A stretch of DNA of 64,000 nucleotides, taken from assembly GCA_005503065.1 (NCBI GenBank), contig SCOE01000001.1:248001-312000 (forward strand), in the 5' to 3' direction. Below are positions 1 to 64,000 of the stretch, piece after piece. Made by a program: the position numbers and the translations under genes. The notes under the pieces are model-generated. The model saw only the letters and a program-made list of their open reading frames with translations, was not told where the DNA came from and made no database searches. The DNA is from Comamonadaceae bacterium ALPHA2B. Lineage in GTDB: Bacteria > Pseudomonadota > Gammaproteobacteria > Burkholderiales > Burkholderiaceae_C. How positions within the stretch are numbered: the stretch's first letter is position 1; every line of letters begins with the position of its first letter.

Positions 1-1
1 G

Positions 2-1165
2 ACCTCCTTCGCCCGCTCGCTGCGCAATGGTGTGGTGGACCTCATGGTGCACTACACCCGCGTGCAGGGCGGCCTGCCCTATGTCGACGAAGCAGCCGCC
101 GTGGGCCGTGCCGCGCGCGACGTGGGCGTGCGCATCGGCTTCGCGGTGGCCCTGCGCGACCGCCACGGCCTGGGCTATGCCGACGACGCGACGGTGTTGG
201 CGGCGCTGCGCCCCGCGATCCGCGACGACATCGCCAGGCGGCTGGCGGCACCCTCGGTGGCGCCAGCGCTGCAGCTCGCGCTGGTCGAGGAAGTTGCCCA
301 GCGGATCGCTGCCGACGGCCTGGGTGCCCACGTGGACGTGCAATACGGCCCAACCGGCGTGCAGTGGTGCAGCACGCCGCTGCTCGAAGCCATCGCCCAG
401 GCCTCGGCAGAGACCGGCCGGCGCGTGCACATGCACCTGCTGGAGACGCAGTACCAGCGCGCCTGGGCCGATGCCGCGCACCCGGGCGGCATCGTGCGCT
501 TCCTGGACGACATCGGCCTGCTCGGCCCGCGGCTCACCCTGGCGCATTGCACCTGGGCGCGGCCGGAGGAGCTGGCCCTGATCGCCGAGCGCGGCGCGAC
601 CATCGCGGTCAACACCAGCTCCAACCTGGGCCTGAAATCGGGCATTGCCCCGCTCGCGCAGATGCTGGCCCAGCGCTGCCGGGTGGCCATGGGGCTGGAC
701 GGCATGGCCTTCGACGAGGACGACGACGCCCTGCGCGAGGCCCGCCTGGCCTATGCGCTGCACCGCGGCTGGGGGTACGACACCACCATGACGCCGGCGC
801 AGCTCTGGCGCTTCGCGTCGCGCGGGCGGATCGCATCGGGCGAGCCGGCGGACCTCCTGCTGCTCGACTGGGATGCGCTGGACGACGACGCCCTGTTCTA
901 CGATATCAATCCGCTGGACCTGCTGCTCGCCCGCGGCAGCGGCCGGCACGTGCACACCGTCATCGCTCGCGGCCGCACGGTGGTCGACGCCGGCCGCGTC
1001 CTGGGCGTGGACGAGGTGGCCCTGCAGGTCGAACTGCGGGAGCGCATGCGGTCGGCGCTGGCAGCGGATGGCCCCCATGCCGGCTGGCGCCGCAGCGTGC
1101 AGGCCCTGGCCGAGGACGTGGCGCCTTTCTACCGGAGCGGCCGCTTCCTGGGAGGCTGCTGCTGA
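2..1165 (+). CDS. Amidohydrolase, TRZ/ATZ-type deaminase family (5' end missing)
   Basis: The gene runs in from the left edge; the open frame starts at base 2, and a GTG at 32 is internal rather than the likely start. About 387 residues are visible. Metal-ligand signatures of the cytosine deaminase/TRZ-ATZ amidohydrolases can be read in order: HMHLLET, then LAHCTW, then GLDGMAFDED, whose first Asp would be the catalytic metal ligand. The N-terminal HxH motif would lie outside the window. The C-terminal part (VIARGRTVVDAGRV) is the usual small beta-sandwich end of this superfamily. Hydrolytic deamination or dechlorination of a ring or amidine substrate in the cytoplasm is the family role. The substrate is not readable. 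Confidence 0.8.
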   Translation, partial: TSFARSLRNGVVDLMVHYTRVQGGLPYVDEAAAVGRAARDVGVRIGFAVALRDRHGLGYADDATVLAALRPAIRDDIARRLAAPSVAPALQLALVEEVAQRIAADGLGAHVDVQYGPTGVQWCSTPLLEAIAQASAETGRRVHMHLLETQYQRAWADAAHPGGIVRFLDDIGLLGPRLTLAHCTWARPEELALIAERGATIAVNTSSNLGLKSGIAPLAQMLAQRCRVAMGLDGMAFDEDDDALREARLAYALHRGWGYDTTMTPAQLWRFASRGRIASGEPADLLLLDWDALDDDALFYDINPLDLLLARGSGRHVHTVIARGRTVVDAGRVLGVDEVALQVELRERMRSALAADGPHAGWRRSVQALAEDVAPFYRSGRFLGGCC

Positions 1166-1186
1166 ATCTTCCGCTTCGCGGGCGCC

Positions 1187-2071
1187 TCAGCCCCGACGCG
1201 TCAGCGCCTGCTGCACTGCGCGCACTTCGTCGTAGGCCTGGCGCACCACCTGGGCCGCCTCGCCGCGTTCGAGCACCTCGTCCAGGTCGATGCCGCACTG
1301 CGCCGGCTCGCGCGAGAACTCCTCGAAGGGCGACTGGGTCTGGGCCATCAGGTTGGCCAGCTGCAGCACGTCGCCCAGCGTCTCGGGCGGCGCGATGACG
1401 TAGCCGCGCCAGAGCGTTTCCATCGCCTCGGACAACTCGTCGGGCACGTTCAGGGCCGACAGCAGGCGCCGGGTGCCGACCGCCAGCACGGACTGGCTGC
1501 GCTCGGGCGGCTCGGGATCGCCGACCTGGGTGCGGCCGGCCAGATCGATGCTCAGCGCCGGCACCTGCTCCTGGGCCTTGGCCAGCACGTAGAAGCCGGC
1601 GATGTCGTGCAGCATGCCCGCGAACAGCGCGGTTTCGGGGGCGACCTGGGTGAAGCGCCGTGCCAGCACGGCGGCCAGTGCCGCCACCTCGGTGCTGTGG
1701 GCCCACAGGCGTCCGACGGCCGGCTGGTTGACCTGCGCGGCGCGGTCGGCGAGCTGGGCGGTAACGAGGGCGGCGGCCACGGCGCGCAGCATCTTCAGGC
1801 CGAGGATGCTGAGCGCCTCGCGCGCATTGGTGACGGTGCGGCCCGGGCGGCCATAGGCGGCGCTGTTGGCCATGGCGACCATCTTGGCCGAGACCAGGGG
1901 CTCGCTGTGCACCAGCCGCGCCACGTCGTCGATGGTGCAGCTGTCGCTGCTCGCACGGTCGATCAGCTGGATCAGTCCCGTGGACGAGGTGAGAAAGGTC
2001 AGTGATTCCTTCTCGATGCCGCCGAACAGCCTCTCCTGAAGGTCCAGCCGACGCGTCAGTTCCAACCGCAT
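1187..2071 (-). CDS. HDOD domain protein
   Basis: 294 residues. I chose the ATG at 2071 because an AGGAGA ribosome binding site lies just upstream; the frame is open further to 2212, but that extension has no family-like sequence. The HDOD domain spans roughly residues 20-215, with the core LHDIAG retaining an HD pair and a typical NSAAYGRPGR segment near residue 75. HDOD proteins are signalling or output modules related to HD phosphohydrolases and often act in cyclic-di-GMP or stress circuits. No attached GGDEF, EAL or receiver domain is present, so the partner is unknown. It lies downstream of exoA on the same strand, 189 bp away, and is probably transcribed separately. Confidence 0.8.
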   Translation of the reverse strand: MRLELTRRLDLQERLFGGIEKESLTFLTSSTGLIQLIDRASSDSCTIDDVARLVHSEPLVSAKMVAMANSAAYGRPGRTVTNAREALSILGLKMLRAVAAALVTAQLADRAAQVNQPAVGRLWAHSTEVAALAAVLARRFTQVAPETALFAGMLHDIAGFYVLAKAQEQVPALSIDLAGRTQVGDPEPPERSQSVLAVGTRRLLSALNVPDELSEAMETLWRGYVIAPPETLGDVLQLANLMAQTQSPFEEFSREPAQCGIDLDEVLERGEAAQVVRQAYDEVRAVQQALTRRG

Positions 2072-2260
2072 GGGTGCCTCTCCTGTGTATTTGCGCGCAT
2101 CGCTGCGCCGGCAGCGAATACCAAAGAGGTAATTTTCGCCAGAGGGCGCATGGCTGCAGGCCCCGGTGCGAAAAAATAGGCGGCCGACGGTCGACGGCTG
2201 TTGGACGGGCACGACGGATCGTGCGGATGGACTGCGCGCCGCCCGCGGCAGACGGGCCGT

Positions 2261-3064
2261 CTACAGCGTGAACGCGTAGTCCACCGTGATCGGCGCGTGG
2301 TCGCTGAACTTGATGGTCTTGAAGATGTGCTCGCTACGCGCCAGCTGGGCCAGGGCCGGGGTGGCGAGGTGGTAGTCCAGGCGCCAGCCCACGTTCTTCG
2401 CGTAGGCCTGGCCGCGGTTGCTCCACCACGTGTAGCAGGCGTCGGTGGTGTCGGGCTGCAGATGGCGGTAGACGTCCACCAGGCCGGCGCCCTCGGCCCC
2501 GGCATCGAGCAGCCGGGTCATCCAGGCGCGCTCCTCGGGCAGGAAGCCGCTGTTCTTCTGGTTGCCTTTCCAGTTCTTCAGGTCGGCCTCCTTGTGGGCG
2601 ATGTTGATATCGCCGCACAGGATGAACTCGCGGTCTTTCTTGAGCGCGACGAGATAGGGCATGAAGCCGGCCAGGAAGCGGAACTTGGCGGCCTGCCGTT
2701 CCTCGCCCGAGCTGCCGCTGGGGAAGTAGCAGCTGATGATGGACAGCTTGCGTTGCGGCGTGTCGAAGCGCAGTTCCAGGTAGCGGCCCTCGGCGTCGAA
2801 CTCGGTGTTGCCCCAGCCGATCACGATGTCGGTGGGCTCGTGCCTGGTGTAGATCGCGGTTCCCGCGTAGCCTTTCTTCTCGGCGAAGTGGAAGTGGCCC
2901 TTGAGGCCGGCCATTTCCTCGAAGCGGCCCTCGACGTCGCTGGCCGAGACGCGGATTTCCTGCATGCAAATACAATCCGGCGCCGTTTCGGCGACCCAGT
3001 CGGCCACCCCCTTGGTGGCGGCCGAGCGCAGGCCGTTGAGGTTGAGGCTGGTGAGTTTGAACAC
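2261..3064 (-). CDS. exoA: Exodeoxyribonuclease III
   Basis: 267 residues, the usual size for the ExoIII/AP-endonuclease family, which cleaves 5' of abasic sites and trims 3' ends in base-excision repair. Motifs visible in order: LNLNGL near the start, QEIR with the metal-binding Glu, GDINIAH, LDYHLAT and the C-terminal SDHAPI with the catalytic Asp-His pair. The start is a GTG at 3064 (VFKLTSLNLNG); longer readings would run into pyrE. The neighbouring pyrE start is only 15 bases away on the other strand, so each promoter must lie inside the other gene or the two regions overlap. Confidence 0.93.
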   Translation of the reverse strand: MFKLTSLNLNGLRSAATKGVADWVAETAPDCICMQEIRVSASDVEGRFEEMAGLKGHFHFAEKKGYAGTAIYTRHEPTDIVIGWGNTEFDAEGRYLELRFDTPQRKLSIISCYFPSGSSGEERQAAKFRFLAGFMPYLVALKKDREFILCGDINIAHKEADLKNWKGNQKNSGFLPEERAWMTRLLDAGAEGAGLVDVYRHLQPDTTDACYTWWSNRGQAYAKNVGWRLDYHLATPALAQLARSEHIFKTIKFSDHAPITVDYAFTL

Positions 3065-3079
3065 GACGAGGAATTCCCG

Positions 3080-3760
3080 ATGGCTGAGGTGAGAACGGAT
3101 GGGGCGCTGGCGCAGGACTTCGTGCAGTTCGCGCTCGATGCCGGCGTGTTGCGCTTCGGGCAGTTCAAGACCAAGGCCGGCCGCATCAGCCCCTATTTCT
3201 TCAATGCGGGGCTGTTCAACGACGGCGCCCGCATCGCGAGGCTGGCGGAATTCTATGCAGCGCGCCTGATCGATTCCGGCCTCGAGTTCGACATGATCTT
3301 CGGGCCCGCGTACAAGGGCATCCCTCTGGGCGCCACCGTGGCGGCCGAGTTGGCGCGCCGCGGCCGCAACGTGCCCTTCGCCTACAACCGCAAGGAAGCC
3401 AAGGACCACGGCGAGGGCGGCACCCTGGTCGGCGCACCGCTCGCCGGCCGGGTGCTGATCGTCGACGACGTGATGTCCGCCGGGACGGCGGTGCGCGAGT
3501 CGATCGCCACCATCCGCGCCGCTGGCGCCACGCCCCATGCGGTGGCCATCGCGCTGGACCGCCAGGAGATGGCGACCGAGAACGGGGTGGACGTCCCGCA
3601 CAGCGCAGTGCAATATGTCCGCAACCAGTTGGGCATGCAGGTGATCGCCATCGCCACGCTGGACGACTTGCTAGAGTATCTGGACCAGCGTGCGAGCGAC
3701 GAGTTGCGCGCGCACCTTGAGGGAGTGTTGGCGTACCGGACGCGTTACGGCGCGGTCTGA
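3080..3760 (+). CDS. pyrE: Orotate phosphoribosyltransferase
   Basis: 226 residues. PyrE joins orotate to PRPP to give OMP in de novo pyrimidine synthesis. The type I phosphoribosyltransferase PRPP-binding loop is plain (VLIVDDVMSAGTAV, around residue 130), and the N-terminal FKTKAGRISPYFFNAG matches the orotate-binding region. The ATG at 3080 is preceded by GAGGAA at a good distance and removes an unrelated upstream open frame. The stop shares one base with the ATG of the next gene, so the two are probably translationally coupled. Confidence 0.95.
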   Translation: MAEVRTDGALAQDFVQFALDAGVLRFGQFKTKAGRISPYFFNAGLFNDGARIARLAEFYAARLIDSGLEFDMIFGPAYKGIPLGATVAAELARRGRNVPFAYNRKEAKDHGEGGTLVGAPLAGRVLIVDDVMSAGTAVRESIATIRAAGATPHAVAIALDRQEMATENGVDVPHSAVQYVRNQLGMQVIAIATLDDLLEYLDQRASDELRAHLEGVLAYRTRYGAV

Positions 3761-4479
3761 TGCCGTTTCGACCCGGAGACCCTGTGCCGCTGAATGCCGT
3801 CCTCGTTCCCTTCGCCCGTGCTCTTGCGCTCGGGGCCTGCGCCTGGTTGGCCTACGGGGGCGCCTGGGCGCAGCAGGGGCAGGGCCCGGCCAACGGCGGC
3901 AGTATCTACAGCTGCGTGGATGGCAGCGGCCGTACCATCACCTCCGACCGGCCGATCCCGGCCTGCTTCGACCGCGAACAGGTCGAGCTCACGCCCAGTG
4001 GCACCGTGCGCCGCCGCATCGAGCCGCGCTACACGGCGCGCGAGCTGGAGCAGCGCGAGGCGCGTCAGCGCGAGGCCGAGCAGGCGGCGCTGCGTGCGCG
4101 CGAGGAGCGTCGGCGCGAGCGCGCGCTGCTCGTTCGCTACCCGAACGCCGCGACCCATGACCGCGAGCGGAGCGAAGCGATGAAGCAGATCGATGCCGTG
4201 ATCGGCGCCGCGCGCACGCGCCTGGGCGAATTGGCCGAGGAGCGCCGCAAGATCGACGGCGAAATGGAGTTCTACAAGAAGGACCCGAGCAAGGCGCCGC
4301 CCTCGCTGCGTCGCCAGCTCGAGGACAACGACCAGAGCGCGGCGGTGCAGAACCGCTTCATCGCCGAGCAGGACGCCGAGAAGCGCCGGGTGAACGCCCG
4401 TTTCGACGAGGAGCGCACCCGCCTCGTACAGCTGTGGTCGCCCGAGAACGGCGGCTCGGCGCAGCGCCCGGCGCCGTGA
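3760..4479 (+). CDS. Secreted DUF4124 domain protein with coiled coil
   Basis: 239 residues starting at an ATG that overlaps the pyrE stop (TGATG); a GTG at 3784 is a possible second start. A signal peptide (about residues 1-38, ending near GGAWAQ) is followed by a DUF4124 domain at about residues 48-75 (IYSCVDGSGRTITSDRPIP), a short beta domain common in betaproteobacterial envelope proteins. Residues about 90-235 are very rich in Glu, Arg and Ala (ARELEQREARQREAEQ) and should form a long helix or coiled coil. Likely periplasmic; function unknown. Coupling to pyrE may reflect shared transcription rather than shared function. Confidence 0.8.
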   Translation: MPFRPGDPVPLNAVLVPFARALALGACAWLAYGGAWAQQGQGPANGGSIYSCVDGSGRTITSDRPIPACFDREQVELTPSGTVRRRIEPRYTARELEQREARQREAEQAALRAREERRRERALLVRYPNAATHDRERSEAMKQIDAVIGAARTRLGELAEERRKIDGEMEFYKKDPSKAPPSLRRQLEDNDQSAAVQNRFIAEQDAEKRRVNARFDEERTRLVQLWSPENGGSAQRPAP

Positions 4480-4501
4480 GGCGCCCCTGGCCCGCGTCGC
4501 G

Positions 4502-4567
4502 GTTGCTCACTTTTTGATAGCTGATCGCGCCCGTCGGGCGGGCGCTCCGGGCACTTTTCCTTCGAAA
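4502..4567 (+). repeat. Dispersed two-hairpin repeat, family 1, copy A
   Basis: This copy lies in the convergent gap between the DUF4124 gene and gatB. Its 5' half is degenerate (TTGCTC then TTTTTGATAGC). Its 3' half forms the second hairpin, GCGCCC paired with GGGCGC (4528-4549), followed by the T-rich family end. It can act as a bidirectional terminator here. Other copies are at 10881, 24606, 28721 (partial), 42158, 52263, 57988 (minus) and 62104 (minus). Confidence 0.7.
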
Positions 4568-4583
4568 GCGTCGGCTTGAACGG

Positions 4584-6035
4584 TCAGCCCAGTTTGGCCT
4601 TGAGCAGCGCGTTGACCTGCGCCGGGTTGGCCTTGCCTTTGCTTTCCTTCATCACCTGGCCCACCAGGGCGTTGAAGGCCTTGTCCTTGCCGGCGCGGTA
4701 CTCGGCGATGTTCTTCTCGTTCCTCGCGAGCACGTCGTCGACGATCTTTTCCAGCGCGCCGGTGTCGCTCATCTGCTTGAGGCCCTTGGCCTCGATGAGG
4801 GCGTCGACGTCCTGGCCCTCGCCGGTCCACAGCGCCTCGAAGACCTGGCGCGCGGCGTTGTTGGAGATCGTCCCGTCGGCGATGCGGCCAACGAGTTGCG
4901 CCAGCTGCACGGCGCTCACCGGGGCGGCTTCGATGCCGAGTTCTTGGGCGTTGAGGCGCTTGGAGATCTCGCCCTGCAGCCAGTTGCTGGCCAGCTTGGG
5001 CGCCGCGCCGGCAGCCACTGCCGCCTCGAAGTACGCCGCATGCGCCGGGCTCTGCGTGAGCTGCGTGGCGTCGTATTCGGAGAGGCCGTGCTCGCGCACA
5101 TAGCGCGCCGCCATGGCGCGGGGCAGCTCGGGCATTCCGCTTTTCACGCGCTCGATCCACTCGGCGGCGATCGCCAGCGGCGGCAGGTCGGGGTCGGGGA
5201 AATAGCGGTAGTCGGCCGCATCTTCCTTGGTGCGCATGGCGCGCGTTTCGCCGGTGTCGGGATCGAAGAGCACGGTGGCCTGCTGGATCGCATGACCGTC
5301 TTCCAGCTGCTCGATCTGCCAGCGGATCTCGAAGTCGATCGCCTGCTGCATGAAGCGGAAGCTGTTGAGGTTCTTGATCTCGCGCCGCGTGCCCAGCGGC
5401 TGGCCCGGCTTGCGCACCGACACGTTGGCGTCGCAGCGGAAGGAGCCCTCCTGCATGTTGCCGTCGCAGATGCCGATCCAGGTCACGATCTTGTGCAGCT
5501 CCTTGGCATAGGCGACGGCCTCGGCGGTGGAGCGCATGTCGGGCTCGGTCACGATCTCCAGCAGCGGCGTGCCGGCGCGGTTGAGGTCGATGCCGCTCAT
5601 GCCGACGAAGTCCTCGTGCAGCGACTTGCCGGCGTCTTCCTCCAGGTGCGCGCGTACCAGTCGCACGGTCTTGAGTTCATCACCCAGGTAGAAGCTCACC
5701 GAGCCGCCCTGCACCACGGGGATCTCGTACTGGCTGATCTGGTAGCCCTTGGGCAGGTCGGGGTAGAAGTAGTTCTTGCGGGCGAACACCGAGCGCGGCG
5801 CGATGTGCGAACCCAGCGCCAGGCCGAGCTTGATGGCGCGTTCGACGGCGCCCTTGTTCATCACCGGCAGCGTGCCGGGCAGGGCCAGGTCCACCGCGCA
5901 GGCCTGCGTGTTCGGCTCGGCACCGAAGGCCGTGCTGGCGCGGCTGAAGATCTTGCTCGCGGTCGAGAGCTGGGCGTGGGTCTCGAAGCCAATGACGACT
6001 TCGTAGCCTTGGACGAGGGGCGGGGTGGTGCTCAT
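4584..6035 (-). CDS. gatB: Asp-tRNA(Asn)/Glu-tRNA(Gln) amidotransferase subunit B
   Basis: 483 residues, the normal GatB length. GatB binds the mischarged tRNA and carries the kinase-like site that activates Glu-tRNA(Gln) or Asp-tRNA(Asn) before amidation by GatA. The start is the ATG at 6035 ([20 protein letters not shown]); the conserved [10 protein letters not shown] and the [14 protein letters not shown] segment near residue 80 identify the cradle domain. The C-terminal 140 residues form the YqeY-like tail ([17 protein letters not shown]). Last gene of gatC-gatA-gatB, separated from gatA by 150 bp that holds an inverted repeat. Confidence 0.96.
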
Positions 6036-6054
6036 GGCGTGTGGAATACGGGCA

Positions 6055-6166
6055 GCCGAACGCAGAGTGCGCAAAGGTGACGCAAAGTGCGCAGAAAGAA
6101 AACCAAAAGATTTCTCATGAATTCTTTTGCGCCCTCTGCGAAGCCTTTGCGTCCTCTGCGTTCGGC
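6055..6166. repeat. Long imperfect inverted repeat with internal CGCAAAG/CGCAGAG units
   Basis: Between gatB and gatA. The outer arms are exact complements: GCCGAACGCAGAG at 6055-6067 and CTCTGCGTTCGGC at 6154-6166. Inside are several CGCAAAG-, GCGCAAAG- and CGCAGA-like units in both orientations around an A-rich centre. Transcribed, it could fold into a long stem inside the gat operon. I read it as an interspersed intergenic repeat; the exact family is not known to me. Confidence 0.7.
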
Positions 6167-6185
6167 TGTCCGGCTTTCATGAATC

Positions 6186-7694
6186 TCAGAAACCGGCAGG
6201 TGCTCGCACGTGCCAGTCGGTGGCCTGCTGGAAGCGGTGGGCGGCGTTGAGCAGCTTCGCTTCGGCAAAGTAGTTGCCGATGAGCTGCAGGCCCACGGGC
6301 ATGCCCGCATCGAAGCCGGCGGGCACGCTCATGCCGGGCAGGCCGGCCAGGGAGCCGGGCAGGGTGAAGATGTCGGCCAGGTAGTCGGCCACGGGGTCGT
6401 CGCCGTGCTCGCCGATCTTCCAGGCGACGGTGGGTGCGGCCGGGCCGGCGATGATGTCGCAGTCCTTGAAGGCGTTCTGGAAGTCGTCGGCGATCATGCG
6501 GCGCACCTTCTGCGCCTGCAGGTAGTAGGCGTCGTAGTAGCCGTGTGAAAGGACATAGGTGCCGATCATGATGCGGCGCTTGACCTCGTCGCCGAAGCCC
6601 TCTTCGCGCGTCTTGGCGTACATGTCGGCCAGGTCCTTGTACTGCGCGGCGCGGTGGCCGAACTTCACGCCGTCGAAGCGGCTGAGGTTCGAGCTGGCCT
6701 CGGCGGCGGCGCAGATGTAGTAGACCGGGATCGACAGCTCGGTGCGCGGCAAGCTCACCTCGACGCGTTTGGCGCCGAGCTTCTCGTACTCCTTCAGGGC
6801 CGCATCGATGGCCGCGCGCACGCCGGGTGCGACGCCCTCGCCGAGGAATTCCTTCGGCACGCCGATGCGCAGGCCTTCGAGCGAGCCGTTCAGGTCGCGG
6901 CCGAAGTCCTCGGCCGGCCGGTCCAGCGAGGTCGAGTCGCGGTCCGGGTCGGGCCCGCACATCGCGGACAGCAGCAGCGCGCAGTCCTCGGCCGAGCGGG
7001 CCATGGGGCCGGCCTGGTCCAGGCTGGAGGCGAAGGCCACCATGCCGTAGCGCGAGGCGCGGCCGTAGGTGGGCTTGATGCCGGTCACGCCGCAGAAGCT
7101 CGCCGGCTGGCGGATCGAGCCGCCGGTGTCGGTGCCGGTGGCGGCGGGCGCGAGGCGGGCGGCGACCGCGGCCGCACTGCCGCCCGAGGAGCCACCGGGG
7201 ATGCGGGCCGCGTCCCAGGGGTTGCGCACGGGCGTGGCCTGGGCCGTGCCCACCGCCGGCACGGCGATGTTCTCGTTGGCCGAGCCCATGGCGAACTCGT
7301 CGCAGCTGAGCTTGCCCAGGGTCACCATGCCGGCACCGCCCGGCTCGCCGGGCGCTCCGATCCCCAGCTTGCGCACCACCGTGGCGTCGAAGGGCGACTG
7401 GTAGCCGGCCAGGATCTTCGAGCCGGCGGTGGTCGGGAAGGCGGTGGTGACGAAGATGTCCTTGTGGGCGACGGGCACGCCGGCCAGCGCCGGGGCGTGG
7501 CCGGCGGCCAGGGCGGCGTCGGCGGCGCGGGCCTGGGCCAGCGTGGCCTCTTCGTCGACCGCGACGAAGGCGGCCAGCTGCTGGTGCGCTTCGATCCGGG
7601 CCAGGAAGTGCTTGGCCGTTTCGACCGCCGACACCTCGCGGGCGGCCAGCGCCCTGGCCAGCTCCGCCACGCTTTTCTCGTGCAACTGGCTCAT
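6186..7694 (-). CDS. gatA: Asp-tRNA(Asn)/Glu-tRNA(Gln) amidotransferase subunit A
   Basis: 502 residues. GatA is the glutaminase/amidase subunit and supplies ammonia through a channel to GatB. The amidase-signature Ser-cisSer-Lys triad is present: the Lys in [10 protein letters not shown] (about residue 78) and the serines in [13 protein letters not shown] and [10 protein letters not shown]. The ATG at 7694 overlaps the gatC stop by an ATGA overlap, so gatC and gatA are translationally coupled. Open frame extends far upstream without family similarity. Confidence 0.96.
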
Positions 7695-7990
7695 TCGATC
7701 ACCTTCGGCACGAGGAACAGCCCGGCCTCGACGGCGGGCGCGCTCTTCTGGTTGGCGGCCCGGTTGTCGGGCTCCGTGACGACATCGTCGCGCAGGCGCA
7801 GGGTGATGTCCTCGATGGCAGCCACGGGATGGGCCAGCGGCTCGACGCCGGCGGTGTCGACGGCGCGCATGCGCTCGACCAGGTCGAAAAAGCCGTTGAT
7901 CTGGTTGAGCATGCGCTCGCTTTCGTCGGGAGCCAGTTTCAGCTTCGCCAGCGAGGCGATGCGCGCGATGTCGGTGGAAGTCAGTGCCAT
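7691..7990 (-). CDS. gatC: Asp-tRNA(Asn)/Glu-tRNA(Gln) amidotransferase subunit C
   Basis: 99 residues, typical for GatC, the small belt-like subunit that holds GatA and GatB together. The start ATG at 7990 opens [19 protein letters not shown], the characteristic N-terminal helix; the PEDNRAANQ-like segment ([13 protein letters not shown]) near residue 80 is also typical. First gene of the gat operon. Its promoter must lie in the 242 bp shared with mreB (7991-8232), where a GGGATAATACCC stretch on the minus strand (near 8080-8088) contains a weak -10-like hexamer. Confidence 0.94.
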
Positions 7991-8181
7991 CGGAAGAAGG
8001 CGCCTGTGAGGGGCGCATAACGGGACGCCGTTCCACGCTCCGGAGGGGCGGGAAAACACGGGATCCAGGGGGGATTCGGGTATTATCCCGCCTTTGCCGC
8101 AACGCGCGCGATCGCGCAGGTTCAAGGCCCCGTCTGGCCCCAAAACCCGCCCAAAATCTGCTTTCTTCTCCCACCCAATAA

Positions 8182-9276
<1,095 letters not shown>

Positions 9277-9295
9277 TTGCACGCTAGTCTCGCGA

Positions 9296-9319
9296 GCCGG
9301 CCTCCCAGGCCGGCTTTTT
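9296..9319 (+). terminator. Intrinsic terminator between mreB and mreC
   Basis: GCCGGCCT (9296-9303), loop CCC, AGGCCGGC (9307-9314), then five T. Perfect 8-bp GC stem. It would partly uncouple mreB from mreC-mreD-mrdA. Confidence 0.85.
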
Positions 9320-9351
9320 GCCATCTGACCTAGCGCTTTCCTCTCCTTTCC

Positions 9352-10341
9352 ATGCCGCTCGGCACGCTCGACCGCTCCGCGCCGCCCCTGTTCAACCAGG
9401 GGCCCTCGGCGCTGTCGAAGCTGATCTTCTTCAGCGCGCTGGCCCTGTTCCTGATGGTGGCGGACGCACGCTTCGACGTCGTCAACCCGCTGCGCGCGGC
9501 GGTGAGCGCGGTGCTCTACCCCGTGCAGTGGATCGCGATGAAGCCCGTGCAGGCGGTGGCCGGCGCCAGCCAGTACCTGGAGGACCTGAGCACCGCGCAG
9601 TCGAACGAGGCGCAGGCGCGCCGCGCGCTGGCGCTGCAGGCCGAGCGTGCCAGCCAGGCCGACACCCTGGCGCGCGAGAACGCGCGCCTGCGCGCCTTGT
9701 TGGAACTGCGGCAGAACTCGCCCGCGCCGGGCCGCGCCGCCGAGGTGCTGTTCGACACCGCCGACCCGTACACCCGCAAGGTCGTGATCGACCAGGGGCT
9801 CACGCAGGGCATTGCGCCCGGCTCGCCGGTGATCGACGAGCAGGGCGTGCTGGGCCAGGTGACGCTGGTGCAGCCCTTCTCGAGCGAGGTCACGCTGGTC
9901 ATCGACCGCGACCTGTCGATCCCCGTGCAGAACACCCGCACCGGCGTTCGCAGCGTGGCCTTCGGCGACGCCACCACGCACGGCGGCGGCATGGAGCTGC
10001 GCTTCATCGCCGCCAATGCCGACATCCAGGAGGGCGACGTGCTCGCCACCAGCGGCGTCGACGGCGTCTACCCGGCCGGCCTGCCCGTGGCCCGCGTCGA
10101 CCGCATCGACCGCCGGGCCGACTCGGCCTTCGCGCGCATCCACTGCACGCCGCTGGCGCGGGTGAATGCGGCGCGCTACGTGATGGTGCTGGCGCCCGTG
10201 GGCACGCCGGCCGCCGCGCTGGCGCCCGCCGCAACCCCCGCGCCGTCGTCCAAGAAGGCCGAGGCCAAGAAGGCGGACAACGGCAAGGACAGGAAGGCCG
10301 GCCCCGGCCGTCCGAGCCGCCAGGAGGGCACCGCGCGATGA
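9352..10341 (+). CDS. mreC: Rod shape-determining protein MreC
   Basis: 329 residues. An N-terminal membrane segment (about residues 22-42, SKLIFFSALALFLMVADARF) anchors a periplasmic protein. A coiled coil follows (about residues 75-120, QSNEAQARRALALQAERA), then the MreC beta-barrel domain (VVIDQGLTQGIAPGSPVIDE, about residues 143-275). MreC links the MreB filament to PBP2/RodA. The C-terminal tail of about 45 residues is low-complexity, Ala/Pro then Lys-rich (SSKKAEAKKADN), and is poorly conserved. The stop overlaps the mreD start. Confidence 0.95.
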   Translation: MPLGTLDRSAPPLFNQGPSALSKLIFFSALALFLMVADARFDVVNPLRAAVSAVLYPVQWIAMKPVQAVAGASQYLEDLSTAQSNEAQARRALALQAERASQADTLARENARLRALLELRQNSPAPGRAAEVLFDTADPYTRKVVIDQGLTQGIAPGSPVIDEQGVLGQVTLVQPFSSEVTLVIDRDLSIPVQNTRTGVRSVAFGDATTHGGGMELRFIAANADIQEGDVLATSGVDGVYPAGLPVARVDRIDRRADSAFARIHCTPLARVNAARYVMVLAPVGTPAAALAPAATPAPSSKKAEAKKADNGKDRKAGPGRPSRQEGTAR

Positions 10342-10859
10342 TCATGCGCCCCGGCCAGGAGCAGCTGCTGCTGCCCGTCAGCCCCGTCTTCATGTGGTGC
10401 AGCCTGCTGGCCGCGCTGATGGTGAACCTCCTGCCTCTGGGCCGCCTGGCCTGGACGCCCGACCTGCTCGCGCTGGTGATCGTGTTCTGGGGCGTGCACC
10501 AGCCGGCCCGCATCGGCATGGGCGCGGCCTTCGCCTTCGGGCTGGTGATGGACGTGCACCAGTCGGCGCTGCTGGGCCAGCATGCCCTGAGCTATGCGAC
10601 GCTGAGCTTCTTCGCCGTCACCATCCATCGGCGGCTGCTGTGGTACCCGGTGGTGTCGCAGGCGCTGCAGCTGGTGCCGCTGTTCGCCGTCTCGCACCTC
10701 ATCGAGCTGGCGATCCGCATGATCGGCGGCGGCGTGTTCCCGGGCTGGACGATGTTCGCGGCCCCCGCCATCGAGGCCGCGCTGTGGCCATTGGTCACGG
10801 TGCTGCTGCTGGCACCCCAGCGCCGGACGCCAGAGCCGGACGAGAATCGCCCGCTCTAG
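10338..10859 (+). CDS. mreD: Rod shape-determining protein MreD
   Basis: 173 residues from ATG 10338, which overlaps the mreC stop (ATGA); an ATG at 10344 is also possible. Five or so hydrophobic membrane segments, starting VSPVFMWCSLLAALMVNLL, and the family-like DVHQSALLGQHALSY stretch near residue 75. MreD is the small integral membrane partner of MreC in the elongasome. Confidence 0.93.
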   Translation: MIMRPGQEQLLLPVSPVFMWCSLLAALMVNLLPLGRLAWTPDLLALVIVFWGVHQPARIGMGAAFAFGLVMDVHQSALLGQHALSYATLSFFAVTIHRRLLWYPVVSQALQLVPLFAVSHLIELAIRMIGGGVFPGWTMFAAPAIEAALWPLVTVLLLAPQRRTPEPDENRPL

Positions 10860-10880
10860 TCGTGCCGCAGCCCGCAATGA

Positions 10881-10944
10881 ATACTATTGATTTCATAGCG
10901 CGTTGCGCAGACGGGACGGGCGCTGCAGCCCGATTTGCCTTGAA
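10881..10944 (+). repeat. Dispersed two-hairpin repeat, family 1, copy B
   Basis: Between mreD and mrdA, same direction as the operon. CTAT then ATAG arms around TGATTTC (10884-10898), then GCGCAGACGGGACGGGCGCT and the GATTTGCCTTGAAA end. It lies wholly in the 127-bp gap, so mrdA translation depends on its own signals. Confidence 0.8.
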
Positions 10945-10986
10945 ACGACGGCGCGCCTAAGCTGCGCCACGCCCGCCCTCCCTCCC

Positions 10987-12957
10987 ATGACCGAAATCCG
11001 CAACGTCGCCGCCGAACTCGTGCGCTTCAAGCGCCGCGTGCTGGTGATCGTGCTGGTCGTGCTGGGCGCTTTCGCGCTGCTGGGCGCGCGCCTGTTCTAC
11101 CTGCAGGTCACCCGCCACGAGGACCTGGCCGAGCAGGCCGAGAGCAACCGCACGGCGGTGGTCCCGGTGGTGCCCAACCGTGGCCTCATCCTCGACCGCA
11201 ACGGCATCACGCTGGCCTCCAACTACTCCGCCTACACGCTGGAGATCACGCCCTCCAAGGCCGGCGACGTCGAGGACACGATCGACCAGCTCTCGCAACT
11301 GGTGGACATCCAGCCGCGCGACCGGCGGCGCTTCAAGCGCCTGCGCGAGGACTCGCGCAGCTTCGACTCGGTGCCCATCCGCACCCGGCTCACCGACGAG
11401 GAGGTGGCCCGCTTCGCCGCCCAGCGCTACCGCTTCCCCGGCGTGGAGATCAAGGCGCGGCTGTTCCGCAACTACCCCTTCGGCGAACTGGGCAGCCATG
11501 TGCTGGGCTACATCGGCCGCATCAACCAGCGCGAGAAGGCCGCGATGGAGGACTGGGAAGAGGAAGACCAGGCCAACTACAAGGGCACCGACTACATCGG
11601 CAAGCTGGGCGTCGAGCAGAGCTACGAGAAGGTGCTGCACGGCCAGACCGGCGTCGAGCAGATGGAAACCTCCGCCGGCGGCCGCGCGGTGCGCAAGCTG
11701 GGCAGCCATCCGGCCACGCCCGGCAACACCGTGATGTTGACGCTCGACATCAAGCTGCAGAAGCTGATCGAGGACATGTTCGGCGAGCGCCGCGGCGCCA
11801 TGGTGGCCATCGACCCCAAGACCGGCGAGGTGCTGGCCTTCGTCTCCAAGCCCACCTTCGACCCGAACCTCTTCGTCGAGGGCATTGACTCCGAGAGCTG
11901 GGCCGCGCTCAACGAGTCGATCGACAAGCCCCTGCTCAACCGCGCGCTGCGCGGCACCTACCCGCCCGGCTCGACCTACAAGCCCTTCATGGCCATGGCC
12001 GCGCTGCAGCTGGGCAAGCGTTCGCCCAGCGCGATCGTGAACGACCCCGGCTTCTACACCTATGGAGGCCACACCTTCCGCAGCCACGAGGGCGGCCTGG
12101 GCGCGCTGGACATGCACCGCGCCATCCAGTTCTCGAGCAACACGTATTTCTATTCGCTCGCCGTCGACATGGGCGTGGATGCCATCCACGACTTCATGAA
12201 GCCCATCGGCTTCGGCCAGCTCACCGGCATCGACCTCGGCGGCGAGGTGCGCGGCACGCTGCCCAGCACCGAATGGAAGCGCAACACCTACAAGCGCGCC
12301 GAAATGAAGCGCTGGTACTCGGGCGAGACGGTGTCGCTGGGCATCGGCCAGGGCTACAACAACTTCACCATGCTGCAGCTGGCCGTGGCCGAGGCCACGC
12401 TCGCCAACGGCGGTCTCAAGCACCGGCCGCACCTGGTGCGCGCCATCAAGGACACGGTGAGCGGCCAGGTCGAGCTGGTGCCGCAGCCGCCGGCTGACGA
12501 CCTGGGCTGGCTGCCCAAGAACGTCGACATCGTGCGCAACGCGCTGGTGGCCGTGAACAAGGGCGGCACGGGCACGCGTGTGTTCGCCGGTGCGGGCTAC
12601 ACCTCGGCCGGCAAGACCGGCACCGCGCAGGCCGTGTCGCTCGGCCAGGGCGTGAAGTACAACGCCAAGGCGCTGGAGGAGCACCAGCGCGACCACTCGC
12701 TGTTCGCGGCCTTCGCTCCGGCCGAAGACCCGAAGATCGCCATCGCCGTGATCGTCGAGAACGCCGGCTTCGGCGCCGCTGCGGCTGCGCCCATGGTGCG
12801 CCGCGCCTTCGACTACTGGCTGATGGACCAGTATCCCAACGAGCAGGACATGGCCGCGGTGCGCCAGGGCAAGGCTGCCGCGCCCATCGGCAAGCCGCTG
12901 GTGGCCAGCGAGATGCCGTGGCCGCCGACGGGGCCGTCGCCGAGCACCGCACCCTGA
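10987..12957 (+). CDS. mrdA: Penicillin-binding protein 2 (elongasome transpeptidase)
   Basis: 656 residues. A membrane anchor at about residues 17-38 is followed by the dimerisation domain and the transpeptidase domain. Active-site motifs are intact: Ser329 in PPGSTYKPF (SxxK), Ser383-Ser384-Asn385 in FSSNTYFY (SxN), and Lys543-Thr-Gly in GKTGTAQ. It cross-links side-wall peptidoglycan together with RodA and MreCD. The start ATG 10987 opens MTEIRNVAAELVRFKRRV. rodA, the usual next gene, is absent; the following gene is an unrelated adhesin on the other strand. Confidence 0.96.
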   Translation: MTEIRNVAAELVRFKRRVLVIVLVVLGAFALLGARLFYLQVTRHEDLAEQAESNRTAVVPVVPNRGLILDRNGITLASNYSAYTLEITPSKAGDVEDTIDQLSQLVDIQPRDRRRFKRLREDSRSFDSVPIRTRLTDEEVARFAAQRYRFPGVEIKARLFRNYPFGELGSHVLGYIGRINQREKAAMEDWEEEDQANYKGTDYIGKLGVEQSYEKVLHGQTGVEQMETSAGGRAVRKLGSHPATPGNTVMLTLDIKLQKLIEDMFGERRGAMVAIDPKTGEVLAFVSKPTFDPNLFVEGIDSESWAALNESIDKPLLNRALRGTYPPGSTYKPFMAMAALQLGKRSPSAIVNDPGFYTYGGHTFRSHEGGLGALDMHRAIQFSSNTYFYSLAVDMGVDAIHDFMKPIGFGQLTGIDLGGEVRGTLPSTEWKRNTYKRAEMKRWYSGETVSLGIGQGYNNFTMLQLAVAEATLANGGLKHRPHLVRAIKDTVSGQVELVPQPPADDLGWLPKNVDIVRNALVAVNKGGTGTRVFAGAGYTSAGKTGTAQAVSLGQGVKYNAKALEEHQRDHSLFAAFAPAEDPKIAIAVIVENAGFGAAAAAPMVRRAFDYWLMDQYPNEQDMAAVRQGKAAAPIGKPLVASEMPWPPTGPSPSTAP

Positions 12958-12991
12958 GCAGCACGGCGCGGGTGCCGGCCTGCGCGCCGCC

Positions 12992-15022
12992 TCACCACTG
13001 GTAGCCCGCCTGCAGCCGGGCGCCGACCTGGCTGCCGTTGCCCGTGGCCACCGACAGCCCGCCGCCGACCTGCCAGTTCGTGTCGAGCTGGTACGCGAAA
13101 CCCAGGCCCAGCGCGCTCTGCCCGGCGTAGTTCGCCGCCGCCGCGCCGATCCAGCGGCGGCCGGGCTGCAGGCCGGGGGCGGTGGGCATCGCCATCGCCT
13201 GGGCCACGCCGCGCGCCGCGAAGTCGCGCACGCCCTGCAGATCGGTGCTGAACTGGCTGGTCAGCCGGGCCGCCAGCTGGGCACCCGCGCTGTCGAGTTG
13301 CGCGCGGTTGACCGCGTCGGTGGGCGCCGTGCCCGGGGCGACGTTCGCGATCTGCCGCGGCGCGGCGCTGCTGCCCACGCTGACCGTGGAGGGCCGGTCG
13401 GCGATCGAGCCCTGGCCCAGTGCCACCGATTCGGGCGCCAGCGCCTGGGCGTTCGCACCCAGCGCCACCGCGTTCACGCCGCTGGCCAGCGAGCCCGCAC
13501 CGATGGCGGTGGTCGGGTCGGCCAGTGCACGGGCGCCGTCGCCGATCGCCACCGAGCCGGCATACCGGGCCTGCGCCTGGCGGCCGATGGCCTGGGCGCC
13601 GTCGCCCTGGGCCGAGGCGCCGATGCCGACCGCCACCGCCCCGTTGCCGGTCGCGGCCGCAGCGGCCTGCCCGGCCACCGAGCAGCGCAGGGCGCCGCCG
13701 TCCACCGTGCAAACGCCCAACTCGCCATTGACCACCGCCTGCAGTTGCACCGACTGCGCCTGGATCTGTGTGTTCTGCACCTGCAGTTGCGTGTTCTGCG
13801 CCTGCAGCTGCTGGGTCATGTCGATCACCTGCGCGCCCTGGTTCGTCGCCAGGCTCAAGGCCTGTTCGGCGGTGCCGCGCACGCCGTACAGCTGTGCGCC
13901 GTTGACCGCATCGGTCGAGGTGACGCTCACCTCGCCGGCCGTGACGCCGCCGATGCGCCCCGCGTTCACGATGCCCGCGCCCCGGTTGTCGATGCCGCCC
14001 TGCGTGACGAGCGGGCCGCCGACGCTGGCGCTGCCCGACACCACCAGGCTGTTCCCGCTCACACGGCCGCTCGCTTCGACGTCGGCGACGTTGATGAGCG
14101 AGCGCCCGCCGCCGCCGCCGCCCAGGGACACCACGTTGCTGCGGCCGTCGTCGCTGCTTCCGGCGCCGAGTGCCACGGAGCCGGCGCCGGTGGTCGAGCT
14201 TCCCGTGCCGAATGCCATCGACTGCGAGCCCCCTGCGAATGCGCTCCAGCCGACGGCGATCGACTGCGCCCCATAGGCCTGGCTCGAGCGGCCCACCGCC
14301 ACCCCGTTCTCGCCGAACGCAGAGGCGGCGTAGCCGACGGCCAGCCCGCCCGTGGCCGATGCGCGCGCCGCCGAGCCCAGGGCCGTGCTGCCGAAGGCCC
14401 GTGCATCGCTGTCGGCGCCAATGGCCGTGCCGCGCTCGTCGCGTGCCTGGCTGCGCGTACCCAGGGCCGTGGCGAACTGCCCCGCGGCGCTGGCGTCGGC
14501 GCCGCTCGCCACCGCACGTTCGCCCTCCGCCACGCTGCGGTAGCCGATCGCGATGGAGGAGTCGCCGCTGGCGTTGGCGACGTTGCCGGCCGCCAGCGAC
14601 GAGCCACCGCTGGCCTGCGTGTTGGAGCCCACGGCGGTGGCCGAGTTGGCGCTCGCCCGGCTGTTCACGCCGAGTGCACTGGCCCCGTTGCCGGAAGCCT
14701 GTGCACGGACACCGTAGGCCGAGGCACTGCCGCCGCTGGCGGTCGTGCTGCGGCCGATCGCCGTGTTGCCGGTGGTGAGGTCGATGCCGGCCATCGATTC
14801 GGCACCGCCGGCGATGTTGCTGGTGCAGTCGGCCTGGACCACGTTGGCCGCGGTGCTGAAGCCCGAATAGGCGTTCTCGTCACGGCTGCCATAGAGCGTG
14901 CCGCCGGGGCACACATTGGGGTTGATCACCTGCGCGTGCAGCCGGTCCGCCGCACCGGCCAGCGTGCAGCACAGCAGTGCGGCCGCAAGTGTGTGGCCGC
15001 TCAGGGGTCTGGTGGATTTCAT
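12992..15022 (-). CDS. Trimeric autotransporter adhesin (YadA/Hia type), head-stalk-head
   Basis: 676 residues, start ATG 15022 with GAGGAGC upstream. Signal peptide residues 1-30 (ends RLHA). Residues about 75-295 are YadA-like head repeats of about 14 residues (SSIAIGYRSVAEGERAVASG type). A glycine run (302-306) and a neck with TSTDAVNGAQLYG (368-380) lead into a short stalk of four exact heptads (QLQAQNT, QLQVQNT, QIQAQSV, QLQAVVN; 405-432). A second head follows (about 460-545), a second neck (PTDAVNRAQL), a coiled coil, and a YadA-type C-terminal anchor ending in YQW. Cys38/Cys66 and Cys438/Cys447 are spaced like disulphide pairs. An outer-membrane trimer mediating attachment or autoagglutination is expected. 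Divergent from the LuxR gene at 15134. Confidence 0.93.
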   Translation of the reverse strand: MKSTRPLSGHTLAAALLCCTLAGAADRLHAQVINPNVCPGGTLYGSRDENAYSGFSTAANVVQADCTSNIAGGAESMAGIDLTTGNTAIGRSTTASGGSASAYGVRAQASGNGASALGVNSRASANSATAVGSNTQASGGSSLAAGNVANASGDSSIAIGYRSVAEGERAVASGADASAAGQFATALGTRSQARDERGTAIGADSDARAFGSTALGSAARASATGGLAVGYAASAFGENGVAVGRSSQAYGAQSIAVGWSAFAGGSQSMAFGTGSSTTGAGSVALGAGSSDDGRSNVVSLGGGGGGRSLINVADVEASGRVSGNSLVVSGSASVGGPLVTQGGIDNRGAGIVNAGRIGGVTAGEVSVTSTDAVNGAQLYGVRGTAEQALSLATNQGAQVIDMTQQLQAQNTQLQVQNTQIQAQSVQLQAVVNGELGVCTVDGGALRCSVAGQAAAAATGNGAVAVGIGASAQGDGAQAIGRQAQARYAGSVAIGDGARALADPTTAIGAGSLASGVNAVALGANAQALAPESVALGQGSIADRPSTVSVGSSAAPRQIANVAPGTAPTDAVNRAQLDSAGAQLAARLTSQFSTDLQGVRDFAARGVAQAMAMPTAPGLQPGRRWIGAAAANYAGQSALGLGFAYQLDTNWQVGGGLSVATGNGSQVGARLQAGYQW

Positions 15023-15133
15023 CGGGTGCTCCTCGCTCGTCGCGGCATGCCGCCGCCCGCCGATGCTGGGCCCGCGCGGGCCTGCGCCGATACCGCGCTT
15101 TGTGGTAGCCTCGCGCGCCTTTTTTCGCGTGCC

Positions 15134-16147
15134 ATGCCTGCCGTTCGCACACCATCGCCCGCCCCGCACGGCCCGCGCATTGCCGACGGCGAGCCCGTGG
15201 CGCTCCTGCGCCTGGCGCGCACCACGCCCGGCGAACACTTCCAGCAGCAGCTGTTGCAGCGGCTGCTCGAGTTGTTCGGCGCCGACCACGGCGCCATCAA
15301 CACCTGGCACCCGCGCTGTTTCGTGTCCTCGGCCGGCATCGGCTACGACCTCGCCGCCATGAGCGAGGAGTGGAACCGCATCGGCGGTGGTGCGATGGAC
15401 TTCATCACCTTCGCGATGCGCGCGCAGCCGGAGCAGGCCGACTTCGCCAACGCCAACGATCCGCGCTGGCAGCACGCGCCGGCGGCCTGGCGCGAGTTCC
15501 TCACGCGGCACGGGATCGTGCATCAGATGGGCGTCGCCATCCCCTTCGAGGGCAGCGAGACCTTCGCGCATCTGTACCTCAATCGCGGCCCTGCGTCGCC
15601 ACCGCTCACGCCGCACGATGCGCGCGCGCTCACCGCGCTGGCGCCACACATCCGCGAGGCGCTGCTCGTCAACCGGCTCTATGCGCATGCCCGGCAGGGC
15701 CTGGACGAGCAGTCCCGTCCCATGGCCCTGGTCGACCCGCAGGGCTGGGTGCTGTTCGCCAACCGGGCCTTCTGCGCGGCCTGGCCCGAGCTCGCGGACC
15801 TGGCCGGCGCGCAGGCGCCCCAGCTGCCGGCGGACTGGCTGGCGCCGCGCGCCACCGCTTCGCACCGTCGGCTGGCCGCCGCCGGCTGGACGCTGGAGCT
15901 CGCCGCCGATGGTCCGAACCTGCGCGTCGCCCTGCAGCGCCGGCCGGTGCGAGGCGCGGCGGCCCGGCTCACGCCGCGCCAGGCCGAGGTGGCGCGTGCC
16001 TACAGCGACGGCTACAGCAGCAAGGACATCGGCCTGCGCCTGGGCCTGTCGCCGGCGACGGTGCGCGTGCACCTTCGCAACGTGTATGCCCGTGCCGGCG
16101 TCGGCAGCCGGTCCGCGCTGCGTGCCTGGATGGCGCAGGACGGCTGA
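15134..16147 (+). CDS. LuxR-type HTH transcriptional regulator
   Basis: 337 residues from ATG 15134. The C-terminal 65 residues are a GerE/LuxR helix-turn-helix (RLTPRQAEVARAYSDGYSSKDI, then LSPATVRVHLRNVYARAGV). The N-terminal 260 residues show no receiver, autoinducer or PAS signature that I can name, though ALVDPQGWVLFANRAFCAAWP near residue 197 looks PAS-like. The gene is divergent from the adhesin with 111 bp between starts, which makes the adhesin a likely target. The signal it senses is unknown. Confidence 0.85.
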   Translation: MPAVRTPSPAPHGPRIADGEPVALLRLARTTPGEHFQQQLLQRLLELFGADHGAINTWHPRCFVSSAGIGYDLAAMSEEWNRIGGGAMDFITFAMRAQPEQADFANANDPRWQHAPAAWREFLTRHGIVHQMGVAIPFEGSETFAHLYLNRGPASPPLTPHDARALTALAPHIREALLVNRLYAHARQGLDEQSRPMALVDPQGWVLFANRAFCAAWPELADLAGAQAPQLPADWLAPRATASHRRLAAAGWTLELAADGPNLRVALQRRPVRGAAARLTPRQAEVARAYSDGYSSKDIGLRLGLSPATVRVHLRNVYARAGVGSRSALRAWMAQDG

Positions 16148-16171
16148 CGCGCTGCGCCGGCGCCTGCGCCC

Positions 16172-17368
16172 TCAGAGGCCCAGCACCTGCTTGGCGATGA
16201 TGTTGCGCTGGATCTCGTTGCTGCCGCCGTAGATCGACATCGCGCGCCGCCAGAAGTAGTTGGCCGGCGCGCCGCGCAGGCTGGCGTCGATGCCGTCCAT
16301 GTCGCCCTCGCCGTGCGCGAGCGCCATGTCCAGGCGCTGGCCCGCGGGGCCGGCGGCCTCGTACAGCAGTTCGGTCAGGCGCTGGCCGATCTCCGTGCCG
16401 CGGATCTTCAGCGAGGATGCGAGCCCCGCGCCCGGCGAGCTGCCGCTGCCCATGCTCGACAGCGCGCGCAGCGTGTTCATCTCCAGCGCCTTGAGCTGCG
16501 CCTCCACCCGCGCCACCTTGGCGCGGAACAGCGGCTGCTCGATCAGCGGCCGGCCGCGGTGCTGCACCGTGCGCGCCATGCGGTGCAGCCGCCGCAGCGC
16601 GAAGGTCGAGAAGCCGATGTTCGAGTTCTCGACCCGCTCGTGCTCGAGCAGGAACTTCGCGTAGTGCCAGCCGCGGCCTTCCTCGCCCACGAGGTTGGCC
16701 TTGGGCACCTTCACGTCGGTGAAGAACACCGCGTTGAAGGAATGCGTGCCCTCCAGCATCGGGATCGGCTGGATCTCGATGCCGGGTGACTTCATGTCGA
16801 TCAGCAGGAAGGAGATGCCCTCCTGCTTGCGGCCCTCGCGGCTGGTGCGCACCAGGCAGAACATCCAGTCCGCATGGTGGGCGTACGAGGTCCAGATCTT
16901 CTGACCGTTGACCAGGTAATGGTCGCCATGGTCGTCGGCGCGGGTGGCGAGCGAAGCGAGGTCCGAGCCCGACTGCGGCTCCGAATAGCCCTGGCACCAC
17001 CACACCGTCGAGTCGCGGATGCCTGGCAGGTGCTGCGCCTGCTGCGCCTCGGAGCCGAAGTTGTAGATCACCGGGCCCACCATGCGTGGCCCGAAGGGCT
17101 GGATGGTGGGGCAGTTCATCTCGCCGCTGATGGTCTCGAACAGGTAGCGTTGCGTCGCCGTCCAGCCGGGCCCGCCCTGCGACACCGGCCAGGTGTAGGC
17201 GTGCCAGCCGCGCCGGCCCAGGATCTGCTGCCAGCGCATGTGGTCCTCCCGCGTGAGGTGCAGGTCGTGTTCCACGCGGCGCGAGATGTCGGCCGGCAGG
17301 TGGTCGCGGATGAAGCCGCGCACTTCGTCGGCGAAGGCTTGTTCCTCGGGAGTGAAGGCGAGTTCCAT
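16172..17368 (-). CDS. Acyl-CoA dehydrogenase (cluster I)
   Basis: 398 residues, start ATG 17368 (MELAFTPEEQAFADEVR). FAD-dependent alpha,beta-dehydrogenation of an acyl-CoA is the family reaction. FAD/substrate signatures: CQGYSEPQSGSDLASL (about residue 130) and the C-terminal YGGSNEIQRNIIAKQVLGL. It is clearly paralogous to the dehydrogenase at 38974 (both carry FMRWQQIL- or HMRWQQIL-type and QKIWTSYAH segments). Downstream of the VOC gene at 17389, 20 bp apart; likely one operon transcribed from the divergent promoter near 18219. Substrate not readable. Confidence 0.9.
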   Translation of the reverse strand: MELAFTPEEQAFADEVRGFIRDHLPADISRRVEHDLHLTREDHMRWQQILGRRGWHAYTWPVSQGGPGWTATQRYLFETISGEMNCPTIQPFGPRMVGPVIYNFGSEAQQAQHLPGIRDSTVWWCQGYSEPQSGSDLASLATRADDHGDHYLVNGQKIWTSYAHHADWMFCLVRTSREGRKQEGISFLLIDMKSPGIEIQPIPMLEGTHSFNAVFFTDVKVPKANLVGEEGRGWHYAKFLLEHERVENSNIGFSTFALRRLHRMARTVQHRGRPLIEQPLFRAKVARVEAQLKALEMNTLRALSSMGSGSSPGAGLASSLKIRGTEIGQRLTELLYEAAGPAGQRLDMALAHGEGDMDGIDASLRGAPANYFWRRAMSIYGGSNEIQRNIIAKQVLGL

Positions 17369-17388
17369 GGCTGTCCTCGTGAAGGCGC

Positions 17389-18198
17389 TCAGGCCGGTGA
17401 GAAGATGAAGTGCACGCCGCCGACTGTGACGCGGTCCTCGGCTTCGGGCAGGCCGCGCGCACGTGCGGCGGCGCGGATGGCTGCGGCATCGCGTACCTGC
17501 AGCATCACGGCGGCCAGGCCTTCGCCGCGACCGTCGGTGTCGGGCACGAACTGCAAGCGGGCGTTGTCGAGCGGCACTTGCGTGCCGCGCTCGGCCGGTC
17601 GCTGCAGGATCTCGGCCCAGCGCTGCGCAAGCCTGGCGGGCTCGCCGGCCTGCAGCACGGCGCCGGCCAGGCCGGTGACGCGCTCGGTCGACACATGCCG
17701 CTGCCAGTGCGGGCCGGCCGGCCAGTAGGGGCCGTCGAGGCTGGCGCCGTTCTTCGTGCAGTTGATCTCCAGCAGGGCGCCGCCGGTGTCGCGCGGATGC
17801 AGCTGCAGGCCCTCGTAGTCGCCCAGTGCCAGCGGCGCGGCCACGCGCACGCCCACCTGCGCCACGTGGCTGCGCCAGCGCGGCAGCGACTCGCTGTCCA
17901 GGATCACCATGTAGCCGCCGTCGCCGCCGCGGCGTTCCAGGTAGCGGCCGGCGGTGGTGCCGTCCTGTACCGGGGCCACCACCTCGATGAACTGGCGGCC
18001 GAAGGGCATCAGCGCGTTGTGCAGTCCGAACTGGCCGACCTCCGGGTCGTGGTGGCACACCTGCACGCCAAAGACGGCGCACAGGTCGTCCACGACCGGT
18101 GCCAGTTCTCGGGCGACGAGGCAGATCTGTCGCAGCCGCAGGTAGGGTGGGGCGGCGGCGGACGGTGCGTCGGCGCGGCCATGCTGAGCCTGGTTCAT
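17389..18198 (-). CDS. VOC (glyoxalase-like) domain protein
   Basis: 269 residues from ATG 18198, preceded by GGAGA. The N-terminal half reads as a vicinal-oxygen-chelate fold (LRQICLVARELAPVVDDL, FIEVVAPV); the C-terminal half repeats it less clearly (VMLQVRDAAAIRAAAR and VTVGGVHFIF). VOC enzymes include lyases, epimerases and dioxygenases. In this setting an acyl-CoA epimerase or accessory role is plausible but unproven. First gene on the minus side of the divergent promoter of cluster I. Confidence 0.75.
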   Translation of the reverse strand: MNQAQHGRADAPSAAAPPYLRLRQICLVARELAPVVDDLCAVFGVQVCHHDPEVGQFGLHNALMPFGRQFIEVVAPVQDGTTAGRYLERRGGDGGYMVILDSESLPRWRSHVAQVGVRVAAPLALGDYEGLQLHPRDTGGALLEINCTKNGASLDGPYWPAGPHWQRHVSTERVTGLAGAVLQAGEPARLAQRWAEILQRPAERGTQVPLDNARLQFVPDTDGRGEGLAAVMLQVRDAAAIRAAARARGLPEAEDRVTVGGVHFIFSPA

Positions 18199-18218
18199 CG
18201 GGTTGTCTCCTGAAAATA

Positions 18219-18228
18219 TGATATAACA
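18219..18228. promoter_or_regulatory. Candidate operator TGATATAACA in the divergent promoter of cluster I
   Basis: Near-palindrome TGATATAACA followed by AATT, in the 98-bp gap between the VOC gene (minus) and the CoA-transferase (plus). The same core occurs upstream of the GntR gene (21960) and of the transporter operon (31781). It stands out as A+T-rich in 70% G+C DNA. Likely target of the GntR regulator at 22006. Confidence 0.55.
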
Positions 18229-18296
18229 AATTAAACAAGACACGCCGCTGTCGCTGTGCCGGGCACGACAGGGCCACATTCCGGAGACACCCGCCC

Positions 18297-19481
18297 ATGA
18301 CTTCCCTCGACGGCCTGCGCGTCCTCGACCTCTCGCGCTTCATCGCCGGGCCCTACTGCGCCATGATGCTGGGCGACATGGGCGCCGAGGTGGTCAAGAT
18401 CGAGCCGCCCGGCGACGGCGAGTACGCGCGGCGCGCGCTGCCCGCGGTGGAGGGGCAGAGCCTCTACACCTTCATCGTCAACCGCAACAAGAAGAGCCTG
18501 GCCATCGACCTGCGCCACCCCGAGGGGCTGACCACGCTCAAGGCATTGATCGCGAAGGCCGACGTGCTGGTGGAGAACTTTCGCCCCGGCACGATGGAGC
18601 AGATGGGCCTGGGCTGGGAGGCGGTGCACGCCCTCAACCCGCGGCTCGTGATGGCGCGCATCTCGGGCTTCGGGCAGGACGGCCCGCTGGCGCAGAAGCA
18701 GTGCTTCGACGGCGTCGCCCAGGCCATGAGCGGCCTGATGGACATGACCGGCCAGCCCGACGGGCCGCCGACCATGATCGGCTCCTTCATGTGCGACTAC
18801 ACCACCGGCATGTACGCGGCGCTGGGCATCCTCGCGGCGCTCAATGCCCGCCACGCCACCGGCGTCGGCCAGCTGGTGGACGTGTCGCTGCTCGAAAGCG
18901 CGCTGTCGATGCTGATGACCGCGATCCCGCAGCACAAGCTCTTCGGCCAGACCATGACCCGCGTGGGCAGCCGCGACCGCTATGTCGCGCCGTCCAACAC
19001 CTTCCAGGCCGGCGACGGCCGCTACGTGCTGATGGTGGGCGGGGACGACAACATGTTCCCGCGCGTGCTGCGCGCGATGAAGCGGCCCGCGCTCATCGAG
19101 GACCCGCGCTTCGCGACCATGGCCAGCCGCCTCGAGCACCGCGAGGCCGTGGAAGGCATCGTGGCCGACTGGATGATGGCCCACACCGCCGACCAGGTCG
19201 TCGCCCGGCTCGAGGCCGAAGGCGTGCCCTGCGCCAAGATCGCGCGCGTCGACGAGGTGGTCGACAACCCCCAGCTCGCGCACCGCGGCGCCATCCGCGA
19301 CGTGCCCTTCGGCGACGCCACCGTGCCCATGCAGGGCGTGACCATCCACCTCTCCGGCACGCCGCTCGCCATCCGCCGCCCGCTGCCGCGGGTGGGTGAA
19401 CACAACGCCGAGGTGCTGGCCGCATGGCTGGGCCACGGCCCCGACCGCGTGGCCGCGCTGCAGGCGGCCGGCGCGCTCTGA
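18297..19481 (+). CDS. Family III CoA-transferase (CaiB/BaiF)
   Basis: 394 residues. Typical N-terminus LDGLRVLDLSRFIAGPYCAMMLGDMGAEVVKIE, cut here to the readable motif LSRFIAGPYCAMMLGD. It is followed by NRNKKSLAIDLRHPEG and the probable catalytic Asp in FCDYTTGMYAALG (about residue 167). These enzymes move CoA between organic acids, which here would activate the growth substrate using a donor such as succinyl-CoA. The start at 18297 has CCGGAGA upstream. First plus-strand gene of cluster I, 31 bp before the crotonase gene. Confidence 0.9.
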   Translation: MTSLDGLRVLDLSRFIAGPYCAMMLGDMGAEVVKIEPPGDGEYARRALPAVEGQSLYTFIVNRNKKSLAIDLRHPEGLTTLKALIAKADVLVENFRPGTMEQMGLGWEAVHALNPRLVMARISGFGQDGPLAQKQCFDGVAQAMSGLMDMTGQPDGPPTMIGSFMCDYTTGMYAALGILAALNARHATGVGQLVDVSLLESALSMLMTAIPQHKLFGQTMTRVGSRDRYVAPSNTFQAGDGRYVLMVGGDDNMFPRVLRAMKRPALIEDPRFATMASRLEHREAVEGIVADWMMAHTADQVVARLEAEGVPCAKIARVDEVVDNPQLAHRGAIRDVPFGDATVPMQGVTIHLSGTPLAIRRPLPRVGEHNAEVLAAWLGHGPDRVAALQAAGAL

Positions 19482-19512
19482 CACACACACTGCACCAGGA
19501 GACATCCGGCCC

Positions 19513-20304
19513 ATGACGACCGAACTGATCGAAGCGCGCGACGGCGGCGTGCTCACCCTCACGCTCAACCGGCCCGAGCGGCTCAACGCGCTCACGCCCG
19601 CCATGACAGACGCCCTGCTCGCCGCGCTGCGCCGCGCCGCCATCGACCCGGCCGTGCGTGCCGTGGTGCTGACCGGCGCGGGCCGCGGCTTCTGCGCCGG
19701 CGGCGACGTGAAGGCGATGGCCGACGGCGACGGGCCGCCCGCCACGCTGGAGGCGCGCACGCACCAGCTGCGCGAGCACATGGAGTGTTCGCGGCTGCTG
19801 CGCGAAATGCCCAAGCCGACGCTGGCGGTGGTGCGCGGCGCCTGTGCGGGCGCCGGCCTGTCGCTGGCGCTGGCCTGCGACCTGCTCATCGCGTCGGACA
19901 CGCTCAAGCTCACCTCCGCCTTCGCCAAGGTCGGCCTGTCGGGCGACTTCGGCAGCACCTGGTTCCTCACGCAGCTGCTGGGCCCGCGGGCGCGCGCCTT
20001 CGCGCTGCTCTCGCCCGTGCTCAAGGCCGACGAGGCGCTGCAGCTGGGCCTGGCCACGCGCGTGGTGCCCGACGCGGAACTCGACGACGCCGGCCGCCAG
20101 CTCGCGCGCGAGCTCGCCGAAGGGCCGACGATCACGCTGGGCCACATCAAGTCCAACCTCAACGCGGCCGAGCAGGGCGCGACGCTCTCGCAGGCGCTGG
20201 ACCACGAAGCCATCCGCCACATCCGCTGCGCGATGACCGAGGACCACGTCGAGGCGGCGCGCGCCTTCGTCGAGAAGCGCACACCCGTGTTCGCCAACCG
20301 CTGA
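19513..20304 (+). CDS. Crotonase-family protein (enoyl-CoA isomerase-like)
   Basis: 263 residues, ATG 19513. The oxyanion-hole segments are present (GFCAGGDVKAM and CAGAGLSLALACDLL). The two glutamates that hydrate enoyl-CoA in classical crotonase are replaced: Ser in GAGLSLALA and Lys in FAKVGL. An Asp is present in GLSGDFGSTW, as in PaaG- and enoyl-CoA-isomerase-like members. So isomerisation or a lyase/hydrolase reaction is more likely than simple hydration. This is inferred from residue pattern, not alignment. Part of the 18297-21938 gene run. Confidence 0.82.
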   Translation: MTTELIEARDGGVLTLTLNRPERLNALTPAMTDALLAALRRAAIDPAVRAVVLTGAGRGFCAGGDVKAMADGDGPPATLEARTHQLREHMECSRLLREMPKPTLAVVRGACAGAGLSLALACDLLIASDTLKLTSAFAKVGLSGDFGSTWFLTQLLGPRARAFALLSPVLKADEALQLGLATRVVPDAELDDAGRQLARELAEGPTITLGHIKSNLNAAEQGATLSQALDHEAIRHIRCAMTEDHVEAARAFVEKRTPVFANR

Positions 20305-20336
20305 AACCCCGACACACACAGAGAGAAGGAGACGCC

Positions 20337-21113
20337 ATGGACAGCCTGTCGTTGAAGAACAAGACCGCGATCGTCACCGGGTCCTCGCGCGGCATCGGCC
20401 GCGCGATCGCCATCGCCTATGCGCGCGCCGGCGCCCGCGTGGTCATCACCAGCCGCAAGGCCGACGCCTGCGCCGCCGTGGTCGACCAGATCCGGTCCGA
20501 GGGCCTGGAGGCCACGGCCATCGCCTGCAACATCTCGCGCAAGGACGAGGTGCTGGGCCTGGTCGACCAGACCGAGAAGGTCTACGGCACGGTCGACGTG
20601 CTGGTGTGCAACGCCGCCGTCAACCCGTACTACGGCCCGATGTCCGGCATCAGCGACGAGGCCTTCTCCAAGGTGATGGACGTCAACATCCGCTCCAACC
20701 TCTGGCTGGTGAACCGCACGGCACCGGGCATGGCGGCCAAGGGCGGCGGCTCGGTGGTCATCATCAGCTCGATCGCCGGGCTCACGGGCTCGCGCGTGCT
20801 GGGCGCCTACGGCATCTCGAAGGCGGCCGACATGTCGCTGGCACGCAGCCTCGCGCTGGAATGGGGCAAGCAGGGCATCCGCACCAACTGCATCGCGCCC
20901 GGCCTCATCAAGACCGACTTCGCCAAGGCGCTGTGGGACAACCCCGAGACGCTGGCCAATGCGCTAAAGTCCAGCCCGCTCAACATGATCGGCGAGCCCG
21001 AGGACATTGCCGGCGCGGCCCTGCTGCTGGGATCGGATGCGGGCCGCTTCATCACCGGCACCACGATCGTGATCGACGGCGGCGCCACCATTGGCGGCGG
21101 GGACGAGGGCTGA
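20337..21113 (+). CDS. SDR-family oxidoreductase (cluster I)
   Basis: 258 residues, ATG 20337 with AGAAGGAG upstream. Classical short-chain dehydrogenase: nucleotide motif TGSSRGIG (about residue 14), CNAAV in place of NNAG, catalytic Ser in ISSIAG, and Tyr158-x3-Lys162 (AYGISKAAD). Probably oxidises a 3-hydroxyacyl-CoA intermediate (inference from neighbours). Three bases before the next crotonase gene. Confidence 0.88.
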   Translation: MDSLSLKNKTAIVTGSSRGIGRAIAIAYARAGARVVITSRKADACAAVVDQIRSEGLEATAIACNISRKDEVLGLVDQTEKVYGTVDVLVCNAAVNPYYGPMSGISDEAFSKVMDVNIRSNLWLVNRTAPGMAAKGGGSVVIISSIAGLTGSRVLGAYGISKAADMSLARSLALEWGKQGIRTNCIAPGLIKTDFAKALWDNPETLANALKSSPLNMIGEPEDIAGAALLLGSDAGRFITGTTIVIDGGATIGGGDEG

Positions 21114-21116
21114 GCC

Positions 21117-21938
21117 ATGGCGTACGGCAACATCACCGTGGCCACGCAGGACGGCGTGTGCACCATCACCCTCAACCGCCCTGAACGGCTCAATGCCTGG
21201 AACCAGGCCATGGAAGACGAATACCGCCAGGCCGTGCTCGGCGCCGAGGCCGACGCGGCAGCGCGCGCGATCGTCGTCACAGGCGCCGGCCGTGGCTTCT
21301 GCGCGGGGGCCGACATGGACATCCTCGAGGCCGGCGCATCGGGCAGCGCCGACGCCGACGCCGCGCGCTCGGCGCCCGCGGCCGACGCGCTCGAGGGGAT
21401 CGACCGCAACTACGTCTGGCGCTTCAGCTACCTGCTGAAGGTGCGCAAGCCCATCTTCGCGGCCATCAACGGCCCCATCGCGGGCATCGGCCTGTGCATG
21501 GCGCTCTTCTGCGACTTCCGCTACATGGCCGAGGGGCAGAAGCTCACCACCGCCTTCGCCAAGCGCGGCCTCATCGCCGAGCACGGCGCCTCGTGGATGC
21601 TGCCGCGCCTGGTGGGCGTGACGAATGCGCTGGACCTGCTGATGTCGGCCCGCACGCTGCTCACGGCCGAGGCGGCGCAGCTCGGGCTGGTGAAGGCGCT
21701 GCCGGCCGAGGGCTTCCTGGCCGCCGTGCAGGGGATCGCGCGCGAGCTGGTGCACAGCGCCTCGCCGCGCTCCATCGGCGTCATCAAGCGGCAGGTGTAC
21801 GACAGCCTGTTCCAGGACCTGGACGAGGCCTGGCGCCGGGCCGACGAGGCCATGGTCGCGTCTTTCGACAGCGAGGATTTCAAGGAAGGCGTGGCGCATT
21901 TCCTGGAAAAGCGCGCGCCGAACTTCACCGGCCGCTGA
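21117..21938 (+). CDS. Crotonase-family protein (enoyl-CoA isomerase-like)
   Basis: 273 residues. N-terminus ITVATQDGVCTITLNRPERL is typical. The oxyanion segments are GFCAGADMDILEAG and AGIGLCMALFCDFRY. The first classical catalytic Glu is Cys here and the second is Lys (FAKRGL), while GLIAEHGASWMLPRLVG offers a Glu at the isomerase-type position, like the companion at 19513. It has a DEAWRRADEAMVASF C-terminal region that fits this subgroup. Last gene of the plus-strand run before the GntR gene. Confidence 0.82.
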   Translation: MAYGNITVATQDGVCTITLNRPERLNAWNQAMEDEYRQAVLGAEADAAARAIVVTGAGRGFCAGADMDILEAGASGSADADAARSAPAADALEGIDRNYVWRFSYLLKVRKPIFAAINGPIAGIGLCMALFCDFRYMAEGQKLTTAFAKRGLIAEHGASWMLPRLVGVTNALDLLMSARTLLTAEAAQLGLVKALPAEGFLAAVQGIARELVHSASPRSIGVIKRQVYDSLFQDLDEAWRRADEAMVASFDSEDFKEGVAHFLEKRAPNFTGR

Positions 21939-21959
21939 ACGCGCCGCTTGGCCGACATA

Positions 21960-21969
21960 CGATATAACC
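21960..21969. promoter_or_regulatory. Candidate operator CGATATAACC upstream of the GntR gene
   Basis: GATATAACCTATTT lies in the 67-bp gap before the GntR start at 22006. It shares the GATATAAC core with the site at 18219 and would allow autoregulation. Its position favours ATG 22006 over a TTG at 21979 only weakly. Confidence 0.5.
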
Positions 21970-22005
21970 TATTTCAAATTGAAGGCCATCCGGCCCATCC
22001 CGACC

Positions 22006-22713
22006 ATGGACGACGCCCCGCTCACCCGCGACAGCCTCAACGGCCAGGCCTACGCACGGCTGTGCCGCGACCTCAAGGCGGGCCGCTTCGCGCCGGGCGA
22101 GAAGTTGAAGCTGCGCGACCTGGCGGCCGAGATGGGCATCAGCCCGACGCCGGTGCGCGAGGCGCTGGCGCGGCTGATCTCCGAGCAGGCACTGGAACAG
22201 GTGGGGCACCATTCGGTGCGCGTGCCGGTGATGGACGAGGTGCGCTTCGCGGAGGTCTGCGAGCTGCGGCTGCTGCTCGAAGGCCGGGCCGCGGCGCATG
22301 CCGCCGACCATGCGACGGCTGCCGACGTGCGCCGCCTCGAGGCGCTGCACGAGGACATGGCCGCGCAGCGCGAAGCCGGCGATGCAGCGGCCGAACGCCT
22401 GGCGGCCGAACGCTTCCACATGGAGGTCTATGCCCTGGCCCGCATGCCGGTGCTGCAGCGCATGGTCGAGGGGCTGTGGCTGCAATGCGGTCCGCTGATG
22501 CGGGCCCTGCAGACCCACGCGCTGGCGCAGCCGCGCAAGCAGCACCCGCACCACCTCGTGCTGCGCGGCCTGCGCAAGGGCGACGGCGAGCTCGCGCGCA
22601 AGGGCATCGAGGACGAGATCGAGCGCACCGCCGCGCCGATCCTGGCCTACCTGCGCGAGCGCGCCGGCCAGCCCGAGCCGGCGCCTCGGCGTAGCGCGCG
22701 CGCCGCGGCCTGA
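22006..22713 (+). CDS. GntR-family regulator (FadR/FCD subfamily)
   Basis: 235 residues from ATG 22006; a TTG at 21979 would add nine. Winged helix at about residues 10-75 (LRDLAAEMGISPTPVREALARL is the recognition region, shown here in part as GISPTPVREALARL). An all-helical FCD effector domain follows to about residue 215 (ELRLLLEGRAAAHAAD; FHMEVYALA). FCD proteins bind organic acids or acyl-CoAs and usually repress the pathway that consumes them. It sits at the end of cluster I and is the best candidate to read the TATAAC-centred sites at 18219, 21960 and 31781. Confidence 0.9.
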   Translation: MDDAPLTRDSLNGQAYARLCRDLKAGRFAPGEKLKLRDLAAEMGISPTPVREALARLISEQALEQVGHHSVRVPVMDEVRFAEVCELRLLLEGRAAAHAADHATAADVRRLEALHEDMAAQREAGDAAAERLAAERFHMEVYALARMPVLQRMVEGLWLQCGPLMRALQTHALAQPRKQHPHHLVLRGLRKGDGELARKGIEDEIERTAAPILAYLRERAGQPEPAPRRSARAAA

Positions 22714-22910
22714 CGGGTCCGCCGCCGGCCGCGCGGCGATGCATGCAGCCGCCACATGGGCGGGCATGCCGAATATTCATTGCCGGCGCCTTGCCCTGGG
22801 GCGGGCCCTGGCCGATCATCCGGGCACAAGCGGGACAGGAGCCGGGGCGCGCAGACGCCCTGCCTGAACCCGCACGGCCGACAGGCCGACCGATCCGGAG
22901 ACAAGCCAGC

Positions 22911-24590
22911 ATGATCGACTACCGCCACGGCCGCCGGCCGCTGCACGAGTATTTGCGGCTCCATGCCCGCGCGACGCCGCACAAGCCGGCCATCGTCTGG
23001 TACGGCCGGCGCATCAGCTATGCCGAGCTCGACGACCTCAGCGACCGATTCGCCCAGAGCCTGCGCGATCGCGGGCTGGCGCAGGGCGACGTGGTGGCCC
23101 TGTTCATGCACAACTGCCCCGAGTACGTGATCGCGCACCTGGGCGCGCAGAAGCTCGGCGCCGTCGTCAGCCCCTGCAACCCGCACGCGCGGCTGTACGA
23201 GCTGGCCCACCAGCTCACGGAGCTGGACGCCGCCGCGGTGGTGGCGGGCGAAGAGGGTCTGGCCCTGGCGCACGAAGCCATCGGCGGGCGCGCCGGCTGC
23301 CACCTGTACGCGGTGCGCTACGGCGATCTGCTGCCGGCGGTGCTCGCCATCGACGTGCCGCCGTGCATCGCGCTTCCCGGCGACGTGCATCCTCCCTGGC
23401 CGGCCGGCACGCTGGGCTTCGCGCAGGCACTGGCAGCGGCCGGGCCGTTCGAAGCGGTGCCCGACCTCGCGCTGGAGGACGTGGCGCTCATGGCCTACAC
23501 CTCCGGCACCACCGGGCTGCCAAAGGCCGCCATGCTGAGCTACGAGTGCGCGCTCTACAAGACGGCCGCCACGGCGCAGAGCCTGGACATCCGGCCCGAC
23601 GACGTGCTGCTGGCCGACGTCCCGCTGCACCACATCTCGGGCCTCATCACCGGCCTGAACGCGGTGATCTACTGCGGCGCCACGGTCGTGCTGCTCGGCC
23701 GCTTCGACGCCACGGCCGTGCTGCAGGCCATCGAGGCCTGCCGCGTGAGCTGGTGGTACACCATGGCGCCCTCGCTCGACTCGGTGATGGCCTGCGAGGA
23801 CGCTGCCAGCTACGCGCTCTCCTCGTTGCGCATCACCGCCGCGACCAGCTTCGGCACCGTGCTCACGCGCGAGCTGGGCGAAGCCTGGCGCCGCTTCACC
23901 GGTGGCTGCCAGGTCTTCGAGACGGGCTACGGCCTGAGCGAGACCCACAGCTCCGACGCGCTCATGCCGGCCGATGCCGTGAAGTGGGGCACCAACGGCA
24001 AGCCCATTCCCGGCACCGAGCTGCGCATCGTCGACCCCGACACGGGCGCCGTGCTGCCGCCCGGTTCGCCCGGCGAGATCCAGGTGCGCAGTCCCGTGCC
24101 CTTCAAGGGCTACTGGATGCGGCCCGAGGCGACGCGCGCCATGCTGGTCGACGGCTGGGTGCGCACAGGCGACATCGGCGCGATGGACGAGGAGGGCTAC
24201 CTGCGCTTCATCGGCCGGCACAAGGAAATGATCAAGGTCTGGAGCTACAGCGTGTTCCCCGAGGAGGTCGAGGCCATCCTCGCCACCCACCCCGACGTGC
24301 GCCAGGCCGCGGTGGTCGGCCTGCCCGACCCCGACCGCGGCGAGGCGCTGCAGGCCTACGTGGTGCTCAAGGACGCGGCGACGCGCGACATCCGCGTCGA
24401 CGGCTTTGGCCACCGGCGCGACCGCACCGACCAGCGCCTCATCGAGTGGTGCCTGCAGCACATGTCGCACTACAAGGTGCCGCGCTCCATCGTGTTCCGC
24501 GACGGCCTGCCGGCCGCGGGCAACGGCAAGCTGCTGCGGCGCATGCTGCGCGAGCCGGGCATCCTGCCTTTCGGTCCGCGCGCGGCCTGA
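22911..24590 (+). CDS. Acyl-CoA synthetase (AMP-forming), cluster I
   Basis: 559 residues, ATG 22911 after CCGGAGA. Adenylate-forming ligase with the P-loop YTSGTTGLPKAAM, the YGLSETH motif (A5), the DxxRTGD-like WVRTGDIG, and the C-terminal catalytic Lys in NGKLLRR. The hinge segment reads MIKVWSYSVFPEEVE where the paralogue at 40283 has MIKVSGFSVFPEEVE. It activates a free acid with ATP and CoA. A 197-bp gap from the GntR gene suggests its own promoter. Acid specificity not readable. Confidence 0.9.
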   Translation: MIDYRHGRRPLHEYLRLHARATPHKPAIVWYGRRISYAELDDLSDRFAQSLRDRGLAQGDVVALFMHNCPEYVIAHLGAQKLGAVVSPCNPHARLYELAHQLTELDAAAVVAGEEGLALAHEAIGGRAGCHLYAVRYGDLLPAVLAIDVPPCIALPGDVHPPWPAGTLGFAQALAAAGPFEAVPDLALEDVALMAYTSGTTGLPKAAMLSYECALYKTAATAQSLDIRPDDVLLADVPLHHISGLITGLNAVIYCGATVVLLGRFDATAVLQAIEACRVSWWYTMAPSLDSVMACEDAASYALSSLRITAATSFGTVLTRELGEAWRRFTGGCQVFETGYGLSETHSSDALMPADAVKWGTNGKPIPGTELRIVDPDTGAVLPPGSPGEIQVRSPVPFKGYWMRPEATRAMLVDGWVRTGDIGAMDEEGYLRFIGRHKEMIKVWSYSVFPEEVEAILATHPDVRQAAVVGLPDPDRGEALQAYVVLKDAATRDIRVDGFGHRRDRTDQRLIEWCLQHMSHYKVPRSIVFRDGLPAAGNGKLLRRMLREPGILPFGPRAA

Positions 24591-24605
24591 GGCGGCACTG
24601 CGCCG

Positions 24606-24672
24606 CATTTGCTATTGTTTTGATAGCTATCGGCGCAGGCGGAGCGGGCGCTGCGGCCCTATTTGCTTCGGG
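24606..24672 (+). repeat. Dispersed two-hairpin repeat, family 1, copy C
   Basis: The best-preserved intergenic copy. First hairpin GCTAT / ATAGC around TGTTTTG (24611-24627), then GGCGCAGGCGGAGCGGGCGC, GGCCC and ATTTGCTT. It fills the convergent gap between the acyl-CoA synthetase and the acyl-CoA dehydrogenase, eight bases from the latter's stop. Confidence 0.85.
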
Positions 24673-24680
24673 ACTGCGGC

Positions 24681-25922
<1,242 letters not shown>

Positions 25923-25964
25923 GCGATGTTCTTTCGTGTGCGGGGATGAGGGAGAGAAGACGGA

Positions 25965-26423
25965 TCAGGACCAGGAGAACAGGCCCAGCGTGACGGCGAC
26001 GAGGGCCGGCTTGTCCTGCCCCTCGATCTCCACGGTGTTCTCGCAGCGCAGCAGCACCCAGCCGTCGTCGCGCGGCTCGGCCGCCAGCAGCCTGATGTGG
26101 TTGCGCACGCGCGAGCCGGCCTTCACCGGCGACATGAAGCGCAGCTTGTCCATGCCGTAGTTGACCGACTTCGTCGGCTTCAGGCCGCCGAGCAGTTCGT
26201 ACGAGGTGATGGGCAGCAGCGACAGCGTGAGGAAGCCGTGCGCGATGGGCGCCTTGAAGGGGCTTTCGCGCGTGGCGCGCTCCACGTCGATGTGGATCCA
26301 CTGGCGGTCTTCGGTGCACTCGGCGAAGGCGTCGATGCGCGATTGCGGCACCTCCACCCAGGACGAGGTGCCGATCGACTGGCCGACGTGCTGCTGCAGG
26401 TTGTCTCGGGTCAGGACGGGCAT
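25965..26423 (-). CDS. MaoC-like (R)-specific enoyl-CoA hydratase
   Basis: 152 residues, ATG 26423. Single hot-dog domain with the catalytic Asp/His region FAECTEDRQWIHIDVERA (about residue 32) and PIAHGFLTLSLLP (about residue 60), a strong match to MaoC/NodN-type hydratases. Adds water to a 2-enoyl-CoA giving the (R)-3-hydroxy product. Operon partner of the ACAD10/11-like dehydrogenase; 171 bp from the divergent FadB-like gene. Confidence 0.88.
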   Translation of the reverse strand: MPVLTRDNLQQHVGQSIGTSSWVEVPQSRIDAFAECTEDRQWIHIDVERATRESPFKAPIAHGFLTLSLLPITSYELLGGLKPTKSVNYGMDKLRFMSPVKAGSRVRNHIRLLAAEPRDDGWVLLRCENTVEIEGQDKPALVAVTLGLFSWS

Positions 26424-26594
26424 GGCAAGGCCGGCGCGCGGGCCGGGCGAAGTTCGGATGCAGCGATGGTGCCCGCAACGGCCCGGCGCCGGACGCTGGA
26501 GCCATGCAGTCTTTTCATCGGACGCATTCGGAGCGCTGATGCGCTGCGCGCGCGTGCCGGCGGAACATCGGCGCTCCACTCTGAAAGGACTCCC

Positions 26595-28688
26595 GTGAGC
26601 GGCAGCTACGACGTGCAGGACGGCATCGCCGTCGCCACCATGGACACGCCCCCGGTCAACAGCCTGGGGCTGGCCAACCGGCGCTTCATCGCCGACGCCA
26701 TCCGCCGCGCCGAGGCCGACCCGGCCGTGCGGGCCATCGTGCTCACCGGCCGGGGCCGCGCTTTCTGCGGCGGCGCCGACATCCGCGAGTTCAACAAGCC
26801 CGAGGCGACGATGGCGCCCGACCTGATCGACGTCATCGACCTCATCGAGCGCTGCGAGAAGCCGGTCGTCGCCGCCATCCACAGCATCGTGATGGGCGGC
26901 GGCCTCGAGCTCGCCATGGGCTGCCACTACCGCGTGGTGCAGCGCGGCACCAGGGTGTCGCTGCCCGAGGTGCGCATCGGCATCCTGCCCGGCGCGAGCG
27001 GCACGCAGCGCCTGCCGCGCCTCATCGGGCTGGAGCCGGCGCTGAACATGATCGTCACCGGCAACACGGTGATGAGCGAGGTGCTGGCTGCCATGCCGGG
27101 CCAGAAGCTCTTCGACCGCATCGTCGACGCCGAGGTGCTGCAGGCCGCGATCGCCTTCGCGCGCGACCATGCCCAGGTGCGCCCGTTGCCGCGCGTGCGC
27201 GAGCTGAAGGTGACGCACCCGGCGCCCGAGGCCTACCTGCAGTTCGCGCGCAACATGGTCGCTGCCATGTCGAAGAACTACCCGGCGCCGCTGCGCTGCC
27301 TCGACTGTGTCGCGCAGTCGGTGCGCATGCCCTTCGACCAGGCGCTGGCCTACGAGCGCGCCGGCGTCACCGAATTGGTGTGGACGCCCGAAAGCGCCGC
27401 GCTGCGCAACGCCTTCTTCGCCGAGCGCGCCGCCAGCAAGATCCCCGACGTGCCCGAGGACACGCCGCAGCGCACGATCAAGACCGTGGGCGTGATCGGC
27501 GCCGGCACCATGGGCGGCGGCATCACGATGAACTTCCTGAACGCCGGCATTCCCGTCACCATGCTCGAGATGAAGCAGGAGGCCCTGGACCGCGGCGTTG
27601 CCACCATCCGCAAGAACTACGAGGCCCAGGTCAAGAAGGGCAAGCTCAAGCAGGACAAGTACGAGCAGCGCATGGCCCTGCTGAGCACCACGCTGGATTA
27701 CGCGGCGCTGAAGGACTGCGACCTCATCATCGAGGCCGTCTTCGAGGAACTGGGCGTCAAGGAAAAGGTCTTCAAGCAGCTCGACGAGATCGCCAGGAAG
27801 GGCGCCATCCTCGCCTCCAACACCTCCACGCTGGACGTCGACAAGATCGCCGCCTTCACCAAGCGCCCGCAGGACGTGGTCGGCATGCACTTCTTCAGCC
27901 CGGCCAACGTCATGAAGCTGCTGGAAGTCGTGCGCGGCAAGGAAACGGCCAAGGACGTGCTGGCCACCGTCATGGCCGTGGCAAAGAAGATCAAGAAGAC
28001 GGCCGTCGTCTCCGGCGTGTGCGACGGCTTCATCGGCAACCGCATGATCGAGCAGTACTCCCGCCAGGCCGGCTTCCTGCTCGACGAGGGCGCGACCCCG
28101 CAGCAGGTGGACAAGGCGATCGAGAAGTTCGGTTTCGCCATGGGCCCGTTCCGCATGGGCGACCTGGCGGGCAACGACATCGGCTGGGCGATCCGCAAGC
28201 GCCGCGCCACCGAGCGTGCCGACATGAAGTACAGCAGGACGGCCGACAAGCTGTGCGAGCTGGGCCGCTTCGGGCAGAAGACCGGCGCGGGCTGGTACGA
28301 CTACCAGGCGGGCAAGCGCGACGCGATCCCGAGCGAGCTGGTGAACAAGATGATCGAGGACCACCGCAAGGAGCTGGGCATCACGCCGCGCAAGATCAGC
28401 GACGAGGAGATCGTGCAGCGCCTGGTGTACGCGCTGGTCAACGAGGGTGCGCACATCCTGGAGGACGGCATCGCGAGCAAGTCGGGCGACATCGACATGG
28501 TGTACCTCACGGGCTACGGCTTCCCGATGCATCGCGGCGGGCCGATGCACTACGCCAGCCAGGTGGGCCTGTACAACGTGGCCGAGACGATGAAGCGCTT
28601 CGCGAAGAACCCGCGCGACGATGCGGCCTTCTGGCAGCCGGCACCGCTGATCCAGAAGCTGGTGGCCGAAGGCCGCCCGTTCGCCTGA
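26595..28688 (+). CDS. Bifunctional enoyl-CoA hydratase / 3-hydroxyacyl-CoA dehydrogenase
   Basis: 697 residues from a GTG at 26595 with GAAAGGA upstream. N-terminal crotonase domain (about residues 1-190) keeps both catalytic glutamates (GGGLELAMGC and LPEVRIGILPGASG), so it should hydrate. A Rossmann 3-hydroxyacyl-CoA dehydrogenase domain follows from about residue 296 (VGVIGAGTMGGGI) with the HFFSPANVMKLLE segment and two C-terminal dehydrogenase domains. This is the domain order of FadB/FadJ and of the peroxisomal bifunctional enzyme. It oxidises enoyl-CoA to 3-ketoacyl-CoA via the (S)-hydroxy product. No thiolase gene is adjacent. Confidence 0.93.
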   Translation: MSGSYDVQDGIAVATMDTPPVNSLGLANRRFIADAIRRAEADPAVRAIVLTGRGRAFCGGADIREFNKPEATMAPDLIDVIDLIERCEKPVVAAIHSIVMGGGLELAMGCHYRVVQRGTRVSLPEVRIGILPGASGTQRLPRLIGLEPALNMIVTGNTVMSEVLAAMPGQKLFDRIVDAEVLQAAIAFARDHAQVRPLPRVRELKVTHPAPEAYLQFARNMVAAMSKNYPAPLRCLDCVAQSVRMPFDQALAYERAGVTELVWTPESAALRNAFFAERAASKIPDVPEDTPQRTIKTVGVIGAGTMGGGITMNFLNAGIPVTMLEMKQEALDRGVATIRKNYEAQVKKGKLKQDKYEQRMALLSTTLDYAALKDCDLIIEAVFEELGVKEKVFKQLDEIARKGAILASNTSTLDVDKIAAFTKRPQDVVGMHFFSPANVMKLLEVVRGKETAKDVLATVMAVAKKIKKTAVVSGVCDGFIGNRMIEQYSRQAGFLLDEGATPQQVDKAIEKFGFAMGPFRMGDLAGNDIGWAIRKRRATERADMKYSRTADKLCELGRFGQKTGAGWYDYQAGKRDAIPSELVNKMIEDHRKELGITPRKISDEEIVQRLVYALVNEGAHILEDGIASKSGDIDMVYLTGYGFPMHRGGPMHYASQVGLYNVAETMKRFAKNPRDDAAFWQPAPLIQKLVAEGRPFA

Positions 28689-28720
28689 ACGCAGGTCGTA
28701 ACGAATGTGACGAGTTTGGC

Positions 28721-28747
28721 GCCAGCGCCCGTCCCGCGGGCGCTGGC
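28721..28747. terminator. Convergent hairpin, also partial family 1 repeat (copy D)
   Basis: GCCAGCGCCCG (28721-28731), loop TCCCG, CGGGCGCTGGC (28737-28747): a perfect 11-bp stem. The following GGCCGATTGCACTTTC matches the 3' end of the family 1 repeat. It separates the FadB-like gene from the convergent VOC gene and likely ends both transcripts. Confidence 0.75.
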
Positions 28748-28775
28748 GGCCGATTGCACTTTCTTCTTTCGGGGC

Positions 28776-29519
28776 TCAGCGCGGGGCCTGCCGCACGCGC
28801 AGGCCGGCGGCGATCCACGAACCGTCGCCTTGCACCGGCAACCCGTGCGCCGCCGCGCGCTGCGCGGTGGACAGGGCGTCGGGGTCGGCGAGCACCAGCG
28901 CATCGACGCCTGCGCCCTCGAAGGCCGAGGCGGGCACGAAGCGCACCGGCACCGGCCCGGCCTCGAGGCGCGGCACGCCGTCGGTGTCGCGGCCCAGGGG
29001 CGCACCGAGCAGGCGCGCCCAGTGCACGGCCACGCTCTCGGGTGCGCGCACCCGCAGGTCGATGGCCGCCAGCCGCGGGCCGGGCACGGGCGGCGCCATC
29101 GCGACGTCCTGCGGTTCGCGCAGTTCGACCGCGCAGGCACCGGTGTCCACGGCCTCCAGGCGCAGCCCGGCGCCGCAGCCGAACTCGGCGCCATCCAGCG
29201 CCGCGAGGCCCAGGGTGGCGAGGTGCCGCCGTCGGTGGGCCAGGTCGCCCTGGCGCCACTGCAGGGCATCGACGGCGGCGGGGCGACTCGTTCCGGCGTC
29301 CCGCACATCGGGCGCAAGGGGTGCGCTGCGGACCTCCAGGCGCAATCCGCCGAGCGCATAGTGGCGGCGCGCGGGCCGGCCCGCTGCCGCGGGCGGCACG
29401 ACCGGGATGGGCACGAGGCCGAGCACCCGCTCCATCACCACCGCAGCGGGCTCCAGCGCCGCGAAGCCGAGCCGCAGCCCGTGCAGGGCCGGGGCGATGG
29501 AAGGATGTGCCGCGCCCAC
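28776..29519 (-). CDS. VOC/glyoxalase-like protein
   Basis: 247 residues, ATG 29519. Reads as two weak VOC-like halves (LHGLRLGFAALEPAAVVMERV at the start; LAAIDLRVRAPESVAVHWARLLG near residue 150). No intact metal-ligand set is obvious by eye, so activity is uncertain. Six bases separate it from the kinase gene upstream; they form one operon. It could be an epimerase or binding partner for the phospho-acyl-CoA route, but that is speculative. Confidence 0.65.
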   Translation of the reverse strand: MGAAHPSIAPALHGLRLGFAALEPAAVVMERVLGLVPIPVVPPAAAGRPARRHYALGGLRLEVRSAPLAPDVRDAGTSRPAAVDALQWRQGDLAHRRRHLATLGLAALDGAEFGCGAGLRLEAVDTGACAVELREPQDVAMAPPVPGPRLAAIDLRVRAPESVAVHWARLLGAPLGRDTDGVPRLEAGPVPVRFVPASAFEGAGVDALVLADPDALSTAQRAAAHGLPVQGDGSWIAAGLRVRQAPR

Positions 29520-29525
29520 CGCTTC

Positions 29526-30593
29526 TCAGCCCGCGGCGCGCGCGTGCCGCCAGCCCAGTTCCGCCAGCTGGCGCGCCTGGCGGCCGGCGTCCAGCGCATG
29601 CAGGTTGGACGCATTGCCGGCCAGCGCACGCCCCATGATCCCCTGCGCGATCGCCGCCGCGCGAAAGAGGTTGAACGCGCCGTAGAACTGCCAGGTGGCC
29701 GCGTCGATGGCCGGCAGGCCGCGCCGTGCGAGGTAGCGGTGCAGGTAGTCGGGCACCGTGGGCAGGCCCAGGGCGCGCAGGCCCGCGTCGTCCAGGTCGC
29801 CCAGGCCCCGGAACGGCGGCGGCAGCTGCCAGGCCATGCAGTGGTAGGCGAAGTCGGCCAGCGGGTCGCCCAGGGTCGAGAGTTCCCAGTCGAGCACCGC
29901 GACCACGCGCGGCGCGTCGGGGGCGAACACCAGGTTGTCGAGGCGGTAGTCGCCGTGGACCAGGCGGGTCGCGCTGTCGGGCGGCTGGCGCGCCGGCAGC
30001 CAGTCCATGAGCTGCTCCATGGCCTCGATGCGCTCGGTCTCGCTGGCGCGGTACTGGCGGCTCCAGCGGTCGATCTGGCGCGCCACGTAGCGGCCGCTGC
30101 GGCCGTAGTCGGCAAGCCCCGCAGCCTGCACGTCCACCTCGTGCAGCGCGGCGATCACGCGGTTCATGTCGTCGCAGACCGCGGCGCGCTCGGCGCTCGA
30201 AACGCCCGGCAGCTTCGGGTCCCAGAGAATGCGGCCTTCGACGAAATCCATGACGTAGAAGGCCGAACCGATGACCGCCTCGTCCTCGCACAGCGCATGC
30301 ATGCGCGGCACCGGCACATCGGTGCCCTCGAGCGCGCGCATGACGCGGAACTCGCGGTCCACCGCATGGGCCGAGGGCAGCAGCTCGCCCATCGGCTTGC
30401 GCCGCAGCACGTAGCGACGCTCGGCCGTGGCGACGAGGAAGGTCGGGTTGGATTGGCCGCCCTTGAACTGCGACAGCGCGAAGGCCCGGCGGGCGCTGCC
30501 GTCGACATGGTCGGCGAACCAGTCGCGCAGGGCGGTCTCGTCGAAGCGGTGGCCCTCGCGGACGGGCGTGGTGCCGGTGAAGGATTCGGACAT
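29526..30593 (-). CDS. APH-fold kinase, ACAD10/11 N-domain-like
   Basis: 355 residues, ATG 30593. Protein-kinase-like aminoglycoside phosphotransferase fold: nucleotide-binding FVLRRKP-like segment (YVLRRKPMGELL, about residue 61), catalytic loop VHGDYRLDNLVF (about residue 213) and the metal-binding DWELSTLGDPLADFA. FKGGQSNPTF is typical of the branch fused to acyl-CoA dehydrogenase in animal ACAD10/11 and related to LvaA-type kinases of levulinate degradation. Predicted to phosphorylate a 4-hydroxyacyl-CoA (inference). Not an antibiotic-resistance gene. Divergent from LysR at 30736. Confidence 0.87.
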   Translation of the reverse strand: MSESFTGTTPVREGHRFDETALRDWFADHVDGSARRAFALSQFKGGQSNPTFLVATAERRYVLRRKPMGELLPSAHAVDREFRVMRALEGTDVPVPRMHALCEDEAVIGSAFYVMDFVEGRILWDPKLPGVSSAERAAVCDDMNRVIAALHEVDVQAAGLADYGRSGRYVARQIDRWSRQYRASETERIEAMEQLMDWLPARQPPDSATRLVHGDYRLDNLVFAPDAPRVVAVLDWELSTLGDPLADFAYHCMAWQLPPPFRGLGDLDDAGLRALGLPTVPDYLHRYLARRGLPAIDAATWQFYGAFNLFRAAAIAQGIMGRALAGNASNLHALDAGRQARQLAELGWRHARAAG

Positions 30594-30735
30594 GGCGGGG
30601 CGCCCGGGCGGGCGTGTCTCGTCGGGGAATGCGCAGGCTGCCGCGTGCAGGCATGATCGCGGCTCGAGCCGGCGAGGCTAAACGCGTCCGCCAGCGCCGG
30701 CCAATGAATGCGCGGCATGCGCCCGGATACAGCCC

Positions 30736-31638
30736 ATGCATATCTCGAGGGTCGACCTCAACCTGCTCGTCGTCCTGGACACCATCTACACCGAAGGTGG
30801 CATCACCAAGGCGGCCGAGAAGCTGCACCTCACGCAGCCGGCAATCAGCCATGCCCTGGGCCGCCTGCGCGACCTCTTCAACGACCCGCTCTTCGAGCGC
30901 CAGGGCCACAAAATGGTGCCCACGGCGCTGACCAAGCGCATGATCGACCCGCTGCGCGGCTCGCTGCAGTCGCTGGGGGCGCTGCTCAACGACACGCAGA
31001 GCTTCGAGCCGGCCAGCACCAAGAAGCGCTTCGTCATCGGCCTGCGCGACTTCATGGAATCGACCGTCATGCCGCCGCTGATGCGCACGCTCGCGCGCGA
31101 GGCGCCCGAGGTCGAGATCGCGAGCGTGCGCGCCAACCGCCGCAGCCTCGAAGGTGAACTGGCCGCCGGCACGCTCGACCTGGCGGTGGACGTGCTGCTG
31201 CCGCTGTCGGATGCGGTGAAGTTCACGCGCATCAGCGTCGACGGCGTGGCCGTGGTCGCACGCAGGGACCATCCGGCCATCCGTGGCAGCATCGACCTGG
31301 ACACCTACCTGGCGCAGCGGCACATCCTCGTCACCACCCGGCGCCAGGGGCCGGGCTTCGAGGACATCGAACTGCGCCGCCTCGGTGTGCAGCGGCAGAT
31401 CGCGCTGCGCTGCCAGTACTACTTCGCCGCCTGCCGCACCGTGTCGCAGACCGACCTCGTGCTCACCATGCCCGAGAGCTATGCGCACATGGCGAACCAG
31501 CAGTTCGGCAACCAGGTGCTGCCGATGCCGGCACCGGTGTCCTCCATGGACGCCTACATGTACTGGCATGCCAGCACCGACAACGACGCCGCCAACCGCT
31601 GGCTGCGCTCGGTGATGCTGAGCTGCTACGCGCGCTGA
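30736..31638 (+). CDS. LysR-family regulator
   Basis: 300 residues, ATG 30736. HTH at about residues 3-62 (LNLLVVLDTIYTEGGITKAA, LTQPAISHALGRLRDL), then a NodD/SyrM-like effector domain. Divergent from the kinase-VOC operon with 142 bp between starts, which is the usual arrangement for a LysR protein and its target. The transporter genes begin 200 bp downstream. Confidence 0.9.
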   Translation: MHISRVDLNLLVVLDTIYTEGGITKAAEKLHLTQPAISHALGRLRDLFNDPLFERQGHKMVPTALTKRMIDPLRGSLQSLGALLNDTQSFEPASTKKRFVIGLRDFMESTVMPPLMRTLAREAPEVEIASVRANRRSLEGELAAGTLDLAVDVLLPLSDAVKFTRISVDGVAVVARRDHPAIRGSIDLDTYLAQRHILVTTRRQGPGFEDIELRRLGVQRQIALRCQYYFAACRTVSQTDLVLTMPESYAHMANQQFGNQVLPMPAPVSSMDAYMYWHASTDNDAANRWLRSVMLSCYAR

Positions 31639-31780
31639 GCGCGGCGGCGCCCGCGTCCTCCTTCTCTCCTGCGTCTGCGCCCGCCCGCGTGTGCGGCACG
31701 CCCTTGCGCGCCGGTGCGGCGCCGCGTCTACGGGTTTGTGCCAGTGACAGCCGGCAGCCACATCTTCACCATCTGCAATC

Positions 31781-31790
31781 TGTTATAACA
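31781..31790. promoter_or_regulatory. Perfect palindrome TGTTATAACA upstream of the transporter operon
   Basis: TGTTATAACA followed by AATC, 49 bp before the first substrate-binding protein gene. The string TATAACAAAT is identical to that at 18222-18231. Probably an operator of the GntR regulator at 22006, linking transporter and cluster I. Confidence 0.6.
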
Positions 31791-31838
31791 AATCACGCAA
31801 AAGGCAGAGCATGCCGGCGTGGGCAGGAGACAAGAGCC

Positions 31839-33089
31839 ATGCAGATCAAGCGACGTCAGTTCCTCCATGGCACCGCGGCGGCCGCGGTGCTCGGTGCGGT
31901 CGGCACGCGCCCCGCCTTCGCCCAGGGCGGGCCCATCCGCATCGGGCTGATGCTGCCGATGAGCGGCATCGGCGCCGAGGCCGGCGCGGCCTGGCTGGCC
32001 GGCGCCAAGGTGGCGGTGGGCCAGTGGAACGAGAAGGGCGGGGTGCTCAAGCGGCAGGTCGAGCTGGTGGTGCGCGACGACAAGTTCACCAGCGCTGGGG
32101 CCGTCGCCGCGGCGCGCGAACTGGCCGGCAGCGGCGTCAACCTGCTGATCGGCGGCTCGCAGTCGCCCATGGCGCTGGCCACCGCACCCATCCTGCCCGA
32201 GCTGAAGGCGGCGATGGTCGCTCCGTGCCCCACGGTGATGTCGCTCACGCACGAGGGCTTCCAGAAGAATTTCTTCCGCCTCTCGTGGAACGCCTACATC
32301 GCCTTCGCCGGCATCGGCAACATGCTGACCAGCCGCTTCAAGGAAGTCGAGACCTGGTCGTGCATCGTGCCCGACAGCGAGAACGGCCGCGACATGGCGC
32401 GCTTCTTCACCATCGGCGTGCAGCGCGCGGCGCAGAAGGCCGGCCGCCAGGTCAAGGTGCTCGACCCGGTGTTCGCGAGTCTCAACAAGGCCGACTACAA
32501 GGTGGAGATCAACAGCCTCATGAACGCGCCCTCGCAGGGCCTGTTCGTCGGGCTCACGGCGGCGCCGTGCATCAGCCTGCTGCAGCAGGGGCGTGCGGTG
32601 GGCATGGACAAGAAGTTCAAGGTCATCGGCGACGCCGGCACCGAACTGATGATCGCCAAGGCGATGCAGAAGTCGACGCCGGCCAACCTCTGGAGCATCA
32701 GCTACTGGGTGCCCGGCACCGAGGCCGGCAGGAAGCACCCCATGAGCGCGGCGCTGTACGACGGCTACGTCAAGCTCACCAACGACAGGAACCCGCCCAG
32801 CATCGTGCAGTCCAGCCACCGCTGCGCGCTGGCGCTGTTCAACGCGATCGAGAAGGCGAAATCCACCGAGACCGATGCCGTGATCACGGCGCTGGAGGGC
32901 CTGGATTTCGAGACTGCGACCGGCAAGTACCACATCCGCAAGGAAGACCACCAGGGCCTGGGCGAGGCCTACATCGCCAAGGTCGGTGCGCGCGACGCCG
33001 ACCCGGGCTACGGCATCGTCGATGCCATCGCCTACAACGAGGCCGACGTGGCCGAGCCGCCGAGCCCGGGCAAGCCGGTCGCCCTGTGA
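31839..33089 (+). CDS. ABC transporter substrate-binding protein (Liv type), first copy
   Basis: 416 residues, ATG 31839. A signal peptide with a twin-arginine-like motif (KRRQFLHG) and a PAFA cleavage site precede a type I periplasmic binding fold (IRIGLMLPMSGIGAEAGAAW; GGSQSPMALATAPI). This family binds branched-chain amino acids, aromatic acids or other carboxylates. It is a tandem paralogue of the gene at 33109, with shared stretches such as DSENGRD, SLNKADYKVEINSLMN and RKEDHQG. First gene of the transporter operon. Confidence 0.92.
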   Translation: MQIKRRQFLHGTAAAAVLGAVGTRPAFAQGGPIRIGLMLPMSGIGAEAGAAWLAGAKVAVGQWNEKGGVLKRQVELVVRDDKFTSAGAVAAARELAGSGVNLLIGGSQSPMALATAPILPELKAAMVAPCPTVMSLTHEGFQKNFFRLSWNAYIAFAGIGNMLTSRFKEVETWSCIVPDSENGRDMARFFTIGVQRAAQKAGRQVKVLDPVFASLNKADYKVEINSLMNAPSQGLFVGLTAAPCISLLQQGRAVGMDKKFKVIGDAGTELMIAKAMQKSTPANLWSISYWVPGTEAGRKHPMSAALYDGYVKLTNDRNPPSIVQSSHRCALALFNAIEKAKSTETDAVITALEGLDFETATGKYHIRKEDHQGLGEAYIAKVGARDADPGYGIVDAIAYNEADVAEPPSPGKPVAL

Positions 33090-33108
33090 GCACGCGGAGG
33101 ACCCCGAC

Positions 33109-34362
33109 ATGAGCATCCACAGACGTTCCCTGCTGCGCGGCGCCGGTGCCGCGGCGGTGCTCGGCGCCACCGGCGTGCGCTTCGCACGGGCCCAGGGCGG
33201 CCCGGTGCGTATCGGCACCATGCTGCCGATGAGCGGCATCGGTGCCGAAGCCGGCGCGGCCTGGCTCAACGGCATCAAGGCCGCGCAGATGCAGTGGAAC
33301 GAGAACGGCGGCCTGCTGGGCCGCCAGATCGAGATCGTGGTGCGCGACGACAAGTTCAGCAGCGCCGGGGCCGTGGCCGCGGTGCGCGAGCTGGCGGGCG
33401 AGGGCGTCAACGTGTCGATCGGTGCCGGGCAGTCGCCGATGGCGCTGGCCATCGCGCCGATCCTGCGCGAACTCAACGCCGTGGTGGTCGCGCCCGCCCC
33501 GACCGTGATGTCGGTCACCCACGAGAACTTCAGCCCCAACTTCTTCCGCGCGGCGTCGAACGCCCTGATGCTGTACGGCGGCATCGGCAGCCTCATGGCC
33601 ACGCGCTTCGCCGATGTGAAGACCTGGGCCGTGATCGCGCCCGACAGCGAGAACGGCCGCGACGTGGTGCGCTTCTTCAACAAGGGCGTGAGCGACGCGG
33701 CCGCCAAGGCCGGCCGCCAGGCGAAATTCGTCGAGCCGGTCTACGCCTCGCTCAACAAGGCCGACTACAAGGTCGAGATCAACAGCCTCATGAACTCCGG
33801 CGCCGACGGCCTGTTCATCGGCATCACGGCCGCGCCGTGCGTGAGCCTGCTGCAGCAGGGCCGCGGCGTCGGCATGGACAGGAAGTTCAAGGTGATCGGC
33901 GAGGCCGGCACCGAGTTGATGATCGCCAAGGCCATGGGCAAATCCACGCCCAACAACCTCTGGGGCACGACCTTCTGGGCGCCCGAGCTCGAGCCGTTCA
34001 AGAGCGAGTTCCCGGTCAGCAAGCAACTCTCGACCTACATCCAGAAGGTCGCCGGGACACCCTGGGTGCCGGGCATCGTGCAGGCCTCGCACCGCTCGGC
34101 ATTGGCGATCTTCCACGCGGTGAAGAAGGCCAACAGCACCGAGACGCCGGCTGTGATCCAGGCGCTGGAAGGCCTGCAGTTCGACACCGCCGCCGGCCCC
34201 TACCGCATCCGCAAGGAGGACCACCAGGGCATCGGTTCGTGCTACTTCGCCAAGATCGGGGCGCGCGATGCGGCCCCGGGCTACGGCCTGGAGGAGGTGG
34301 TGCGGCTGGACGAGAACCTGATCGCCGAGCCCCCTGCGCCCGGCAGGAAGTACGAGCTCTGA
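33109..34362 (+). CDS. ABC transporter substrate-binding protein (Liv type), second copy
   Basis: 417 residues, ATG 33109, 19 bp after the first copy. Tat-like leader (HRRSLLRG) with cleavage near ARA. The same fold and length as its neighbour, but the binding-cleft region differs in several stretches (GAGQSPMALAIAPI and APAPTVMSVTHENF here; GGSQSPMALATAPI and APCPTVMSLTHEGF there), so a different ligand preference is likely. The stop overlaps the permease start (TGATG). Confidence 0.92.
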   Translation: MSIHRRSLLRGAGAAAVLGATGVRFARAQGGPVRIGTMLPMSGIGAEAGAAWLNGIKAAQMQWNENGGLLGRQIEIVVRDDKFSSAGAVAAVRELAGEGVNVSIGAGQSPMALAIAPILRELNAVVVAPAPTVMSVTHENFSPNFFRAASNALMLYGGIGSLMATRFADVKTWAVIAPDSENGRDVVRFFNKGVSDAAAKAGRQAKFVEPVYASLNKADYKVEINSLMNSGADGLFIGITAAPCVSLLQQGRGVGMDRKFKVIGEAGTELMIAKAMGKSTPNNLWGTTFWAPELEPFKSEFPVSKQLSTYIQKVAGTPWVPGIVQASHRSALAIFHAVKKANSTETPAVIQALEGLQFDTAAGPYRIRKEDHQGIGSCYFAKIGARDAAPGYGLEEVVRLDENLIAEPPAPGRKYEL

Positions 34363-36319
34363 TGGCCAACGAAATCCTTTTCGCGTTCTTCAACGCGGCC
34401 GCCTTCGGCATGGCGATCTTCGTGGTCGCCGCCGGGCTCACGCTGATCTTCGGCCTGCTGCGCCTGCTGAACATGGCGCAGGGCGGCTTCTTCATGATCG
34501 GCGCCTACGTGGCCTACTCGGTCATGGGGCGCGACGTGCAGTCGCTGGGCATGTTCCTGCTCGCGGCACTCGCTGGCGGCGTGGTGACGGCGCTGCTGGG
34601 CCTCGTCACCGACCGGTTGGTGCTGCGGCGCCTGCGCAACGTCGACCCGCACTACGTGCTCATCGCCACCTTCGCGCTGATGATGGTGTGCACCGGCGTG
34701 ACCAAGCTCATCTGGGGCGTGGACTTCTTCTCCGTCAATCCGCCGCCGGGGCTGGACCAGCCGCTCAACCCCTTCGGCCTCTTCTTCTCGGCCTACCAGA
34801 TCTTCGTGATCGCGGCGGGTGTGGTGGTGTACATCGTGCTGGAGGTCGCCATCCACCGGATGTGGTTCGGCAAGCTGATGCAGGCACTGGCGGCCGACCC
34901 GTGGATGTCGGGCGTGCTGGGGCTGAACGTGTCCTTCGGCATTGCGCTCAGCGTGATGGCGAGCTTCCTGCTCGCGGGCCTCGCGGGCGGCCTGCTGCTG
35001 CCCAACCAGAGCCTGTCGACCGGCCTGGGCGACTCTTACCTCATGTACGCCTTCTTCGCCGTCATCATCGGCGGCCTGGGCAACATCCGCGGCGCCTTCA
35101 TCGGCTCGCTGGTGCTGGGGCTGGTGCAGAGCCTGAACACCGTGCTGCTGCCCTCGGTGCCGGGGCTGGCGATCTACGTGGTGCTCGCGGCCTTCCTGCT
35201 GTGGAAGCCCAATGGCCTCTTCCCGGCGGTGGGCATGCAGGCCGAGGGCGCGCACGAGTCGCACGGCGGCGGCGCCCTGCACCGGCCGCGGGTGCCGCGG
35301 CGCGTGTGGCAGGGCCTGGGCCTGCTGCTGGTCGCCGTCCTGGCGTCGCTGCCGCTGTGGGTCGGGGCCGGTCCGCTTTATGTCGTGGGCACAGTGCTCG
35401 TGCAGGTGATCTTCGCGCTGTCGTGGAACATCCTCTTCGGCTACACCGGGCTGGTGTCCTTCGGGCATGCGGGCTTCTTCGCCATCGGCGCCTACCTCAC
35501 GGCGCTGGCGCTGCGCCACGTGGAGGGCGTACCCTTCCTCGGCGTGCTGGCGGCGGCCGCGCTCTTCGGCGCGGTGGCGGCCTGGGGCATCGGGGCGCTC
35601 GCACTGCGCCGCATGACGGGCGTGTTCCTGGCCGTGCTCACCGTGGCGCTGGCCGAGGCGCTGCGGCTCATCATCGGCTTCAGTTCCTCCCTCGGCCGCG
35701 AGGACGGCATCACCGACATCCCGCGCCCGAAGCTGGGCCTGGGCGTCGTGCAGATCGACCTCACGAACTCGAACGCGTACTACCTGTTCCTGCTCGTGGC
35801 CTGCGTGCTCATCACGGCACTGCTGTGGTGGGTGCTGCACAGCCGCTTCGGCCGCACGCTGCAGACCATCCGCCAGGACCCGGAGCGCGCTGCCTTCATG
35901 GGCACGAACGTCGCGCGATATCGCCTGGCTGCGTTCGTGATCTCAGGCTCTGTCGCGGCCGTGGCCGGCGCGCTCTATGCGCCCTGGTCGCGCATCGTCA
36001 CGGTGGAGGAGGTGCACTGGCTGGCCTCGGCGCAGCCGATGCTCAACACCCTGCTCGGCGGCGTGAGCTCGTTCTGGGGCCCCGTCGTGGGAGCGGGGCT
36101 GTTCGCGGCCATCACCTACGCCACGCGCACGCTGGTCGGCCTGTCGGAACTCATCGTCGGCTGCGGCCTGCTGGCCATCATCCTGCTCGCGCCGAACGGC
36201 GCCGTGGGGCTGTGGCGCAGCCTGGAGGCGCGCCTGTGGGGGCCGCGCCCAACGCGCGAGCCGCACAGCCCGCCCCGGCCGGTGGCCACGGGCGATGTGC
36301 AGCCTGCCGGGGGCGTGCG

Positions 36320-36323
<4 letters not shown>
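34362..36323 (+). CDS. Fused LivH-LivM ABC permease
   Basis: 653 residues, ATG 34362 overlapping the previous stop. Residues about 1-290 match LivH (LTLIFGLLRLLNMAQGGFFM; FAVIIGGLGNIRGAFIGSL). A charged linker (about 290-320, EGAHESHGGGALHRPRVPRR) leads to a LivM half (NILFGYTGLVSFGHAGFFAI near residue 360, RQDPERAAFMGTNVARYRLA). One chain therefore supplies both membrane subunits, which are usually separate. The transporter imports the ligand of the two binding proteins. The stop overlaps the livG start (ATGA). Confidence 0.93.
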
Positions 36324-37085
<762 letters not shown>

Positions 37086-37093
<8 letters not shown>

Positions 37094-37790
37094 CGTCCGC
37101 GACCTCGACGCCTTCTACGGCGACAGCCACATCCTGTTCAACCTGCGCCTGGCCGTGGGCGCCGGCCAGCGCGTCGCGCTGCTGGGGCGCAACGGCGCCG
37201 GCAAGTCGACGCTGCTCAAGAGCGTGATGAACGCCGGCCCGCGCGTGCGCGGCACGGTGCGTTTCGACAACCAGGACATCGGCGCGCTGCCCACGCACCG
37301 CCGCACGCGGCTGGGCCTGTCGCTGGTGCCGGAGGACCGGCGCATCTTCACCCACCTCACGGTGGCCGAGAACATCGCCATGGCGCGCTACGGCGCGAGC
37401 GCGCAGCGGCCGGCCGTGCCGGTGTCCGAGATCATGCAGCGCTTTCCCATGCTGGCGCCGCTGCAGCAGCGCTACGGCGGCCAGCTCAGCGGCGGCCAGC
37501 AGCAGCTGCTGGCCGTGGCGCGCGCGATGGCCGCCAGCCCGAGCCTGCTGCTGCTCGACGAGCCGACCGAGGGCCTGGCGCCCATCATCGTCGAGGAGAT
37601 GGCGCACGACGTGGTGCGCAGCTGCACCGAGCGCAACGTGGCGCTGCTGCTGTGCGAGCAGAACATCTGGTTCGCGCGCCGCTGCACCCAGCACGTGTAC
37701 GTCATCGACACCGGCCGCATCGTCTTCGAGGGCGACTGGCCCACCTTCGACGCCAACCCCCAAGTCCAGCAGCGCTACCTGGCGCTATGA
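37086..37790 (+). CDS. livF: Liv-type ABC transporter ATP-binding protein LivF
   Basis: 234 residues from a GTG at 37086 that overlaps the end of livG. Walker A GRNGAGKST, signature LSGGQQQLLAVARA, Walker B LLLLDEPTEGLAP. Lacks the His of the switch in the canonical form (LLLCEQN), which is typical of LivF. Last gene of the transporter operon; the dehydrogenase genes start 45 bp later and may be co-transcribed. Confidence 0.92.
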
Positions 37791-37834
37791 CCCACCCCCG
37801 TTTCTTGCGCACTTCGTGCTCGAACTGATTTGAC

Positions 37835-38965
37835 ATGGACCTTCAATACACCCCCGAACAGACCCAGTTGCGCGAGAGCGTCGAGCGCTTCGTGCGCGAG
37901 GCCTACGACTTCGCCCACCGTCGCAAGCTGGCCGCCGGCGAACTCGGCCACGACGAGGGCTGCTGGCGCCAGTACGCCGACTTCGGCTGGCTGGCCATTC
38001 CCTTCAGCGAGGAGGAGGGGGGCATCGGCGGCGACGCGACCGACACCGGCATCGTGATGGAAGGTGTCGGTCGCGGCCTGCTGCTGGAGCCTTACCTGGC
38101 CAGCGTGGTGCTGGGCGGCGGCATGCTCAGCGCGCTGGGCAGCGCGGCGCAGAAGTCCGAGTGGCTGCAGCCCATGATGGGCGGCGAGCGCAAGCTGGCG
38201 CTGGCCTATGCCGAGCCCGGTTCGCGCTACGAGACCACGCACTGCGAGACCAGCGCGCGCCGCGACGGCGGCGGCTACGTCCTCGACGGCAGCAAGACGC
38301 TGGTGTACGGCGGGCCGACAGCCGACCAGTTCATCGTCGTCGCACGCACCGGGGGCGCCGCCGGCGACCGTGAAGGGCTGAGCGCCTTCGTGGTCGATGC
38401 TGGCGCCGGGGGTGTGGCGCTCACGCCCTATGCGACGCACGACGGCCAGCGCGCGGCGGACCTCGTGCTCAGCGGTGTCCGCGTCGATGCCGGGCGGCGC
38501 CTGGGCGAGGAGGGCGCGGCCGGCGAGGCGCTGGAGCGGGTGATCGACCAGGGCATCGCAGCCCTCGCGTCGGAGGCCGTCGGCGCCATGGCGGTGCTGG
38601 TCGACAGCACGTTGGAGTACCTCAAGACCCGCCAGCAGTTCGGCCGCCCCATCGGCACCAACCAGGCGCTGCAGCACCGCATGGTCGACATGTACATCGC
38701 CCTCGACGAGGCGCGCTCGATGGCGCTGTACGGCGCGCTGATGCTGCGCGAGCCCGATGCCGCCGCGCGGCGCAAGGCGCTGTCGGCCACCAAGATCGAG
38801 ATCGACCGCACGGCCAAGCGCGTGGGCCAGGAGGCGGTGCAGATGCACGGTGCCATGGGCGTGACCGAGGAACTGGCCGTGGGCCACTACTTCAAGCGGC
38901 TCTCGATGATCGCCACCACCTTCGGCGACAGCGACTGGCACGTCGAGCGCTACATGGCGAGCTGA
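37835..38965 (+). CDS. Acyl-CoA dehydrogenase, short type (cluster II)
   Basis: 376 residues, ATG 37835. N-terminal MDLQYTPEQTQLRESVERF, flavin segment LAYAEPGSRYE near residue 125, and a C-terminus with EAVQMHGAMGVTEELAVGHYFK. The central FAD contact sequence is weaker than in its neighbour at 38974. Pairs of adjacent, unequal dehydrogenases like this form alpha2beta2 enzymes in sterol side-chain degradation (ChsE type), so this may be the partner subunit. Eight bases before the next gene. Confidence 0.87.
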   Translation: MDLQYTPEQTQLRESVERFVREAYDFAHRRKLAAGELGHDEGCWRQYADFGWLAIPFSEEEGGIGGDATDTGIVMEGVGRGLLLEPYLASVVLGGGMLSALGSAAQKSEWLQPMMGGERKLALAYAEPGSRYETTHCETSARRDGGGYVLDGSKTLVYGGPTADQFIVVARTGGAAGDREGLSAFVVDAGAGGVALTPYATHDGQRAADLVLSGVRVDAGRRLGEEGAAGEALERVIDQGIAALASEAVGAMAVLVDSTLEYLKTRQQFGRPIGTNQALQHRMVDMYIALDEARSMALYGALMLREPDAAARRKALSATKIEIDRTAKRVGQEAVQMHGAMGVTEELAVGHYFKRLSMIATTFGDSDWHVERYMAS

Positions 38966-38973
38966 GCCGCACG

Positions 38974-40173
38974 ATGGACCTGACCCTTTCTCCGGCCGAG
39001 CAGGCCTTCGAGGCCGAGGTGCGCGCCTTCATCGGCGAGCAGCTGCCGGCCGACATCCGCGAGAAGGTGCGGCTGGACCGCTTCCTGGACCGCGACGACT
39101 TCATGCGCTGGCAGCAGATCCTCGGCCACCAGGGCTGGTTCACCGGCGCGTGGCCACGCGAGCACGGCGGCCAGGCCTGGTCGGCCATGCAGACGATCAT
39201 CTTCAACCGCGTGGCCGGCGAGATGCACTGCCCCGAGCTGCAGGTCTTCGGTCCGGCGATGGTCGGCCCGGTGATCTACACCTTCGGCACCGAGGCGCAG
39301 AAGGCGAAGCACCTGCCGGCGATCCGCGATTCGTCGGTGTGGTGGTGCCAGGGTTATTCGGAGCCCGGCGCGGGCTCGGACCTGGCCTCGCTCAAGACCC
39401 AGGCCGACGACCATGGCGATCACTTCGTCGTCAGCGGTCAGAAGATCTGGACCTCCTACGCGCACTTCGCCGACTGGATGTTCTGCCTCGTGCGCACCGG
39501 CCGCGAGGGCCGCAAGCAGGAGGGGATCTCCTTTCTGCTGATCGACATGAAGACGCCGGGCGTGACGGTGCAGCCGATCCGCATGCTCGACGGCCGGCAC
39601 TACCTGAACGCGGTGTTCTTCGACGACGTGAAGGTGCCGCGCGAGAACCTCATCGGCGAGGCCGGCCGCGGCTGGACCTATGCCAAGTTCCTGCTCGAGC
39701 ACGAGCGGGTGGAGAACGCCAACCTGCGCTTCATCACGCAGGAGCTGCAGAAGCTGCGGCGCGTGGCCGGCGAGGTGCGATCCGGCGGAAGGCGCCTGAT
39801 CGACGACCCCGCCTTTGCGGCCGAGGTGGCGGGCGTGGAGGTGCAGTTCAAGGCGCTGGAGATCGGCCTCCTGCGCATGCTGTCGGACATGCACGCCGGT
39901 GCACCGGCCGGGCCCGGCAAGTCCTCCTTCATCAAGATCCGCGGGACCGAGATCGCGCAGCGCATCACCGAGCTGCTGGTGCAGGCCGCCGGCCCCGACG
40001 GCCAGCGCTACCAGCCCGGCCCGCTGCTGGGCGTGAACGACGAGCCGCTGGTCGGGCCCGAGCATGCGCTCGGCCCGGTGCCGAGCTACCAGTTCTGCCG
40101 CGCGATGACCATCTACGGCGGCAGCACCGAAGTGCAGAAGAACATCATGGCCAAGCACGCGCTGGGTCTTTGA
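38974..40173 (+). CDS. Acyl-CoA dehydrogenase (cluster II)
   Basis: 399 residues, ATG 38974. CQGYSEPGAGSDLASLKTQ near residue 127 and the C-terminal IYGGSTEVQKNIMAKHALGL are the FAD and substrate signatures. Nearest visible relative is the dehydrogenase at 16172 (shared QKIWTSYAH, WMFCLVRT, RKQEGISFLLIDMK). Likely works on a similar bulky acyl-CoA, perhaps as a complex with the product of 37835. Confidence 0.9.
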   Translation: MDLTLSPAEQAFEAEVRAFIGEQLPADIREKVRLDRFLDRDDFMRWQQILGHQGWFTGAWPREHGGQAWSAMQTIIFNRVAGEMHCPELQVFGPAMVGPVIYTFGTEAQKAKHLPAIRDSSVWWCQGYSEPGAGSDLASLKTQADDHGDHFVVSGQKIWTSYAHFADWMFCLVRTGREGRKQEGISFLLIDMKTPGVTVQPIRMLDGRHYLNAVFFDDVKVPRENLIGEAGRGWTYAKFLLEHERVENANLRFITQELQKLRRVAGEVRSGGRRLIDDPAFAAEVAGVEVQFKALEIGLLRMLSDMHAGAPAGPGKSSFIKIRGTEIAQRITELLVQAAGPDGQRYQPGPLLGVNDEPLVGPEHALGPVPSYQFCRAMTIYGGSTEVQKNIMAKHALGL

Positions 40174-40207
40174 TGGAGCGACTTGGATCGTCCTGACCGT
40201 TCGGGCT

Positions 40208-40245
40208 GAGCCTGTCGAAGCCCTGCGCGGCGCTTCGACAGGCTC
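40208..40245. repeat. REP-like inverted repeat
   Basis: GAGCCTGTCGAAGC (40208-40221), 10-base loop, GCTTCGACAGGCTC (40232-40245): a perfect 14-bp stem, preceded by CGTTCGGGCT. This palindrome is widespread between bacterial genes as a REP-type element. It sits between the dehydrogenase and the acyl-CoA synthetase and may stabilise or end the upstream message. Confidence 0.85.
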
Positions 40246-40282
40246 GGCATGACGGGCGGGAGCATTGCCCTGGATGCCACTC

Positions 40283-41899
<1,617 letters not shown>

Positions 41900-42157
41900 A
41901 ATTTCCTGCCCAGACGGCGGCCGGCTCGCCGGCGAAGGGTCCACGCGGCACGCGAACTGCACCGCGGCGGGCGCCGTGCCCCAGACCGAGGCGCTCCCGG
42001 GAGTGCCCTGCCGGCATGGCCGCCGGAACACCTGGAATGCCGAGGACGGGACGGGCGCCTCACCAGCCCGGCAGGCGCCCACGGCCCCAATCCGGCACGC
42101 CATGGGGAGAGCGAGGCCGATCCCACGACCATCCGTGCCTCCCGGAATGACGGCCTG

Positions 42158-42223
42158 GGATTGCTCCTGTTTTGATAGCGCCTGACGCCCGCCTGCCGGC
42201 CGCTGTCGGCCTATTTGACTCAT
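42158..42223 (+). repeat. Dispersed two-hairpin repeat, family 1, copy E
   Basis: GGATTGCTCC, TGTTTTGATAGC, then CCCGCC/GGCCGC and GTCGGCCTATTTGACTC. The first hairpin is degenerate on its 5' arm, as in copy A. Confidence 0.75.
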
Positions 42224-42261
42224 CAGCCGAGGCTGCCCGGCCCGCCGACGAGGGCAAGAAA

Positions 42262-42284
42262 AAAGCGCCGACCAGCGGCGCTTT
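42262..42284. terminator. Bidirectional hairpin terminator
   Basis: AAAGCGCCG (42262-42270), loop ACCAG, CGGCGCTTT (42276-42284), flanked on the left by an A-run. Perfect 9-bp stem. Shields the amtB control region from upstream transcription. Confidence 0.65.
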
Positions 42285-42412
42285 GAAATCGACGGGCGCC
42301 TCGTGTGCCGGGCGCCGTGTTCTGGCTGTTCTTGTTCTTGGAAGGGGTTTGTCTCCTCGGTCCCTCGCGTGCCACGGGGGAGGCCCGTTGCGAGTGCGCT
42401 GACTGTAGGGGG

Positions 42413-42429
42413 TGCACCGGCGCAGTGCA
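42413..42429. promoter_or_regulatory. NtrC-like enhancer dyad
   Basis: TGCACC, five bases, AGTGCA, one mismatch from the NtrC consensus TGCACC-N5-GGTGCA. It lies about 72-88 bp upstream of the sigma-54 -24 element, a normal enhancer distance. Confidence 0.7.
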
Positions 42430-42500
42430 TTGGTACTAACCCCCTGGACTCCGCACCGAATTGCAGCAGTGAGTTGCATTAGTGACAAAAGGTTAATGTG

Positions 42501-42516
42501 TGGCACGGCTCGTGCT
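42501..42516 (+). promoter_or_regulatory. Sigma-54 (RpoN) promoter of amtB
   Basis: TGGCACGGCTCGTGCT matches TGGCACG-N4-TTGCW in all but one position, with GG and GC exactly 12 apart. Transcription should start near 42528, giving a leader of about 30 bases to the AAAGGA ribosome site and ATG at 42559. Confidence 0.85.
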
Positions 42517-42558
42517 CGCACCCGCGCCTTCAGCATCTCCACCGCAAAGGACGCCCGG

Positions 42559-43794
42559 ATGGCCCTCGTTCCCCAGACTTCCATCAACGGTGCCGACACC
42601 GCCTGGCTGATGACCTCGACCGCGCTGGTCCTGCTCATGACGTTGCCGGGCGTGGCGCTGTTCTATGCCGGCATGGTGCGCAAGAAGAGTGTGCTCAATA
42701 CCATGGCCAACGTCGTCGGCGTGGCGGCGGTGGTGTCGATCGTGTGGTTCGCGCTGGCCTATTCGCTCGCCTTCGGTGCCGGCTCGCGCTGGATCGGCAA
42801 CCTCGACCGCGCCTGGTTCGCGGGCCTGGACTACGTGAAGGACGCGGGCACGCTCGCCGTGAGCCATGTGGCGCCCAACGTGCCCGAATCGGTGTACGCG
42901 ATGTTCCAGCTCAGCTTCGCCATCATCACGGCCGCGCTGGTGGTGGGCGCCTTCGTCGAGCGCATGCGCTTCTCGGCGGTGCTCTGGTTCGCCGCGTTGT
43001 GGACCGTGCTCGTCTATGCCCCGGTCGCGCACTGGGTGTGGGAACCGGGCGGCTGGCTGGCCGAACTCGGTGCGCTGGACTTCGCCGGCGGCTCGGTGGT
43101 GCACGTCAATGCCGGCGTGGCCGGCCTGGTCTGCGCCTATGCGCTGGGCCGGCGCACCGGGTATGGGCGCGAGCCCTTCGAGCCCTACAGCCTCGCCTTC
43201 ACGATGGTGGGCGCCGGGCTGCTGTGGGTGGGCTGGTTCGGCTTCAACGCCGGCTCGGCCGTGGCGGCCGACGGGCGCGCCGGGCTGGCGATGGCGGTGA
43301 CGCACATCGCGGCCGCCGCCGGCGCGCTGGGCTGGATGATCGCTGAATGGACCGTGCGCCGGCGCCCCTCGCTGCTGGGCCTGTGCTCGGGCCTGGTCGG
43401 CGGCCTGGTGGCCATCACGCCGGCCGCCGGCTTCGTGCGGCCCGGCTCGGCGGCGCTGATCGGCCTGATTGCCGGGCTGGCCTGCTATTGGGGCGCGACC
43501 GCGCTCAAGCGCCTGCTGCAGGCCGACGATTCGCTCGACGTCTTCGGCGTGCACGGCATCGGCGGCATCGTCGGTTCGCTGCTCACGGGCGTGTTCGCCG
43601 ACAAGCGCATCTCGGGCGTGAGCGGCGACGTGATCACCCAGGCGACCGCCGTGGGCGCGGTGGCGCTGTACAGCGCCATCGGCACGGCGGTGGTGCTCGC
43701 CATCGTGCGCGTGCTGGTCGGCCTGCGCGTCGACGAGGAGGCCGAGCGACTGGGCCTCGATCTTGCTGAGCACCGGGAGCGCCTGGGCCACTGA
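42559..43794 (+). CDS. amtB: Ammonium transporter
   Basis: 411 residues, ATG 42559 with AAAGGA upstream. Eleven or so membrane segments; no long signal peptide. The twin-histidine pore is present at His182 (VVHVNAGVAG) and His332 (FGVHGIGGIVGS). The aromatic and signature segment WFGFNAGSAVAAD is typical. Imports ammonium under nitrogen limitation. The promoter architecture (RpoN plus NtrC-like site) agrees. The usual glnK partner gene is not next to it. Confidence 0.95.
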   Translation: MALVPQTSINGADTAWLMTSTALVLLMTLPGVALFYAGMVRKKSVLNTMANVVGVAAVVSIVWFALAYSLAFGAGSRWIGNLDRAWFAGLDYVKDAGTLAVSHVAPNVPESVYAMFQLSFAIITAALVVGAFVERMRFSAVLWFAALWTVLVYAPVAHWVWEPGGWLAELGALDFAGGSVVHVNAGVAGLVCAYALGRRTGYGREPFEPYSLAFTMVGAGLLWVGWFGFNAGSAVAADGRAGLAMAVTHIAAAAGALGWMIAEWTVRRRPSLLGLCSGLVGGLVAITPAAGFVRPGSAALIGLIAGLACYWGATALKRLLQADDSLDVFGVHGIGGIVGSLLTGVFADKRISGVSGDVITQATAVGAVALYSAIGTAVVLAIVRVLVGLRVDEEAERLGLDLAEHRERLGH

Positions 43795-43838
43795 AAAGGC
43801 CGCTGCAGGCGTGCAGTACTACAAAAGGATGAGTCGTC

Positions 43839-44153
43839 ATGACCGAGAGCGAACGCGTCGCCATCGCCGCTCGCCTGCATGTCGCCCTGCGACGCAAGAC
43901 CGGCCGCGTGACCGACACCGAATGGATGGCCGTCAACGTCGAGTACGCGGCCGAAATGGTGCGCTTCGCCCGCGCCCACGCGGCCGAGTCGAAGGACACC
44001 GAGCTGGCCGAGATCGCGACGCGCCTCGAGGAAGTGATGGCGCCCGTCGCCGCCGAGCAGCGCGTGCGCGCCGCCACGCAGCAGAGCGTGGCCGCCGGCA
44101 CCGCCACCGCACCGCAGCGCACGCTGGCGCGCTACATCGGCGGTCTGCGCTGA
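43839..44153 (+). CDS. Small conserved-type hypothetical protein next to amtB
   Basis: 104 residues, ATG 43839 with AAAAGGA upstream and 44 bp after amtB. Charged, helical composition (MTESERVAIAARLHVALRRK; LAEIATRLEEVMAPVAAEQR), no membrane segment, no signal peptide. The codon pattern and ribosome site support a real gene. It is not GlnK: no T-loop or PII signature. Same strand and close to amtB, so likely nitrogen-regulated with it. Function unknown. Confidence 0.7.
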   Translation: MTESERVAIAARLHVALRRKTGRVTDTEWMAVNVEYAAEMVRFARAHAAESKDTELAEIATRLEEVMAPVAAEQRVRAATQQSVAAGTATAPQRTLARYIGGLR

Positions 44154-44169
44154 AGGCTCCCGGCGCGCG

Positions 44170-44670
44170 TCAGCGCAGCACCGCCATGGCGTGCACGTCG
44201 TGGTAGATGCCGTCGATGCAGCTGCCGCGACGCCGGACTCCCTCGTGTGCGAAGCCCAGGCTTTCGTAGAGCGCCCGGGCCCGGTGGTTGTCTTCCCGAA
44301 CCGTGAGCTCGATGCGTGTGAAGCCGCAGTCCCACGCGCGCGCGAGCGCCGCCTGCAGCAAGGCCCGGCCCAGTCCCTGCCCGCGCGCCTCCGGCCGCAG
44401 TCCCATGCCCACCGTGCCGATGTGCGCGCGCGATTCCCCCATGAGCGGCGCGATGTCGCACCAGCCCAGCACGAGGCCGTCCGCGGCCACGGCGACCACG
44501 TGCGGCAGTCCCTGTGCAAGCAGGTCCCTGTAGAAGGCCTGCGATTGCTCCCAGGGCGGCGCGGCGGTGAAGGCGAGGTACAGCCGCTCGCGCGCGACGA
44601 TGTCCAGCGCCTCGTGCAGCGAGCGCAGGTGGGCCTCGGTGGTCGGAACGACGCGCACGCCGGAGCTCAT
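44170..44670 (-). CDS. GNAT-family N-acetyltransferase
   Basis: 166 residues, ATG 44670 overlapping the stop of the GMC gene (ATGA). Acetyl-CoA motif A is clear (VGMGLRPEARGQGLGRALLQ, here about residues 92-111) with the motif B tail ARALYESLGFAHEG. Acetylates an unknown amine. Translationally coupled to the GMC oxidoreductase. Confidence 0.88.
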   Translation of the reverse strand: MSSGVRVVPTTEAHLRSLHEALDIVARERLYLAFTAAPPWEQSQAFYRDLLAQGLPHVVAVAADGLVLGWCDIAPLMGESRAHIGTVGMGLRPEARGQGLGRALLQAALARAWDCGFTRIELTVREDNHRARALYESLGFAHEGVRRRGSCIDGIYHDVHAMAVLR

Positions 44671-46328
44671 GCGCCGGTCCGGATCCACCCGGCGGCCTTC
44701 TCGGCCATCATCAGCGTCGGGCTGTTGGTGTTGCCGCTGGTGATGGTGGGCATCGCGCTCGCATCCACCACGCGCAGGCCCTGCACGCTGCGCACGCACA
44801 GGCGCGAATCGAGCACGGCCATCGGGTCGTCGGCCGCGCCCATCTTGGCCGTGCCCACCGGGTGGAAGATGGTGGTGGCGATGTCGCCCGCCAGGCGCGC
44901 CAGGTCCTCGTCGCTCTCGTACTGCGGGCCGGGCTTCCATTCCTGCGGCTGGTACTTCGCGAGCGCGGGCTGGGCGGCGATGCGGCGCGTCACGCGCAGC
45001 GAGTCGGCCGCGACCTGGCGGTCCTCGTCGGTCGACAGGTAGTTGGGTGCGATGGCCGGCGCGTCCTCGTGCCGCGCGCTCTTGATGCGCACCGTGCCGC
45101 GGCTCGTCGGGTTGAGGTTGCACACGCTGGCGGTGAAGGCCGGAAAGCTGTGCAGCGGGTCGCCGAAGGCGTCGAGCGACAGCGGCTGCACGTGGTACTC
45201 GATGTTGGGCCACACCCGATCCGGCGAGCTGCGCGTGAAGGCGCCCAGCTGCGAGGGCGCCATGCTCATCGGTCCACTGCGCCTGAGCACGTACTCCAGG
45301 CCGATCCGTGCCTTGCCGACCAGCGAGGAGGCCAGCACGTTCAAGGTCGGCGCGCCGTTGATCTTGTAGACCGCGCGGATCTGCAGGTGGTCCTGCAGGT
45401 TGGCGCCCACGCCGGGCAGGTCGGCCAGCACCGGGATGCCGTGCCGTTGCAACAGGTCGGCCGGCCCGATGCCCGACAACTGCAGCAGCTGTGGCGAGCC
45501 GATGGCACCCGCACAGAGGATCACCTCGCGCGTGGCGTTCGCGGCCACCAGCTCGCTGCCGTTCCACACCATCGCACCGGTGCAGCGCTGCGTGCCATCG
45601 GCATTTTTCTCGACCGTCAGGCGCGTGACCTGCGCGCCGGTCCACAGCTCGAAGTTCGGCCGGCCGTAGCAGGTGGGCCGCAGGAAGGCCTTGGCCGTGT
45701 TCCACCGCCAGCCGGCCTTCTGGTTGACCTGGAAGTAGCCCACGCCCTCGTTGCTGCCGCGGTTGAAGTCGGTGGTGTGGGGCACGCCGGCCTCCTGCGC
45801 GGCCTGCGCGAAGGCATCGAGGATGTCCCAGCGCAGACGCTGCTTCTCCACGCGCCATTCGCCGCCATGGCCATGGAAGCGCGCGAAGTCGGGGTCGCGC
45901 CGCGCGGCCTCGGCGGCATCGCCGAGGTAGTGGTCCTCGTGCTTCATGAAGGCCGGGAGCACCTCGTCCCAGCGCCAGGTGTCGTCGCCCGTGAGCCGGG
46001 CCCACTGGTCGTAGTCGCGCGACTGGCCGCGCATGTAGATCATGCCGTTGATGCTGGAGCAGCCGCCCAGCGTCTTGCCGCGCGGGTAGCGCAGCACGCG
46101 GCCGTTCAGGCCCGCATCGGGCTCGGTCTGGTAGAGCCAGTCGGTGCGCGGGTTGCCGATGCAGTAGAGGTACCCCACCGGAATGTGGATCCAGTGGTAG
46201 TCGTCCTTGCGGCCGGCCTCGATGAGCAGCACGCGCAGGTTGCGGTCGGCGCTCAGCCGGTTGGCCATCAAGGCGCCGGCGGTGCCCGCCCCGATGACGA
46301 TGTAGTCGAAGGTGATGTCGCTGCTCAA
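44667..46328 (-). CDS. GMC-family FAD oxidoreductase (choline dehydrogenase-like)
   Basis: 553 residues if started at the TTG at 46328, which has GGAGA at a good distance; a TTG at 46364 is open but lacks such a site. FAD Rossmann motif IVIGAGTAGALMANRL at the N-terminus, GMC signature 1 (RGKTLGGCSSINGMIYMRG), signature 2 (GAIGSPQLLQLSGIGP), and the catalytic His in FHPVGTAKMG with Asn in SGNTNSP. Oxidises a primary or secondary alcohol. Substrate unknown; neighbours give no clear choice. Confidence 0.9.
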   Translation of the reverse strand: MSSDITFDYIVIGAGTAGALMANRLSADRNLRVLLIEAGRKDDYHWIHIPVGYLYCIGNPRTDWLYQTEPDAGLNGRVLRYPRGKTLGGCSSINGMIYMRGQSRDYDQWARLTGDDTWRWDEVLPAFMKHEDHYLGDAAEAARRDPDFARFHGHGGEWRVEKQRLRWDILDAFAQAAQEAGVPHTTDFNRGSNEGVGYFQVNQKAGWRWNTAKAFLRPTCYGRPNFELWTGAQVTRLTVEKNADGTQRCTGAMVWNGSELVAANATREVILCAGAIGSPQLLQLSGIGPADLLQRHGIPVLADLPGVGANLQDHLQIRAVYKINGAPTLNVLASSLVGKARIGLEYVLRRSGPMSMAPSQLGAFTRSSPDRVWPNIEYHVQPLSLDAFGDPLHSFPAFTASVCNLNPTSRGTVRIKSARHEDAPAIAPNYLSTDEDRQVAADSLRVTRRIAAQPALAKYQPQEWKPGPQYESDEDLARLAGDIATTIFHPVGTAKMGAADDPMAVLDSRLCVRSVQGLRVVDASAMPTITSGNTNSPTLMMAEKAAGWIRTGA

Positions 46329-46390
46329 CGCGTTGTCTCCGGTGGTTCTTCTTTGGTGCCGCAAGGTTCAGCCTCTGAGGGCTGTTGTAC

Positions 46391-46486
46391 CAGGGCTCCC
46401 GCGGAACCGGCTTTGCCGGGCCGCTGGGAGCGCCCCCTTGAGGGGGGATGCGAGCGACACGCAGTGCGCGAGAGTCGGGGGTGGGC
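46391..46486 (-). repeat. GC-rich 3'-flanking repeat, family 2, copy 1
   Basis: Begins directly after the mmsA stop. Read in the mmsA direction: GCCCACCCCCGACTCTCGCG, CACTGCGTGTCGCTCGCAT, CCCCCCTCAAGGGGGCGC, then AGCGGCCCGGC and a further GCC-rich hairpin. The CCCCC/GGGGG stem could end the transcript. Copies: 55626-55719 and, inside mlaF, 51169-51240. Confidence 0.75.
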
Positions 46487-48004
46487 TTACTTTGCAGTGG
46501 GCATCACGAACTCCGCGCCCTTGCCGATGCTCTCGGGCCAGCGCTGCATGATGGACTTCTGCTTGGTGTAGAAGCGCACGCCCTCTTCGCCGTAGGCATG
46601 CATGTCGCCGAAGAGCGAGCGCTTCCAGCCGCCGAAGCCGTGCCACGCCATGGGCACCGGGATCGGCACGTTGATGCCCACCATGCCCACCTGGATGCGG
46701 CGGCCGAACTCGCGCGCCACGTTGCCGTCGCGCGTGAAGCAGCTCACGCCGTTGCCGAACTCGTGGGCGTTGATGAGGTCGACCGCCTCCTTCAGGTCGG
46801 GCACGCGCACGCAGCTGAGCACCGGCCCGAAGATCTCTTCCTTGTAGATGCGCATGTCCGGCGTCACGTGGTCGAACAGCGTGCCGCCCATCCAGAAGCC
46901 GTTGTCGCAGCCGCTGCCGGCCTTCGCGCCGTCGAACACGCGACCGTCGGCCAGCAGCGTGGCGCCTTCCTTCACGCCCAGGTCGATGTACCCGGTGATG
47001 CGCTCGTGCGCGGCTTTGGTCACGATCGGGCCCATCTCGGCCTCGAGGTTTTCGCCGTCCAGCACCTTGAGCGTCCTGGTGCGCTCGATCAGCTTGGGCA
47101 GCAGCCGGTCGGCCACGTCGCCCACCAGCACCGCCACGCTGATCGCCATGCAGCGCTCGCCGGCCGAGCCGTAGCCGGCGCCGATCAGGGCATCGACCGC
47201 CTGGTCGATGTCGGCGTCGGGCATCACCACCATGTGGTTCTTCGCGCCGCCCAGGGCCTGCACGCGCTTGCCGTGGCGGGCCCCGGTCTCGTAGATGTAG
47301 TTGGCGATCGGCGTCGAGCCGACGAAGCTGATGGCCTTGACGTCGGGGTGCTCCAGCAGCGCATCGACGGCCACCTTGTCGCCCTGCACCACGTTGAACA
47401 CGCCGTCGGGCAGGCCGGCCTCCTTCAGCAGCTCGGCCATGCGCAGCGACGCGCTGGGGTCGGTCGGGCTGGGCTTGAGCACGAAGGTGTTGCCCGCCGC
47501 GATGGCGACCGGGAACATCCACATCGGCACCATCACCGGGAAGTTGAAGGGCGTGATGCCCGCGACCACGCCCAGCGGCTGGCGCAGGGTCCAGTTGTCG
47601 ATGCCGGTGGAGACCTGCTCGGTGAAGTCGCCCTTGAGCAGTTGCGGGATGCCGCAGGCGAACTCGACGATGTCGATGCCGCGGGTGACCTCGCCCTGTG
47701 CGTCGGTGAACACCTTGCCGTGCTCGGCGGTGATCAGGTGGGCCAGTTCGTCGCGGTGCTTGTTCAGCAGTTCGAGGAACTTGAACATCACGCGCGCACG
47801 GCGGATGGGCGGGGTGTCGGCCCAGGCCGGGAACGCCGCGGCCGCGGCCTTCACGGCGGCGTCCACCTCGGCGGCCGAGGCCAGGCCCACCGCGCCGGTC
47901 ACGGCGCCGGTGGCGGGGTTGGTCACGTCCTGCGTGCGGCCCGAGGCGTTGGGCACCACGCGGCCGGCGATGTAGTGGTCGATGGGGGTCTTGGTGATCT
48001 GCAT
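46487..48004 (-). CDS. mmsA: Methylmalonate-semialdehyde dehydrogenase (CoA-acylating)
   Basis: 505 residues, ATG 48004. Aldehyde dehydrogenase fold with catalytic Cys in [17 protein letters not shown] and the NAD-binding segments [17 protein letters not shown] and [13 protein letters not shown]. The combination and length match MmsA, which turns (methyl)malonate semialdehyde into propionyl- or acetyl-CoA in valine, inositol or pyrimidine breakdown. Divergent from a LysR gene (48135), which likely controls it. Confidence 0.92.
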
Positions 48005-48105
48005 GGCGGAGAAGTTCCTGCAAGGGGTGAAGGGGCGCGGCGAGCGCGGCAACGGCCGGAGTTTAGGAATCGCCGTGCCTCGCGCCTAGGCGCGGCGCTT
48101 GAATT

Positions 48106-48129
48106 GATTGTTCATTGCAGTGAACAATC
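48106..48129. promoter_or_regulatory. LysR-type palindromic operator
   Basis: GATTGTTCA, six-base spacer TTGCAG, TGAACAATC: perfect 9-bp arms with an internal T-N11-A. It lies in the gap between mmsA and the LysR gene, ending six bases before ATG 48135, so it can control both genes. It overlaps a TTG at 48108 and argues against that start. Confidence 0.75.
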
Positions 48130-48134
48130 GCCGC

Positions 48135-49130
48135 ATGGATCGCCAAAAGATCGAATCGCTGTGGCCGCACCTGCACTGGCTCACGGTGCTGGCGCAACTG
48201 GGCAGCTTCACGGCTGCGGCGCAGCGCCTGGGCGTGAGCAAGGCCGGCGTGAGCCAGCGCATCGCCGAGCTGGAGCGCGAGGCCGGCGTGCCGCTGGTGC
48301 AGCGCACCACCCGCAGCGTGCGCCTCACCGAGGCGGGCCAGCGCCTGGTCGACGAGACCCGCGCGCCCTTCGAGGCCATCGCCCACAGCTTCGCGCGGGT
48401 GCGCGACCTGGCCGCGTTGCCCAGCGGCCAGCTGCGCGTGACGGCGCCGGTCGCACTCGCACGCCAGCAGATCGTGCCGCGCCTGCCCGACTTCCTGCGC
48501 GCGCACCCCGAGGTGCATGTGGAGCTCGACCTGTCGGACCGCCTGGCCTCGCTGGCGGTGGAGGGCTTCGACCTGGCGATCCGCCACACCGCCGCGCCGC
48601 CCGACACGCACGTGGCCTGGACGCTGTGCCGCACGCGCACCGTGCTGGTCGCCAGCCGGGCCTACCTGCGCCGGCGCGGCGTGCCCGCCGACCCGCAGGC
48701 GCTCACGGCCCACGACTGCCTCTACTACCCGCGTGCGCAGGCCACGCCGGCCTGGCATTTCCGCGCGCCCGATGCGCGCGGCACGGCGCCGCGCATCACG
48801 GTGCCCGTGCGCGGCCCCTTCGCCGCCAACAACAGCGAGGCCCTGCGCGATGCGGCGCTGGGCGGGCTGGGCATCGCGCTGCTGCCGGACTTCAGCGCAC
48901 AGGCGGCGCTGCAGGCGGGCCGGCTGGTCGAGGTGCTGCCGCAGTGGGCCTCGGTCGGCGCCTTCGGCGAGCACCTGTATGCCATCCGTCCCTACGCGGC
49001 GCATGTGCCGCGGGCGGTGTCCGTCTTCGTGGCCTGGCTGCGCGAGGCGCTGGCCGAGGGTTTTCCGACGGGCGCCGCGCGCGCCCGAGTCCCTGTCGGA
49101 GATCGGCGCGATCCACACGGACAGTCGTAA
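48135..49130 (+). CDS. LysR-family regulator
   Basis: 331 residues, ATG 48135. N-terminal HTH (FTAAAQRLGVSKAGVSQRIA, about residues 27-46) and a CrgA/DmlR-like substrate domain (LRVTAPVALARQQIVPRLPD; ITVPVRGPFAANNSEALRDA). Divergent from mmsA with a palindromic operator between them. Effector unknown. Confidence 0.92.
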   Translation: MDRQKIESLWPHLHWLTVLAQLGSFTAAAQRLGVSKAGVSQRIAELEREAGVPLVQRTTRSVRLTEAGQRLVDETRAPFEAIAHSFARVRDLAALPSGQLRVTAPVALARQQIVPRLPDFLRAHPEVHVELDLSDRLASLAVEGFDLAIRHTAAPPDTHVAWTLCRTRTVLVASRAYLRRRGVPADPQALTAHDCLYYPRAQATPAWHFRAPDARGTAPRITVPVRGPFAANNSEALRDAALGGLGIALLPDFSAQAALQAGRLVEVLPQWASVGAFGEHLYAIRPYAAHVPRAVSVFVAWLREALAEGFPTGAARARVPVGDRRDPHGQS

Positions 49131-49180
49131 CCACCGGTTAGGATGCCCGGTCGATCAGCCCCGGGTCAGCCATCGCCTCC

Positions 49181-50365
49181 ATGCCGTCCGCCGCGCCGCC
49201 TCCCGCGTTCACGGAACGCCGTGACGACGCATCGCCGCGCGTGGAGCGCGCGCAGGCCGAGGAACACGGTCCCTGGGCGCCTCGCGGCCGCTGGACGGCG
49301 CTGGCGTTCTCCTCCCCGCGTCAGTGGGCCGCCCTCGAGAAATCGCTGGACGAAGCGGTCGGCCCGCAGGCCGGCGGCTCCACCGCCTGGGACCTGCGCG
49401 GCATCGAGGCGCTCGACCACATCGGCGCCCAACTGCTGTGGAACCACTGGGGGCGTGCGTGGCCGGCGCACATCGAGATGACGCCGACGCAGAAGGCCGT
49501 GCTCGACCAGGTGGCCCGCTACAGCACCGCGCCGCCCAAGGCGCCGCACTTCACCTTCTGGGACGAGATCCGGCGCCATTTCGCCAAGGGTCCCGCCCTG
49601 CTGCGCCTGGCGCGCGACGCGATGCTGCTGGTCGGCCAGCTGACGCTGGACCTGCTCAAGCTGATGCGCGCACCGCATCGCGGGCCGTGGCGCGACCTGT
49701 CGGGCCACCTCTACCAGATGGGCACCACGGCACTGCCCATCACGGCGCTGGTGGGCATGCTCATCGGCGTCGTGCTGGCGTATCTCACCTCCAACCAGCT
49801 GCGCAACTACGGCGCCGAGAGCTTCATCGTCAACATCCTGGGGCTGTCGCTGATCCGCGAGCTGGGCCCGGTGCTGGCCGCGGTGCTGGTGGCCGGCCGC
49901 TCGGGCTCGGCCATCACGGCGCAGATCGGCGTGATGCGCGTCACCGAGGAGCTCGATGCCATGCGCGTGATGGGCATTCCGCACGGCTTCCGGCTCGTCA
50001 TGCCGCGCGTGCTGGCCCTGGCCATCGCCATGCCGCTGATCAGCATCTGGACCTCGATCGCCGCGCTGCTGGGCGGCATGCTGGCGGCCGACTCCACGCT
50101 GAACATCTCGCCCGTGTTCTTCCTGCAGCAGCTGCCGCGCGCCGTGCCCTTCAGCAACATCGTGCTGGCGGTGGCCAAGTCGGCCGTCTTCGGCGTGCTC
50201 ATCGCGCTCATCGCCTGCCACTACGGCATGCGGGTCAAGCCCAACACGGAGAGCCTGGGCCGCGGCACCACGGCCTCCGTCGTCACCTCGATCACCATGG
50301 TGATCCTGGTCGACGCCCTGTTCGCCGTGCTGTTCCGCGGCATCGGATTCCGCGCCGGGACATGA
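49181..50365 (+). CDS. mlaE: STAS-MlaE fusion, ABC lipid-transport permease
   Basis: 394 residues, ATG 49181. An N-terminal STAS-like domain (about residues 30-110; AWDLRGIEALDHIGAQLLW) is joined to an MlaE permease (about 140-390) with the conserved ELGPVLAAVLVAGRSGSAI and EELDAMRVMGIP. In E. coli the STAS subunit MlaB is a separate protein; here it is built into the permease. Inner-membrane core of a phospholipid or hydrophobic-compound transporter. ATGA overlap with mlaF. Confidence 0.92.
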   Translation: MPSAAPPPAFTERRDDASPRVERAQAEEHGPWAPRGRWTALAFSSPRQWAALEKSLDEAVGPQAGGSTAWDLRGIEALDHIGAQLLWNHWGRAWPAHIEMTPTQKAVLDQVARYSTAPPKAPHFTFWDEIRRHFAKGPALLRLARDAMLLVGQLTLDLLKLMRAPHRGPWRDLSGHLYQMGTTALPITALVGMLIGVVLAYLTSNQLRNYGAESFIVNILGLSLIRELGPVLAAVLVAGRSGSAITAQIGVMRVTEELDAMRVMGIPHGFRLVMPRVLALAIAMPLISIWTSIAALLGGMLAADSTLNISPVFFLQQLPRAVPFSNIVLAVAKSAVFGVLIALIACHYGMRVKPNTESLGRGTTASVVTSITMVILVDALFAVLFRGIGFRAGT

Positions 50366-51276
50366 GCACCTCGGCCTGGCAACACCTGGACCACGGCGAT
50401 GCGCCGGTGGTCGACATCCACGGGCTCTGGACCGTGTTCGCCAACGACAAGGGCGAGCAGGTCGTGCACCGCGACCTGCAGCTGACCATCGAACGCGGCG
50501 AGATCCTGTCGCTGGTCGGCGGCTCGGGCACCGGCAAGACGGTGCTGCTGCGCCAGATCCTCGGGCTCGAGCACCCCACGCGCGGCGAGGTGCGGGTGCT
50601 GGGCACGCCGCCGAACGCGCTCAGCGCCAAGGGCGCGGCGGTGGTGGGCATGCTGTTCCAGCACGGCGCGCTGTTCTCGGCCTTCAACGTCATCGACAAC
50701 ATCGCCTTCCCGCTGCGCGAGCTGAAGCTGCTGCCGGAGGAACTGGTGATCGATGCCGCGCTGGTCAAGCTGCAGATGGTGGGCCTGGCGCCCGAGCATG
50801 CCTACAAGATGCCGGCCGACCTTTCGGGCGGCATGATCAAGCGCGTGGCGCTGGCCCGCGCGCTCATCATGGACCCGCCGCTGCTGCTGCTCGACGAGCC
50901 CACCGCGGGCCTGGACCCGGCCGCGTCGGACAGCTTCTGCGACCTGCTGCGCGGCCTGCACCGCGAGCTGGGGCTGACGGTGGTGATGGTCACGCACGAC
51001 CTCGACACGCTGCTCGACCTGTCGACCCGCATCGCCGTGCTGGCCGACCAGAAGGTGATCGTTGCCGGCACGGCCGACGAAGTGACCCGCTTCGACCACC
51101 CCTTCATCCACGACTACTTCCTCGGCGGCCGCGGCCAGCGCGCCATGCTCGCCCTGAAAGACATGAAGGCCCCCACGCTCCCCGCTTCGCGAGGTTCGCT
51201 GCCCCCCGAGGGGGCGCCCGCCGCCTTGGGGCGGCCCGGCGGCGGCGGCACCGCCTCCCCTGAGAAGGACGATTGA
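50362..51276 (+). CDS. mlaF: MlaF-type ABC ATPase with repeat-derived tail
   Basis: 304 residues, ATG 50362. Walker A GGSGTGKT (about residue 53), signature LSGGMIKRVALARAL, Walker B LLLLDEPTAGLDP, His switch VTHDLDT. The catalytic part ends near residue 269 (QRAMLALKDMK), the usual length. From Ala270 the chain reads APTLPASRGSLPPEG and then Gly/Pro-rich sequence to the stop; this segment is a family 2 repeat copy (51169-51240) translated in frame. Stop 51274-51276, two bases before mlaD. Confidence 0.92.
   Translation: MSTSAWQHLDHGDAPVVDIHGLWTVFANDKGEQVVHRDLQLTIERGEILSLVGGSGTGKTVLLRQILGLEHPTRGEVRVLGTPPNALSAKGAAVVGMLFQHGALFSAFNVIDNIAFPLRELKLLPEELVIDAALVKLQMVGLAPEHAYKMPADLSGGMIKRVALARALIMDPPLLLLDEPTAGLDPAASDSFCDLLRGLHRELGLTVVMVTHDLDTLLDLSTRIAVLADQKVIVAGTADEVTRFDHPFIHDYFLGGRGQRAMLALKDMKAPTLPASRGSLPPEGAPAALGRPGGGGTASPEKDD
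51169..51240 (+). repeat. GC-rich repeat, family 2, copy 3, inside mlaF
   Basis: GCCCCCACGCTCCCCGCTTC, GCGAGGTTCGCTGCC, CCCCGAGGGGGCGC, then CCGCCTTGGGGCGGCCCGGC. Same orientation relative to the gene as copies 1 and 2 behind mmsA and the SDR at 55722. Here it has no preceding stop and encodes the C-terminal tail of MlaF from Ala270. Confidence 0.75.
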
Positions 51277-51278
51277 TC

Positions 51279-52241
51279 ATGGAGAACAAAGCCCATGCCC
51301 TCGCCGCCGGCGCCTTCGTGCTCGGCCTGGTGGCGGTGCTCGTTGCGCTGATCCTCTGGTTCACGCGCGACACGACGGTGCGCAATACCTACGAGTTGTC
51401 CACCCGCGACGCCGTGAGCGGCCTGCAGCCGCAGGCCGCGGTGCGCTACCGCGGCATCATGGTCGGCAAGGTGACGGGCATCGATTTCGACCCCAAGCAG
51501 CGCGGCAACGTGCGCGTGCGCATCAGCGTCGACGAGCGCGTGCCCCTCACCACCTCCAGCTACGCCACGCTGGCCTACCAGGGCGTCACCGGCCTGGCCT
51601 TCATCGCGCTGGACGACAAGGGCAAGGGCGACGAGAAGCCGCTCGTGCCCAACAACGACGACCCGCCGCGCCTCCCGCTGCGGCCCTCGGCGCTGGCGTC
51701 GCTGCAGGACCATGGCGAAGAGATCCTCTCGCAGGTCGAGGAGATCACGCGGCGCGCCAACCGGCTGCTCAACGACCAGAACCAGCAGCGGATCGCCGAC
51801 GCGCTGGAGAACATCGCCCAGGTGGCCGCCAGCGCCAACCGCGTGACCCAGGCCTTCGACAACACGCTGAAGACCCGCATCGACCCGGCGCTGGCCGCGA
51901 TCCCGCCGCTGGCCGGCAGCGTGCGCAGCACGGCCGCCGACTTCGCGCGCGTGGCGCAGACGCTCAACACCACCATCGCGCGCCTCAACGCCGAGGGCGG
52001 CACCATGGACCGCCTGGGCAGTGGCACGGCGGCGCTGCAGCAGACGCTCGAGTCCATCAACAACGGCACCTTGCCGCGCCTGAACCGCGCGGCCGACGAC
52101 ACCTCGCTGGCCGCGCGCCGCGTGGGCCGGCTGGCCGACACCATCGCCGACAGCCCGCAGTCGCTGGTCTATGGAACCGGCACGCCGGCGCCGGGTCCGG
52201 GCGAGGCGGGCTTCGTCGCGCCCACGGCCACGGGCCGGTGA
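51279..52241 (+). CDS. mlaD: MCE-domain protein MlaD
   Basis: 320 residues, ATG 51279. One N-terminal membrane segment (about residues 9-30, GAFVLGLVAVLVALILWF). The MCE domain follows (about 38-115; GLQPQAAVRYRGIMVGKVTG, VPLTTSSYATLAYQGVTGL), then a long helical region (about 140-300). MCE proteins form hexameric tunnels for lipids across the periplasm. The long C-terminal helix suggests a needle-like or extended assembly rather than the short E. coli MlaD. Confidence 0.93.
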   Translation: MENKAHALAAGAFVLGLVAVLVALILWFTRDTTVRNTYELSTRDAVSGLQPQAAVRYRGIMVGKVTGIDFDPKQRGNVRVRISVDERVPLTTSSYATLAYQGVTGLAFIALDDKGKGDEKPLVPNNDDPPRLPLRPSALASLQDHGEEILSQVEEITRRANRLLNDQNQQRIADALENIAQVAASANRVTQAFDNTLKTRIDPALAAIPPLAGSVRSTAADFARVAQTLNTTIARLNAEGGTMDRLGSGTAALQQTLESINNGTLPRLNRAADDTSLAARRVGRLADTIADSPQSLVYGTGTPAPGPGEAGFVAPTATGR

Positions 52242-52257
52242 GAAGGAGAGTCCGAAG

Positions 52258-52938
52258 ATGGGACTATTTGCTATGAAATCAGGAGCTGATCGCGCAGGCG
52301 GGACGGGCGCTCTGGCCGTTTTTTGCTTGGGTTTTCTGTTACTTGCCGGCTGCAGCGCGCTGCCCGACAAGCCGCATCGCACCGTGCTCTACGACTTCGG
52401 CCCCGGTCCGCTGGCCGTCAGCGCACCGCCTGCGGTCGGCACCGCCGCGCTCCCGCCCATCACGCTGGCCGACCTGGACACGGCGGCGTCGCGCCTGGAG
52501 GGCACCGGGCTCAACTACCGCCTCGGTTATGCCGACGCGAACGAACTGCGGCCCTACGCCGGCTCGCGCTGGACGCAGCCGCCACTCCAACTCTTCCGCC
52601 AGCGCCTGCGCGACGGCCTCACGCCCAGCCGCACCGTGCTCGGCACGCTGGAGGCCGCCAACCTGAGCCGCGAGGGCCGCAGCACTGACGTGCTGCGCAT
52701 CTCGCTCGACGAGTTCAGCCACTACTTCGAGTCGCCCACCGCCAGCGTGGGCCTGGTGCGCGTGCGCGCCACGCTCGTGCGCGGCTCGCCGGCTGGCGAG
52801 CGCGTGCTGGGCCAGCGCGTGTTCACCGTGCGCCAGGCCGCGCCCACGAACGACGCCGCCGGCGGCGTGAAGGCCCTCACTGCGGCCAGCGACGAGGCGG
52901 TGGCGCAGATGGTGGCGTGGGTGAACCAGGCGCGCTGA
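52258..52938 (+). CDS. ABC-transport auxiliary lipoprotein (PqiC-like)
   Basis: 226 residues, ATG 52258 with AGAAGGAG upstream; ATG 52273 is a second candidate. Lipobox LLAGC with Cys32. The mature part has VLYDFGP near the start and LNYRLGYADANELRPYAGSRW near residue 90, typical of the ABC_trans_aux (PF03886) family found with MCE systems. Residues 3-25, the n-region and half of the hydrophobic core, are encoded by a family 1 repeat. Expected to sit in the outer membrane and receive the substrate from MlaD. Confidence 0.88.
   Translation: MGLFAMKSGADRAGGTGALAVFCLGFLLLAGCSALPDKPHRTVLYDFGPGPLAVSAPPAVGTAALPPITLADLDTAASRLEGTGLNYRLGYADANELRPYAGSRWTQPPLQLFRQRLRDGLTPSRTVLGTLEAANLSREGRSTDVLRISLDEFSHYFESPTASVGLVRVRATLVRGSPAGERVLGQRVFTVRQAAPTNDAAGGVKALTAASDEAVAQMVAWVNQAR
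52263..52332 (+). repeat. Dispersed two-hairpin repeat, family 1, copy F, coding
   Basis: ATTTGCTATGAAATC, AGGAGCTGATCGCGC, AGGCGGGACGGGCGC, TCTGGCCGTTTTTTGCTTGG. It aligns along its full length with copy C at 24606 and is read in frame in its own forward orientation as the start of the lipoprotein signal peptide. Confidence 0.85.
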
Positions 52939-53042
52939 GGCGTGGCCCCGCGATCCGGTGGGCGCGACCGGCGATCCGGCCGCCGACGGCGGCATCGCCT
53001 CGGTGGTCGACGCCCGCGGCGAGCGGCGTTGCTGTGCGCCGG

Positions 53043-53807
53043 TCAGGCGCCATCCAGTCCGGCGTCCTGCGCCCACTGCACCGCGTCTGCGCCCGCCGGG
53101 ATGTGAAGGGGCGTCGACGGATCGGTGGCGGAACGCCAGACCGCCTCGGCCACGTCCTGCGCCCGAGTGCCGGGCCCGGTGGACGCGAGCGCTCGCGCCA
53201 CGATCTCCCGCATGAACGCGCCGTAGACCTCGTCGTCGAATCCCTTCGCATGTGCTCGGGCGGTCTCGCGAAAGCGCGTCTCGCCTGAAGAGCCCGGCAG
53301 CACGATGTGCACGCGCACGCCGAAGTGCTGGACCTCGGCTGCCAGCGATTCCGAGAACGCGTTGACCGCGCTCTTGGCGGCACGGTAGGCGCCGACCAGG
53401 GGCAGCGGCTTGAGCGTGGCGCTCGAACTCACGTTGATCACCACGCCCTGGCGGCGTTCGCGCATTTGCGGCAGCACCGCCTGCGTCACGGCGATGGTGC
53501 CGAAGGTATTGGTCTCGAAGAGCCCGCGCACCGTGTCCATGTCCGTGCGCTCCACGGGCGCGGGTGCGCCGAATCCGGCGTTGTTGACCAGCACGTCGAT
53601 CGGGCCGGCCGCCTCCACGGCGTCCCGGATGCTGTGCGGATCCGTGACATCGAGCCGCAGCACGCGCAGGCGCGAGGAGGGGGCCAGCAAGTCCTGGCGC
53701 GGCGAGCGCATGGTGGCGACGACCTGCCAGTCGCCCTGTTCAAGGAAGTGGCGTGCCGTTTCGAGGCCGAAGCCGGACGAGCAGCCAGTGATCAGGATGG
53801 TCTTCAT
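53043..53807 (-). CDS. SDR-family oxidoreductase
   Basis: 254 residues, ATG 53807. Nucleotide motif ITGCSSGFGLETARH at the N-terminus, VNNAGFG, catalytic Ser in NVSSSATLK and Tyr-x3-Lys in GAYRAAKSA. An extended short-chain dehydrogenase of the kind often annotated as oxidoreductase. Divergent from the AraC gene, which probably regulates it. Substrate unknown. Confidence 0.9.
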   Translation of the reverse strand: MKTILITGCSSGFGLETARHFLEQGDWQVVATMRSPRQDLLAPSSRLRVLRLDVTDPHSIRDAVEAAGPIDVLVNNAGFGAPAPVERTDMDTVRGLFETNTFGTIAVTQAVLPQMRERRQGVVINVSSSATLKPLPLVGAYRAAKSAVNAFSESLAAEVQHFGVRVHIVLPGSSGETRFRETARAHAKGFDDEVYGAFMREIVARALASTGPGTRAQDVAEAVWRSATDPSTPLHIPAGADAVQWAQDAGLDGA

Positions 53808-53870
53808 CGCGTGCCTTTCACATCAGGGATGCTGCAACGATAGGCCGGAAGATCGGAACTATCTACAATG

Positions 53871-53900
53871 AAAAGTCCATAAGTCATTTGTAAAAGTCCA
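53871..53900. promoter_or_regulatory. Direct-repeat operator, AraC type
   Basis: AAAAGTCCA at 53871-53879 and again at 53892-53900: exact 9-base direct repeats 21 bp apart, two helical turns, the layout bound by AraC-family proteins. An intermediate AAGTCATT (53881-53888) resembles a third half-site. Located between the divergent SDR and AraC genes. Confidence 0.75.
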
Positions 53901-53913
53901 GAAAGGGCTTGGC

Positions 53914-54855
53914 TTGGTCGATCCGCTCGCCGAGGTGGTCTCTTTGCTGCATCCGACGGCGCGCTTCTCCAAGCAGGTGGTCGGCGCCGGCCCGTGGAAG
54001 GCCCGCCGGTCTGACGCCGGCCAGCCCTTCTACTGCGCCGTGCTTGAAGGCGTGTGCCAGCTCGCACTCGACGGCAATGCGGCCGTCGAGCTACGGGCCG
54101 GCGACTTCGCGCTCGTTCCCGCGGCCTTTGACGTCGCCATGTCCAGCCTGGACGCGCCGCCCGACGGCACCGCCGAAACCCCCGTCGCCGTGGGGCCGGG
54201 GCTCCACAGGATCGGCCGGCAGGAGGGACCCACCGACCTGCGCATCCTTGCGGGCCATTGCAGCTTCGGCTCGCCGGATGCGACCTTGCTGGTTTCGCTG
54301 CTGCCCCGTTTGATCCACGTGCGTGGTGCACAACGGCTGGCCACCTTCGTGCAACTGCTTGGCGAGGAGTTGCGCGAAGACCGGCCGGCGCGCGAAGTCG
54401 TTCTCACGCGACTGCTCGAACTGCTGCTCATCGAAGCACTGCGCTCCTCGGACGGAACGGCCAGCGCGGCGGGGCTGGTGCGGGGGCTGGCCGACGAGCG
54501 GCTGGCGGTGGCCATCCGCGCGATGCACGAGCGGCCGACGCGGCCATGGACCGTCGCCGAACTCGCCAGAACGGCTGCGATGTCGCGCTCGGCCTTCTTC
54601 ACCCGCTTCAGCCGAGCCGTGGGATTGCAGCCGATGGCGTACCTGCTGGCATGGCGCATGGCGCTGGCCAAGGACCTTCTTCGCCAGCAGAACATGGGCA
54701 TCGCCGATGTCGCCCAACGCGTCGGGTACGGGTCGGCGAGCAGCTTCAGCGTCGCCTTTTCCCGCCATGTCGGACAGGCGCCGACCCGGTATGCGCGCGC
54801 GCAGGCGGCCGATGCGTCGGCAAGGCATGCCGATGTTCTGGCGCCTGTTCCGTGA
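53914..54855 (+). CDS. AraC-family regulator with cupin domain
   Basis: 313 residues from a TTG at 53914, with GAAAGGG upstream. N-terminal cupin-type domain (about residues 1-190; FYCAVLEGVCQLALDG, RAGDFALVPAAFDV). The C-terminal AraC double HTH (about 205-300) carries MSRSAFFTRFSRAVGLQPMA and IADVAQRVGYGSASSFSVAF. Controls, most likely, the SDR divergent from it; direct repeats lie in the shared promoter. Confidence 0.92.
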   Translation: MVDPLAEVVSLLHPTARFSKQVVGAGPWKARRSDAGQPFYCAVLEGVCQLALDGNAAVELRAGDFALVPAAFDVAMSSLDAPPDGTAETPVAVGPGLHRIGRQEGPTDLRILAGHCSFGSPDATLLVSLLPRLIHVRGAQRLATFVQLLGEELREDRPAREVVLTRLLELLLIEALRSSDGTASAAGLVRGLADERLAVAIRAMHERPTRPWTVAELARTAAMSRSAFFTRFSRAVGLQPMAYLLAWRMALAKDLLRQQNMGIADVAQRVGYGSASSFSVAFSRHVGQAPTRYARAQAADASARHADVLAPVP

Positions 54856-54891
54856 GACCGCGTGAACGCCGGCCCCGGGGGTGCCCGAATC

Positions 54892-55545
54892 TCAAGCCGT
54901 TCGTTCGAGAATCGGAAACAGCTTCCCCAGCCCGTTGGCCATCACCTCCACCGCCAGCGCGGCGAGGATCAGGCCCATCAGCCGCGTCATGACGTTGATG
55001 CCGGTCTTGCCGAACACGCGGGCGATGGGCTCGGCGAGGCGGAAGGCGAGCAGGGTGATGATCGCGACCACGATGCCGTAGCCGACCAGGATCGCGAGCT
55101 CCCACCACTGGCGCGTCTGCGTGGCGTAGATGACCATGGTCGAGATGGTGGCCGGCCCGGTGAGCAGCGGGATGGTCAGGGGCACCACCGCGATCGACGC
55201 GCCCATCGCGGCCTTGACCTCGGTGGCGCGCACCTCCTCGGCGCTGGCCTTGGCCTCGGCCGGCTGCGCGTTGAGCATCGACAGCGAACTGATGAGCAGC
55301 AGCAGCCCGCCACCGACCTGGAAGCTCGCAATGGAGATGCCGAAGAAGCCGAGCAGCTGCTGGCCGATCAGCGCGCTGATGCTGATGACGAAGAAGGCGC
55401 TGATGGCCGACACCTTCGCCGTGCGCATGCGCTGGGCATGCGTGTAGCCCTGCGTGTAGTGGATGAAGAAGGGCACGATGCCCAGCGGGTTGACGATGGC
55501 CACCAGCGTGACCAGCGGCTTGATGAGGTCCATCGAGGTGGCCAT
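54892..55545 (-). CDS. MarC-family integral membrane protein
   Basis: 217 residues, ATG 55545 (MATSMDLIKPLVTLVAIVNP). Six hydrophobic segments; NPLGIVPFF in helix 1 and the second NP-like half PLLTGPATIS near residue 120 are family hallmarks (MarC/UPF0056). Function in the family is unsettled; it is not a proven drug exporter. Convergent with the AraC gene, 36 bp apart. Confidence 0.9.
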   Translation of the reverse strand: MATSMDLIKPLVTLVAIVNPLGIVPFFIHYTQGYTHAQRMRTAKVSAISAFFVISISALIGQQLLGFFGISIASFQVGGGLLLLISSLSMLNAQPAEAKASAEEVRATEVKAAMGASIAVVPLTIPLLTGPATISTMVIYATQTRQWWELAILVGYGIVVAIITLLAFRLAEPIARVFGKTGINVMTRLMGLILAALAVEVMANGLGKLFPILERTA

Positions 55546-55625
55546 GGCTATCCCTCCGGTGTCGCTTCGCCAGTGGGCGGCAGCACGCCCCGGCGCGAGA
55601 GGCCGCGGAGCAGGCCATGCGGGAA

Positions 55626-55719
55626 CATCCGCGGAACGGGCTTCGCCCGGCCGCAGGATGAGCCCCCTTGCAGGGGGTTGGCGGAGCGGAACGAAGTCCG
55701 CGAAGACTGGGGGTGGGCC
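55626..55719 (-). repeat. GC-rich 3'-flanking repeat, family 2, copy 2
   Basis: Starts two bases after the stop of the SDR at 55722. In that gene's direction: CCCACCCCCAGTCTTCGCG, GACTTCGTTCCGCTCCGCC, AACCCCCTGCAAGGGGGCTC, GCGGCCGGGC, then GAAGCCCGTTCCGCGGAT. The same order of blocks as behind mmsA. Confidence 0.75.
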
Positions 55720-55721
55720 AT

Positions 55722-56471
55722 TTATCGTCCGCCGCCCACGTCGAGCAATGCGCCGGTGGTGTAGCTCGCCTCCGGCGAGAGCAGCCAAACGATCGCCGCG
55801 GCCACCTCGTCGGCCGTGCCCACGCGCTGCATCGGCACCTGCGGCGCGAGCTGGTGGTGGCGGTCGGGCAGACCGCCGGACGCATGGATCTCGGTGTCGA
55901 TGAGGCCCGGCCGCACGGCGTTGACGCGGATGCCCTCGGCCGCCACTTCCTTGGCCAGGCCGAGGGTGAAGGTGTCGATCGCGCCCTTGCTGGCCGCATA
56001 GTCGACATACAGGTCCGGCGAGCCGATGCGCGACGCGGCGCTGCCGACGTTGACGATGGCGCCGCCGTCGCCCCCATGCGCGGTGCTCATGCGGCGCACC
56101 GCCTCACGCGCGCACAGGAAGCTGCCGGTGACGTTGATGCGGAACATGCGCTCGAGCCGCTGCACGCTCATCTGGTCGACCCGTGCGCGCCGGTCGACGA
56201 TGCCGGCGTTGTTGACCAGCGCCGTGAGGCGGCCGAGCTTGGCGTCGACCTTCTCGAACATGGCCACGACCTGGGCCTCGTCGCCCACGTCGCCCTGCAC
56301 CGTGATCGCGCTGCCGCGCTCGGCGCGGATGCGGCGCACCACCTCGTCGGCCGCGAGGGAATGGCTGGCGTAGTTGACGGCGACCGCGAAGCCGCGTTTC
56401 GCGGCCAGCAGGGCGGTGGCGGCGCCGATGCCGCGGCTCGCGCCGGTGATCAAGAGCACTTGGGGGTCCAA
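55722..56471 (-). CDS. SDR-family oxidoreductase (glucose/ribitol dehydrogenase type)
   Basis: 249 residues from a TTG at 56471 with AGGAG eight bases upstream; a TTG at 56510 would add 13 residues without such a site. TGASRGIGAATALLAAKRGF, VNNAGIVDRR, catalytic Tyr-x3-Lys in DYAASKGAID, and the C-terminal ALLDVGGGR typical of FabG-like enzymes. Reduces or oxidises an unknown carbonyl or alcohol. Confidence 0.88.
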   Translation of the reverse strand: MDPQVLLITGASRGIGAATALLAAKRGFAVAVNYASHSLAADEVVRRIRAERGSAITVQGDVGDEAQVVAMFEKVDAKLGRLTALVNNAGIVDRRARVDQMSVQRLERMFRINVTGSFLCAREAVRRMSTAHGGDGGAIVNVGSAASRIGSPDLYVDYAASKGAIDTFTLGLAKEVAAEGIRVNAVRPGLIDTEIHASGGLPDRHHQLAPQVPMQRVGTADEVAAAIVWLLSPEASYTTGALLDVGGGR

Positions 56472-56616
56472 CGCGGTTTCTCCTGCATGAAGGCGGCGCC
56501 TGGGGTACAACCGGTGCCGGCGCGGGATGCTTGGTCCCGCCGCCGCCCACCTCCTGGGCCGGGATTAGACCATCGGCCTCGCGCATGCCGCGCCGTCCGG
56601 CGCACCGGAGACCTGT

Positions 56617-57216
56617 TTGCCCTCGACCGTCGATTATTTCTTCGCGCCGCACAGCCCCTGGACCTACCTGGGCCATGCCCGTTTCATGGCGATGGCCGAC
56701 GCAGCCGGTGCGACGGTGCGGCTCAAGCCCATGGACCTGGCCCAGGTGTTCCCGGTGTCGGGCGGCCTGCCCTTGGCCAAGCGCGCGCCGCAGCGCCAGG
56801 CCTATCGGCTGGTGGAACTGGCGCGCTTCGCCAAGCACCTGCAACTGCCGCTGAACCCGCAGCCGCGCTTCTTCCCGGTCGACGGCAACGAAGCCGCGCG
56901 CCTGATCCTCGCCGTCGATTCGGCCGACGGCACGCTCGCCGCGCTGCAGCTCGCCGGCCGCGTCATGGCCGCCGTCTGGGCCGATGAACGCGACATCGCC
57001 GACGCCGAAGTGCTGGCCGACCTGCTGCTGGCGCTGGGCCTGCCCGCCTCGCGGCTGGATGTTGCGCGCACGCCGCCGGTGCAGGAGCGCTACCAGGCCT
57101 TCACCCAGGAGGCCATCGACACCAGCGTCTTCGGCGCGCCCACCTACGTGGTCGACGGCGAGATGTTCTGGGGCCAGGACCGGCTCGATTTCGTCGAACG
57201 CGCGCTCGCCCGCTGA
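56617..57216 (+). CDS. 2-hydroxychromene-2-carboxylate isomerase-like (DsbA fold)
   Basis: 199 residues from a TTG at 56617 with CCGGAG upstream. Thioredoxin/DsbA-like family with a serine where DsbA has the CxxC (FAPHSPWTYLGHARF, about residues 9-23), the kappa-class GST-like and HCCA isomerase arrangement. C-terminal VFGAPTYVVDGEMFWGQDRL is the conserved family block. Uses glutathione to isomerise ring-cleavage products in naphthalene-type degradation; the real substrate here is unknown. Confidence 0.87.
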   Translation: MPSTVDYFFAPHSPWTYLGHARFMAMADAAGATVRLKPMDLAQVFPVSGGLPLAKRAPQRQAYRLVELARFAKHLQLPLNPQPRFFPVDGNEAARLILAVDSADGTLAALQLAGRVMAAVWADERDIADAEVLADLLLALGLPASRLDVARTPPVQERYQAFTQEAIDTSVFGAPTYVVDGEMFWGQDRLDFVERALAR

Positions 57217-57279
57217 TCGCGCCTTCATCTGTTCTTCTTCTCTCTCTCTCATCCCACTCACCCGCACCAGGAGCATTAC

Positions 57280-57963
57280 ATGGGCCAGTTCATCGATCTC
57301 ACCGCCAAGGATGGCTTCACCTTCCCCGCCTACGTGGCCGAACCCGCGGGCACGCCCAAGGGCGGCGTCGTCGTGGTGCAGGAAATCTTCGGCGTCAACT
57401 CGCACATCCGCGAGGTGGCCGACGGTTATGCGGCGGCCGGCTACCTGGCCGTGGCGCCGGCCACCTTCCACCGCGTCAAGCCCGGCGTGGAGCTGGGCTA
57501 CACCGAGGCCGACATGAAGGCCGGCTTCGAACTCAAGACCGCCGTCGAGGCACTGCCCGCGCCCGGCGTGCTGCAGGACATCCAGGCCGCCATCGACTAC
57601 GCCGGCAAGGCGGGCAAGGTCGGCATCGTGGGCTACTGCTGGGGCGGCCTGCTGACCTGGCGCGCGGCCTGCGAACTCGAGGGCCTGGCCGCCGCGGCAC
57701 CGTACTACGGCGGCGGCATGACCTCGCCCGAGGAAACCGCGCGCAAGCCCAAGGTGCCGGTGATGGCGCACTTCGGCAACAAGGACCACTGGATCCCGCT
57801 GGACACCATTGAGTCCTTCGAGAAGGCGCACCCGGAGGTCGAGGTGCACGTCTACGCCTGCGGCCACGGCTTCAACTGCGACCAGCGCGGCTCCTACGAT
57901 GCCGGCGCGGCGGCCACCGCCAAGGAGCGCACGCTGTACCTGTTCGGCAAGTACGTCGGCTGA
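57280..57963 (+). CDS. Dienelactone hydrolase family protein
   Basis: 227 residues, ATG 57280 after CAGGAG. Alpha/beta hydrolase with the DLH nucleophile Cys120 in GYCWGG, then Asp169 (NKDHW) and His196 (CGHGF) in order, consistent with the Cys-Asp-His triad. [20 protein letters not shown] is the usual N-terminus. Hydrolyses dienelactone-like esters in aromatic catabolism or other short esters. Follows the isomerase-like gene by 63 bp. Confidence 0.91.
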
Positions 57964-57973
57964 CCGGCGCCGC

Positions 57974-58891
57974 ATGGTGCGCCGTCGTTTCGAGCCGAAT
58001 CGGCCTGCAGCGTCCGCCCGCTGGGCGGCGGCAGCTATCTTTTCGATAGCACTCTCCGGCCTGGCGCGGGCCGCAGACTACGCCGGCCCGATCTTCGACA
58101 CGCACCTGCACTACAACGAGGAGGCCTGGAACGGCGACGCCGGCCCCTTCCCGCCCACCGAGGCGCTGGCCCGCATGCAGCGCAACGGCGTGCGCGCCAT
58201 CGTCGGCAACTCGCGGCCCAACGAAGGCACGCGCACGCTGGCCGCGCTGCGCGAGACGCGCGAGGCCGGCGTCACCGTGGTGCCCTTCGTGCGCCTGTAC
58301 CGCACGCGGGCCGACTACACGAACTGGTTCCGCGACGAGAGCATCCACGAGATGGTGCTGGCCGAGCTGGCGCGCGGCACGGCCAGCGGGCCCTACCGCG
58401 GCATCGGCGAGTTCCACCTGTACGAGAGCGCGAACGCCAACGGTCCGGTCGCCAGGAAGCTGATGGTGCTGGCCGAGCAGCGCCAGCTGGCCGTGCTGGC
58501 ACATGTGGACGACGAAGCCGTGGACCTGCTGATGGCGCACACGCCGTCCAAGGGGCGCGACAACCGCCTCATCTGGGCGCATACCGGCATCGGCGGTGCG
58601 CCCGTGGCGCGCGTGCGGCAGATGATGGAGCGCTACCCGAAGCTGATGGGCGAGCTGTCGTACCGGCCGGGGCTGACATGCGAAGGCGGCAAGCTTTGCG
58701 CGGAATGGCGTGCGCTGATCGAGGCGTTCCCCGACCGCTTCCTTGTCGGTTCCGACACCTGGATCAACCAGCGCTGGAGCTCCTACGACGAGATCATGCG
58801 GGGCTACCGCGTGTGGCTCGGCGACCTGCCGCCAGCGCTCGCGCGGCGCGTGGCCTGGGACAACGCGGCGCAGATCTTCGGCGTGCGCTGA
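57974..58891 (+). CDS. Exported amidohydrolase (TIM-barrel, Amidohydro_2-like)
   Basis: 305 residues, ATG 57974, 10 bp after the hydrolase stop. Signal peptide of about 33 residues (n-region RRRFEPNRP, hydrophobic [12 protein letters not shown], cleavage near ARA). The mature part opens with the metal motif IFDTHLHYN, then [26 protein letters not shown] and the late Asp in [12 protein letters not shown]. Codons 5-26 lie in a family 1 repeat in reverse orientation. Periplasmic hydrolase of unknown substrate. Confidence 0.86.
57988..58050 (-). repeat. Dispersed two-hairpin repeat, family 1, copy G, coding
   Basis: Minus-strand orientation: GCTATC/GATAGC around GAAAA (58034-58050), then CCGCCC/GGGCGG hairpin, GCAGGCCGATTCGGCTCG. 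It is read on its reverse strand as residues 5-26 of the amidohydrolase signal peptide, opposite to the use made of copy F. Confidence 0.85.
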
Positions 58892-58900
58892 TCTTCCGGC

Positions 58901-59848
58901 TCAGTCCGCCTGCTCGCCCTTGCGCCCGGCCCGCGCGCGCTGGGCGCTGGCTTCGCCGTACTTGCCGCGCGCACTGATGCGCGTCTGCAGGAAGTCCAGC
59001 AGGGCACGCAGCGCCGCGCTGTTGTGCTTGCGCTGCAGGTAGGCGGCGGACAGCCACATGTCCTTGCGCGCATAGTCCTGCAGCGCCGGCACCAGCTCGC
59101 CGTGGTCGATGTGCGGCTGCACCACCAGCGCGGGCACGTAGATCACGCCGAAGCCGCGCATCGCCACCTGGATGAGCGGCGCGCCTTCGGTCGCTTCCAT
59201 GCGGCTCTTCACCGGCACGTCGATGACCTGGCCGCCGTCCTCGAAGCGCCACACCGGGTGCGCGCCCTGCCGCAGCAGCGTCAGCGCGTCATGCCCGGCC
59301 AGATCGTCGGGATGCGCCGGCGTGCCGTGCTTCTTCCAGTACACGGGCGAGGCGCAGACCACCATGTGCATCTGCAGCAGCTTGCGCACGATGAGGTTCT
59401 CGTTCTCGATCGGGCCGAAGCGCAGTTCCACGTCGATGCCGTCCTCGGCCAGGTCGGTGTGGTTGCTCAGCTGCAGGGTGATCGTCACCTCGGGGTAGTA
59501 GCCCATGAACTCGGCCAGCAGGTTCGGGAGGTCGCCGCTGGCCATGCCGTAGGGCGCGGCAATGCGCAGGCGGCCACGTGGCTCGTTGGCGCGCTCCTGC
59601 AATTCGGCCTGCGTGAGCTCCACCATCTCCAGCACCGGCTGGCTGCGGTCCAGCAGCAACTGCCCGGCGTCGGTGAGGCTGACCGAGCGGGTGGAGCGAT
59701 TGAGCAGGCGAACGCCGAAGCGGGTTTCCAGTTCGGCCACGTACTTGCTCACCGTGGCCTTGGACATGTCCAGCCGCTTGGCGGCCTTGGAGAAGCTGCC
59801 CAGTGCAGCCACTTCGCGGAAGGTGCGGATCAGGTCGAGGCTGTCCAT
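58901..59848 (-). CDS. LysR-family regulator
   Basis: 315 residues, ATG 59848 (MDSLDLIRTFREVAALGSF). HTH at about residues 18-40 (KAAKRLDMSKATVSKYVAEL) and a CrgA-like effector domain. Tail is basic and Ala-rich (SAQRARAGRKGEQAD). Convergent with the exported amidohydrolase and divergent from the small secreted genes at 60084, which it may control through the 235-bp gap. Confidence 0.92.
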   Translation of the reverse strand: MDSLDLIRTFREVAALGSFSKAAKRLDMSKATVSKYVAELETRFGVRLLNRSTRSVSLTDAGQLLLDRSQPVLEMVELTQAELQERANEPRGRLRIAAPYGMASGDLPNLLAEFMGYYPEVTITLQLSNHTDLAEDGIDVELRFGPIENENLIVRKLLQMHMVVCASPVYWKKHGTPAHPDDLAGHDALTLLRQGAHPVWRFEDGGQVIDVPVKSRMEATEGAPLIQVAMRGFGVIYVPALVVQPHIDHGELVPALQDYARKDMWLSAAYLQRKHNSAALRALLDFLQTRISARGKYGEASAQRARAGRKGEQAD

Positions 59849-59903
59849 GAGGAAGGGAGTATCAAGGCCCGCGATTGTTTCTCGATCGCGAACACGGTGG
59901 TTC

Positions 59904-59944
59904 GAATTGTGCGGGTTTGTACCTAACGAATCTCCCCACAATTC
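59904..59944. promoter_or_regulatory. Inverted repeat in the LysR/secreted-protein gap
   Basis: GAATTGTG (59904-59911) and CACAATTC (59937-59944), perfect 8-bp arms 25 bp apart, in the 235-bp non-coding gap between the LysR gene and the 60084 gene. May be an operator for the LysR protein. No clear sigma-70 promoter was found by eye. Confidence 0.4.
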
Positions 59945-60083
59945 ATCCCACGGGCCAGCGACATGAAGCGGACCCGGGTTGAACCAGGCCCCGAGCGCGG
60001 CGGCACTCCGGTCCACGAGACGGAGCCAGCTTCCCACCCCCGACCCCGTTCTGTCGTCGACCGTATTGCCAAGGAGTAAAGAA

Positions 60084-60452
60084 ATGAAGACCTCGAAGAT
60101 TCTCGCCGTTGCCGCCCTGTCCCTCGTCGCCGCCGCTGGCGTCGCGCAGGCGGAGGAATACCAGGGCGTGACCACCGTCAACTCGGTGGCCAGCCGCGCC
60201 GAAGTGAACCAGCAGGCCGTCGTGGCCGCCCACTCGGCCAACCCGTACGCCGAAGGCGCCAACGCCGGCGTGCCGGCCGCCATCGTGTCGCAGGCCGACC
60301 GCAACGCCGTGCGCACCGGTGCCGTTGCCGCCGCCCATGACCCGACCTGGAACCTGGACCGCAAGGCCTTCGTGAACAGCACGATCCCTTCGCAATACAC
60401 CCAGGGCAGCCTGGCCGTGCGTCGCGCCGCGACCCGCAGCGCAGCGCTCTGA
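60084..60452 (+). CDS. Small secreted protein, paralogue 1
   Basis: 122 residues, ATG 60084 with AAGGAGT upstream. Signal peptide about residues 1-23 (ALSLVAAAGVAQA). Mature chain about 99 residues, Ala/Val-rich and without Cys: EEYQGVTTVNSVASRAEVNQ, then AVVAAHSANPYAEGANAG. The N-terminus of the mature protein (EEYQGV) matches that of paralogue 2 (ESYEGV). Periplasmic or secreted. No family I recognise. Confidence 0.8.
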   Translation: MKTSKILAVAALSLVAAAGVAQAEEYQGVTTVNSVASRAEVNQQAVVAAHSANPYAEGANAGVPAAIVSQADRNAVRTGAVAAAHDPTWNLDRKAFVNSTIPSQYTQGSLAVRRAATRSAAL

Positions 60453-60465
60453 TCCGAAGTACCTC

Positions 60466-60491
60466 GGGCCGCTGAATCCGGCGGCCCTTTT
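60466..60491 (+). terminator. Intrinsic terminator between the two small secreted genes
   Basis: GGGCCGC (60466-60472), loop, GCGGCCC (60481-60487), then TTTT. Seven-base GC stem. Suggests the two paralogues are separate or attenuated transcripts. Confidence 0.75.
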
Positions 60492-60520
60492 CCTGTCCCG
60501 CCCATCTCCTGGAGACCCGC

Positions 60521-60883
60521 ATGAACACCCAACGACTCATCGCCGCCGCTGCCCTGTCCCTGCTGGCCGCCGCCGGTGCCCATGCCGAGAGCTACGAAGG
60601 CGTGCACGCCCCTGCCTCGGCCCTCAGCCGCGACGCCGTCAACGCCGAGGCCGTCAAGGCCGCCTCGGCACCGAACCAGAACGTGACCCGCGGCTCGCGC
60701 GGCCCCGAAACCGTCGCCGTGTCGAAGGACCGCGTGCTGGTGCAGGCCGAAGCCGTCCGCGCTGCCGCCGCGCCCGACCAGAACGTGAGTTCCGGTTCGC
60801 GCGTCAACAGTCGCGTGATCTCGACGATGGAAAACCCGATCGACGTGCGTGCACGCGCCGCAGGCGGCGCTTCCAAGCTGTAA
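60521..60883 (+). CDS. Small secreted protein, paralogue 2, with internal repeat
   Basis: 120 residues, ATG 60521 after CTGGAG. Signal peptide about residues 1-22 (LSLLAAAGAHA). The mature chain holds a clear internal repeat: NAEAVKAASAPNQNVTRGSR and QAEAVRAAAAPDQNVSSGSR, about 40 residues apart. The core is (N/Q)AEAV(K/R)AA(S/A)AP(N/D)QNV, then GSR. No Cys. Paralogue of 60084 by leader and ESYEGV start. Unrecognised family; function unknown. Confidence 0.8.
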   Translation: MNTQRLIAAAALSLLAAAGAHAESYEGVHAPASALSRDAVNAEAVKAASAPNQNVTRGSRGPETVAVSKDRVLVQAEAVRAAAAPDQNVSSGSRVNSRVISTMENPIDVRARAAGGASKL

Positions 60884-60907
60884 GCACTGCGCCCTTCTGG
60901 CTCTGAA

Positions 60908-60938
60908 GCCCGCCGGTCATCGACCGGCGGGCTTTTTT
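60908..60938. terminator. Intrinsic terminator
   Basis: GCCCGCCGGT (60908-60917), loop CATCG, ACCGGCGGGC (60923-60932), six T. Perfect 10-bp stem behind paralogue 2, 12 bases from the convergent corA stop. Confidence 0.9.
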
Positions 60939-60949
60939 CGTGCACGCCT

Positions 60950-62083
60950 TCAGCGTGCGGTTCTCGCCAGGTAGCGCTTGCGCCAGAAGACCAGCACCAG
61001 CCCGATCGCGATGAGCACCATGGAGCCCATCGCGATCCAGAAGCCGTCGGCCTTGTGGACCAGCGGGATGAATTCGAAGTTCATGCCGAAGATGCCCGCG
61101 ATCAGGTTCAGCGGCAGGAAGATGGCGGTCAGCACCGTCAGCACACGCATGATGTCGTTGGTGCGGTGGCTCTGCACGTTGAAGTGCAGCTGCACCGCGG
61201 TCTCGGCGTTCTGCTCCAGTCGGCGCACATGGTGCACCACACGCTCGATGTGCTCGAGCACGTCGCGGCTGCGCACCAGCAGCAGCTCGCGTTCGCGTGC
61301 CGCGGCCGGCGTGCCGGGCGCGGGCAGGGCCTCGAGTGCGTCGATCCAGTCCTGCACGGCGGCACGCTGGTCCTCGCAGATCTCGTCGAGGTGGTGCAGC
61401 GACTGGCGCGACTGCATCAGCGCCGCCCAGTTGGTGAAGCGCGTCTTCGGGTCGATCAACTCTTCCTGCCAGTGGTCGAGCTGCTTCGTGAGGTCGCGCC
61501 GCAGCGCGAGGTAGCTGTCGACGATCTGGTTGACCACCCGCAGCATCAGATCGGCCGGCCCGGTCGGCAGGCGGGCCGAGGTGGCCCGCACGTCGATGGC
61601 CGGCGCGCTCGCCGGTGTGCTGGCGGCGCTGAGCTTGGCGGCGACGGCATCGCGCACCGCGCCATCCTCGGGGTGCACCGACAGCAGCACGCGGTCGAAC
61701 ACCGCAAAACCCACGGGCCGGGTGTCGATGCGGCGCAGCGCGGGCGGGCCTGCCTGGCGGCGCATGGCGTCGTCGGCCGGCGGGGGCGCCGGGGCGTCGG
61801 GTTGGCTTGCCGCGAGGCGGCGCACCACCAGCAGGTCGTACTGCGAGGTGTAGTCGTAGTGCGAGGGCAGCTGATCGTTGAGCAGGTCGCTCACGTGCAA
61901 GTCGACCAACTGCGTGCCGCACAGCACCTGCAGAAGCTCCTGGACCTGGCCGAGCGTGGCCTGCAGTTCGCTGCGGGTGAGCGACAGCCACAGGAAGCTC
62001 GCGTCGCAGGCGCCCGGGTGCATGAAGCGCGCGAGCGAGGCGTGTTCGTGCGCCTGGCTGGCGCTGATCTCGAGGATGCGCAT
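60950..62083 (-). CDS. corA: CorA-family magnesium/divalent cation channel
   Basis: 377 residues, ATG 62083. Long cytoplasmic N-terminal part, then a helix leading to two C-terminal membrane segments with the GMN signature at Gly333-Met334-Asn335 (IFGMNFEF). The N-terminal funnel domain is shortened or divergent compared with E. coli CorA, and LRRIDTRPVGFAVFDRVLLS near residue 117 is the usual beta core. Pentameric Mg2+/Co2+ (or Zn2+ export, ZntB-like) channel; the selectivity cannot be read. Confidence 0.9.
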   Translation of the reverse strand: MRILEISASQAHEHASLARFMHPGACDASFLWLSLTRSELQATLGQVQELLQVLCGTQLVDLHVSDLLNDQLPSHYDYTSQYDLLVVRRLAASQPDAPAPPPADDAMRRQAGPPALRRIDTRPVGFAVFDRVLLSVHPEDGAVRDAVAAKLSAASTPASAPAIDVRATSARLPTGPADLMLRVVNQIVDSYLALRRDLTKQLDHWQEELIDPKTRFTNWAALMQSRQSLHHLDEICEDQRAAVQDWIDALEALPAPGTPAAARERELLLVRSRDVLEHIERVVHHVRRLEQNAETAVQLHFNVQSHRTNDIMRVLTVLTAIFLPLNLIAGIFGMNFEFIPLVHKADGFWIAMGSMVLIAIGLVLVFWRKRYLARTAR

Positions 62084-62103
62084 GGGCCCGGGTTATACGC
62101 CGG

Positions 62104-63249
<1,146 letters not shown>

Positions 63250-63292
63250 CTATTTGACCTTTGGTGATCGTCAAAAAAAGTTACCCGCATGC

Positions 63293-63321
63293 TTGATAGG
63301 GCCTGGTGGCTTTGTTAAATT
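63293..63321 (+). promoter_or_regulatory. Candidate sigma-70 promoter of the small RNA
   Basis: TTGATA (63293-63298), 17 bp, TAAATT (63316-63321). Start would be near 63328. The hemB-hemJ gap (63157-63472) is unusually A+T-rich around 63230-63320. Confidence 0.45.
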
Positions 63322-63327
63322 TCGTCT

Positions 63328-63432
63328 CGGACGGTTCGCCGTCTCCCGCTTTTCCTCCCTGAGCGGGTGCCTTGATGTGTGACAGCAAAAGGGCTTCGTG
63401 GCCCGGCGTTTTTGAACGCCGGGCTTTTTTTT
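63328..63432 (+). ncRNA. Candidate small RNA between hemB and hemJ
   Basis: No coding sequence precedes the strong terminator at 63401, but a plausible promoter does. The predicted transcript of about 105 nt has a small hairpin GACGG-TTCG-CCGTC (63330-63343). A second hairpin CCCGC / GCGGG (63345-63367) follows, whose loop exposes TTTTCCTCCC, complementary to Shine-Dalgarno sequences. A terminator hairpin closes it. C-rich loops of this kind are known in betaproteobacterial double-hairpin small RNAs. The remainder of this 316-bp gap (63157-63292) shows nothing I can name. The exact 5' end is a guess. Confidence 0.5.
63401..63432 (+). terminator. Strong intrinsic terminator
   Basis: GCCCGGCGTT (63401-63410), loop TTTG, AACGCCGGGC (63415-63424), eight T. 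Perfect 10-bp stem. On the plus strand nothing coding lies upstream in the gap, which supports a small RNA. Confidence 0.95.
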
Positions 63433-63472
63433 GCCCGCGGGGCGCGGTGGGGCGCTCCGTACACTGCGGGCC

Positions 63473-63901
63473 ATGCTCTGGGTCAAGTCCTTCCACATCG
63501 TCTTCATCGCGAGCTGGTTCGCGGGCCTGTTCTACCTGCCGCGCATCTTCGTGAATCTGGCGATGGTTCCGCCCCAATCGGTGGCCGAGCGCGCCCGCTT
63601 GCTGCTGATGGCGCGCAAGCTGATGCGCTTCACCACCTTCCTGGCCGTGCCGGCCATCGCGTTCGGCCTGTGGTTGTGGCTGGGCTACGGCATCGGCCGC
63701 GGCGCGGGCAACGGCTGGATGCACGCCAAGCTGGCGCTGGTGGCGGCGGTGCTGGGCTACCACCACGGCTGCGGCGTGCTGCTGCGCCGCTTCGAGGCCG
63801 GCCAGAACCGCCGCAGCCACCGCTGGTACCGCTTCTTCAACGAGGTGCCCGTCCTGCTGCTGCTGGCCATCGTCATCCTGGTGGTCGTGAAGCCGTTCTG
63901 A
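63473..63901 (+). CDS. hemJ: Protoporphyrinogen IX oxidase HemJ
   Basis: 142 residues, ATG 63473 (MLWVKSFHIVFIASWFAGLF). A four-helix membrane protein of the HemJ/UPF0093 family, with the conserved N-terminal His8 and FYLPRIFVNL, and the HAKLALV motif holding the conserved Lys. It oxidises protoporphyrinogen in the penultimate step of haem synthesis, replacing HemG or HemY. Close to hemB, though on the opposite strand. Confidence 0.9.
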   Translation: MLWVKSFHIVFIASWFAGLFYLPRIFVNLAMVPPQSVAERARLLLMARKLMRFTTFLAVPAIAFGLWLWLGYGIGRGAGNGWMHAKLALVAAVLGYHHGCGVLLRRFEAGQNRRSHRWYRFFNEVPVLLLLAIVILVVVKPF

Positions 63902-63905
63902 CGAC

Positions 63906-64000
63906 GTGACCCCGCCGCCCGGTCCCGCCCGCCACAAGACCACCGCCCTGCCGCTGGCGCTTGCCTACACGGCGCTGATCGCCTACGCGAGCCTGTATCC
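63906..64000 (+). CDS. VanZ-like membrane protein (3' end missing)
   Basis: Starts at a GTG at 63906, five bases after hemJ, and runs off the right edge; 31 residues are visible. The stretch LPLALAYTALIAYASLYP is the usual first membrane helix of VanZ-family proteins of Burkholderiales. Too little is present to say more. Confidence 0.65.
   Translation, partial: MTPPPGPARHKTTALPLALAYTALIAYASLY

Follow-up and report, generated by a model that had tools for sequence, protein, structure and literature searches.

A short dispersed element of Comamonadaceae in the predicted signal peptides of a PqiC-like lipoprotein and an amidohydrolase

Repeats inside genes are known, and such cases have mostly been read as neutral decoration or as misannotation. 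In Yersinia, a YPAL/RU-2 MITE of 168 bp at YPO1552 is described as contributing to the signal peptide predicted for a putative exported protein, a single hypothetical new protein of Y. pestis and Y. pseudotuberculosis (PMC2229807). The element of the present study is likewise a small repeat that forms part of a predicted signal peptide; it differs from YPAL/RU-2 by its length of ~62 bp, its location in conserved transport and enzyme families of many genera, its presence in two genes on opposite strands and its resemblance to the copies of its own genome. REP sequences and RAYT genes (REPtrons) share with it, according to the account in PMC3733652, the high copy number, the position in tandem and convergent spacers near 3′ ends, a RAYT-type neighbour and some copies within open reading frames; the same account describes two Xanthomonas species that carry unlike REPs at roughly the same recB site. 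The ~62-bp element is set apart from REPs by the absence of a terminal GTAG or CGTC tag and by coding copies in export signals. The palindromic elements of Rickettsia are also short and fused in frame to protein genes, but at ~150 bp and in unrelated genes they are distinct from the present element by description (PMC10969869, PMC2229807). The Beta-proteobacterial repeat element BRE, of ~90 bp, is dispersed in Comamonadaceae with some copies in coding sequences and is also described for Bordetella (PMC3110155), whereas the present element was found almost only in family f1 of an order-wide sample (R2); compared by description, the two may or may not be related. Two spaced motifs, GCTTAT(N)5AAGCG with 114 copies in Acidovorax ebreus and ATAGCT(N)22CAAAAG with 125 copies in Polaromonas naphthalenivorans, are described as mostly intergenic, near genes and in many cases between convergent genes (PMC5217627), as is the present element; the passages on these motifs name no element and give no coding role. 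The Acidovorax motif fits hairpin 2 of the consensus of genome G184 letter for letter, and the present element has been recorded earlier, as motifs to which no role was assigned, in Acidovorax and probably in Polaromonas. No report of this element as a signal peptide was found in the open-access literature searched; new, as far as that search goes, are its presence in conserved proteins under 28 genus labels, its occurrence on opposite strands in two genes and its resemblance to the copies of its own genome.

The window, i.e. the whole stretch of 64,000 nucleotides that was analysed, contains an MCE operon with a PqiC-like lipoprotein gene. The relevant features are:

49181..50365, + strand: MlaE permease (PF02405, E 2.5e-71)
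50362..51276, + strand: ABC ATPase of the MCE operon, identified by eye from motifs
51279..52241, + strand: MCE-domain protein (PF02470)
52243..52248, + strand: Shine-Dalgarno sequence AAGGAG of the lipoprotein, outside the element, 9 nt to ATG 52258
52258..52938, + strand: PqiC-like lipoprotein gene (PF03886, ABC_trans_aux, E 5.3e-10) with lipobox LAGC and Cys32
52266..52330, + strand: copy of the dispersed element in the lipoprotein reading frame, residues ~4-24 (nhmmer E 4e-17, models including this copy)

The product of 226 amino acids has the lipobox and the MCE operon context of a PqiC-like (ABC_trans_aux) protein; neither it nor the amidohydrolase described below matched NCBIfam at E ≤ 0.001. 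Its nearest orthologues in named genera are those of Xenophilus aerolatus and Xenophilus sp. E41 (90-93%), and an unclassified MAG reaches 98%. From ATG 52258 on, the leader reads MGLFAMKSGADRAGGTGALAVFCLGFLLLAGC. The original prediction had attributed residues 3-25 of this leader, including half of the hydrophobic core, to a dispersed repeat. The repeat is indeed in frame in the lipoprotein, with the slightly smaller extent of residues ~4-24; of the ten-residue window with the highest hydrophobicity it supplies 4 residues. As had been stated, the start codon and the ribosome site are located outside the repeat. A second ATG (52273) is present inside the element and lacks a Shine-Dalgarno sequence; between this codon and the Cys codon, TTG 52327 is the only in-frame start by reading, 8 codons before the Cys. 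A codon model alone places the start of the gene at 52384. Judged from frame and spacing, a coding role of the element in the leader is close to certain, and the element-coded leader is presumably translated and exported. Codon-position counts in the Xenophilus leader revealed no clear constraint at the protein level (0 synonymous and 5 non-synonymous codons between G000 and G009).

The claimed derivation of the leader from a repeat was confirmed. A BLASTN search of the own genome with the 75-nt query gave at least 40 places at E ≤ 1e-3, the own site included (best 40 of 166 candidates scored), and a hidden Markov model (HMM) of dispersed copies that contained no PqiC copies still detected 52266-52330 with E 4.7e-10 (99-leader set, see below). 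With a covariance model at least 150 copies were found in the own genome. A 400-kb stretch of the contig around the locus carries 42 copies at E ≤ 0.01, the leader copy counted, of which 31 are intergenic; the PqiC copy itself falls among these 31 because the codon-based gene caller cuts the leader off. Around the Xenophilus-like locus the element thus described, ~62 bp long, amounts to ~100 copies per Mb, and the consensus of 40 own copies is nGnTTGCTATGAAATCnATAGCTGCTCGCGCAGGCGGGACGGGCGCTGCAGGCCnATTTGGCTTGAAAnnnnn. Further copies in the window outside the two leaders are:

4512..4569 (contig block 252512-252569), + strand: dispersed copy, intergenic
10882..10946, + strand: dispersed copy, intergenic
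24607..24671, + strand: dispersed copy, intergenic
28711..28748, − strand: weak partial copy (E 8e-3)
42161..42222, + strand: dispersed copy, intergenic (E 7e-4)
62103..62170, − strand: dispersed copy overlapping a gene edge

Density in 13 sampled genomes ranged from 62 to 288 copies per Mb, values that may be high because several of the 80-kb blocks were chosen near known matches. The 282 copies in 13 blocks were distributed over 137 tandem, 68 convergent and 12 divergent spacers; 64 were inside called genes and one was at a gene edge. Per base, copies were commoner in convergent than in divergent spacers (p 3e-19). Tandem copies showed no strand preference (66 same, 71 opposite) and were located at a median of 17 nt from the end of the upstream gene. 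High copy number, intergenic position, location at 3′ ends and rarity between divergent genes are features of REP sequences. A gene of the RAYT type (PF01797, Y1_Tnp) gave one match in each of 12 genomes tested (L381-L392), with 53-91% identity to the G000 protein. The element was found at or near this gene in all seven element-rich genomes and in none of the five poor ones (3.3-kb loci): in five it is antisense at the stop codon (weakly in G285, E 0.009), in G184 it precedes the start by 101 nt, and in G022 it overlaps the called start. As a baseline, an antisense copy within 20 nt of the stop codon was found for 73 of 1795 genes, a comparison that ignores shared descent (G000 and G009 share a genus). 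Since the RAYT-type gene occurs in all 12 genomes including the poor ones, its presence does not explain the presence of the element, and this candidate cause was rejected. By inspection, none of the 13 consensus sequences has a terminal GTAG or CGTC tag, and the element is therefore called REP-like and not REP; a REP-like nature is likely. RNAalifold predicted six weak pairs and no compensatory changes for the 40 own copies. Between the consensus sequences of different genomes, the arms of hairpin 2 vary together by eye. At the best axis, 68% of cells are paired. Copies within one block are on average 55-67% identical, a level that makes recombinational conversion hard, and no pair exceeds 87%, which means that a recent burst is not seen.

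The lipoprotein is present in all 15 genomes of the genus that were searched and matched in 157 of 299 genomes of the family. Leaders were compared in a set of 99 (15 of the genus, 84 of other genera, with 85 fetched of 152 other matched genomes; G121, which looks element-like, was left out of the 100). The HMM used for scoring was trained on 272 dispersed copies of 13 genomes without PqiC copies; its seed copies had originally been found with models that did hold PqiC copies, and the amidohydrolase copies of G000, G184 and G102 are among them. It matched 51 of the 99 leaders at E ≤ 0.05 and 49 at E ≤ 1e-3, with a best E of 4e-16; 51 of 99 is not an unbiased rate, because the leaders of other genera were picked by score and partly one per genus. 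All 51 element-type leaders, which carry 28 genus labels as assigned by the tool, have the element in sense orientation and in one frame. Antisense matches were obtained for nine leaders at E ≤ 0.05 (a palindromic echo) and for none at E ≤ 1e-3, and the control stretch directly upstream of the leader matched in 1 of 99 (G218). In G218 itself (L203) an element-type leader is split mid-way by the in-frame insertion of another sequence, which reads ...LTPALSQREREQ...SPSPLWGEGGVRG... and is probably a common dispersed repeat. Among 113 nearly gap-free dispersed copies, 75 are open in the used frame; the corresponding numbers are 74 for each of two antisense frames and 45 for another sense frame. 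The distance from the element to the Cys codon is 77-92 nt in 47 of the 51 leaders, and the start-to-element distance varies widely. In 35 leaders the best-scoring start precedes the element, and in 16 it falls within the element. Simple scores gave a net positive n-region for 48 and a hydrophobic core for 50 of the 51. The suggestion of a route to new N-termini in this family of bacteria is thus borne out, and its scale exceeds the earlier claim by many genera and by a second gene on the opposite strand.

Within the genus, the element-type leader is found in 5 of 15 genomes (G000, G006, G007, G009, G010); G001 has an eroded element with the frame and length of the element-type leaders, and the leaders of the remaining nine are of other kinds, such as MPSMFLDRKVRVAAGLALLLLAGC (G003) and MHRSLSLPRRALLAAAVLVLAAC (G011). 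Relatives that lack the repeat have different leaders, which supports the original prediction on this point. Element counts are at least 150 in the five leader carriers, 99 in G001 and 0 to 4 in the other nine. The long leader of G004-type genomes was considered as a second dispersed repeat and rejected, as only short matches occur elsewhere.

Across the whole set, at least 20 dispersed copies are present in 48 of 51 leader-positive genomes (exceptions G131, G165 and G263) and in 6 of 47 leader-negative ones, or 7 of 48 with G001 (Fisher's test for 48/51 against 6/47, 2e-17, relatedness ignored). Two of the six leader-negative, element-rich genomes have an altered element leader, split in G218 and eroded in G303. 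Counts of 111, 126-133 or 150 lie at or near an upper limit of counting and are to be read as lower bounds; stricter filters were applied to the 47 leader-negative genomes and to the order-wide sample, and G007 was counted with R1 only. In the order-wide sample of 200 genomes these filters left five with a match, four of the family and one, with a single match, of family f38. Twelve changes of leader type are needed on the tree built from 105 lipoprotein bodies, and well-supported branches force at least nine of them. In one clade, Variovorax sp. J22R193 and the Xenophilus group carry the element leader, and G003 and the Pseudacidovorax rows do not. With such a patchy distribution, a single capture needs many losses, or else there were several gains. 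Eroded leaders in the same frame were recognised in G001, G206 and G303, for which none of 2000 codon shuffles was as good (background of 232 pairs: nine reach 0.01 and one reaches 0.002). The signal was marginal in G160 and G254, and no residue of the element was detected in the leaders of G002, G003, G004, G011, G014, G061, G146 and G207; within the genus the erosion test covered five (G002, G003, G004, G011, G014) of the nine element-negative leaders other than that of G001.

The middle of the element is genome-specific, with GCGCCCG..CGGGCGC in G000, GCGCTTG..CAAGCGC in G184 and AGCCCAGG..TTGGGCT in G102. In all 13 genomes compared, each of another genus, the PqiC copy is closer to the dispersed copies of its own genome than to those of other genomes. 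Middle-segment identity of the PqiC copies is 0.609 to own dispersed copies, 0.484 to those of other genomes and 0.516 to PqiC copies across genera. The own genome has a mean rank of 2.15 of 13 with all columns and of 2.54 with the middle alone (permutation p printed as 0.0000), close to the 2.44 and 2.47 of dispersed copies that were left out singly. Base composition as the mere cause of this match was ruled out overall by composition-corrected scores (mean own rank 1.85 to 2.62, p 0.00000 to 0.00002), with the exception of four of the 13 genomes (G018, G259, G089 and G285), where a shuffled query tracked the own genome equally well (0.19 to 0.71 of shuffles), and with G000 as a marginal case of nearly equal tracking (0.073). 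Congeners track less (mean rank 4.16); the Polaromonas genomes G193 and G263 ranked 13 and 12 of 13 against G102. By eye, two dispersed copies of G193 resemble the leader of G193 itself, and codons such as ATA GCT are retained in many leaders.

A second copy of the element is located in the predicted signal peptide of an amidohydrolase gene of the same window, in the opposite orientation:

57974..58891, + strand: amidohydrolase gene (PF04909)
57987..58052, − strand: element copy, antisense, in the predicted signal peptide (E 6.3e-10; this copy is among the HMM training set)

Read backwards, the element makes up most of the amidohydrolase leader, the cleavage site having been placed by eye. The amidohydrolase matched in 18 of 38 genomes searched. 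In nine of these 18 orthologues, which span six genus labels, the antisense element was detected at E ≤ 0.0013; G131 has it at 0.038, and all antisense copies including that of G131 are in one frame. The element was not detected in the amidohydrolases of G001, G003, G014, G122, G130, G207, G209 and G271, of which G209 is element-rich. The match in G207 (L365) contains one TAA. With all columns, the own or a same-genus genome ranked first for seven of eight amidohydrolase copies, three of these against G000, and with the middle segment alone for five of those seven; for the G193 copy, G102 was outside the top three. In this ranking the amidohydrolase copies of G000, G184 and G102 were excluded from the genome profiles and kept in the pooled pseudocounts. 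Other genes, too, showed single copies in the same sense frame in or close to possible export signals (G102 block 314962, G047 block 70272, G244 67512, G285 66259, G209 30784, G000 block 340273); by eye, two of these look like orthologues of one another.

We lean, by a little, towards a few old captures that some process has since kept in step with the element family of each genome. The leader would derive from a REP-like, 3′-extragenic repeat of Comamonadaceae with a RAYT-type gene as its neighbour. One copy, situated in the short spacer that precedes the PqiC-like gene, may have become coding early in the history of the family, read either from the upstream Shine-Dalgarno sequence and ATG or from the element's own ATG, so that the element would code for the basic n-region and the first part of the hydrophobic core and native sequence for the rest of the core and the lipobox. 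The leader copy, fixed in strand and frame, would stay like its own subfamily through selection by a sequence-specific factor, for example RAYT, or through conversion, and loss of the element family from a lineage would let the leader erode to ordinary coding sequence or be replaced. Signal peptidases remove export signals from the mature protein, and a leader that hosts an element would be no exception; since signal peptidase II removes everything before the Cys, the site presumably tolerates change. The original prediction, in which a mobile or drifting element created or replaced an export signal, oversimplifies the case of a leader with fixed strand and frame for each gene and a sequence like the subfamily of its own genome. 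The main rival is recurrent insertion, in which many hits occur in the same short leader region, those that read as a signal peptide survive, and likeness to the local subfamily only reflects recent arrival. We regard it as possible, if rather doubtful. It would account for the own-genome resemblance, for the patchiness with its nine or more forced changes, for the divided clade of Variovorax sp. J22R193, the Xenophilus group, G003 and Pseudacidovorax, for the variable distance between start and element and for the RAYT-type gene beside a copy. However, insertions would hardly choose one strand and frame in 51 of 51 leaders although the other frames are open in 74, 74 and 45 copies, nor the opposite strand in nine of nine amidohydrolases, and the narrow distance to the Cys codon and the eroded same-frame leaders of G001, G206 and G303 argue against it as well.

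A single old insertion whose later evolution was that of an ordinary signal peptide only, free of any exchange or constraint common to the dispersed copies, would explain the fixed strand, frame and narrow spacing and would suit the four genomes without composition-independent tracking. We consider it improbable, because the middle segment is nearer to the own dispersed copies in 13 of 13 genomes, because codons such as ATA GCT appear to be kept and because leader and element family are lost together. Still less credible is an untranslated element followed by a lipoprotein that starts downstream. The codon model alone does start the gene at 52384, and the account of PMC3733652 takes most N-terminal REPs of other bacteria to be non-coding, but the only later in-frame start, TTG 52327, leaves too few codons before the Cys for a signal peptide, the spacing to the Cys keeps the frame in 51 of 51 leaders and the Shine-Dalgarno sequence stands at the upstream ATG. 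The least plausible reading is chance likeness of signal-peptide codons to the repeat. Signal-peptide DNA is compositionally odd, and the single weaker in-frame matches in other exported genes could be of this kind; for the PqiC and amidohydrolase leaders chance is disfavoured. Against it stand E-values of PqiC leaders down to 4e-16 with a model trained without PqiC copies, and the leaders of element-poor genomes, which mostly lack a match. To a wider reading we would give even chances: the amino acids of export signals would be set by a dispersed, mostly non-coding element that evolves in concert. At conserved sites of two or more unrelated genes, with the element on one strand in one gene and on the opposite strand in another, the signal peptides would change in step with the many intergenic copies and turn into ordinary coding sequence only once the element family has died out in that genome.

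In conserved proteins, the element family appears to be a durable supplier of N-termini, presumably tolerated because the peptide is cleaved off. The match between coding and intergenic copies puts an old question within reach of testing, namely whether REP-like repeats are kept alike by transposition, by conversion or by selection through a binding factor. It is also a warning that codon-based gene callers cut element-derived leaders off. Two further observations concern the window. The sole Rfam match at the gathering cut-off is anti-hemB (Burkholderia RNA 7) at 63342-63432 on the + strand, with 65 bits, and an inverted repeat at 6042-6179 has arms of 55 nt, 28 nt between them and 78% complementarity.
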